From: Protofrankia sp. CiT1 | GTDB lineage: Bacteria; Actinomycetota; Actinomycetes; Frankiales; Frankiaceae | Direction: 5' to 3' | DNA: 41,365 bases | NCBI RefSeq assembly: GCF_917627385.1 | Contig: NZ_CAKJTL010000143.1 | Location: 25,425 to 66,789 of the forward strand | Shown here: piece after piece, positions 1 to 41,365 of the stretch | Layout: each line of letters starts with the position of its first letter | Numbering within the stretch: the stretch's first letter is position 1 | Program-made: the position numbers and the translations under genes | The notes under the pieces: generated by a model | The model's input: only the letters and a program-made list of their open reading frames with translations | Told to the model about the DNA's origin: nothing | The model's database searches: none

Positions 1-1653
1 GCGGCCGAGCAACGCCCAGGTGTCGAGCAGCAGGACCGCGCCGTAGCCGCCGTCGGCGAGCGGCTCGGCGCCCGGCGTGGACACCACCAGAACGGGCGCC
101 GCCGCGACCGTCGCCAGCACGCCGTCCCGGCCGGACGTGCGGACCGTAACGCCCGGGAACGCGCGCCCGAGTTCCTCGGCGGTCCGCCGGTCGCCGACGA
201 CGGTCACCCGCAGCCGCGCGTCCTCACAGGACGGGCACCGCCATCCGGCGGCCTCCGCCGACGGCCGGCTGGCGAGATCAACGGCGGGGCGTCCACACCA
301 GTTGCAGGCCGGCGGTCCGGCGCCGCTCGGGCGCCCAAGCGGCCCCTGGCAACGGCCGCACCGGGCCGGCCGGCGGCAGCCCGCGCAGGCCAGTGACGGC
401 TGGTACCCGCGTCGCGGCACCTGGACGAGGACCGGCGCGCCGGCGGCCAACGCCTCCCGGGCCGCCCGCCAGGCGAGCGACGGCAACCGCGCGGCCCGCG
501 CCGCTGGATCTCTGGCCTCCTCGAAGTCCGAACCGGTGGCTTCCACCCGGGCGGCCGCGGCCCGCACCACCGACCGCGGCGGGACCAGCGCACCCGCCCA
601 GCCGACGCGAACCAGTGCCTGCGCGTCGGCCGACGGCGACCACCCGCCGATGAGCAGCCCCGCCCGTTGCTGCCGGGAGCGCAGCACCGCGACGTCACGG
701 GTGTGGGGATAGGGCGAGCGGGGTTCGGCGTGCAGATCGTCCCCGTCGTCCCAGACAACGATCAGGCCAAGATCCCGGACCGGTGCGAACACAGCCGCGC
801 GGGTGCCCACCACGACCCGTGCGCTCCCCCGCCTGACGGCCAGGAAACGGCGGTACCGTTCGGCCGGGCCGAGATCAGCGCTGAGCGCGGCAAAACCGGC
901 CGCGCCGAGGACACCCCGCATCGCGTCGGCAACACGGTCGATGTCGCGGTGATCGGGGACGACGATCAGGACGCCCCGGGCCGATCGGACCGTGGCGGCG
1001 GCGGCCGCGGTCACCATCGCGGGCCAGGACGGACCGGGCAGTGCCCACCACACCATCCGGGGGCTGCCGCCCGCGGCCAGATCGGCGATCATCCGTTCGC
1101 CCTCCGGATACCGCGACCAGTCGCCCGCCGGCAGGTCGGTAGCCGGCAGGTCGGCAACTGGCAGGTCGGCAACTGGCGGGTCGGCAACTGGCGGGTCGGT
1201 AGCCGGCGGTGGCTCCTTTTCCACCCGGGCATGCCGGGGTGGGACCGCCAGGCGGAGCACGTCGGCAAGGGTCCCGGCATAGCGGTCGGCCACCGTCCGG
1301 GCCAGCTCCGCGATCTCGGGTGCAAGGATCGGCTCCGGCGACACGACACGGCTCAGGAAGGTGAGCGCGCCGGTGTGCTCCGACCGCTCGCACCGGTGGA
1401 GGATGAACCCGTCCACGAGCCGGCCGGCGAAGCGAACCCGGACCCGCGCGCCGGGGACCGCGGCCTGCGCCCACCGCGCCGGCACCGTGTAGTCGAACAA
1501 CCGGTCCAGATGAGCATGTGGCACGTCCACTACTACCCTGGCGACCGGCAGGTCGCCCGCTGGCTCCAGCGCACCCGGACCGGTGGCCCGCGCCGGGCCC
1601 CGGACCGTCCTGGCGCTCACTGTTGGGCGGGGTACGCCAGGCTGTTCGGGCAT
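1..1653 (-). CDS. priA: Primosomal protein N' (PriA), 3' end outside the window
   Basis: Partial gene of about 551 codons; the C-terminus lies beyond the left edge. The N-terminal 3'-DNA-binding domain is recognisable (LFDYTVPARW, then RVRFAGRLVDGF). PriA restarts collapsed replication forks. A cysteine-rich zinc module lies at about residues 420-475 (CAGC, CGRC, CNWC, CPSC). Helicase motifs are degenerate: where Walker A should be there is ALPGPSWPAM, and the DEAH-box region reads LIVVWDDGDD. This suggests a DNA-binding protein without helicase activity, as annotated for other actinobacterial PriA proteins. A tandem-repeat linker sits at about residues 150-175. The ATG at 1653 is preferred; GTG at 1674 and at 1620 are in frame, and a stop lies just upstream of 1674. 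Its position downstream of metK matches mycobacteria. Confidence 0.9.
   Translation of the reverse strand, partial: MPEQPGVPRPTVSARTVRGPARATGPGALEPAGDLPVARVVVDVPHAHLDRLFDYTVPARWAQAAVPGARVRVRFAGRLVDGFILHRCERSEHTGALTFLSRVVSPEPILAPEIAELARTVADRYAGTLADVLRLAVPPRHARVEKEPPPATDPPVADPPVADLPVADLPATDLPAGDWSRYPEGERMIADLAAGGSPRMVWWALPGPSWPAMVTAAAAATVRSARGVLIVVPDHRDIDRVADAMRGVLGAAGFAALSADLGPAERYRRFLAVRRGSARVVVGTRAAVFAPVRDLGLIVVWDDGDDLHAEPRSPYPHTRDVAVLRSRQQRAGLLIGGWSPSADAQALVRVGWAGALVPPRSVVRAAAARVEATGSDFEEARDPAARAARLPSLAWRAAREALAAGAPVLVQVPRRGYQPSLACAGCRRPARCGRCQGPLGRPSGAGPPACNWCGRPAVDLASRPSAEAAGWRCPSCEDARLRVTVVGDRRTAEELGRAFPGVTVRTSGRDGVLATVAAAPVLVVSTPGAEPLADGGYGAVLLLDTWALLGR
1130..1204. repeat. Five 15-bp tandem repeats inside priA
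   Basis: Five adjacent 15-bp units start at 1130, 1145, 1160, 1175 and 1190, with consensus GGCRGGTCGGCAACT; the outer units carry TAGCC at the end. In the priA frame they encode a five-residue repeat of the type DLPVA/DPPVA. This forms a proline/aspartate-rich linker between the DNA-binding domain and the helicase-like domain. Unit gain or loss would keep the frame. Confidence 0.9.
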
Positions 1654-1742
1654 ACCTGGTTTAGTACCAGGCACCGCTGACAGGCCTGACCGCGGACGGG
1701 CGCTCAGCGGCCCTATCCATCACGTTGCACGCCACAGGGACT

Positions 1743-1834
1743 GGCAGATCTGGAACTACGTGGCCGGCAGATCTGGAGCTCAGCCTTTGGCAGATCTGGA
1801 ACTGAGTGGCTGGCAAATGTGGAGGTCAACTATC
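1743..1834. repeat. Four direct repeats with a 23-bp period upstream of the DUF4143 gene
   Basis: The motif GGCAGATCTGGA occurs at 1743, 1766 and 1789, and a degenerate copy GGCAAATGTGGA at 1812, each exactly 23 bp apart. The last copy runs into the start region of the next gene. The intergenic stretch 1654-1742 shows nothing else recognisable. Regular spacing near two helical turns suggests a protein-binding array. Multiple terminal repeats of an IS21-like element end are an alternative. Neither can be decided from the sequence alone. Confidence 0.85.
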
Positions 1835-1842
1835 ATCGAGCG

Positions 1843-3111
1843 GTGAGTACGCTGCTGCGGGGACTGGTCGAGCGGCGCCTGCTTCCCGTCATCGAGAGCC
1901 GGCTGGCCGAGGAACCCGTGGTCCTGCTCCAGGGTCCCCGGTCGGTGGGTAAGTCCACCCTGCTGCGGGGCCTGGCCGCCAGCAGGGGAGCCGAGATCGT
2001 CGACCTGGACGACGTCGCTGTCCGGGATGCGGTCGCCAGAGATCCGGGGACGTTCGTCGCCGGGCCATCCCCGGTCTGTATAGACGAGTATCAGCATGTC
2101 CCGCTCGTCCTCGACGCGATCAAAGCCGAGCTGAACCGGGATGGCCGGCCTGGGCGCTTCGTGCTGACCGGTTCGGCGCGGCACGAAGCACTTCCCCGTG
2201 CCGCCCAAGCCCTCACCGGCCGCCTGCACCGCCTGCCCGTCTACCCGCTCTCTCAGGGGGAGGTCGCCGGGGTCCACGAACATTTGCTGGATGACCTTTT
2301 CGCCGACCCGGTCAACGCCGTCAGCACCCCGCCGTCGACGACGACACGCGAGGAGTACATCGACCGAGTCGTGACCGGCGGGTTTCCACCGGTGCTTGGC
2401 CGCGCCAGCCTTGCCTCCCGGGGGCGCTGGTTCGACGACTACGTCCGCCTCAGCGTCGAACGCGACGTCCAGGAACTCAGTAGCATCCGCCAGGCTGCGG
2501 CCCTGCCGGCGCTGCTCGGGAGGCTGGCCGGCCAGACCGCGCAGATTCTCAACATCACCAGCGCGGCGGCGGGAACCCGGCTCGACCACAGGACCGCCGA
2601 CAGCTACATCCGCCTGCTGGAAGCAGTGTTCCTCCTTTACCGTCTCCCTGCTTGGAGCACCACCCTCGTTGCCCGGTCCACGGCTTCGCCGAAGATCCAT
2701 ATGCTGGACTCCGGGGTTGCGGCGCGGTTGCTGCGCCTGACACCGCAGAAGCTGGCCGCCCGCAGCCCAGCCGCGCTGACCGAATTCGGGCACCTGCTGG
2801 AGACGTTCGCCGTCGGTGAGCTCCTCAAACAAGCATCCTGGGCCGACTGGGTCAGCGGGACCGGCCACTGGCGGACTCGGGACGGTGACGAAGTTGACCT
2901 CGTCGTCGAACGCGACGACGGAATGCTGGTCGCGTTCGAGGTCAAAGCCGCCGGCCGGGTTCCCGGCTCGGACCTCACCCCACTTCGCAAGCTCCGCGAC
3001 GCCACCGGCAACGCATTCCTGGCCGGCGTGATTCTCTACCTCGGCGCACGGTCCTACACCTTCGAAGACCGCCTCCATGTCATGCCAGTCGACCGCCTAT
3101 GGGCCCCCTGA
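1843..3111 (+). CDS. AAA-type ATPase with C-terminal DUF4143 domain
   Basis: About 422 residues. The N-terminal P-loop GPRSVGKST lies at about residues 31-39, followed by a Walker B-like segment VCIDEYQHV near residue 80 and the sensor-like segment FVLTGSARH. The C-terminal half carries DUF4143 features: MLDSGVAARLL, LLETFAVGELLK, and a nuclease-fold-like VDLVVE...AFEVKAAG. This domain pair is common and scattered in bacteria and archaea with no settled function; defence or toxin-antitoxin-like roles have been suggested. An in-frame GTG at 1819 also exists. GTG 1843 is preferred because TATCAT at 1831-1836 would be a -10 box about 7 nt upstream, as in leaderless mRNAs. The gene stands alone between repeats in an accessory island. 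Confidence 0.85.
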   Translation: MSTLLRGLVERRLLPVIESRLAEEPVVLLQGPRSVGKSTLLRGLAASRGAEIVDLDDVAVRDAVARDPGTFVAGPSPVCIDEYQHVPLVLDAIKAELNRDGRPGRFVLTGSARHEALPRAAQALTGRLHRLPVYPLSQGEVAGVHEHLLDDLFADPVNAVSTPPSTTTREEYIDRVVTGGFPPVLGRASLASRGRWFDDYVRLSVERDVQELSSIRQAAALPALLGRLAGQTAQILNITSAAAGTRLDHRTADSYIRLLEAVFLLYRLPAWSTTLVARSTASPKIHMLDSGVAARLLRLTPQKLAARSPAALTEFGHLLETFAVGELLKQASWADWVSGTGHWRTRDGDEVDLVVERDDGMLVAFEVKAAGRVPGSDLTPLRKLRDATGNAFLAGVILYLGARSYTFEDRLHVMPVDRLWAP

Positions 3112-3309
3112 CACGGCGCCTGTGTACGTCGACGTCCGGCAAGCGACCTGCAGCCTTCGTGACCGTGAGAGTATCGTCAGCACGCGAACACAGGGACAAT
3201 CTTCGAGCGGCGATGTCGGCACAGCAGCTGATTCGACGCATGCCGCTCGGCGGCGAGCTGGAAGCCGAACAGCTGCGCCCGCGTCGGTACGACCAGGACC
3301 ACCGCAGCC

Positions 3310-3973
3310 GCCCTCTCTGCCAAGCTGGTTTGAGACAGAACGATCAGTCTGTCGGGTGTGGTGAGCAGGGCGATATGCCGATCAGGATCCTGTGACGTTG
3401 ACCATGAATGACGTGTTGTCGGGCAGTCCAGAAAGACCGGGCGGAAAAGGGAAGAAGGAATCCGGGCGGGCTTGATCGGCATTGCCCTCCTCCCGGCCGC
3501 TGGTTCATAGAGCTGCCGATCCTCACGGCTTCGGACCGCTCCTCCCATCCGCGTCATGCTCCCTCGTCGGCTCGGAGGGACCCACCTGTGGCAAGAGCAA
3601 CCAGGGCGGCGTGGCCGCCACCCTTTCGTATGAGAATTTGAGGCCGGCCGCGCGACGGCTGTGGTCCTGATGTTGGCCGGTTGACTGTTGCGGCCTTCAA
3701 CCGCCGGTTCTCCGCCGACTCCGGCGACGCCTTAGAGCGACCGGCAATAGGGACGCGGCGTCGCGGGGCTGGGGCACGCACCCCAACCCCGCTCCTTGAT
3801 CCAAGCCCCTATTGCCGGGCGCTCTTAACCGGCCTGGGCGCGACCGTCGCACCCAGCGCACCCCGGTCCCGCGCCCGGCGCCATTTACCGATGTGCGTGT
3901 CGTACAGCCCTTCCCTACTCGCCACACCCGATGGACTGATCGTTCTGTCTCAAACCAGCTTGGCAGAGAGGGC
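3310..3973. mobile_element. Inverted-repeat element with 61-bp arms, no transposase left
   Basis: The left arm 3310-3370 and right arm 3913-3973 are inverted copies matching at 57 of 61 positions; all four differences are transitions. They start GCCCTCTCTGCCAAGCTGG and include GACAGAACGATCAGTC. The 542 bp between them contain no convincing gene, only a 90-bp MITE at 3735-3824. No target duplication is evident at the ends. It may be a decayed non-autonomous transposon or two inverted solo copies of an insertion-sequence end. The flanks 3112-3309 and 3974-4228 show no gene. Confidence 0.6.
3732..3827. mobile_element. 90-bp MITE-like element (copy 1) with TTA target duplication
   Basis: Element 3735-3824 is bounded by imperfect terminal inverted repeats: left GAGCGACCGGCAATAGGG, and right the complement of GAGCGCCCGGCAATAGGGG. 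It is flanked by TTA on both sides (3732-3734 and 3825-3827). The centre holds a strong GC stem around GGGGCTGGGGCACGCACCCC. Copy 3 at 23041-23131 is a near relative over its whole length. It is nested inside the larger inverted-repeat element. A TNA duplication suggests mobilisation by an IS5-like (IS1031-type) transposase, which is an inference. Confidence 0.8.
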
Positions 3974-4228
3974 ATCAACATGGGACCCCACCGAAGGCCA
4001 AACGAAACTCAAATGAACCTGCCGAGTAGCATTTGCCCGCCCACCGTGAAACCGAGCGACCGGTCTGGCTGCGGACTGCCTTCTACCCCTGCGACCAGCG
4101 AGAATCCGCCCTCCGAGCGCGTGGACGCCCACGGACGTGCAGCGCCCGCCCAGCAGATCTGGGTGCGGCGCAACCCGTCACCGCCGTGCCGACCCCAAAT
4201 GCTCCCGCTCTGTGGTTTCATTTGAGGC

Positions 4229-5683
4229 ATGGTCCAAGATGTGGGTCAGATCATCGAGACCTTGCGCGCGGCCGGCGGTGACTCGACCAACGTGGAGGTT
4301 AAGTCGGCTGAGGGCGGGCTGCCAGACTCCCTGGCCCCAACGCTCAGCGCGCTCGCCAACCAGCCCGGAGGCGGCACGATCCTGCTCGGCCTCGACGAGC
4401 GAAACGACTTCCGGCCGGTCCGCCTGCCGGATCCGCAGAAGCTCAAGCAGGGACTAGCCGACAAGGCTCGGACGTTCACACCGCCAGTCCGCCTGACCAT
4501 CGACGATGCGGTGTCCGAGGGCAGGACGCTCGTCCTGGCGCGGGTGCACGAGTGTGACCTATCGATGAAGCCCTGCCGGGTCGGTGGAAGCGGTGTGGCC
4601 TACATCCGCGCGTACGACGGCGACTACGCGCTCAGCCAGCTGGAGGAACAGGCTTTCCTCGCCGCTCGTCAGGAGCCCCGCTTCGACCGCGCTCCCGTCC
4701 AGGACGCGACGCACGATGACCTCGATCCAGAACTGGTTGACGGGTTCCTCGCCGAAGTGCGCCATCGCGACCCGATGGGAGTAGGCCGTTTCGGCGATGA
4801 TGACGAGCTCCTCCGCCGTGCCGGCGTGACCGTCGATGGCGGACAGCCGACGGTCGCCGGCCTGCTCGCGCTTGGCGTGCATCCGCAGCAGTGGTTCCCG
4901 CGCTACTCCATCCGGGCAGCGGCCGACCCGCTGCCGTCCGATCCCGCGGGGACGCGCGCACGCAGCCAGGCCTCCATGAGTGGCGCCATCCCCCGGATGC
5001 TCGATGCCGCATTGGAATGGGCCGGGCGCACCTTCGACACCACGATCGTCTCCCTGTCCGATGGCACCGTGCACGACCGGCCCGTCTATCCACTCATCGC
5101 CTTCCGGGAGCTGGTCGCGAACGCACTAGTCCACCGGGATCTCGATCATTGGTCCGCCGGCATCGCCATCGAGGTGCGACTGCGCCGGGATCGCCTCGTG
5201 GTGGCGAACCCCGGCGGGCTATACGGAATCACCGTCGATCGGCTGGGCCGCGACTACGTGACCTCGGCGCGCAACGCCCGTCTTGTCGATATCTGCCAAT
5301 ATGTGCGGTCCCCGAAGACCGGCGCCCGGGTCATCGAAGCGCTGGCGACCGGAATCCCCACGATCACGGAGGCGCTCGCAGCCCAGGGCCTGCCGCCGGC
5401 GCACTACATCGACAACGGCATCCGGTTCACCGCGGTTCTCCATCAGAGCCCGACCAGACCGGTCCTCACTCACGCCGAGCAGCGGGTACTCGATGCGATC
5501 CATGACGGCATCGAGACCGCGAACGACCTGGCGGCCGAGCTCAACGTGACCGCCCAGTATGTTCGCAGAATCCTCCGCGCGCTACGCGACCGCGGCCTGG
5601 TCATGCAGGAAGGCGGACGGGGACGACGGACCTTCTACCGCCCCACGGACAGTAACGCGTCTCGCGCCGTAGTGCCGACGTGA
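4229..5683 (+). CDS. AlbA_2 DNA-binding / HATPase_c_4 protein, putative transcriptional regulator
   Basis: 484 residues. The N-terminal AlbA_2 (Schlafen-type) domain covers about residues 15-130 and shows VEVKSAEGG and NQPGGGTILLGLDE. A GHKL-like ATP-binding segment typical of these proteins follows, with FRELVANALVHRDL near residue 290 and VVANPGGLYG near residue 330. A C-terminal winged helix lies at about 415-475 (AEQRVLDAI...YVRRILRALRDRGLV). This architecture is annotated as putative ATP-binding or RecG-like regulator and often lies in variable or defence-associated regions; no substrate is known. The ATG at 4229 follows a weak TGAGG site. It is monocistronic, with no partner gene nearby. 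Confidence 0.85.
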   Translation: MVQDVGQIIETLRAAGGDSTNVEVKSAEGGLPDSLAPTLSALANQPGGGTILLGLDERNDFRPVRLPDPQKLKQGLADKARTFTPPVRLTIDDAVSEGRTLVLARVHECDLSMKPCRVGGSGVAYIRAYDGDYALSQLEEQAFLAARQEPRFDRAPVQDATHDDLDPELVDGFLAEVRHRDPMGVGRFGDDDELLRRAGVTVDGGQPTVAGLLALGVHPQQWFPRYSIRAAADPLPSDPAGTRARSQASMSGAIPRMLDAALEWAGRTFDTTIVSLSDGTVHDRPVYPLIAFRELVANALVHRDLDHWSAGIAIEVRLRRDRLVVANPGGLYGITVDRLGRDYVTSARNARLVDICQYVRSPKTGARVIEALATGIPTITEALAAQGLPPAHYIDNGIRFTAVLHQSPTRPVLTHAEQRVLDAIHDGIETANDLAAELNVTAQYVRRILRALRDRGLVMQEGGRGRRTFYRPTDSNASRAVVPT

Positions 5684-5805
5684 TCGGTTCTACCCCTTGG
5701 GATAGTCATGATCTGGGAGCGATCCGGTGCTTCTCGGCATCGCGGGCGGCCGGCTCCTGCAGCCCTTTGGCGGCCCTGGTCGGTTCTGCTGGTGGTGCTG
5801 GCAGA

Positions 5806-5960
5806 TCAGGCGACGATGTCGTCGGGGACCTCGGCCGGCCCGGGGTCGGCCCGTGGGACGTCGCCGGTGAGCGTCATCCCCTGCTGTTCGAGCCAGCTGG
5901 CGACGGCCAGCTCCGGGACCGGCGGTGCGCCGACAGAACTCGATGCAACATCGCGTCACC
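5806..5960 (-). pseudogene. 3' remnant of an unidentified gene
   Basis: Reading the minus strand, an open frame without a plausible start encodes a tail containing VPELAVASWLEQQGM and ending VPDDIVA, with a stop at 5806-5808. Codon use fits genuine high-GC coding sequence. An in-frame stop just upstream, at about 5960, cuts it off. The family is not recognised. The rest of 5684-6113 holds no gene, only the GATGCAACA motifs described separately. Confidence 0.35.
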
Positions 5961-5970
5961 CAATGCAACA
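5942..5970. promoter_or_regulatory. Two direct ATGCAACA half-sites
   Basis: GATGCAACA at 5942-5950 and ATGCAACA at 5963-5970 lie 20 bp apart in the same orientation. They match the half-site of the perfect palindrome at 6073-6091, so they may be additional sites for the same regulator. No regulator gene is adjacent. Confidence 0.4.
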
Positions 5971-6072
5971 ACCGACCCATCACCGCAGCTCAGGCGGCTG
6001 GAAGCTGAGCGCTCCGGCGGACCGGGCGGGCGCGAAACGCACTGCCGCAGCGCAATCACAGAAACTGCCGAA

Positions 6073-6091
6073 TGTTGCATCAGATGCAACA
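6073..6091. promoter_or_regulatory. Perfect 19-bp palindrome, probable operator
   Basis: TGTTGCATCAGATGCAACA is a perfect 9+1+9 inverted repeat. Its size and symmetry fit a dimeric repressor of the TetR, MarR or PadR type. It lies just downstream of the broken ABC permease and 100-130 bp from two further half-sites. The regulator is not in the window and may have been lost with the rest of the transporter locus. Confidence 0.55.
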
Positions 6092-6113
6092 CTGCCTATT
6101 TATGGGCGGGTCG

Positions 6114-6420
6114 TCAGCTGATGGCGCGGCGGGTGAAGAGGCGGGTGGCCTGCCAGAGGAGGAGGCCCGTGGCGGTGGTCAGAACGGGGTAGACGATCAG
6201 GAGGCTGAGGTGGGGCTGGTTGGTGACGGCTGCGCGGAGTCCTTCGCTGGCGTAGGTGAGGGGGTCGGCGAGGGCCAGGCCTTGGACCCAGGGGCTGGAC
6301 GATGGTGCGGGTAATGAAGTCGGCGGGCTGTCTGCGGAGCACGGTCAGGTCGCGGGCGAGCGGCGCGGCGAATGCCGCCAGCGCCGGGGATCGTGGCGTG
6401 TGGGCTGCGGGAATAATCAT
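6114..6420 (-). pseudogene. ABC-2 type permease, internally deleted
   Basis: The first part, in the frame starting ATG 6420, gives LTVLRRQPADFITRTIVQP, the N-terminal cytosolic segment of a drug/daunorubicin-type ABC-2 permease. A different frame then gives WVQGLALADPLTYASEGLRA, VTNQPHLSLLIVYPVL and LFTRRAIS with a stop at 6114-6116, the C-terminal end of the same family. An intact permease has about 240-280 residues; roughly the middle 130 are missing, and the join at about 6290 shifts the frame. The start overlaps the ATPase stop (ATGA), so the pair was a translationally coupled exporter. Confidence 0.8.
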
Positions 6421-7012
6421 GACTCGCGGAGTTCCTTGCCGGTGAACTGGATGAAGACCGATTCCAGGGACGGAGGGTCGACGCGAACCTCACGCAACCG
6501 GGCGTGGCAGGCGTCGGCCGCGGCGAGGACGGCGGGGAGAACCGGCTGGCCGTCATCGACGGTGAGCATGACGGTGCCGCCGAGCGGGCGGGCGTCGCGG
6601 GTGGCGGGCACGTTCGCTACGAGCGCCGCGGCCAGCTCAGCCGGGTCGGGGCCGTCGGCGGTGACAGTGACGACGGTGCCACCGCGGATTGATCGCTTGA
6701 GTCTGGTCGGGGTGTCCAGGGTCAGTAGCCGGCCGTGGTCGATGATCGCGATCCGGTCGGCGAGCGCGTCGGCCTCGGCCATGTCGTGGGTGATGAGCAT
6801 GATCGTCTGCCCGGCCGTCTGCAGGCCGGTGATGATGTCGTGGACGGACAGGCGGCTCTGCGGGTCCAGGCCGGTGGTCGGCTCGTCGAGGAACAGCACC
6901 TCAGGCTGGTGCATGATGGCCCGGGCGATCATCAGGCGCTGGGCCATCCCGCCGGACAACTCGTCGACCAGCCTTGCCGGCGGTGTCCGCCAGGCTCACC
7001 TGATCGAGCAGG
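6417..7012 (-). pseudogene. ABC transporter ATP-binding subunit, 5' truncated and frameshifted
   Basis: An intact tail of about 183 residues carries the ABC signature LSGGMAQRL, Walker B (VLFLDEPTTGLDP), the H-loop (ITHDMAEA) and the C-terminal accessory domain of drug-type ATPases. The preceding residues, LLDQVSLADTAGKA, continue the homology in another frame, so a one-base frameshift lies near 6975. The Walker A half is missing; at about 7010 the sequence switches to a Nudix gene on the opposite strand. Without Walker A the protein cannot be a working ATPase. Confidence 0.8.
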
Positions 7013-7464
7013 CGGCCGGCGCGTTCTTCCACGACCCGGCCGGCCGGGTTCTGCTCGTCCAGCCCTCCTACCGCACCGACACCTGGCTGCTCCCGGGGGG
7101 AGCCATGGACCCGGGCGAATACCCGTGGGAGACCGCCTGGCGGGAAGTCCGGGAGGAAGTCGGACTGGAGCTGCGCCCTGGCCGGCTGCTGGGCGTCGAC
7201 TGGGTGCCCGCTCAGCGGGACGGACGGCCGCCGCTGGTGCACTTCGTCTTCGACGGCGGGCCGCTGACCGCCTCCGACGCCGAACGCAGCCTGCTGCTCC
7301 CACCCGACGAGCTGACCGCCTGGCAGCTGTGCGGCCCTGTGGAGTGGGACCGGCTCCTTCTTCCGCGGGTGGCCCGGCGCATCCGCGCCTGTGTGGACGC
7401 GCTGCGCACCGGACACACCGCCTATCTGCAGGACGGCTGGCCGTCGGCGCTCCCGGCCGGCTGA
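6983..7464 (+). CDS. Nudix hydrolase, start region uncertain
   Basis: About 160 residues. It contains a complete Nudix box GX5EX7REUXEEXGU from GAMDPGE to REVREEVGL, at about residues 38-60, plus the usual lead-in AAGAFFHDPAGRVLLVQPSY. Nudix enzymes hydrolyse nucleoside diphosphate-linked compounds; the substrate is unknown. The frame is open far upstream, but that part lies antisense to the ABC ATPase remnant. The GTG at 6983 is the nearest plausible start, and the true N-terminus may have been lost in the rearrangement. A hairpin follows the stop codon. Confidence 0.75.
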
Positions 7465-7482
7465 CCGGCCCCGGCCGGGAGC
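7449..7482 (+). terminator. GC-rich hairpin at the Nudix stop
   Basis: GCTCCCGGCCGG (7449-7460) and CCGGCCGGGAGC (7471-7482) form a perfect 12-bp stem with a 10-nt loop that includes the stop codon TGA at 7462-7464. There is no U-run, as is common for actinobacterial terminators. Because it is symmetric it could also serve the convergent metK transcript. The spacer 7483-7648 shows no gene. Confidence 0.6.
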
Positions 7483-7648
7483 GACAGCGTCGTCGATGGA
7501 TGGGGAGCGATGACGCGAGCGACGCGCAGGGCGCACCCGCAACGCGATGCCGCGTCCTCCCCTGCTGCCGGTCGCTCTCAGGTGGGCCTGATGGATCGTC
7601 GATGGCGCGGACCTGCGCCCACATCAACCACCATCCATCGGGCACGCG

Positions 7649-8845
7649 CTAACCGCGGACTGCTGCCGCCAGGTTGTCCGCGCGCGATGTCGACTCCCAG
7701 GTGAAGTCGAGCTCCGGACGGCCGAAGTGACCGTAGGCGGCGGTCTGGGTGTAGATGGGCCGCAGCAGGTCCAGGTCCCTGATGATCGCGGCCGGCCGGA
7801 GGTCGAACACGGTCGTCACGGCGTCCTGGATCTGTTCGTCAGGCACTGTGCCGGTGCCGAAGGTCTCGACGAACAGGCCGACCGGCTGTGCCTTGCCGAT
7901 GGCATAGGCCACCTGGACCTCGCAGCGGCGGGCGAGCCCGGCGGCGACCACGTTCTTGGCGACCCAGCGCATCGCGTACGCGGCCGAGCGGTCGACCTTG
8001 GACGGATCCTTGCCGGAGAACGCGCCACCGCCATGACGGGCCATGCCACCATAGGTGTCAACGATGATCTTACGTCCGGTGAGACCGGCGTCTCCCATGG
8101 GACCACCCACCTCGAACCGGCCAGTCGGGTTCACCAGCAACCGGTGCCCCGCCGTGGTGATTTCAAGCGCGGCCAGCTCCGGGGCGACGACATACTCGGC
8201 GATGTCCGGCGCGAGCAGGGTTTCAAGATCAATATCGGCCGCGTGCTGGGTGGAGACGACCACAGTGTCCAGCCGGACCGGGCGACCGGCCGAGTATTCG
8301 ATGGTGACCTGGGTCTTGCCGTCTGGACGCAGGTAGCCGACCTTGCCGTCCTTGCGGACGGCGGCGAGGCGGCGGGCGAGCCGGTGCGCCAGCGCGAGCG
8401 GCATCGGCATCAGCTCAGGCGTCTCGTCACAGGCGAAGCCGAACATCAGTCCCTGGTCGCCGGCACCCTGCCTGTCCAGCTCGTCGTCGCTCGAGCCGCC
8501 GATCCGAGTCTCGTGAGCGGTGTCGACGCCCTGGGCGATATCGGGCGACTGCGAGCCGATCGACACGCTGACGCCGCAGGAAGCGCCGTCAAAACCCTTC
8601 TTGGACGAGTCATAGCCGATCTCGAGAACACGCTCCCGGACAACAGCCGCGATATCCACATAGGTGTCTGTGGTGACCTCGCCCGCGACATGGACCTGAC
8701 CAGTCGTGATCATTGTTTCGACCGCGACGCGGCTGTACGGGTCATCCTTAATCATCGCATCGAGGATGGAGTCACTGATCTGGTCAGCGATCTTGTCCGG
8801 ATGCCCCTCGGTAACGGACTCGGAAGTAAACAGGCGCATCGCCAC
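7649..8845 (-). CDS. metK: S-adenosylmethionine synthase
   Basis: Makes S-adenosylmethionine from ATP and methionine in the cytosol. 398 residues, the usual length. It begins [20 protein letters not shown], the conserved N-terminal ATP-binding motif. The substrate loop and phosphate-binding segment [16 protein letters not shown] are present, as is the DIAQGVD motif. GTG at 8845 is preferred because AGGGGG sits 7 nt upstream; ATG 8839 is two codons inside. The open frame extends further upstream but without family similarity. It is last in the pyrimidine/gmk/rpoZ/coaBC block, 40 bp after coaBC. No SAM riboswitch is visible ahead of it. Confidence 0.97.
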
Positions 8846-8885
8846 GTTCTGACCCCCTGGGAGATCCAGTCGATTCCGACGAAGT

Positions 8886-10196
8886 CTACCGACGGGTACT
8901 GTCGGATACAGCGATAACGGAGCCATCCGCGGGCGCGAGTCGAGCCGTGACCAGGTCGAGCACCCGGTGCGAAAGAAGATCCTTACTGGTTCGTCCGATC
9001 ACCGTCTCGGTGCCGTCCGAGCCGAGCACCACCGCCGCGTTGTCCTCGACCTCGAACCCGAGCCCGTCACCGACCTGATTGACCACGAGCAGGTCGGCTC
9101 CCTTACGGACGAGTTTTTCCCGGCCGAGATCGAGAAGATCAGCCCCTGGCCCGCCGGTCTCCGCGGCAAAACCGACGAGCAGCTGACCCGGCTGGCGCGC
9201 GGCAACCAGTTCGGCCAGGATGTCCGGGTTACGGACCAGCGCGACGGGTTCCGGGTCGCCATCCGATTTCTTGATCTTATGGGCCGCCCGGGTGACGGGC
9301 CGGAAATCGGCGACCGCCGCCGCCATGATGACCACGTGGGCCGTTGCCGCCTCCGCGTGCACGGCGGCCCGCAGCTGCACGGCCGAGACCACTCGGACGG
9401 TGTGGGCTCCGGCCACCTCCGGAAGAGCCACGTTGGCCGCCACCACGACAACCCGCGCGCCCCGGGAGAGCGCCGCTCTGGCCAACGCGTAGCCCTGGCG
9501 ACCGCTTGAGGAGTTGCCGAGGAAACGGACCGGGTCCAGATGCTCGCGAGTACCACCGGCGCTGATCACGAACCGGTACCCGGTCAGGTCCGGCATCAGC
9601 CCGGCTGCCAGGCCCGTACCGTTGGCGTTGGCGGCCGATCCTGCCCGCGCCAGCACCGCCCGCGCCAGCGCCGCGATCTCCGCCGGTGCCGGGAGCCGGC
9701 CAGCCCCGGAGTCCGCGCCGGTCAGCCGGCCGACCGCCGGATCAATGACCACGCAGCCCCGCGCCCGAAGCGTCCCCACATTGGCCCGGGTCGCCGGGTG
9801 CTCCCACATCTCGGTGTGCATCGCCGGCGCGAACACGACCGGACAGCGCGCCGTGAGCAGGGTGGCGGTGAGCAGATCGTCCGCGCGCCCGGTCGCGGCG
9901 CGCGCGAGAAGGTCAGCCGTGGCCGGGACAACCAGGACGAGATCGGCCTCGCGCCCCAGTGACACGTGCGCCACCTCGGCCGCGCCGGCCCACACGCCGG
10001 TCGACACCGGATGGCCGGACAGCGCCGCCCAGGTCGGCTCACCGACGAACCGCAGCGCCGAGTCGGTCGGTACGACCCGGACGTCATGCCCGGATTCGGT
10101 CAGCTGGCGAAGTACCTCGACCGCCTTGTAGGCCGCGATCCCGCCGGCCACCCCCAGCACGACGCGCGGGCGACGCGCGGGCGACGCGGCCGGCAC
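8886..10196 (-). CDS. coaBC: Bifunctional phosphopantothenoylcysteine decarboxylase / phosphopantothenate-cysteine ligase
   Basis: Two steps of coenzyme A synthesis on one chain of 436 residues. The N-terminal flavodoxin-like CoaC half starts [16 protein letters not shown], has the active-site histidine region [12 protein letters not shown], the [12 protein letters not shown] segment and the substrate clamp [12 protein letters not shown]. The C-terminal CoaB half starts near residue 200 with [16 protein letters not shown], then [24 protein letters not shown] and the lysine-containing KIKKSD. The GTG at 10196 starts 24 bp after the rpoZ stop; no strong ribosome site is visible, which suggests coupling to rpoZ. 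Confidence 0.96.
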
Positions 10197-10222
10197 CGGA
10201 GGCGCGCCCGGCTCCAGGCCGC

Positions 10223-10507
10223 TCAGGAGACCGGTGGCAACGGCTCGCTGACGGTCTCATGCGTCAGCAGACCGGCGTTGATCTCACGCAGCGCGATGGA
10301 CAGCGGCTTCTCCTGCGCGCTGGCCGTCTCCACCAGCGGACCGACATACTCCAGCAGGCCCTCGCCCAGCTGCGAGTAGTAGGCGTTGATCTGGCGGGCC
10401 CGCTTCGCGGCGTAGATCACCAAGCTGTACTTGGAGTCGGTCGCCTCCAGGAGCTCGTCGATCGGTGGGTTGGTGATGCCTTCAGGCTGTGCGACAGTGC
10501 CGGACAC
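10223..10507 (-). CDS. rpoZ: RNA polymerase omega subunit
   Basis: 94 residues, typical for actinobacterial omega, which assists folding of the beta' subunit. The sequence [35 protein letters not shown] is followed by [13 protein letters not shown] and [13 protein letters not shown], all hallmarks of the family (quoted in parts under 20: [30 protein letters not shown]). The GTG at 10507 has GGAAGG 5 nt upstream. It lies between gmk and coaBC. The gap to gmk (10508-10684) shows no other gene. Confidence 0.96.
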
Positions 10508-10684
10508 GGTGTCCTTCCGGAAAACGCGGGGGCGGCCAGCTCACGGCGAGCCGCCATCATGATCGGATGTGGCCAGGGCGGTGGAGAACCGGTTGGGCGC
10601 GGTTCGCGGCGGCCCCGTAGGCCTCGGTTCACAACGGTAATGCCCCCAGCGTAGAACAGTCCTCCGGCCGCCGGTTGACAGGCG

Positions 10685-11230
10685 TCAGCTCATGGCTGTC
10701 AAGAACACCAGGCGGGCCGCTGCCGCCGTCACGTCGTCGTTGACGACGACCTCGTCGAACTCCGCTTCGGCGGCGAGCTCGATGCGTGCCCGGTCGAGCC
10801 GCCGCCTGATCACTTCCGGCGGCTCCGTGCCCCGGCCGACGAGCCGGCGGACCAGCTCCTCCCAGGATGGCGGGGCGAGGAAGACGAAGCGGGAGCCGGC
10901 CATCGTCGAACGCACCTGGCGGGCGCCCTGCAGCTCGATCTCCAGCAGGCAGGGCACCCCTTCGGCCAGCCGCGCCTCCAACGGCGCGCGCGGCGTCCCG
11001 TACGCATGCCCCGCGAACATCGCATGCTCCAGCAGCTCGCCTGTCTTGACCATTAACGCGAACTCCTCGGCGTCGACAAAGCGATACTCCACCCCCTCGG
11101 TCTCACCCGGCCGGGGGGCGCGTGTCGTACAGCTGACCGAAACCCAGACCTCAGGATGACGCCGGCGCACCTCGGCGACGACGGTTCCCTTCCCGACGCC
11201 CGAGGGGCCAGACAGAACAGTGAGCCGCAT
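10685..11230 (-). CDS. gmk: Guanylate kinase
   Basis: Phosphorylates GMP to GDP. 181 residues, slightly short for the family because there is almost no N-terminal extension. P-loop GPSGVGKGT lies at residues 7-15. The GMP-binding segment [13 protein letters not shown]...GVEYRFVD follows, then [12 protein letters not shown] and the C-terminal [14 protein letters not shown] 11230 has AAGGTG 5 nt upstream; an in-frame GTG lies at 11236. Most of that ribosome site lies at the end of the MITE copy at 11243-11404 and its target site, so the insertion touches the translation start. Normally mihF lies directly upstream, but here about 510 bp separate them. Confidence 0.95.
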
Positions 11231-11239
11231 CAACACACC

Positions 11240-11407
11240 TTAGAGCGCCCGAGGATAGGACTGTCCGGCTCGCGGCTCCCCGCATCCCGCCCGGCCACGT
11301 TGTCGTCAGTCGGCGCCCAGTCCCAGGGCGCCTTCCTCCGCCGTCTTGCCGGATCGGGCGCGGATGAGCCGCTCACTGATCGAACGCCCTATCCTCGGGC
11401 GCTCTTA
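11240..11407. mobile_element. 162-bp MITE-like element (copy 2) with TTA target duplication
   Basis: Element 11243-11404 has perfect 17-bp terminal inverted repeats GAGCGCCCGAGGATAGG and is flanked by TTA at 11240-11242 and 11405-11407, within CTTAG on both sides. It has no coding capacity. The interior shares CGTTGTCGTCAG (11298-11309) and CAGGGC..TCCTCCGCC (11324-11342) with the 161-bp copy at 34766, although that copy has different terminal repeats. It is inserted between mihF and gmk. Confidence 0.85.
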
Positions 11408-11743
11408 GTCATCCTCAAGGCCTCCGAGCATGCGAAAAAAACAAGATCACATACTCTTTGGCCGCCGGTGTCGTGGCCAAAGGGCGCACGCCTACGCACT
11501 TTCACACCGCCGAAGCCCCGATCGTCACCGGCGCTTCCATCGGGTGCCCTGTCGAGTTGGTTGACTTACCTGGTTAGTCAGGCCATCCATGATGGGGTTC
11601 TTCCTGAACTGTGCACCCCAGCCAAAGGCCGGAAAACAGCCGGTACGGCGGCCCGGCGGCGCGAGGTTCCACCATTACCGGGACACCGCACCGAACCCAC
11701 GACGGAGGATGTGCGGCACACCCTCGCCGAACGCTGGCAGTGC
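11408..11743. other. Intergenic stretch without recognisable gene
   Basis: 336 bp between the MITE and the mihF stop. Open frames here are short shadows without family similarity. It has a patch of low GC (GAAAAAAACAAGATC near 11430) and a weak inverted repeat TTGACT...AGTCA near 11562. It may be the mihF 3' trailer plus remnant DNA. Confidence 0.5.
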
Positions 11744-12061
11744 TCAGGAGCTGGTGAACTCCTGAACCAGCGCGGCACGCTGTTTGGCGCCAAGGCCTCG
11801 CAGCCGACGGCTGTCGCTGATCGCGAGCCGCTCCATGATCCTGGTGGCGCGGACACGACCGACGCCGGGCAGGGATTCGAGAACAGCAGCCACCTTCATC
11901 TTTCCAATGACCTCATCGGTGTTGGCTCTCTCAAGGACGGACGCGAGTGACACTTCCGCCTTCTTGAGCCGCTCCTTGAGTTCTGCACGCTGCTTACGCG
12001 CCAACGCAGCTTTCTCGAGGGCAGCAGCCCTCTGCTCGGGCGTCAGGGGCGGCAGGGGCAC
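11744..12061 (-). CDS. mihF: Integration host factor, actinobacterial type (mIHF)
   Basis: 105 residues. A nucleoid-associated DNA-binding protein of the actinobacterial family that is unrelated to enteric IHF. It has the N-terminal helix LTPEQRAAALEKAALARKQ and then the helix-two-turn-helix region with LESLPGVGRVRATRIMERL, followed by RRLRGLGAKQRAAL. GTG 12061 is firmly set by AAGGAGG 7 nt upstream. It sits between pyrF and gmk, as in Mycobacterium and Streptomyces. It could also serve the nearby integrative element, since mIHF was first found as a phage integration cofactor; that link is an inference. Confidence 0.95.
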   Translation of the reverse strand: MPLPPLTPEQRAAALEKAALARKQRAELKERLKKAEVSLASVLERANTDEVIGKMKVAAVLESLPGVGRVRATRIMERLAISDSRRLRGLGAKQRAALVQEFTSS

Positions 12062-12284
12062 GGGTACGCCTCCTTCTTTCGGGTGATCGCGGCGCCGCGC
12101 AAACTAGCGAGTAACGGGCGTCTCGGTCCAGTCGGTAGCACGGGTACATCCACGGACTATTGTCCACAAGACCGTGCCCGGATGTCCGGATGAATCGCGT
12201 TGCCCGCGCCGTACTGTTTGCTTTCGGTCGCTCGCGGACCCACCGTACCGGGCAGATCGCCTCGAGATGTCCCAACCGGGGCCT

Positions 12285-12298
12285 GTGTGACGTCACAC
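12285..12298. promoter_or_regulatory. 14-bp perfect palindrome between pyrF and mihF
   Basis: GTGTGACGTCACAC is fully self-complementary. It contains TGTGA and TCACA, the Crp half-sites, but spaced by only 2 bp instead of 6, so it is not a standard Crp site. It lies 25 bp past the pyrF stop and about 225 bp upstream of mihF. The gap 12062-12322 otherwise holds only the mihF leader. Confidence 0.4.
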
Positions 12299-12322
12299 CA
12301 GGTCAGCGGCACCGTGACGGTG

Positions 12323-13069
12323 TCAACTACCGGTCACAAACCGAGCCGCGGCAGCCCCTGGATCACTCGATGTAATGATCGGGCGCCCCACCACAAGAAG
12401 GTCGGAACCCGCTCCCAGCGCCGCCGCGGGCGTTGCGATACGCGCCTGATCGTCGAGATTCATGCCTTGCGCTCGAACTCCAGGAGTGATAAGAGTCACA
12501 CCGTTTCCGACCTCCGCGCGCACCCCTGACACCTCACGCGGGCTGCACACCACGGCCCGCGCGCCAGCGGCGACAGCCAGTGCCGCAAGGCGGCGGACGA
12601 CGTCGGCGGGCGGCTCGCCGTAGCCGGCCGAGGCGAGGTCGGCAGCGCCCAGGGAGGTCAGCACGGTGACCGCGGCGACCTCGACATCCGGCGCGGCGTC
12701 AACGGCCGCCCGCACCATCGCCGCGCCTCCGGCCGCATGCACGGTTACGTACCGGGGGGCGAGCGGAGCTACTGACCGCATCGCCCCAGCCACCGTGTGG
12801 GGGATATCATGCAGCTTGAGGTCGAGGAAAAGACCGATCCGGTCCCGTTCGGCCGGCCCTGGATCACCCCCGACCACGTCCCACAGGGCGGTCACGATGC
12901 CGGGTCCCTCACGGCAGAACAGTTCCAGACCGACTTTCACAACGGCGACGTGCGGTGCCACCGCGCGGGCCAGCCGCAGCGCCCGCGGCCCGTCGGGCAC
13001 GTCCAGCGCGACCGCCAGCGGCGGCCGCGACGTCCAAGCGGCCAGTCGCGCCCCCGGCAGACCCGTCAT
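12323..13069 (-). CDS. pyrF: Orotidine 5'-phosphate decarboxylase, type 1
   Basis: Last step of UMP synthesis. About 248 residues. The catalytic motif reads LFLDLKLHDIPHTV at about residues 75-88, the type 1 form; Streptomyces and Mycobacterium enzymes are type 2 with DAKRGDI. It also has PLAVALDVPDG near the start, TPGVRAQG, and the phosphate-binding VGRPIITSSDP near the end. ATG 13069 is preceded by GGAGG at 7 nt. The open frame continues upstream into carB but is low-complexity. It follows carB by 43 bp in the pyr operon. Confidence 0.94.
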   Translation of the reverse strand: MTGLPGARLAAWTSRPPLAVALDVPDGPRALRLARAVAPHVAVVKVGLELFCREGPGIVTALWDVVGGDPGPAERDRIGLFLDLKLHDIPHTVAGAMRSVAPLAPRYVTVHAAGGAAMVRAAVDAAPDVEVAAVTVLTSLGAADLASAGYGEPPADVVRRLAALAVAAGARAVVCSPREVSGVRAEVGNGVTLITPGVRAQGMNLDDQARIATPAAALGAGSDLLVVGRPIITSSDPGAAAARFVTGS

Positions 13070-13112
13070 CTCACCACCTCCCCCGTCAGGCCCGCGGTCC
13101 CCGGCAGCCCTG

Positions 13113-16100
13113 TCAGCCCGTCCGCCCGGTCGTCGTCGTGGCCGTCGTCGTGGCCGTCGTGGCTTGGCCGGTCGCCCCCTGGTCGCCGTGGGCATGGGCG
13201 TCAGCGGGCCGGGCAGCCATGGGCTGAAGGCCGGCGGGGACGCGGTGGCGGGCGGCGGCACCATCGGAGCCGCCGGACCGATCCCGATCGGACCAGGCGG
13301 CGTGCAGGTCCGCATGGAAGCTCTGCAGCGGCATCACCCCGATCTCGCCGCGTACCAGAGCCTCGATACCCTGCACGCAGGCGGCCGCGCCCTGGATGGT
13401 GGTGATGCAGGGCACGCCGGTCGTCACACACGCCGTCCGGATCTCGTATCCGTCCAGCCGCGGGCCGACACCGCACGGCGTGTTGATCACAAGGTTGATC
13501 TGCCCCGAATTGATCATTTCAACGCAGTCGGTCAGGCCGGAGTCCGGCGCCGAGTGCTTTCCGAGCACAACCGCCTTCACTCCGTTGCGGCGCAGCACCT
13601 CCGCGGTTCCCTCGGTGGCATAGACCACGAACCCGAGGTCCGCGAGCCGCTTGATCGGAAAAATCATCGCGCGCTTGTCCCGGTTGGCCACCGAGACGAA
13701 CACCCGGCCGTAGGTGGGCAGCGACGCGTAAGCCGCGGCCTGCGACTTGGCGTAGGCGGTGCCAAAGCCCGCGTCGATCCCCATGACCTCACCGGTGGAC
13801 TTCATCTCCGGCCCGAGCACGGTGTCCACCCCGTGGCCGCTGGCGTCCCGGAACCGGCCGAAGGGCAGCACCGCCTCCTTCACCGCGATGTGGGAGTCCA
13901 TCGGCAGCGTCGCGCCGTCGCCGTGCGGCGGCAAGAGCCCCTCCGCGCGCAGCTCGGCGATGGTCGCGCCGACCATCACCCGGGCCGCGGCCTTCGCCAG
14001 CGGCACGGCCGTCGCCTTCGACACGAAGGGGACGGTGCGCGACGCTCTCGGATTGGCCTCCAGGACATACAGGACGTCGGACTGCATCGCGTACTGGACG
14101 TTGAGCAGGCCCCGCACCCCGACTCCGTCCGCGATCAGCCGGGTGGACTCACGAATCCGCTCCAGGTCGGCACGGCCCAGCGTGATCGGTGGCAGGGCGC
14201 ACGCCGAGTCCCCGGAGTGGACCCCCGCCTCCTCGATGTGCTCCATCACGCCGCCCAGGTACAGATCCGTGCCGTCGTAGAGGGCGTCCACGTCGATCTC
14301 GACGGCGTCGTCGAGGAAACGGTCGACCAGTACCGGATGCTCGGGGGAGATCTCGGTCGCCCGCTCGATGTAGGAGCGCAGCATCTGGTCGTCGTAGACA
14401 ATCTCCATGCCGCGCCCGCCGAGCACATAGGACGGCCGCACCAGCACCGGGTAGCCGACCCGGTCAGCCACCGTCCGAGCCTCGGCATAGGACGTCGCCA
14501 CGCCGTGCAGCGGCGAGGGCAGCCCGGCTCGGGCGAGCACACGGCCGAACAGGCCACGATCCTCGGCCAGGTGGATCGCGCGCGGTGCCGTCCCGACGAT
14601 CGGGACGCCAGCGGCGGCAAGCGATGCCGCGATGCCCAGCGGAGTCTGGCCGCCAAGCTGGACGATCACGCCGACCAGCGGGCCGGCCTGCCGCTCGGCG
14701 TGGACGACCTCCAAGACGTCCTCGACGGTGAGCGGCTCCACGTAGAGCCGGTCGGCGGTGTCGTAGTCGGTGGACACCGTCTCCGGATTACAGTTGATCA
14801 TGATCGTTTCATAACCGGCTGCCGACAGCGACATCACCGCGTGACAGCAGGCATAGTCGAACTCGATGCCCTGCCCGATCCGGTTCGGCCCGCTGCCCAG
14901 GACGATGACCCGCGGCCGGTCGCTGGCGACGATCTCGGTCTCGGAATCATAGGACGAGTAGTGGTAGGGCGTGGCCGAGGCGAACTCGGCCGCGCAGGTG
15001 TCGACCGTCTTGTAGACCGGCCGGATGCCGGCGCGGTGCCGGAACGTGCGGACCACATCCTCCTTGGTCCCGAGGATCTCGGCGAGCTGCGCGTCGGAGA
15101 ACCCCGCGCGCTTGGCCCGCAGGATCCCGGCGGAGTCGCGGCTGATGGTCTCGGCGATCTCGTTGAGGTTGGCGATCTGTTCGACAAACCAGGGATCTAT
15201 GCCGGTCGCCTCGGTGACCTGGGCCGGGTCCGCGCCGGCGCGCAACGCCCGCTGCACCGTGCGCAGCCGCCCGTCATGCGGGACGCGGGCACGGCCCAGC
15301 AGCTCATCGACGGTCGCGGGCTCGTCACCGGCGAAGGAGAACACCGCGCTGGGCTGCTCCAACGACCGCAGGGCCTTCTGCAGCGCCTCCCCGAAGCTTC
15401 GCCCCACCCCCATGGCCTCACCGACCGACTTCATCGTGGTCGTCAGTGTCGGGTCCGCGCCGGGGAACTTCTCGAAGGCGAACCGGGGTGCCTTCACCAC
15501 CACGTAGTCCAGCGCCGGCTCGAACGCCGCCGGTGTGGTGCGGGTGATGTCGTTGGGGATCTCGTCAAGGGTGTACCCGAGCGCGAGCTTCGCCGATATC
15601 TTCGCGATCGGGTATCCGGTGGCCTTCGACGCCAGGGCTGATGACCGGGACACCCGGGGATTCATCTCGATCACGACGAGCCGCCCGGTGGCCGGGTCCA
15701 CCGCGAACTGGATGTTGCAGCCGCCCGCGTCGACACCCACGGCACGCATGACCGCGATGGCCATGTTCCGCATCCGCTGGTACTCCCGGTCGGTCAGCGT
15801 CATGGCCGGTGCCACTGTCACCGAGTCGCCGGTGTGCACGCCCATCGGGTCGATGTTCTCGATCGAGCAGACCACAACCACGTTGTCGGCGCGGTCGCGC
15901 ATCAGCTCGAGCTCGAACTCCTTCCAGCCGAGGACGGACTCCTCGACGAGCACCTCCGACGACGGGCTCGCGGTGATGCCGTCCGCGGCCATCCGGCGAA
16001 GTTCACCGGCGTCGTGCGCGAAACCGCTGCCGGCGCCGCCGAGGGTGAAGCTCGGGCGTACCACAACCGGGTAGGAGAACTCCTCGGCGGCGTCGAGGCA

Positions 16101-16562
16101 CTGCTGGGTCGTCGTGCAGATGGCGCTGCGCGCGGTCTCACCACCGACCGACGCGACGATGTCCTTGAACGCCTGGCGGTCCTCCCCCGCCCGGATCGCG
16201 TCGATGTTCGCGCCGATCAGGCGGATGCCGTACCGGTCGAGGACGCCGGAGTCGTGCAGCGCGACCGCGGCGTTCAGCGCGGTCTGGCCGCCCATCGTCG
16301 CGAGCAGCGCGTCGGGCCGCTCCCGATCGATGATCTTTGTAATCATGTCCGGCGTGATCGGCTCGACATAGGTGGCGTCCGCCAGGTCCGGGTCGGTCAT
16401 GATCGTGGCAGGATTGCTGTTGACCAGCACCACCCGCAGGCCTTCCGCGCGCAGCACCCGGCAGGCCTGGGTACCGGAGTAGTCGAACTCGCAGGCCTGG
16501 CCAATAACGATCGGCCCGGACCCGATGACCAACACGCTGCTCAGATCTTCTCGCCGCGGCAT
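13113..16562 (-). CDS. carB: Carbamoyl phosphate synthase large subunit
   Basis: 1149 residues, longer than the usual ~1100. It forms carbamoyl phosphate from bicarbonate, ATP and ammonia supplied by CarA. Two homologous ATP-grasp halves: the first opens [21 protein letters not shown], the second near residue 555 with [18 protein letters not shown]; metal/ATP motifs such as [19 protein letters not shown] and [14 protein letters not shown] are intact. The C-terminal allosteric MGS domain ([16 protein letters not shown]) is followed by a tail of about 40 residues ending in threonine/alanine repeats coded by GTCGTCGTGG-type microsatellite DNA (13131-13165). ATG 16562 has GGAGGT upstream; 79 bp separate it from carA. 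Confidence 0.97.
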
Positions 16563-16641
16563 CAGTGCCTGACCTCCCATCGGCATCCCCGCGCGTACGC
16601 CTGCGCGGGAGTATCCGGCCCGCTGTATCCTGCGCCGGCGC

Positions 16642-17916
16642 TCACCGGGAAGCCGCCATCAGATCGCGGAACCGCTCGAACAGATCGTGGGCGTCGTGGG
16701 GGCCGGGCGCCGCCTCCGGATGGAACTGCACGCTGAAGGCGGGCACGTCCAGGCAGGCGATGCCCTCCACCACACCGTCGTTGAGCGCCACATGGCTGAC
16801 CTCGACCCGCCCGTAGGGCGTGTCGGTGACGCGGTCACGCGGCGCCCTGACGGCAAAACCGTGGTTGTGGCTGGTCACCGAGATCCGTCCGGTCGCGGTG
16901 TCGGCAACCGGCTGGTTCACCCCGCGGTGGCCGTAGGCCAGCTTGTAGGTGTCGAAACCCAGTGCCCGAGCGAGCACCTGGTTGCCGAAGCAGATCCCGA
17001 AGACCGGGATCCCGGCGTCGAGCACCCGGCGCACGGCCTGGACCGCGTAGTCCGCGGTCGAGGGATCGCCTGGGCCGTTGGACAGGAACACCCCGTCCGG
17101 GGCGAGGTTGAGCAGGGCCTCGCCACCGGCGCGGGCCGGCAGGACGTGCGTCTGGCACCCGAGCGCGGACAGCGCCAACGGCGTCGACCGCTTCATGCCC
17201 AGATCGAGCGCGGCAACCCGGAACATCGGCGTACCGGTCGCGGCCTGCACCACGTATGGTTCCCGGGTGCTGACCTCCGGCGCCAGGTCCGCGCCGGCCA
17301 TGCGTGGGCTCGCGCGCACCGACTCAAGCAGGGCGCCCGCGTCCTGCCCGGCATCGGCGATCCCGCACCGCATCACGCCGCGTTCCCGCAGATGGCGGGT
17401 GAGCGCCCGGGTGTCGACACCGCTGATGCCCACCACTGCGGCGGCCACCAGCGCGTCGTCCAGAGTGCGGCGTGACCGCCAGTTGGAGGCGATCCGGCTT
17501 GGGTCACGAACCACGAGCCCGGCAACATGGATCTTCGATGACTCGTCGTCATCGTCGTTCATGCCGGTGTTGCCGATGTGTGGCGCGGTCATGACCACGA
17601 TCTGGCGGTGGTACGACGGGTCGGTCAGCGTTTCCTGGTAGCCGGTCATGCCGGTGGCGAAGACGATCTCGCCGAAGGCCTCCCCCACCGCGCCGAAGGC
17701 CTCACCGACGAAACCGCGCCCGTCCTCAAGCATCAGGCGTACCGCGTGGGTCCGGGGCCCGGCGCTCCCGTCCTCGAGCGCCGCCGGCCGCGCCGGATCG
17801 CCCACGCCGCCAGGAAGACCCGCCTCGTCCCAGTTCACCGCGCTGGCGGTCCGCCGCGACGGCCCGCTCTCCGCGTCATTCGACGCGCTCTCGCTCTCGC
17901 TCCCGCCCACGCTCAC
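16642..17916 (-). CDS. carA: Carbamoyl phosphate synthase small subunit (glutamine amidotransferase)
   Basis: 424 residues. It hydrolyses glutamine and channels ammonia to CarB. The N-terminal CPSase domain has [27 protein letters not shown]; the class I amidotransferase domain has the nucleophile in [10 protein letters not shown] and the catalytic His/Glu in VQFHPEA. GTG 17916 overlaps the upstream gene by GTGA. This gives about 55 extra low-complexity residues before the homology, so a later start is possible. It lacks a strong ribosome site, which fits coupled translation. Confidence 0.96.
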
Positions 17917-18941
17917 CAGATGTCCTTTTTCATCTTCCGGACGACGTCCCCCAGCGGGGACGTGAGGGGATCAACCTGGGCCGCGTTGGCGGAGTACCCC
18001 GAGCCGTCCTTACCGGTACCGGCCGGGCCGGGCCGGGAGCCCGGTGGGTAGGCGCCTCCCGGCCCACCGCGTGACCCGGGAGAGTCAGTGGAGCGGGGCG
18101 CGCGGGTCACGACGGGTATCGGGGAGGTGCCCGCCGGCCGGGACGCACCCGGCACGGTGGCGGGGCCGAGCACCGGTGGGCTGTTACCCAGCGCGCCGGG
18201 TGAGCGGGCCGGTGGCACGCCATCACCGGCCGCGGGCGGTACCGGCGGGACCGGGCGAGTGCTCTCCGGCCCCTGGCCGGCCGTTCGCGGACGCAGCCGT
18301 GACACCGCCCGGCCCACCGGCCGCGGCCTGGTGACCTCGCCGTCGGTGGGCCCTGGGGCCGGCCCGATCAGGCCGTGCACCGCGCGCACCACCTTGGGCT
18401 GGCGCGCCCGGTCGTCCCCGCGCAGGCCGGTCTCCAGCTCATGACCGCCGAACGACCAGGCCAAAACGATGATGCGCCCGGCACCGGCGACCTTGCCGGC
18501 GTGTGCCCGTTCCAGCCGAGCGCCGCGGACGGCATCCCGCGGGATCCAGAACGGCTCGCTGCCCGTGCGGTCCACCTGGATCCCGTGCTCGTAGACGGTC
18601 ACGTACGCGTCCGCGCGCCCGCCGAGCCCCCGGGCGGTGATGCGGTCGAGCCAGTGCCCGGCATCGACCGTCCCCAGGTAGAGGCCCTTGAGCGGCGCGG
18701 TGAGAACGGTACCTGTCTGGCCGGGGACCACGGGCAGATCGGGGAGGTCCTCCTCCTGCCGCTCAGCGCGGTGACGCCAGGTCCGGCGCATCCCGCCGAC
18801 CGCGGCCACGAACAGCAGCAGACAGCCCAGGGCGAACACCAGATGCAGGCCCAGGCGGTCGGGACCGCGTTGCGGCGCCGTACCGGCAAGACCGTCGGCG
18901 ACGGTGACGAGCGAAGCGGCGAAGGTGAGATGGTCGGTCAT
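17913..18941 (-). CDS. Membrane-anchored PH-like domain protein of the pyr operon
   Basis: 342 residues, the counterpart of the unnamed gene between pyrC and carA in mycobacteria (Rv1382-type). One transmembrane helix at about residues 30-50 ([21 protein letters not shown]) is followed by a bacterial PH-like domain at about 70-185 ([44 protein letters not shown]). The long C-terminal half is proline/glycine-rich and probably disordered. Function unknown; its constant place suggests a link to the operon. It overlaps the pyrC stop (ATGA) and the carA start (GTGA). Confidence 0.8.
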
Positions 18942-20281
18942 ACGATCTTCCCGTCAAGCACGGTGGGACGCCCCCGCAAGAATGTGGCCTGGACACGTCC
19001 AGGCAGGCTGCGGCCGGCGTAGGGGGTGTTGCGACTGCGGCTGGCGAACGCGTGCGGATCCACCGTCCAGCGGGCCGCCGGATCAAGCAGGACGACGTTC
19101 GCCACGGCGCCTGGGCGCAGCGCCGCGGCCACGTCCCGCGACGCCTGGGGCAGGCCGCCGATCCGGCTCGGGGCGCCCGCCATCCGGTCGGCGAGCCCAG
19201 CCCAGTCCAGCAGCCCTGGCTCCACCATGACCATGATCGCGATCGACAGCGCGGTCTCCAGGCCGACCATGCCGGGACGGGCGGCGGCCCACTCCGTTTC
19301 CTTGTCCTGCGGGGCGTGGGGAGCGTGATCGGTCGCGATGCAGTCAATGGTGCCGTCGGCCAGCCCGGCGCGCAGTGCCTCGACGTCGGCGGCGGTCCGT
19401 AGCGGTGGGTTGACCTTGTAGACCGGGTCGTAGGAGGCGGCCAGGTCGTCGGTGAGCAGCAGATGGTGCGGGGTGACCTCGGCCGTGACCCGCCAGCCCT
19501 TGGACTTCGCCCAGCGCAGGATCTCCACCGAGCCCGCGGTCGAGACGTGACAGACATGCAGCCGCGAGCCCACATGCCCGGCCAGCAGCGCGTCCCGGGC
19601 GATGATCGCCTCCTCGGCGGCGGCCGGCCACCCGGGCAGGCCGAGCCGTGCCGACACGACGCCCTCGTTCAGCTGCGCGTTCTCGGTCAGCCGGGGTTCT
19701 TGAGCGTGCTGGGCGATCACCCCGTCAAAGGCCTTGACGTACTCCAGCGCCCGGCGCATGAGCACCGCGTCGGACACACAGTTGCCGTCGTCGGAGAACA
19801 CCCGGACGGCCGCCGCCGATGAGGCCATCGCGCCCAGCTCGGCGAGCCGGGCACCGTGCAGCCCCTCGGTGACCGCGCCGACCGGGCGCACATCACAGTG
19901 CCCGGCGGTCCGGCCGAGCCGCCACACCTGCTCCACCACCCCGGCGGTGTCCGCGACCGGCTCGGTGTTGGCCATCGCGAACACGGTGGTGAAACCACCC
20001 AGTGCCGCCGCCCGGGTGCCCGAGGCGACGGTCTCGGCATCCTCCCGGCCCGGTTCGCGCAGATGGGTGTGCAGGTCCACCAGCCCAGGCAACGCGATCA
20101 GACCGTCCGCGTCGAGGACGGTCGCGCCGGGCGCGGACAGGGCCGGCCCGATCTCGGCCAGCACCGGGCCATCCAGGAGCATGTCCACCGCGGCCCCACC
20201 CAGCGGCCGGACACCGCGCAGGAGCCAGCGTCCGCCGCTGTCCACCGGATCTCGCACGGCGGCGTCAACGCGTTGCGTCAT
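18938..20281 (-). CDS. pyrC: Dihydroorotase
   Basis: 447 residues, class I dihydroorotase; cyclises carbamoyl aspartate. Metal ligands are visible in GLVDLHTHLREPG, AQHAQEPRL, HVCHVSTAGS and CIATDHAPHAPQDK, and the substrate-binding AMANTEPV is present. ATG 20281 has CTGGAGG 7 nt upstream. It lies 61 bp after pyrB and overlaps the PH-like gene by 4 bp. Confidence 0.97.
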   Translation of the reverse strand: MTQRVDAAVRDPVDSGGRWLLRGVRPLGGAAVDMLLDGPVLAEIGPALSAPGATVLDADGLIALPGLVDLHTHLREPGREDAETVASGTRAAALGGFTTVFAMANTEPVADTAGVVEQVWRLGRTAGHCDVRPVGAVTEGLHGARLAELGAMASSAAAVRVFSDDGNCVSDAVLMRRALEYVKAFDGVIAQHAQEPRLTENAQLNEGVVSARLGLPGWPAAAEEAIIARDALLAGHVGSRLHVCHVSTAGSVEILRWAKSKGWRVTAEVTPHHLLLTDDLAASYDPVYKVNPPLRTAADVEALRAGLADGTIDCIATDHAPHAPQDKETEWAAARPGMVGLETALSIAIMVMVEPGLLDWAGLADRMAGAPSRIGGLPQASRDVAAALRPGAVANVVLLDPAARWTVDPHAFASRSRNTPYAGRSLPGRVQATFLRGRPTVLDGKIV

Positions 20282-20342
20282 GAAGCGGCCTCCAGAACGA
20301 ACATCGTAGGGAGTGCGGCGGCACAGACCACCGAGAGCACAG

Positions 20343-21266
20343 TCATGCCACCTCCCTGGTACCGCCCAACAGCAGGTACAGAACAGCCATCCGCACGCTT
20401 ACGCCGTTGGCGACCTGCTCGACCGCTGTCGAGCGGGTCGAGTCGGCCACATCCGAGGCGATCTCCATGCCACGCACCATCGGCCCCGGATGCATCACCA
20501 GCGCGGACGCCGGCATGGCCGCGAGCCGGTCGGCGTCCAGGCCGTACCGGCGGGTGTACTCCCGCTCCGTGGGGAAGAACGCCGCCGTCATCCGCTCCCG
20601 CTGGACCCGCAGCACGATGACGACATCGCTTTTGGGCAGCACCGCGTCCAGATCGTAGGAGACCGTGACCGGCCATCGCTCGATCCCGACGGGCACCAGC
20701 GTGGGCGGGGCGACCACCGTCACGGCCGCTCCCAGGGTCGACAGCAGCCACATGTTGGACCGGGCCACCCGGGAGTGCAGGATGTCGCCGACGATTGTGA
20801 CGGACAGGCCGTCGAGACGACCGAGCCGGCGCCGGATGGTGAACGCGTCGAGCAACGCCTGGGTCGGATGCTCATGGGTGCCGTCCCCGGCGTTGACCAC
20901 GCTGCCGCGCACCCACCCGGCAAGCCGGCGCGGAGCCCCGCTGGCCGGGTGCCGGCACACCACCACGTCCGCGCCCATCGCCTCGAGGGTGAGCGCGGTG
21001 TCCTTGAGGCTTTCTCCCTTGGAGACGCTCGAGCCGCGGGCGGAGAAATTGATTACATCAGCGGACAGCCGCTTGGCCGCGACCTCGAACGACGTCCGGG
21101 TCCGGGTCGAGTCCTCAAAGAACAGATTGACCACCGTACGACCGCGCAGGGTCGGCAGTTTCTTGACCGACCGGTCCGCGACGGTCGCCATGTACTCGGC
21201 CGTGTCGAGCACGAGCAGGGCGTCATCCCGACCAAGATCTTCCGTGGAAAGCAGATGACGTATCAC
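20343..21266 (-). CDS. pyrB: Aspartate carbamoyltransferase catalytic subunit
   Basis: About 307 residues from the chosen start. It condenses carbamoyl phosphate and aspartate. The carbamoyl-phosphate loop is [39 protein letters not shown] and the C-terminal [12 protein letters not shown] are intact. GTG 21266 is chosen because similarity begins there ([11 protein letters not shown]). In-frame GTG at 21275 and 21335 and TTG at 21377 would extend it into or close to pyrR. No pyrI regulatory subunit is present, as usual for actinobacteria. Confidence 0.95.
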
Positions 21267-21354
21267 ACGACCCACCTGGCCGGCATCCGCCAGCGGGTGC
21301 GGGCGCCGCGGGCCGGCCGAGAATGCCGCCGCCACCCGCGGGCGAGGCCGTTCA

Positions 21355-21951
21355 TCAACCCGCCCCTTCCGAAACAATCATCACCGCGTCACGGTCGTCG
21401 GTTTCGACGAGACGGACCGCTACCACCTCCTGGCGGGAGGTCGGCATGTTCTTGCCCACATAGTCGGCCCGGATCGGCAGTTCCCGGTGGCCGCGGTCCA
21501 CCAGGACCGCAAGTTGCACCACCCGGGGCCGGCCGAACTCGGCCAGCGCGTCGAGAGCCGCCCGCACCGTGCGCCCGGAGTACAGGACGTCATCGACGAG
21601 AATCACCGTCGAGCCGTCGATCCCCCCGTCGGGAAGGTCGGTGACCTCGAGCGGGCGGACCGCCCGAAGCCGCAGATCGTCGCGGTGCATGGTCGGGTCG
21701 AGCGAACCCACCCCGAGCTCGATGCCTTCCACCGCGCGGACCCGGGCGGCAAGCCGGTGCGCCAGCGGCACCCCCCGGGTGGGGATACCGAGAAGCACGA
21801 CGCCGGCACCGCCGGAGGTCTTCTCCAGGATCTGATGCGCCATCCGGGTGAGTACCCGACCGATGTCCGCGCCGGAGAGGACGGTACGAACGGTGCCCTG
21901 GCCGGATGCCTCCGGACCGGGCAAGGATCCACCCGTGGCGGTTGTGGCCAT
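21355..21951 (-). CDS. pyrR: Bifunctional pyr operon regulator / uracil phosphoribosyltransferase
   Basis: 198 residues. RNA-binding repressor of the pyr operon that senses UMP/UTP and PRPP and has weak uracil phosphoribosyltransferase activity. The PRPP loop [13 protein letters not shown] is intact; [16 protein letters not shown] and [10 protein letters not shown] are family hallmarks. ATG 21951 has AAGGAGGG 8 nt upstream. This site lies in the stem of a PyrR-binding hairpin, so the gene probably represses its own translation. First gene of the operon. Confidence 0.96.
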
Positions 21952-21961
21952 GACGGTGTCC

Positions 21962-21997
21962 CTCCTTCCCCGCCTCACTGGACGGCCCTTAAAGGAG
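21962..21997 (-). promoter_or_regulatory. PyrR-binding RNA hairpin sequestering the pyrR Shine-Dalgarno
   Basis: On the transcribed strand CTCCTTTAAGGG opens the element, GTCCAGTGAGGCG forms the loop region (21971-21983) and GGGAAGGAG closes it. CTCCTT (21992-21997) pairs with AAGGAG (21962-21967), the ribosome-binding site of pyrR. The loop matches the known PyrR target core UCCAGAGAGGCU with the conserved CCUUUAA upstream, as in Bacillus binding loops and the mycobacterial leader. Binding of PyrR would hold the site closed: translational control rather than attenuation. No terminator is seen. Confidence 0.8.
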
Positions 21998-22090
21998 CGG
22001 TTCGGATGACGGTATCAGGCACCCGCACAGGCCCTTCGACCTGCGGGTACGCGAAAGGAACCACGACCGCACGCTCTTTGACGCACTAGA

Positions 22091-22109
22091 TTGTCACTGC
22101 ACGTTACAA
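22091..22109. promoter_or_regulatory. Candidate BldD-type palindrome between pyrR and bldD
   Basis: TTGTCACTGCACGTTACAA is an imperfect inverted repeat with half-sites TTGTNAC and GTNACAA. Its core GTCACTGCACGTTAC fits the outer positions of the BldD consensus (nTnAC and GTnAn with the right spacing) but not the central CWG. It lies in the divergent pyrR/bldD region, 217 bp upstream of bldD. The rest of the gap 21998-22325 holds leaders and promoters only. Confidence 0.35.
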
Positions 22110-22254
22110 CCTTAGAACCCGACGCGCATGAACAGTCCTTTGTGGGGAAGTTCCCATAGCCGTAGCGCCTAGCGCGATCGGAGTACTACAGAAAGTGGTA
22201 CAAAGAAAGAGCCAACACGACCCCCCTGGTGTCGAGCCGCAACCGGCCCGGGAC

Positions 22255-22260
22255 TACTAT
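22255..22260 (+). promoter_or_regulatory. Possible -10 box of bldD
   Basis: TACTAT lies 65 bp upstream of the bldD ATG in GC-rich surroundings. No good -35 hexamer is visible at 16-18 bp, so this is tentative. Confidence 0.3.
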
Positions 22261-22325
22261 GGGTAACCACCGGCGGCAAGAGCCCCGGTTCCAACTGATC
22301 GACCACGACGGGAGTGGGCACTCCG

Positions 22326-22826
22326 ATGTCCGACTATGCGAAGGCGCTCGGTACTCGGCTGCGCGCAATACGCACCCAGCAGGGGCTCTCGCTTCATGGC
22401 GTCGAGGAGAAGTCGCACGGGCGGTGGAAGGCTGTCGTCGTGGGCTCCTACGAACGCGGAGACCGCGCCGTTACGGTGCAACGCCTGTCCGAACTTGCCG
22501 AGTTCTACGGCGTCCCGGTGGGAGAGCTCCTCCCCGAAGGCTCGACCGTGGCTCCACTCGAGCAGTCGCCGCGCATCGTCCTCGACCTGGAGCGTCTTTC
22601 CCAGGTGCCCAAGGAGCAGGGCGGCCCGCTCGCCCGCTACGCGGCAACCATTCAGAGCCAACGCGGCGACTACAACGGCCGCGTGCTCTCGATCCGCTAT
22701 GAGGACCTGCGTTCTCTCGCCGTCATCTACGACACCTCACCGAGCAAGCTCACCGAGCAGCTTGTCTCGTGGGGGGTGCTGAGCCCCGACCAGAATCAGG
22801 AAGTCAGCATCAGCGAGTCCGCCTAG
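22326..22826 (+). CDS. bldD: BldD, c-di-GMP-dependent developmental master regulator
   Basis: 166 residues, full length. The N-terminal XRE-type helix-turn-helix (about 8-65) is nearly canonical: LRAIRTQQGLSLHGVEEKS, VVVGSYERGDRAVTVQRL. The C-terminal domain carries the tetrameric c-di-GMP binding signature RGD-X8-RYED at residues 113-115 and 124-127, so ligand binding is expected to be intact. ATG 22326 matches other BldD proteins (MSDYAKALGTRLRAIR); a GTG at 22314 is in frame. In sporulating actinomycetes BldD with c-di-GMP represses sporulation genes in vegetative growth. It sits between pyrR and nusB, as in Streptomyces, and is followed by a terminator. Confidence 0.96.
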   Translation: MSDYAKALGTRLRAIRTQQGLSLHGVEEKSHGRWKAVVVGSYERGDRAVTVQRLSELAEFYGVPVGELLPEGSTVAPLEQSPRIVLDLERLSQVPKEQGGPLARYAATIQSQRGDYNGRVLSIRYEDLRSLAVIYDTSPSKLTEQLVSWGVLSPDQNQEVSISESA

Positions 22827-22837
22827 GGCGTGCCTGA

Positions 22838-22869
22838 GGCCGCGCGAGCATGGTTCCTTTCGCGCGGCC
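22838..22869 (+). terminator. bldD terminator hairpin
   Basis: GGCCGCGCGA (22838-22847) pairs with TCGCGCGGCC (22860-22869) around a 12-nt loop, 11 bp after the bldD stop. It is a perfect 10-bp stem without a U-run. Two direct copies of CCGGAGGCGCTCAA follow at 22868-22900. The remaining gap to the MITE shows no gene. Confidence 0.7.
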
Positions 22870-23037
22870 GGAGGCGCTCAACCGGAGGCGCTCAAGGAGC
22901 GCGATCCGGCTCCGAGGCGCCAGAACGCGAGGGTGGTCCGCCGGAGGCTCCCGGCATCCGGCGGACCAGGCCGGGACCAGGCCCGGATCAGCGCTGGGCC
23001 GAATCTCGCCGGTCACGACCGGGATTTTCACCCTGGC

Positions 23038-23134
23038 TGAGAGCGACCAGCACCAACGGGCGCGGCGTCACCGGGCTGGGGCACGCACCCCAGCCCCGCT
23101 CCTTGAGCCAATCCCCTACTGCCGGGCGCTCTTA
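23038..23134. mobile_element. 91-bp MITE-like element (copy 3) overlapping the nusB 3' end
   Basis: Element 23041-23131 is a close relative of the copy at 3735-3824, sharing the GGGCTGGGGCACGCACCCCA core and the right end GCCGGGCGCTC. The left end GAGCGACCAGCACCAACGGG is more diverged. Flanks are TGA on the left and TTA on the right, so the TNA duplication has mutated or is absent. The right end encodes the last residues and the stop of nusB. Confidence 0.75.
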
Positions 23135-23523
23135 AGATCAAGAAGCCGCGCCAGCAGGCCGTTGACGAACGCGGGCGAGTGTTCCGTCGAGATCGTTTTG
23201 GCGAGTTCGACCGCTTCGTCGATGGCCACTCCGTCGGGGATGTCCTCACGCCAGAGCAGTTCCAGAGCGCCGATCCGCAGGATGTTGCGATCGACCGGCG
23301 GCATCCGCTCAAGCGTCCACTCCTGCGCGTGGTCGGACAGCATCCCGTCGATGTCGGCGAGGCGCTCGACAACACCTTGGACCAGGCTGACGGTGTATTC
23401 CGGCACCGGCGGATCGGCCTGCGCGAGACGCTCGGCAAGCGTGTCGGTGAAGCTGTTCCCGCGCATGTCGGCCTCGTAGAGGATGTCGAGAGCGCGCTTG
23501 CGAGCCTTCGACCGGGCGCTCAG
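23116..23523 (-). CDS. nusB: Transcription antitermination factor NusB, apparent CTG start
   Basis: About 135 residues. NusB with NusE binds boxA RNA in rRNA antitermination. The N-terminal RNA-binding segment [21 protein letters not shown] is conserved but has no ATG, GTG or TTG before it. CTG at 23523 overlaps the efp stop (CTGA) exactly where ATGA would be expected, with GGGTGA just upstream. An internal ATG at 23466 would remove the conserved helix. The C-terminal [15 protein letters not shown] and [14 protein letters not shown] are normal. The last residues SARQ and the stop TAG are encoded by the inserted MITE end. Confidence 0.88.
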
Positions 23524-24083
23524 CTCGTCACCCGGCCGAGATAACGGCCGTCCCTGGTGTCGACCTTGACCTTCTCACCGGTGGTGATGAACAAGGGGAC
23601 CTGGACGGTGGCACCGGTCTCCAGCGTCGCGGGCTTGTTGCCACCGGTGGAGCGGTCGCCCTGCACCCCCGGCTCGGTCTCCGAAATAATCAGCTCGACG
23701 CTCGCCGGGAGCTCCACGTACAGGGGCGCGCCGTCGTGCAGCGCCACCGTCGCGGTGGTGTTCTCCAGCATGTAGTTCGCGGCATCGCCGACGACGTCGG
23801 GCGGGATCGGCAGCTGGTCGAACGACTCGCTGTCCATGAAGACGAAGTCCGCGCCGTCGCGGTAGAGGAAGCTCATCTCCCGCCGGTCGACGGTCGCCAG
23901 TTCCACCTTCACACCGGCGTTGAACGTACGGTCGACAACCTTGCCCGTCAGGACGTTCTTCAGCGTCGTCCGGACAAACGCCCCGCCCTTCCCGGGCTTG
24001 ACGTGCTGGAACCCGACGACGCTCCACAGGGTGCCGTCGAGGTCGAGTGTCATGCCGTTCTTCAGGTCATTCGTGGTCGCCAC
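23520..24083 (-). CDS. efp: Translation elongation factor P
   Basis: 187 residues, exactly the usual size when started at GTG 24083 ([11 protein letters not shown]), with GGAGAG 9 nt upstream; the open frame continues 25 codons further without similarity. EF-P relieves ribosome stalling at polyprolines. Domain I carries the tip loop [10 protein letters not shown] with lysine 32, the residue modified in some bacteria; no modification gene is present here. The C-terminal signature [17 protein letters not shown] is intact. Overlaps nusB. pepQ, found between aroQ and efp in mycobacteria, is absent from the 103-bp gap. Confidence 0.96.
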
Positions 24084-24186
24084 TGCGCGCAACTCTCCAG
24101 CCGGACCAGCAGGTTGGTCCGTTCGACTGACGGGGATCTCGGGAGAGTCTATAGCCATACCGAACAGCCGCCCGCCAGCCGAGGTG

Positions 24187-24630
24187 TCAGGCGCCGTCGC
24201 GCGGCCGGCGGGCGGCGATCGCCCGCAACGCGAGAAGGTACGAGTCGAAGCCCAGCCCGGTGATGGTCCCGGCCGCCACCGCGCTGATCACGCTGTGGTG
24301 CCGGAAGGCCTCCCGGGCATGGGTCTGGCTCAGGTGCACCTCTACCAGCGGTCCCCGGACCTCGGCGGCGGCGTCGCGCAGCGCGTAGGAGTAGTGCGAC
24401 CATGCCCCCGGGTTCAGTACCACCGCTGCCTCAGTGTCCGCGGCCTCGTGCAGCCAGGCGAGCATCGTGGCCTCGTCGTCGGTCTGCCGGCAGTCCACCA
24501 CCAGGCCCAGCTCCGCGGCCTGCCGCTGACAGGCAGCGACAAGATCGTTATAGTCGCGGCTGCCGTACACCGCCGGTTCCCGCCGGCCCAGCCGGCCGAG
24601 GTTCGCGCCGCTGAGCACCATCACCCTCAC
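24187..24630 (-). CDS. aroQ: 3-dehydroquinate dehydratase, type II
   Basis: 147 residues. Third step of the shikimate pathway. Type II features: [19 protein letters not shown] with the catalytic tyrosine, [15 protein letters not shown], and [17 protein letters not shown] with the catalytic histidine. The usual NGPNLN is here SGANLG. GTG 24630 follows AAGGT at 6 nt and lies 10 bp after aroB. It is part of the aroC-aroK-aroB-aroQ run. Confidence 0.93.
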
Positions 24631-24640
24631 GATGGGACCT

Positions 24641-26351
<1,711 letters not shown>

Positions 26352-26355
<4 letters not shown>

Positions 26356-27569
26356 ACCGGCTCCGACCTGATGACCAGCGACTGCACGTACATCTCACAG
26401 TTGCGCCGGGACTCCGCCACCGAGTCGCCACCGAACTTCTCCACCGCCGCGTCGGCGAGCACGAGCGCGACCATGGCCTCGGCGACAACCCCCGCCGCGG
26501 GTACCGCGCACACATCCGAACGCTGCGCGATCGCGACCGCCTGTTCCCCGGTGGCGACGTCGATCGTGGCCAGCGGCCGGGACAACGTCGAGATCGGCTT
26601 CATGGCCGCCCGGACCCGCAGCGGCTCGCCGGTGGTCATCCCGCCCTCGATGCCGCCGGCACGGTCGCTGGCCCGGCGCACCCGATACGGCCCGCCCGGC
26701 GTCCCGTCGGTGGGCAGCCGTTCGATCTCGTCGTGGGCCTGCGACCCCCGCCGCCGGGCCGTGGTGAAACCGTCACCGAACTCCACCCCCTTGATCGCCT
26801 GGATGCCCATGAGCTCACCGGCGATCCGGGCGTCAAGGCGACGATCACCATGGACGTAGCTGCCCAGCCCGGGTGGACAGCCGTAGGCCAAGACCTCGAC
26901 GATCCCACCGAGGGTGTCGGCATCCCGGCGGGCGGCGTCGATCTCGGCGACCATCCGCAGGCTCGTCGCCGGGTCGGCGCAGCGGACCGGGTCGGCGTCC
27001 ACCACGTCCATGGTCATCGGCTGCGGTGCTGGCGAGCCGGGCGGTACCGCCACCCCGCCGATCGCCACCACATGGGAGACGACCTCAATGCCGTACGCCT
27101 GGCGGAGCAGGGCCTTCGCGACGGTCCCGAGGGCGACGCGCGCCGCGGTCTCCCGGGCGCTGGCCCGCTCGAGCACGGGCCGGGCGTCGGCGAACCCGTA
27201 CTTCTGCATCCCGGCCAGATCCGCGTGACCAGGTCGCGGACGGGTCAGCGGAGCGTTTCGGGCCAGCCCCGCCAGCTCCGCGCTGTCGATCGGATCCGGC
27301 GCCATGACCTGACGCCACCTGGGCCACTCGGTGTTGCGGACGACGACGCTGACCGGACCGCCCAGGGTGCGGCCGTGGCGCACTCCCCCCAGCAGCTCGA
27401 CCTCGTCACGCTCAAAGCTCATCCGTGCGCCGCGGCCGTGACCGAGCCGGCGGCGGGCGAGCTCGTCGGCGATCTGAGTGCTGGATACCCCTATCCCGGC
27501 CGGCAGCCCCTCGATGGTTGCCACCAGGGCCGGGCCGTGCGACTCCCCAGCAGTCAACCAGCGCAGCAT
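26352..27569 (-). CDS. aroC: Chorismate synthase
   Basis: 405 residues. Forms chorismate from EPSP using reduced FMN. Signature 1 is [18 protein letters not shown] near the N-terminus; the arginine-rich FMN site ([13 protein letters not shown]) and the C-terminal signature [13 protein letters not shown] are present. The start at 27569 gives [12 protein letters not shown], the conserved N-terminus. The gap to the prepilin peptidase is 61 bp. Confidence 0.97.
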
Positions 27570-27630
27570 GCACCCAGTCTTCCATGCGGGCCGGCCATCG
27601 ACGGCGGGCCGGTCATGGCGGGCAGGCTGG

Positions 27631-28296
27631 TCATGGACGTGCGGGCCAACCGACGATCGCGACGAAGGCGCCCGCGAGCAGGAACGGCCCGTACGCGATG
27701 CGCGCGCTCAGGCTGGCGCGCCTGGTCACCAGCAGGAGCAGTGCCCACATCCCGGCCAGCGTCATCCCCACCACGAACCCGGTGAGGACGGCCGAGGCGC
27801 CAAGCCACCCGAGGGCGCCGCCGAGCAGGCCGGCCAGCTTCACGTCGCCGAACCCCAGGCCGGCGCCGGGCAACGCCCACAGCCCCGCGGACACCACGGA
27901 CACGACCGCGGCGGCGAGGAGACCGCGCCACCATCGTCCCAGGTCCCCGTCCACGACGGCCGCGAGCCCGAACAGCGCGGCCAGGATCGGATAGGACGGC
28001 AGGGTGATCGCGTCAGGCAGCCGATGAACCCTGATGTCGATGACGGCAAGCAGCACTCCCGTCACCCCCAGATAGGCGTATGCCGGCAGCCAACTGACAT
28101 GATCATTTAATGCGGCCGCGAACGCGGCGACCACCACGCCGGTGAGCACGCCCAGCGACCAGCCGGTGGGCACCGGTGTCCGGATCCGCTCACCGTCAAC
28201 CGGCTCGAAGGCGCCCACCAACGCGGGAAGCGCCGGGACGACACACAGCGCGGCAAGGACGATCACTATGCTGGACGCGGTTCCCAGCACGTTCAC
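27631..28296 (-). CDS. Prepilin peptidase (A24 family), short form
   Basis: About 221 residues with 6-7 predicted membrane helices. The two catalytic aspartates of the A24 family are visible in [13 protein letters not shown] (near residue 95) and [11 protein letters not shown] (near residue 150). The N-terminal cysteine/methylase domain of PilD is missing, as in other actinobacterial proteins next to aroE. It would process type IV-like or Tad prepilins, but no pilin gene is in the window. GTG 28296 overlaps the aroE stop as GTGA; the open frame further upstream is antisense-like low complexity within aroE. Confidence 0.85.
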
Positions 28297-29306
28297 GGGG
28301 GTGGCCCGCCGCCGGGCGCGGCCGACACCGATGCCGACACCGACACCGACACCGACACCGATGCCGGCATAGCGGGCGGCGGCGAAGATGGCGCCGACCG
28401 CGCCGACCGCGCCGACCGCGCCGCCAGCGCCCGCCGGCCCGCGTCGAGGAGCAGGCCCACCTCCACCTCGGCCCCGGTGAAGAGCCGGACCTGCCCCACC
28501 GCCTGGGCCGCGAGCACGACCAGGCCGCCGGCCAACGCCGCTCCGGCGGCCTGCGCACGGGCGGCCAGCCGGGTGGGCCACGGGTGGTACAGCAGCTCGA
28601 CCAGCGCCGTCGAGGAGGGCCACGCCCGCTGGGCCAGGTCATCGGTCGCGCCGGCCGGAGTGGTCGCAAGGACGATGTCGGCGTCCGCGAGCGAACCCAG
28701 CCCGCCCGGACACGTGCGCACACCCGGACCCGACGCCCCCCACCGGTGGACCGTGACGCCAAGCCCGAGCGCGCCACCGAGGTCGACCAGGGGCGCCGCC
28801 GCCGCCGGCCGGCGGGCGACCAGGTCCACCCGGGTGGCACCGAGCTGGGCCAACGCGCCGAGGGCGGCCCGAGCGGTTCCCCCCGCACCGAGAATCAGGG
28901 GGCTGCTCGGCGCCACGCCGTCACCGAGAACCTGGGTGACGGCGTGGGCGATGCCCATGACATCGGTGTTGAACCCGGCCAGCCGCACCGGTGTGCCGGC
29001 GGCCGCGGTAGCGGCTGGGTCCTGGCGGACGACAACGGTGTTGGCCGCGCCGAGAAGCGCCGCGGTGGCATCGAGCGTGTCGAGCAGCCCCAGGACGGCC
29101 GTCTTCAGCGGCATGGTGAGCGACAGGCCCACCCAGCCCGGCTCCGTGCGCACCCGGTGGAGCGCCTGCGCCAGCGCGCCCTCGTCACACTCGACGGCCG
29201 GGTAGTCCCAGTCGAGCCCGAGCTCGGCATAAGCGGCCGCGTGCATAACCGGTGACAGCGAATGAGCGACCGGCATGCCAAGAACGGCGGCCCGCCGACG
29301 GGTCAC
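28293..29306 (-). CDS. aroE: Shikimate dehydrogenase (NADP-dependent)
   Basis: About 337 residues; the family norm is near 280. The N-terminal substrate domain has GMPVAHSLSPVMHAAAY and LSLTMPLKTAVL, with the catalytic lysine. The Rossmann motif is LGAGGTARAALGAL; LAGFNTDVMG is also present. The extra 40-50 C-terminal residues are repeat-coded (ARSARSARSA, then alternating Ser-Val) and look disordered. GTG 29306 overlaps the mltG stop (GTGA). Confidence 0.95.
   Translation of the reverse strand: MTRRRAAVLGMPVAHSLSPVMHAAAYAELGLDWDYPAVECDEGALAQALHRVRTEPGWVGLSLTMPLKTAVLGLLDTLDATAALLGAANTVVVRQDPAATAAAGTPVRLAGFNTDVMGIAHAVTQVLGDGVAPSSPLILGAGGTARAALGALAQLGATRVDLVARRPAAAAPLVDLGGALGLGVTVHRWGASGPGVRTCPGGLGSLADADIVLATTPAGATDDLAQRAWPSSTALVELLYHPWPTRLAARAQAAGAALAGGLVVLAAQAVGQVRLFTGAEVEVGLLLDAGRRALAARSARSARSAPSSPPPAMPASVSVSVSVSASVSAAPGGGPPP
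28322..28427. repeat. 6-bp and 9-bp microsatellites at the aroE 3' end
   Basis: Nine 6-bp units of CCGACA (variants CCGATG and CCGGCA) fill 28322-28375, and three 9-bp units of GCGCCGACC plus a partial fourth lie at 28392-28427. In aroE they encode Ser-Val dipeptides and Ala-Arg-Ser tripeptides. They end about 25 bp before the prepilin-peptidase start. Unit changes keep both frames. Confidence 0.9.
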
Positions 29307-30472
29307 GACCCGCCCTCGGAACGGTAGCGGGTGAGCGCCTCCTGCCACTCCTTGTCCGTGGTGGCGAAAATCGTCACATTCGACTTCGGCAGCGACACGA
29401 AGTACATCCATGGCCCCGCGGCCGGATGCAGCGCGGACTCCAGCGCCCACCTGCCGGGGTTGGCGATGGCACCGGGAGGCAGACCGGCCACCTTGCGGGT
29501 GTTGTAGGGGTTGTTGGCGTTCAGCTGCCCCTGCGTCAGCGGGCCCTCGTACTCGTCGAGCGCGTACCGGGTGGTCGAGTCGAGATCCAGGCGGCGGAAG
29601 GCACCGGAGGTGTCAGCGAGCCGGTTGTAGATGACCCGCGCGACCTTCGGCCCCTCATCGGGGTTTTTCACCTCACGCTCGATGATGGACGCGACAGTGA
29701 TGATGTCCTGCGGAGTACGGCCCAGCGCGGCCGCGCCGGCCGGGATGTCGAGCGACGCGGTCTCCGCCTTGAAGCGGTCGACGAACATCTTGACGGTGAC
29801 CGCCAGGGACGCGCCTGGCTGCAGGTCGTAGGTGAACGGGTACAGATAGCCCTCAACCCCGCTGGCATACGGCGGGAGCTGGAGCTCGCCCGGGTTCTTC
29901 ACGACGGCCTCCAGGGCCGAAAGCGGCTGGCCGGTACGGTCCGCGAGTGCCGTGAGCACCTGCCGGGTGGTCATGCCCTCGGCGATGGTGAGCCGGAACA
30001 GCGCGTGTGACCTGGCATCGAGCAGCGCGGTGAGCGCGTCGACCGCGCGCAGCCGCTGCTTGACCTTGTAGAAACCGGGCTGGATCGACCGTGAGCGCTC
30101 ATCGGCCGCGGCCGCGTTGACGAAGGCAGCCGGGGTCCGCACGACATCCGCCGACGCCAGCACCCGCGCGATATCACGGGCGGTCGACCCGGCCTGGATC
30201 TGGATGATGACCGAGCCGTCACCTGGTCCGGCGTAGTCAGCGGCCGACTCGCCCTTCGCGATGCGCCCGATCACCTTCCCCGCGCCGTAAATTCCGCCAC
30301 CGAGCATTCCGGCTACAACGACCAGGATCGCGATAAGCTTCGGAACGGCGGCAGGTCGTCGCCGGCCGGCCCGGTTGCGCCTGCCGCGGTGACGGTTGTT
30401 CGACCCGACGCCGCTGGGCGCACCGCCGTTCGGCGCGTCGCCCAGCAACTCGTCGAGATCGTCGCTGATCAC
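29303..30472 (-). CDS. mltG: Endolytic murein transglycosylase MltG
   Basis: 389 residues. Cleaves nascent peptidoglycan at the membrane. A basic cytoplasmic N-terminus is followed by one membrane anchor at about 45-63 (LIAILVVVAGMLGGGIYGAG) and a LysM-like region (IIQIQAGSTARDIARVL). The catalytic YceG domain has the essential glutamate in TVASIIEREVKNPDE, plus VARVIYNRL, YNTRKVAGLPPGAIANPG and FVSLP. GTG 30472 overlaps the ruvX stop. Confidence 0.96.
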   Translation of the reverse strand: MISDDLDELLGDAPNGGAPSGVGSNNRHRGRRNRAGRRRPAAVPKLIAILVVVAGMLGGGIYGAGKVIGRIAKGESAADYAGPGDGSVIIQIQAGSTARDIARVLASADVVRTPAAFVNAAAADERSRSIQPGFYKVKQRLRAVDALTALLDARSHALFRLTIAEGMTTRQVLTALADRTGQPLSALEAVVKNPGELQLPPYASGVEGYLYPFTYDLQPGASLAVTVKMFVDRFKAETASLDIPAGAAALGRTPQDIITVASIIEREVKNPDEGPKVARVIYNRLADTSGAFRRLDLDSTTRYALDEYEGPLTQGQLNANNPYNTRKVAGLPPGAIANPGRWALESALHPAAGPWMYFVSLPKSNVTIFATTDKEWQEALTRYRSEGGS

Positions 30473-31020
30473 GTGCTGTCCGCGGAACGGTCCGACCTCG
30501 GTCTCGCAGGGCGTTGGGGTGCGCGCATAGCGCCATCGTCCACCAATGGGCCAGCGGATGGTGGGGATATGGCGTCCGCGCTACCTCCGTCCGGAGGGGC
30601 GTCCAGCACGGACTGCAGGATCTGCACCGCTGCCTCCTGATCAACAACTCCACGACGAGCTCGGGCACGCATGCCACGTTCAGCCATCCGGCGGTGGGCC
30701 ACGACCGTGGTCATCCGCTCGTCGGCGAGCCGTACCGGGACAGGGGCCACCCGCGCCGCGAGAAGATCGGCATAGGCGCGCGCCTGGCGCGCCGCTGGCC
30801 CCTCAGCACCGGACAACCGCGCCGGCAGGCCCACGACGACCGCCACCGCCTGACGATCCCGAATAATAATTGCAAGCTCATCAAGATCGCGGTGTGTTCG
30901 GGGATCGCGCCGTAAGGTCGTCACCGGAAAGGCGAGCCTCGCGTCAGGATCACTGGCGGCGATTCCCACCCGTACGGTGCCCACGTCCACGCCCACCCAC
31001 ACGCCCGTCCGGCGGGTCAC
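30469..31020 (-). CDS. ruvX: Holliday junction resolvase-like protein RuvX (YqgF)
   Basis: 183 residues. RNase H-like fold; implicated in pre-16S rRNA end processing in Escherichia coli. Start motif VGVDVGTVRVGIA with the first catalytic aspartate; VVVGLPARLSG and RLADERMTTVVA with the second acidic site follow, and VDQEAAVQILQSVLD carries the third. The tail of about 40 residues is low complexity. GTG 31020 begins only 40 bp after DUF6167, where alaS is found in other actinobacteria. Confidence 0.93.
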   Translation of the reverse strand: MTRRTGVWVGVDVGTVRVGIAASDPDARLAFPVTTLRRDPRTHRDLDELAIIIRDRQAVAVVVGLPARLSGAEGPAARQARAYADLLAARVAPVPVRLADERMTTVVAHRRMAERGMRARARRGVVDQEAAVQILQSVLDAPPDGGSADAISPPSAGPLVDDGAMRAPQRPARPRSDRSADST

Positions 31021-31059
31021 CGGACGCCCCCGGACCTCCGGGGCTGGGGGCCGCTGAGG

Positions 31060-31326
31060 TCAGCGGAGGTGGGCATCCGGAGCGTCCGGAGAATCCGGGG
31101 CCTCCGGGGCGTCGAGGCCGTCGTCATCGCCGATCCCGAGGGCGTGGCGAAGCTCAACCTCCCGCTCCGCCATGCCCTCCTGGACGTCCGTCACGAACTC
31201 CCGCACCGACTGCGCGAAAGAACCGGCCAGGTGCTGTGGGGTGAGCGTGGACACCGCGCGGGCGGCCCGCCGGACGGTGACAACGCCGGCGGCCGCGCCA
31301 AGGGCGATGTAGAACATCCGGGGCAT
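31060..31326 (-). CDS. DUF6167 family small membrane-associated protein
   Basis: 88 residues. An N-terminal hydrophobic segment (MFYIALGAAAGVVTVRR) precedes a basic amphipathic stretch and then an acidic tail rich in Asp, Ala and Pro. It matches the small conserved gene that lies between DUF948 and alaS in Streptomyces and mycobacteria. Function unknown. It overlaps the previous gene by one base (TAATG). Confidence 0.8.
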   Translation of the reverse strand: MPRMFYIALGAAAGVVTVRRAARAVSTLTPQHLAGSFAQSVREFVTDVQEGMAEREVELRHALGIGDDDGLDAPEAPDSPDAPDAHLR

Positions 31327-31862
31327 TACGCGCTCCTGCTCTCGGCGCCAGCCACCTGCGCAGCAGCCACCCCGGTCACCTGCGCGCCGGGTATCTGGCC
31401 ACCGGTCGCGTCAGCCCGCCGGGCGGTCCGCCGGGACGCGCGGTCAGCCCTGATCTCCGCGGTCACCCGCGACTCGATGTCGGCGCGGGTCCGCTTGGCC
31501 GCCGCCCGCCGGACCCCGTAGGTGAAGGCCGCGACCCGGACGATCGGACCACCGAGCGTCGCCGCGAACAACGACGTGAGCGAGGAGATGTTCGTCGAGA
31601 TCGACTGCACATTCGCCGTGATCGCGTCGACCCGGTCAAGCTCCTTGTTCACGTGGCTGAGGGCAAGGTTCACCTCGTCCACGGTTGTGCCCGCCTGCCG
31701 AACGCGCGCGGTGCCCTCGTCGATGGCAAACCCGGTCTGGCGAACCCGCGCGGCCGCCTCGTCGAAGATCTTCCCAAGCTTGAACAACACGTAGCAGCCG
31801 AACAGGACGAGCACGGAGAACGCCCCCGCCGCGATCAGTCCCGCGATCGCACCACCGGACAT
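31326..31862 (-). CDS. DUF948 domain membrane protein
   Basis: 178 residues. One N-terminal transmembrane helix (LIAAGAFSVLVLFGCYVLF) is followed by a long amphipathic helical region with heptad character (about 30-100). The second half is basic, and the C-terminus is Ala/Gly-rich. The family is conserved in Gram-positive bacteria; its role is unknown. ATG 31862 has GGAGG-like sequence upstream. rpsD, often found between this gene and the rarA-like gene, is absent; the 107-bp gap holds no gene. Confidence 0.85.
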   Translation of the reverse strand: MSGGAIAGLIAAGAFSVLVLFGCYVLFKLGKIFDEAAARVRQTGFAIDEGTARVRQAGTTVDEVNLALSHVNKELDRVDAITANVQSISTNISSLTSLFAATLGGPIVRVAAFTYGVRRAAAKRTRADIESRVTAEIRADRASRRTARRADATGGQIPGAQVTGVAAAQVAGAESRSA

Positions 31863-31969
31863 GTGCGCTCCGCCTCCGCTGTCATGGGCCGCAACCCGGC
31901 CATAGTGTGCCTTCTGCCGTAACCCGGCCTATTTTTCGGTCGCTCCAAACCGGCGTTCCTGGAGCGACC

Positions 31970-33376
31970 CTACCGAGCGCGACCGGCTTCGTGGCCACTC
32001 GCCCCTGCCGGCTCGTCCACATCGCCGTGGGCGCCGGTCGGATGACCGGCGCCCCGCAGAGTGGCGCGCAGGAACGCCAGCCGCTGCGAGGCACGCGACT
32101 CGAACCCGTTCGCGCCCGGCTGGTAGTAGTCGCGGCCCACCAGCGGGTCAGGCGCATACTGCTGGCCGACCACGCCGCCCGGGTGGTCGTGGGGGTACCG
32201 GTAGCCGCCACCATGGCCGAGCCGGCCCGCGCCCGGGTAGTGCGCGTCGCGGAGATGGGCCGGTACGGGACCGGCACGCCCCGCCCGGACATCGGCGATG
32301 GCCGCGTCGACGGCCCGGATCACCGCGTTGGACTTCGGCGCCAGCGCAAGATGGATCACCGCCTGAGCCAGCGCGAGCCGCGCCTCAGGCAGGCCCACCA
32401 GCTCCAGGGCCTGTGCCGCCGCCACCGTCACGCCCAGCGCGCCCGGCTCAGCGAGCCCGACGTCTTCACTGGCCAGTATGATCATTCTCCGGGCGATGAA
32501 GCGAGGGTCCTCCCCCGCTTCCAGCATCCGGGCCAGATAGTGCAGGGCGGCGTCGGCGTCCCCGCCGCGGATGGACTTGATGAACGCGCTTGCCACGTCG
32601 TAGTGCTGGTCACCGGCCCGGTCATAGCGGACCGCGGCCCGATTCACGGCCTGTTCAACGGTCGCGAGATCAACGCGCGCCGGCGCATCCGCTCCGGCTG
32701 TCCCGACCACCGCGTCACCGGCGGCCTGTAACACGGTCAGGGCACGCCGGGCATCGCCGCCGGCCAGGCGCAACACATGATCAACCGCGTCGTCGTCCAA
32801 CGCCAGCCGGCCGCCGTAGCCGCGAGGGTCCGCGAGCGCCCGACTGATCAGAGTGCGGAGGTCGTCATCGGTGAGCGGCTCCAGCGTGAGCAGCAACGAC
32901 CGGGACAGCAACGGTGCCACCACCGCGAAAAACGGATTCTCGGTGGTGGCCGCGACGAGCGTGACCAGGCCGTTCTCCACCGCGGGCAGCAGCGCGTCCT
33001 GCTGGGTCCTGGTGAAACGGTGCACCTCGTCGATGAACAGCACCGTGCGGGCGCCGGAAACCGCGAGCGTGTCACGCGCCTCGTCGATCGCCGCCCGGAC
33101 ATCCTTCACACCGGCCGTGACGGCCGACAGCTCACGGAAACGACGTTGACCTGAACCCGCTATGACGTGGGCCAGGGTTGTCTTGCCGGTACCAGGCGGC
33201 CCCCACAGCAGGACCGAGGTGGTACCGCCGCCCTCCACCAGCCGCCGCAGCGGGCTGCCCGCCGCGAGCAAGTGCCGCTGCCCGACAACGTCGTCGAGCG
33301 TGCGGGGCCGCAGCCGGGCCGCGAGCGGGCCCGACGTCGCGAGGGCCCGCTCGAGCCCGGCATCGAACAGGTTCAC
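31970..33376 (-). CDS. rarA: Replication-associated recombination protein A (RarA/MgsA AAA ATPase)
   Basis: About 468 residues. Clamp-loader-like ATPase acting at stalled forks. It begins [27 protein letters not shown] and Walker [11 protein letters not shown] follow, Walker B is [10 protein letters not shown], sensor 1 is AATTENPFF, and sensor 2 is [11 protein letters not shown]. The C-terminal tetramerisation domain has [15 protein letters not shown] and [18 protein letters not shown] 33376 is chosen by homology; the frame is open 120 codons further without similarity. The gene is first in this minus-strand run. Confidence 0.95.
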
Positions 33377-33438
33377 CGACCTACCGTATGACCGCCCGTA
33401 CGGACCTCCGGCCGCCGGTTGCTCCTGGGCCCGCGTTC

Positions 33439-34410
33439 CTACCGCCGCGTGGCATGACCGCGCCGGTGTCCCTGGCGCCCGGGGTCGCCAGCCTGGCCGA
33501 ACACGTCCGCGGTCTGGGCCCCGATGGTCAGGACCGGTGCGGCCCGGCCGGCCGGTGCAGCCGGCCCGAACGCACCCGAGCCGGCTGCCGTGCCGGGCTT
33601 CCCGCTCATGTCGGGCTTCCCGCCGAGGCTGGCCGTCTGGTCGTGGGCGTGAGCCGCGCGGGTGAAGACGTCTGTCTCGCTGACCCCGCCCAGGGCCGCG
33701 AAGATGACCAGCGCCAGGATGGAGAAGGTCAGGACGCACACGACGAGGCTCAAGGTGATCGGATCAACGCCACCACTCGGCTCGGACGCCCCGGATATGC
33801 CTGTGACCTGGGTAGCGGCCATGCCCGTGTAGTGCATCCCGCAGACGGCTGTGGCCATCACCACCGACGCGACCAACACGTGGCTGCGGCTACGTACCCG
33901 AAAGGTGATCCACAGCGCGGCCAGTGCCGCGAGCACGGCTATGACGACCGAGATCGCGACAAGCTTCGTGTCATACGTGACGGTGCCGCCGGTCCGCATC
34001 GCGGCCATGCCTGTGTAGTGCATTGCCGCGACGCCGAGACCGGCAATGAGCCCGCCGGCCCCCAGACGCGTCACGCTGTGGGGATTCGTTCCGACAAGCA
34101 CCAGGCCGATGCCCGATACCGCCACCGCGATAACGAGCGACAGCGCGGTGAGGCCTATATCGTAGGTGATGTCCATACCGTCGATGTGATATGCGACCAT
34201 ACCCATGAAATGCATCGCCCAGATCGCACCGCCACCAAGCGACAAAGCTGCCGACAGGACCCAGCGCAGCCGGGTGGCAGCCCCGCTCAGAGGAATACGT
34301 AACGCGCTGACCAGCGCGGCGAACGACCCCACCGTTGCCAACGCGACGGACACACCGACGAAAAGCAGATCATAGTCGGCCGCGTGGCGTGTTGCCGTCG
34401 TAAGATCCAT
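33439..34410 (-). CDS. MHYT domain integral membrane sensor
   Basis: 323 residues. Seven hydrophobic helices contain three MHYT motifs: MHFMGM near residue 66, MHYTGM near 130 and MHYTGM near 192. The His/Met pairs are proposed to bind copper and sense O2, CO or NO. There is no output domain; the C-terminal 80 residues are soluble and Gly/Ala/Pro-rich. ATG 34410 follows GAGGGG at 7 nt. Monocistronic; the upstream region 34411-34762 is relatively AT-rich near the start and probably carries its promoter. No other gene is seen there. Confidence 0.9.
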
Positions 34411-34762
34411 GACGTTCCCCTCGCCGAGGCTGACAAACAATTTATGTCTAGCACATCAAACTATGAACGTCATCACAGTCGGTCATGTCACAGGCGGCAG
34501 GCAACCGCCAGCGCGGCGATGTCAGATGAACAATGGACACACGCGCGTCGTGCGTTGCCACGAAAAGACACCCGGAGTCGCATGGCCACATTTTATGGCT
34601 CCAGGTGACCGGGTAGTGACAGACAAGGCCAGCGAGCTCCGTGAAACCACGGTAGTACGTACCGCGACCGCGCGCGAGAAATCCAGCCAGACCGCGGCCG
34701 GCGAGCCGGCTCCGCTCAGCACTGCCCGCGCGCCGGTCGCGGGGCGGCGAAGCCCGCCCGGC

Positions 34763-34929
34763 TAAGTGGTCGCCGCCGGAAGTTCGTCCAGGGTCTGCCG
34801 GCGCCAGACGGCGCCTCGCCTCGTTGTCGTCAGCCCCGGTAGAACACCGCTACCAGGGCCTCCTCCGCCTCACGATGCATCCGTCTGTCATCCGGCACCC
34901 CCCGAACAACTTCCGGCGGCGACCACTAA
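34763..34929. mobile_element. 161-bp MITE-like element (copy 4) with TAA target duplication
   Basis: Element 34766-34926 has perfect 19-bp terminal inverted repeats GTGGTCGCCGCCGGAAGTT, flanked by TAA at 34763-34765 and 34927-34929 within CTAAG on both sides. The interior shares CGTTGTCGTCAG (34822-34833) and CAGGGC..TCCTCCGCC (34854-34869) with the 162-bp copy at 11243, despite unrelated terminal repeats. It ends 10 bp from the stop of the next gene. Confidence 0.85.
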
Positions 34930-34939
34930 GATATGGAGG

Positions 34940-35236
34940 TCAGGAGGTATGGACCGCGCCAGAGCCGTTCGCGCTGTGCGCTCCGACCGTACCGGCGAAG
35001 GCACCGGTCGCCGGCGGGTGGCTGCCTCGGCCAGTGACACCGCCCACTGCCTGGCGGACCTTGTCAACGAGCCCGCCGGCCCGCGCTGAGACGACACCTG
35101 CCGCGCTCTGTACTTCTGGACGCTCCCGGAGCGACCGCGCCTGACGCATGATCAGGTCATAGCGTTCCCGGCCCGCACGTGCGCCCAGCAGGTAACCGAG
35201 ACCGAGACCGACAACGAAACCGGGCCTGACGTACAT
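34940..35236 (-). CDS. Short membrane-anchored protein of the YtxH-like type
   Basis: 98 residues. N-terminal glycine-rich hydrophobic segment (GFVVGLGLGYLLGARAG) followed by a basic helix RERYDLIMRQARSLRERPEVQ; the rest is Ala/Gly-rich and probably unstructured. Similar small proteins are widespread in actinobacteria and lack a known function. ATG 35236 is set by GGGAGG 4 nt upstream. A MITE lies just past its stop. Confidence 0.7.
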   Translation of the reverse strand: MYVRPGFVVGLGLGYLLGARAGRERYDLIMRQARSLRERPEVQSAAGVVSARAGGLVDKVRQAVGGVTGRGSHPPATGAFAGTVGAHSANGSGAVHTS

Positions 35237-35588
35237 GGTGCCTCCCGCTGGTTCCAAGGGCCTGAAAAGATGCGGAAGCAGCATGATCGCACCTCCCGCG
35301 GCCAGGTGGGCTGGCGGGGCCTCCCGCGCCGCGACAACGGCGTGACCATGTCTCCTTCGGCCGGGTGGACGCCGCTGGACCGCCGCTGCCGCTGGCGCTG
35401 CCGCTGCCGGACGCTGGGCCTGTTGCCTTGCTGCCGCTGCCCGCCGGCCAGCGCCCGGTGGGCAGCGCCCCGTGGGTGGCGGTCTGCCCCGGCCTGCCTG
35501 GGGATTACTACCCCGCCGAACGGCCCGCTCGAACCTCAGGTACCCTTGCCAAGTCAGGTGCTCAGGATCCTGGTCCGAGGCATCGCGG
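35237..35588. other. Intergenic region ahead of tRNA-Asn
   Basis: 352 bp with no convincing gene. A proline-rich frame from GTG 35365 runs through the tRNA and has no family similarity. The stretch contains CTGCCGCTG-type repeats at 35384-35445. It should hold the tRNA promoter, but no clear hexamers are seen. Confidence 0.4.
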
Positions 35589-35661
35589 TCCCGCGTAGCT
35601 CAATTGGCAGAGCGTCCGGCTGTTAACCGGCAGGTTACAGGTTCGAGTCCTGTCGCGGGAG
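35589..35661 (+). tRNA. tRNA-Asn (anticodon GTT)
   Basis: Complete cloverleaf. Acceptor stem TCCCGCG (35589-35595) pairs with CGCGGGA (35654-35660); D arm GCTC...GAGC; anticodon stem CCGG/CCGG with loop CTGTTAA and anticodon GTT at 35622-35624; T arm ACAGG TTCGAGT CCTGT; discriminator G. The 3' CCA is not encoded. No integrase is next to this tRNA. Confidence 0.95.
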
Positions 35662-35920
35662 CAGAACCCCAGGTCAGGGCCTTCGTCTTCACTGCAAAAA
35701 GATTTTAGATCAACATCTGGACGATGGCCAGGCCATCGGCGCACAGCGGTCGCGGGACGCTTCGCCGTCACCGGCGCAGCGGTGGTCCGGCGGGAATTTC
35801 TGACCATGAAAGTCCATCCGCGCTCGCGGTCGACACGCTCACGGACATGGTCGACAAGAACGCCGGGAAACCTGTTCCGCCGCCGATGCTTGCGAGGACC
35901 CCGGCTGTATGGCTGGGCGC

Positions 35921-36169
35921 TCATCGACATGGCCGGGCACTCATCGAGACCACGATGCTGCCACTGTCGCCGTAGTACTGGCGCAAAGCAAACGCCAGGG
36001 GGATAATCCTGTCAGTACCGTCGGCCGCGGCAGGCCAGAAGCCGGTGCGGCCAGATGCGGACAGTTCAATGAACAGTTCCCAGCTGACAGGCAGCGGGAC
36101 GCCGAGAATCGGGAAGGAAACACCATAACGGGCAACACGTGCCGCATGCGGCGCATCGCGGTCAGCCAT
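35921..36169 (-). CDS. Small hypothetical protein, possibly truncated
   Basis: 82 residues. ATG 36169 has GGAAAG 7 nt upstream, and codon use resembles real genes here. Segments such as FPILGVPLPVSWELFIE and IIPLAFALRQYYGDSG look like a folded protein, but no family is recognised. It diverges from the DUF1353 gene with a 52-bp AT-richer gap. The stretch 35662-35920 next to the tRNA shows no gene. Confidence 0.4.
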   Translation of the reverse strand: MADRDAPHAARVARYGVSFPILGVPLPVSWELFIELSASGRTGFWPAAADGTDRIIPLAFALRQYYGDSGSIVVSMSARPCR

Positions 36170-36221
36170 GCCGCCACTTTCCGTTATTAATCAGGCGCTT
36201 TCGGGTAAAAACGGGGGAGCC

Positions 36222-36809
36222 ATGCCATTTGTCAGCTACGGTGTTGTCGTCGAAGAGCTCGACGAGGTGCGTTGGCGGCTCCTGAAAGCAGTCGTCTATC
36301 AGGGCAACAAGCAGCTGTTCACCGTGGAGAAGGGGTTCGTAACCGACTTTGCGTCGGTACCACAGATCTTCACCTGGCTCATACCCAGATATGGACGTTA
36401 CACCAAGGCTGCCATCCTGCATGACTGGCTCTGGGAACTGGCCGACCGTGGCGGCATTGAGCGTGCCGACGCGGACGGGATCTTCCGGCGCGCCATGCGT
36501 GAACTAAACGTGCCCTTCTTACGGCGGTGGCTCATGTGGGGGGCGGTCAGGCTCGCAGCCACCCGCAAGTCAGGACTTTCCACCCTGTGGCGCCCCGGCT
36601 TCAGCCAGCTAGCCGCATTTATCGCCGTCCTTGTTCCTGGCTTGCTTTTTATCTTCATTCCCGGTCTCATCGTCCTGGCCGCGCTCGGCGTCTTTTACCT
36701 CGCCGAATCCATCATCTTTGTCATACTAAAGATCAACAACAGCTGGCGGGCAGCAGAAGAACCAGCAAAAAAGATCAATCGCCCGTCATTTCCGTGGACG
36801 TCGTCATAG
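36222..36809 (+). CDS. DUF1353 domain protein with C-terminal membrane segment
   Basis: 195 residues. The first 120 residues fit DUF1353, a family frequent in phages and bacterial genomes: FVTDFASVPQIFTWLIP and KAAILHDWLWELADRGG are its two conserved blocks. A hydrophobic stretch follows (LAAFIAVLVPGLLFIFIPGLIVLAALGVFYLAESIIFVIL, about residues 138-177), giving two likely helices. Function unknown. ATG 36222 with GGGGGAG just upstream is preferred over a start at 36168. Base composition is lower in GC than neighbours, a possible sign of transfer. It converges with the next gene, overlapping by 6 bp. Confidence 0.7.
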   Translation: MPFVSYGVVVEELDEVRWRLLKAVVYQGNKQLFTVEKGFVTDFASVPQIFTWLIPRYGRYTKAAILHDWLWELADRGGIERADADGIFRRAMRELNVPFLRRWLMWGAVRLAATRKSGLSTLWRPGFSQLAAFIAVLVPGLLFIFIPGLIVLAALGVFYLAESIIFVILKINNSWRAAEEPAKKINRPSFPWTSS

Positions 36810-37385
36810 CGCCGGGGAACGGGCCGCCCGAGAGCGCAGCGCAAGGGATCCGGCAAGCAGCCCCATGGTGATGGCCAGCTGGCCGAACCACCACGGCGCC
36901 AGTACATGGTGGCCAGTGGCCGGACACAACGCCGCCAGCAGAACAAGGCCAGCGCTTCCGTACGTGGACAGCCCATACCCGGCACGCTGACCGGCGAGCA
37001 GCAGCACGACGGCGACGAGGAGAATCAGCAAGGTCACATCACCGATGGCTGCGATCCAGGCGGGCACAACCGGATCAGGGCCGTCCGGTACCGGCTCGAT
37101 CGCCCCAGCGGCGAGAAAACCGGTCACCATCGCCAGAGCCCACAGCCGCGGCAGCGCCGCCCTCGCGGCCAGGACACGGCGGATGAGTGAGCGGCGGGAC
37201 CGCACCGCGACCCGCTGAACAGCCGCTGGCCGCTGGTAGGGATTGGCCGCTGGCAGCGGCGCGGCCGCGGCCGCGTCCGCGGCCTCAGCGCCGGGCATGG
37301 TGATCAAAAACGCATGCGCGTCGCTGACCGGCACGGGTGTACCTCGATGAGCCGTTGTCGGTGCGGCCTCAGTTGTGATGCTCAT
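36804..37385 (-). CDS. Hypothetical membrane protein
   Basis: 193 residues. A soluble Ala/Pro-rich N-terminus of about 75 residues is followed by three to four hydrophobic helices (LWALAMVTGFLAAGAIEP, IGDVTLLILLVAVVLLLAG, YGSAGLVLLAALCPATG, FGQLAITMGLLAGSLAL). Family not recognised. ATG 37385 starts MSITTEAAPTTAHRG. It lies beside an integrative element, but nothing ties it to that element. Confidence 0.55.
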   Translation of the reverse strand: MSITTEAAPTTAHRGTPVPVSDAHAFLITMPGAEAADAAAAAPLPAANPYQRPAAVQRVAVRSRRSLIRRVLAARAALPRLWALAMVTGFLAAGAIEPVPDGPDPVVPAWIAAIGDVTLLILLVAVVLLLAGQRAGYGLSTYGSAGLVLLAALCPATGHHVLAPWWFGQLAITMGLLAGSLALRSRAARSPAL

Positions 37386-37890
37386 GCCCGCCAGAGTAGA
37401 TCCGTTCAGCCATGAACGCGAACGCGCGGCAAGCCGCTATAGAGCGGGATAAACACCCGGCCGGACGAAGAGCCAGCCGGCCGGACCGGCCCGAATTCGG
37501 CCAGCGAGCGGTGCGGGGCGGTCACGCATCGAACGAATAAACGCGTAACCGCCCCGACATCAGGCGCGGTAGCCCCCACACTGGAGGCTTACGTCAGCCG
37601 CTTTGCCGCGGACCGCTCTGACCGGATGGAGCGGGATCTCCAGCACCCATCCCGTCCTCGACCTTGATAAGAGAGGGACTCTCGGTCGAAACGCTGGGGC
37701 GCACCTGCGACATACCTGTCGGACGCTCCGATGGATCAGCCGCCGTCCGCTGCACCGGACCCCTACCGTTACACCGGGCCCTTACGGAGCCAGCGGGAAG
37801 ACGACCGCATCCGGGTCGCTGGCAACGGATATGCTCACCACCGTCGGCGCCAGCCACCGGTACGGTTGGTGTGACCGGCGCGCCGGTCAC
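37386..37890. other. Intergenic region upstream of tRNA-Met
   Basis: 505 bp with no convincing gene. A GC-rich inverted repeat (CCGGCCGG...GCCGGCCGG) lies at about 37457-37485. Short frames at 37594-37929 have no similarity and run into the tRNA. Confidence 0.4.
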
Positions 37891-37964
37891 GGGGCGGTAG
37901 CTCAGTCGGTTAGAGCAGCGGACTCATAATCCGTCGGTCGTGGGTTCGAGTCCCACCCGCCCCA
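37891..37964 (+). tRNA. tRNA with CAT anticodon, probably elongator tRNA-Met
   Basis: Complete cloverleaf. Acceptor GGGGCGG (37891-37897) pairs with CCGCCCC (37957-37963), discriminator A 37964. D arm GCTC...GAGC; anticodon loop CTCATAA with CAT at 37925-37927; T arm GTGGG TTCGAGT CCCAC. CCA not encoded. It has a paired first acceptor base and lacks the GGG/CCC initiator anticodon stem, so it is elongator Met or lysidine-modified Ile2. The integrase gene ends 18 bp downstream and points toward it, so the tRNA 3' half is the likely attachment site. Confidence 0.93.
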
Positions 37965-37981
37965 CACAGCATCAGCGCAGG

Positions 37982-39169
37982 TCAGGCAGGTTTTTTCGTC
38001 GCCGTCCGGCGGGTCCGGACAGCCTTTCGATCACGGCCGGTCCGCACCTGGTCCGCAGCAGTCCGCACGCCATCCGCCCGGATCACGGGGGTTTCCGTGG
38101 AGCCACGCGAGTCGGACGCGGCCTGGTCAAGCCGGTCCGCGAGCGCATCAAGATCGTCTGCGAACAACCCGGCATACACATCGAGAGTCATCGCCGCCGA
38201 GGCATGACCGAGCATCCGCTGGACCGCCTTGACGTTGGCGCCCGCCGCGACCGCGAGCGAGGCCGCCGTGTGCCTCAACTCGTGGGGAGTCAGGCCAGGC
38301 AGACCGGCGGCGACGGCCGCACGGTCGAAGACATCCCGGCGGAAGTTGTTGTTACGCAGCACACCGCCGCCGGGCGCGGTGAAGACACGGTCGTCGGGTG
38401 CCTTACCGACGATGTGCCGGCCGAGCGCGTCAGCCAGGAAACGCGGAAGGGGCACGCTACGGCACTGATGGCTCTTCGGGGTATCGAAGACGAGATGCCC
38501 TTCCACCTCGGTGACGGCTTCGGCGACGTCGAGCCGGCGCCGCAACAGGTTCACCCGCCGCACCCGCAACGCGGCCAGTTCCCCCCACCGCAGGCCGGTG
38601 TACGCAAGCGTGTAGATCACCAAACTGTCCCGCTCACCGCACGCCGCAGCGAAAGCCTCAACCTGGCGATGGTCAAGGAACAGCTTGTCGGGGATACGAG
38701 CCGGAGGCAGCCGGACACCCTTCGCCGGATTACGGACAACCCGGTTGTCCTTCACCGCCAGGTCAAGCATCAGCGACAGCACCCGGTAGGTCTGCCGGAC
38801 AGTCGAGGCCGACAGCCCCTCTGCCGACAGGTCCGTAACCCAGGTGGCCACATCCGCGTGAGAGACCGCGGCCAGCGGCGTGCGGCCCCACCGGGGCAGC
38901 ACGTGCCGGCGCAGCAGGCCCGCATACCGGGCGCGGGTCGTGTGCTTAAGCTGCCCGAGCGTGCCCGTCCAGCGCTGCGACCACTCATCAACGGTGATCC
39001 GTGCCCGTGCCGGGTCGACCCACTCCCCGCGGGCCTTGGCCGTCTCCACACCGGCAAGCCAACGTTCCGCGTCGACCTTGCGGTCGAAATGCCGGGCGTG
39101 TTCCTTACCCGCCGGGTCGCGGTAACGGGCACGCCATTTCCCGTCGGGTCGTTTCTTCACACTCGCCAT
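37982..39169 (-). CDS. int: Tyrosine site-specific integrase
   Basis: 395 residues. N-terminal AP2-like arm-binding segment (KRPDGKWRARYRDPAGKEHARHF), SAM-like core-binding domain (about 70-165), and catalytic domain with the tetrad: Arg in YTGLRWGEL, His-x-x-Arg in HELRHTAASL, His in LGHASAAM and the nucleophile Tyr in TLDVYAGL. ATG 39169 starts just inside the xis stop region. Transcribed toward the tRNA; its stop is 18 bp from the tRNA 3' end, as in other elements integrated at tRNA genes. Confidence 0.95.
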   Translation of the reverse strand: MASVKKRPDGKWRARYRDPAGKEHARHFDRKVDAERWLAGVETAKARGEWVDPARARITVDEWSQRWTGTLGQLKHTTRARYAGLLRRHVLPRWGRTPLAAVSHADVATWVTDLSAEGLSASTVRQTYRVLSLMLDLAVKDNRVVRNPAKGVRLPPARIPDKLFLDHRQVEAFAAACGERDSLVIYTLAYTGLRWGELAALRVRRVNLLRRRLDVAEAVTEVEGHLVFDTPKSHQCRSVPLPRFLADALGRHIVGKAPDDRVFTAPGGGVLRNNNFRRDVFDRAAVAAGLPGLTPHELRHTAASLAVAAGANVKAVQRMLGHASAAMTLDVYAGLFADDLDALADRLDQAASDSRGSTETPVIRADGVRTAADQVRTGRDRKAVRTRRTATKKPA

Positions 39170-39170
39170 A

Positions 39171-39404
39171 TCATGCCGCTTTCTGGGTGTCGAGCCAATA
39201 GCGGATATCGGCCGGGTCGTAGCGCAGCCACCGGCCGACCCGATAGGACGGCGGGCCGATCCGGCGGTGGCGCCACTGGTAGAGCGTGGCCACAGGAATA
39301 CCGAGATAGGCGGCTGTCTCCTCCGCCGACCACAGCCGTTCTTCCTGTCGTGCCCGTCTTGCCGACAGGTCGCCGCATGCACCAGGGTTCCGTGGTCGGG
39401 GCAC
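39171..39404 (-). CDS. xis: Excisionase (MerR-like helix-turn-helix, HTH_17)
   Basis: 77 residues. The helix-turn-helix reads LWSAEETAAYLGIPVATLYQWRHRRIGP and is followed by the wing SYRVGRWLRYDPADIRYWL (given in segments: AEETAAYLGI, ATLYQWRHRR, GRWLRYDPADI). Excisionases bend the attachment site to direct int toward excision. It ends 1 bp before the int start and begins 18 bp after the replication gene, so the three are probably cotranscribed. Confidence 0.9.
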   Translation of the reverse strand: MPRPRNPGACGDLSARRARQEERLWSAEETAAYLGIPVATLYQWRHRRIGPPSYRVGRWLRYDPADIRYWLDTQKAA

Positions 39405-39422
39405 AGCTGTCCTTTCCCTGGG

Positions 39423-41111
39423 CTATGCGGCGAGAGGCTGGCTGGTGTCATGGCCAGGCGGAGAATTGCCAGATGCGGTGGCCGCCTGCTGGGCCGCGTG
39501 CAGCTGTGAGCGCCAGATGTGACGTTCGGCGATGGCATGCAGGATGAGATGGTCACGGCGGGGCGTGCCGGGATCGCCGGGTCGCAGGAGCTGCCAGACG
39601 TGCCGACGGGTGTCGATCCTCTGGCCAGCGGCATCGAGCAAGGCCGCGACGAACGCCCGACGGTCAGCCTTATGATCAGCCAGAGATTTCCCGGACCACT
39701 GCCGGGACACCAGAACACGACGACCACCGAACCCGAGCGTGGCCCGCTTGTGTGCCTTGCCCATACACCGGCCGAGCGTCAAGCCGGGGCGGGCCTGCCG
39801 CGGCTGGACACCGTAGGCCAGCCAGTTCGCGCAGGTCGGGGAACACGGCTCGACACGCAGTGTCTCGGCGAACCGTTCCGCATGCACCCGCTGGGCATCG
39901 GTGGTCGTCTCGTGGCAGCTGTCGAGGCCTTTCGTCAGATATTTCGTCAGGTAACCGATGAGCCTGCCGGCGGTGGCGTTGTTCGCGGTGACGCCGTCCG
40001 CGCGGATCTGCGGGCCGAACCGGACGACGTGCGCCGGAGCGTCATCCGGGCCGATCGCGTCCACCGCGTCGTCCCAGGACGGCAGCAGCCCACCGGTGTC
40101 CGGATCGACGTAGCCACCCTGGCCGGCGTCCCACACAGGCGGATGCCGCGGACCGTATCGCACGGTGTCGCAGGTAGGCCACCACACGTTGTGGTAGGTC
40201 GCCGCCGCGACCTGACGGATAACCGTACGGGGAATGGTGCCCCGGATCGCGGCATGCACATGCGGCGCGAGTCGGCGTTGCGGTTCAAGCGCCGCGAAAT
40301 ACTGCACGTTCCAACCAACCGCACGGCGCAGGTTCTGAAAAAACCGGTCGATCACCTTCGGGAAATGAATCGCGTCCCGGGCCGCCCGCCGGTAGTCGTA
40401 GCTGTCGGGGTCGACCGGGGTGCCGTCGGCGTTGACCTTCCCGTAGCTGTCGCAGGTAAGGGTCAGGAACAGCGACGGCCGCCACACGGTGCCATCCATC
40501 GCAGTGAACGTCCGGCCCACCGTGCGCGTGGCGACGGGCAGCCGGGGCAGGTCCGGGATATCCGGGCGCCGTTTCGTCGACCGGGTGCGCCGGGGCCGGT
40601 CCCGCCGGTCGGAGGCGGCCTTACCCCGCACGCCGAGCGCGGCGAGTTCGGCATCCACCTGGTCGATGAGACCATCGATCTCCCCGACGTCCACCGTCGT
40701 GCCGTCCGTCTCGGCGGTGCTCCGGGCGGCTTCGAGGTCCGCCCGCAGCATGGCCAGCGCCTTCATCTCCTCGGTGGCCGGTGCCGGGTCGGGCAGCGGT
40801 TCGCTGTCCAGGTGCCAGCCGGACTTGCACTGCGCCATCCGCAACCGCCGAGCATGTTCGGCGCAGGCCGGACATTTGCTCGCCAGGGTCGCGCCGCAGG
40901 GCACCGGATGCACCGAGGTCTCCCCTGTCGTGGTGTCGATGCGGCGCATCGCCAGCGGACGGATACACACGCCGTTGTCGACCGCGACCGCCTCAACAAC
41001 GCGCCGGGCCAGCGGCATCCGGGCACGCTCCGCCCGTGACGACGGCACGTCCGCAACAGCCGGAACAGCCGGAGAAACAAGAACGACGGGGGACGGGACA
41101 GGCGAGAGCAC
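39423..41111 (-). CDS. repSA: RepSA-type rolling-circle replication initiator
   Basis: About 562 residues. A Cys-rich N-terminal segment (CGATLASKCPACAEHARR) is a putative zinc site. The HUH-type initiator core has FLTLTCDSYG, APHVHAAIRG (HUH-like metal motif) and YLTKYLTKGLD with the candidate nucleophilic tyrosine; these fit the pSAM2 RepSA family. The C-terminal LGFGGRRVLVSRQWSGKSL is also typical. GTG 41111 is preferred because CGGAG lies about 8 nt upstream; GTG 41120 is in frame. The double-strand origin is usually inside or beside rep; it cannot be located by eye. Confidence 0.9.
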   Translation of the reverse strand: MLSPVPSPVVLVSPAVPAVADVPSSRAERARMPLARRVVEAVAVDNGVCIRPLAMRRIDTTTGETSVHPVPCGATLASKCPACAEHARRLRMAQCKSGWHLDSEPLPDPAPATEEMKALAMLRADLEAARSTAETDGTTVDVGEIDGLIDQVDAELAALGVRGKAASDRRDRPRRTRSTKRRPDIPDLPRLPVATRTVGRTFTAMDGTVWRPSLFLTLTCDSYGKVNADGTPVDPDSYDYRRAARDAIHFPKVIDRFFQNLRRAVGWNVQYFAALEPQRRLAPHVHAAIRGTIPRTVIRQVAAATYHNVWWPTCDTVRYGPRHPPVWDAGQGGYVDPDTGGLLPSWDDAVDAIGPDDAPAHVVRFGPQIRADGVTANNATAGRLIGYLTKYLTKGLDSCHETTTDAQRVHAERFAETLRVEPCSPTCANWLAYGVQPRQARPGLTLGRCMGKAHKRATLGFGGRRVLVSRQWSGKSLADHKADRRAFVAALLDAAGQRIDTRRHVWQLLRPGDPGTPRRDHLILHAIAERHIWRSQLHAAQQAATASGNSPPGHDTSQPLAA

Positions 41112-41309
41112 GGGGATCACTCCGACGGCACAGAGGTACCAGACAGGGGACGGCCGCTCCGTCGGCTCCGAGCTCAGACCCCCCGCCCACCCGGGGACGT
41201 TAACGAGGGCCGCCCGGCCTCACTGCCGCGTCTGCACCACCCACACGGAGCCCGCTCCGCCTCGTGGGCACCACGAAGCATATGCCCCCTTCATCCGCAG
41301 AGCAACGGA

Positions 41310-41326
41310 TATACACAGGATGTATA
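41310..41326. promoter_or_regulatory. 17-bp palindrome in the rep upstream region
   Basis: TATACACAGGATGTATA has perfect 6-bp arms around CAGGA. It lies about 200 bp upstream of rep and 22 bp upstream of a plus-strand start codon, so it could be an operator for a divergent promoter. In pSAM2 a KorSA-type repressor controls such a region; the regulator gene here is not visible. The rest of 41121-41347 shows nothing clear. Confidence 0.45.
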
Positions 41327-41347
41327 CCGTCCTGATATAGGAGGGGC

Positions 41348-41365
41348 ATGCCGGGTAGGTATGGG
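41348..41365 (+). CDS. Possible 5' end of a divergent gene, cut by the window edge
   Basis: ATG 41348 has GGAGGGG directly upstream (41340-41346) and opens MPGRYG before the sequence ends. The good ribosome site and divergent palindrome support a gene start, but six codons cannot identify it. Confidence 0.3.

Follow-up and report, generated by a model that had tools for sequence, protein, structure and literature searches.

The alaS of Protofrankia appears to be a Streptomycetales-type gene that replaced the native copy beside ruvX

Where is the gene for alanyl-tRNA synthetase (AlaRS) in Protofrankia sp. CiT1, given that it is missing from its usual place beside ruvX, and is the alaS that the genome now carries the same gene at another site? 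In the window, by which we mean the whole stretch of 41,365 nucleotides that was analysed, rarA, DUF948, DUF6167, ruvX and mltG follow each other on the minus strand (Table 1). This is the order conserved in relatives, rarA-DUF948-DUF6167-(alaS)-ruvX-mltG, with alaS absent between DUF6167 and ruvX. The preliminary description had noted this absence and put the gap at 40 bp; by ORF coordinates it is 39 bp, and no alaS lies inside it. It had also reasoned that the essential gene must lie elsewhere and that the locus had been rearranged precisely. A single full-length alaS is indeed present on another contig and the junction is clean, whereas the idea that the same gene had moved did not hold: the present alaS is by all appearances of Streptomycetales and not of Frankiaceae descent, and thus differs from the gene found at that site in relatives, so that "moved" has to be read as "replaced". 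Within the window, the true start of rarA probably lies inside its ORF near position 33373, since the conserved part of the protein begins there (NCBIfam matches start at residue 122-123).

Table 1. Coordinates of the features discussed; positions refer to the window unless a contig or region is named.
Feature	Position	Strand	Basis and remarks
mltG (YceG)	29303-30472	-	Pfam YceG 1.8e-67; TIGR00247 above cut-off; overlaps ruvX at its end; last gene of the conserved order on the downstream side
ruvX (YqgF), Holliday junction resolvase	30469-31020	-	Pfam RuvX 129 bits, 2e-37; TIGR00250 above cut-off; adjoins the former alaS position downstream
DUF6167-ruvX junction	31021-31059		Position of alaS in relatives
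DUF6167 gene	31060-31326	-	Pfam DUF6167 31.3 bits (cut-off 27); upstream neighbour of the vacated alaS site
DUF948 gene	31326-31862	-	Pfam DUF948 2.1e-16; one-base overlap with the DUF6167 start
rarA (MgsA-like AAA ATPase) ORF	31970-33739	-	Pfam MgsA_C 6.7e-67
tRNA gene	35589-35661	+	Rfam
tRNA gene	37891-37964	+	Rfam
alaS, present site	C150:8617-11343	-	Sole AlaRS found in the genome; 908 aa, full-length, inside a 36-kb contig
TIR + EAD1 protein and M20 peptidase	L002 2511-5441 (G000:C150)		Near the present alaS
Second alaS of G507	L275 988-3726 / L284 (G507:C201)		Full-length; family f50

We surveyed the neighbours of alaS and ruvX in 58 genomes, comprising five Protofrankia (G000, the genome of the window, to G004), 30 other Frankiaceae and 23 other members of the class. 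Outside the genus, the two genes are adjacent on the same contig in 49 of 53 genomes, as counted from the genome listings (28/30 Frankiaceae and 21/23 other class members), and the remaining four (G027, G034, G042 and G049), in which contig ends intervene or the genes were not found, include no counterexample. The arrangement DUF6167-alaS-ruvX that the preliminary description had given for Streptomyces is present in all 16 named Streptomyces loci compared, which form part of a set of 80 loci. Inside the genus the adjacency is found in none of the five genomes, four of which are informative (the ruvX region was not found in G003). Since adjacency is seen in 49/53 genomes outside the genus and 0/5 inside it, the missing alaS is not a matter of chance. 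In the four informative genomes ruvX and alaS are on separate contigs, and in G001, G002 and G004 DUF6167 is followed directly by ruvX across gaps of 51, 48 and 33 bp, respectively, with the ruvX start set by its first codons; the sequence of these gaps has diverged. In the nearest sister genome, G007, a Frankiaceae-type alaS still occupies the place between DUF6167 and ruvX. A tblastn search of the old site in four genomes with four AlaRSs (three from Frankiaceae and the window genome's own) gave no alaS remnant below E 0.1, the best value being 0.18.

The AlaRS of the window genome contains the aminoacylation, SAD and DHHA1 domains (Pfam), and carries the motifs HSATH (HxxxH) and CGGTH (CxxxH), which we take to be its editing motifs. 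As judged from these features the enzyme is intact and should perform all alanylation in the cell. A single alaS was likewise found in G001, G002 and G003, and G004 contains pieces of one gene interrupted by runs of N; with an estimated completeness of 100% for the window genome (a 5.02-Mb draft in 191 contigs), and of 81%, 88%, 87% and 92% for G001 to G004, the absence of a native alaS is firm for the window genome only. The 16-residue Gly/Thr/Ala-rich insertion at about residues 470-486 of this AlaRS is absent from two other Protofrankia and from the Streptomyces and Frankia rows compared.

The neighbours of alaS at its present site are common to all five Protofrankia genomes, with a SulP-carbonic anhydrase fusion on one side and Wzz/ParA and polysaccharide epimerase genes on the other. 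The nine neighbours scanned in the window genome encode ApbA, TIR+EAD1, M20 peptidase, SulP-carbonic anhydrase, Wzz/ParA, polysaccharide epimerase, DegT aminotransferase, SLT and PucR-type regulator proteins. Neither DUF948, DUF6167, RuvX nor MltG was detected at this site in the five genomes (tblastn, none below E 0.1, best 0.26), and nothing in the regions scanned marks an insertion, be it a mobile element, a tRNA or a flanking gene of the donor. Rfam gave no RNA family at gathering score in the 20 kb around the gene, and the loci scanned for tRNAs contained none. Consensus matching gave no sigma-70-type promoter within 8200-12800 of the region around the new alaS (L002). A TACGAT hexamer, which resembles an actinobacterial -10 element, is present upstream of alaS in G000, G002 and G003; the upstream region of G001 consists of N. 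In Frankia G008 the two genes that flank the Protofrankia alaS lie about 1 Mb apart and there is no clean empty site, so that insertion of the gene is inseparable from rearrangement of the region.

The proteins encoded at the two sites differ in their affinities. When those of the window genome were compared with 16-17 Frankiaceae loci and 15-17 Streptomyces-type loci, the median identities (%) were, respectively, 74.1 and 62.8 for rarA, 78.8 and 35.5 for DUF948, 57.2 and 38.7 for DUF6167, 68.9 and 48.1 for RuvX, and 52.4 and 33.1 for MltG, whereas those for AlaRS were 61.4 and 69.1. The AlaRS ranges do not overlap (59.8-62.7 for 17 Frankiaceae loci and 66.1-70.9 for 17 Streptomyces-type loci). 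In a search of 393 genomes of the class with this AlaRS, the 37 best matches outside the genus all belong to family f18, which we take to be the Streptomyces family (order Streptomycetales), as its genomes sit among named Streptomyces in the trees. In a separate search the best single match is G505, at 75%, a genome that alone represents family f49 and has alaS in the usual place beside ruvX. At 84 diagnostic sites, defined as fixed within three Streptomyces, four Frankiaceae and three Protofrankia rows, Protofrankia agrees with Streptomyces at 48, with Frankia at 21 and with neither at 15. In each of the 13 windows along the alignment the identity to Streptomyces is the higher, in two of them by a narrow margin (0.72/0.71 and 0.59/0.56). 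A mosaic alaS is not supported by this uniform direction, slight as the difference is in those two windows.

Phylogenetic analysis, which the preliminary description had proposed, revealed a conflict between AlaRS and host descent. In a quick AlaRS tree of 54 rows, covering 54 of the 58 genomes (G039, G042, G043 and G049, with partial or missing alaS, were left out), Protofrankia groups with G051, a genome of the Streptomyces family, at 99. In a careful tree of 69 rows it groups with 17 Streptomyces-type rows and one more (support 100/99), and in a quick tree of 42 rows, from which G505 is absent, it is sister to the f18 rows at 99. A careful tree of 39 rows, in which more families of the order are represented, joins Protofrankia to G505 (97/96), and f18 and f50 belong with them to a wider group (97/94). 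With the same 39 rows, a clade of Protofrankia and Frankiaceae AlaRSs is rejected, its log-likelihood being 135 worse (p-AU 1.1e-5); this set consists of 25 of the 69 earlier rows and 14 new ones, and the rows omitted from it include that of G004 (because of runs of N), those of two divergent second copies, and seven Streptomyces-type rows of the 42-row tree. The control tree of rarA, DUF948, RuvX and MltG (quick; 51 of 52 eligible rows, G019 being dropped for too few letters) follows the host, and places four Protofrankia genomes inside Frankiaceae at 100, beside G007 at 94. Because the trees, the AU test, most of the diagnostic sites and the 13 alignment windows agree, the Protofrankia alaS seems to derive from Streptomycetales over its full extent. 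Support for the order of Streptomyces as the source is good; which of its members was the donor is less certain, since f49 is represented by one genome and the nodes inside the order have 88-90% bootstrap. In the same comparisons, the record Microtetraspora glauca NRRL B-3735 (L159) groups inside Streptomyces with its AlaRS and four flanking genes alike, and probably represents a misnamed or contaminated strain.

Three other histories could be imagined for a locus of this kind. The native alaS might have been translocated out of the ruvX operon and then have evolved so fast that it looks foreign, a view with which both the presence of alaS elsewhere and the clean old site agree. Fast evolution would, however, lower the identity to everything, whereas the protein is closer to Streptomyces than to Frankiaceae all along its length; moreover, a gene moved within its genome would group with its own family, whereas the AlaRS trees and the AU test join this one to Streptomycetales with strong support and reject the Frankiaceae clade. 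We regard such a move as very improbable. An error of assembly, in which a collapse or misjoin near 31040 removed alaS from the junction, comes to mind for a draft in this many contigs, and the preliminary description had pointed to that join. The same gene order is present in three other assemblies of the genus, with junctions of diverged sequence, so that collapse in one assembly cannot explain the gap; in addition, alaS is found once and complete within a long contig, and a misjoin cannot produce an alaS of different descent, which together make an artefact extremely unlikely.

The third possibility is that two alaS genes were present in an early actinobacterial ancestor, and that Protofrankia and Streptomycetales kept one of them and the remaining Frankiaceae the other. 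Second AlaRS copies in some genomes of the Streptomycetales order are in keeping with such a past. It would, however, require loss of the same copy in all 30 other Frankiaceae, each of which has one alaS above cut-off (those of G027 and G034 are cut by contig ends) and whose AlaRSs fall together in the tree, weakly (45), and the copies that the Protofrankia AlaRS joins adjoin ruvX in the loci examined, with the exception of the second copy of G507. We give this explanation very little chance of being correct.

We consider it very probable that, instead, the native alaS was displaced by a xenologous gene: a Protofrankia ancestor took up a Streptomycetales alaS at another site, carried it for a time beside the native copy, and then lost the latter. 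The exchange is dated between the split from G007 and the last common ancestor of Protofrankia, because the neighbours at the new site are shared by all five genomes, while G007 keeps the Frankiaceae-type gene in place. The course of events would have been as follows: (i) alaS, apparently unaccompanied by other genes, passed from a Streptomycetales donor to the common ancestor of Protofrankia; (ii) the gene settled between the SulP-carbonic anhydrase gene and the polysaccharide gene group, away from the ruvX operon, and was presumably transcribed from its own upstream region; (iii) for a time the cell would have contained two AlaRSs; and (iv) the native copy, no longer needed, dropped out of the interval between DUF6167 and ruvX, probably by deletion, and the operon was left unharmed. 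AlaRS recognizes the near-universal G3:U70 pair of tRNA-Ala, and for this reason a foreign enzyme could have charged the host tRNA without a matching tRNA having to come with it. The end state is a junction of 33-51 bp in an otherwise intact gene order. The predicted intermediate state has a counterpart in G507 (family f50), which has an alaS beside ruvX and a further copy on a different contig.

Synthetase replacement as a process is known, and among the titles listed in searches of the open-licence PMC literature none concerned the exchange of alaS in Protofrankia. Replacement of aminoacyl-tRNA synthetases by homeoalleles is described for TyrRS in Bacteria and for ThrRS and SerRS in Archaea (PMC3191353), and the present case resembles it in that a divergent synthetase of identical function displaces the native one. 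It differs in the distance between the partners: homeoalleles are a pair of ancient forms that differ strongly (about 29% identity for ThrRS; PMC3191353), whereas here both enzymes are ordinary actinobacterial AlaRSs with an identity of about 61%. Neither alanyl nor Frankia is mentioned in the main text of that source. Of the two pathways it gives for synthetase homeoalleles, one consists of acquisition, coexistence and native loss, and the other of an exchange in syntenic context, by recombination through the flanking sequences (PMC3191353). The latter does not fit Protofrankia, because the foreign gene lies outside the old place. Compared with the ordinary Frankiaceae alaS between DUF6167 and ruvX, the Protofrankia gene has the same function, as judged by its domains, and differs in descent and place.

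A more specific origin can be considered, in which the gene arrived as the accessory synthetase of a Streptomycetales biosynthetic or resistance locus, was kept because it resisted an AlaRS inhibitor made by competing actinomycetes, and then became the sole housekeeping enzyme. A known example of such an accessory enzyme is AcmD, a second AlaRS encoded in the ascamycin cluster of Streptomyces (PMC12945691, PMC4257720), which is reported to withstand ascamycin better than the canonical enzyme does and to provide self-resistance in the producer (PMC12945691). For AcmD an identity of 44% to a Bacteriovorax protein is given, and Frankia appears in the same source as the origin of best matches to ascamycin cluster genes (PMC4257720). 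AcmD is encoded within a biosynthetic cluster, in addition to a housekeeping AlaRS, whereas the Protofrankia AlaRS is the only one found, and no biosynthetic cluster of the AcmD kind is present among the nine neighbours scanned on C150. The second AlaRS of G507 is nearer to the donor side in the tree (88/90); its gene is convergent with an adjoining lantibiotic-dehydratase C-terminal gene, behind which metallo-hydrolase, methyltransferase and PhyH oxygenase genes follow, and, apart from those named and regulators, 4 of the 12 neighbours scanned are without a Pfam match. This arrangement is suggestive of a possible biosynthetic locus with its own AlaRS. Several Streptomyces-type genomes (L268, L269 and others) contain a second, divergent full-length AlaRS that is 49-57% identical to the window-genome query, and in others the match covers only about the first 400 residues of the query at 38-40%. 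The divergent full-length copies are too distant to have been donors; around one of them, 3 of the 7 ORFs scanned have a Pfam match (AlaRS, ApbA and TauE), none being a biosynthetic enzyme. An accessory biosynthetic alaS as the source of the Protofrankia gene is possible but unsupported, because the neighbours scanned hold no such cluster, and the full sequence of accessory arrival, retention for resistance and promotion to housekeeping enzyme appears unlikely.

For this essential gene of translation, a full replacement can thus be laid out in Protofrankia, together with the likely donor order, the ancestor that received the gene, the two sites, and a sister genome still in the old state. The enzyme is apparently the sole AlaRS of nitrogen-fixing plant symbionts, and its inhibitor sensitivity relative to that of the Frankia enzyme would bear on whether selection or drift was at work. 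The case also cautions against using AlaRS to trace vertical descent within Frankiaceae.

The proteins encoded near the present alaS in the window genome include one with TIR and EAD1 (effector-associated domain) modules and an M20 peptidase. The ORFs lying wholly within about 2600-5800 of L002 have no tblastn match at 1e-15 in regions from the four other Protofrankia genomes, and for that reason this stretch is probably a strain-specific insertion of a defence-like character.
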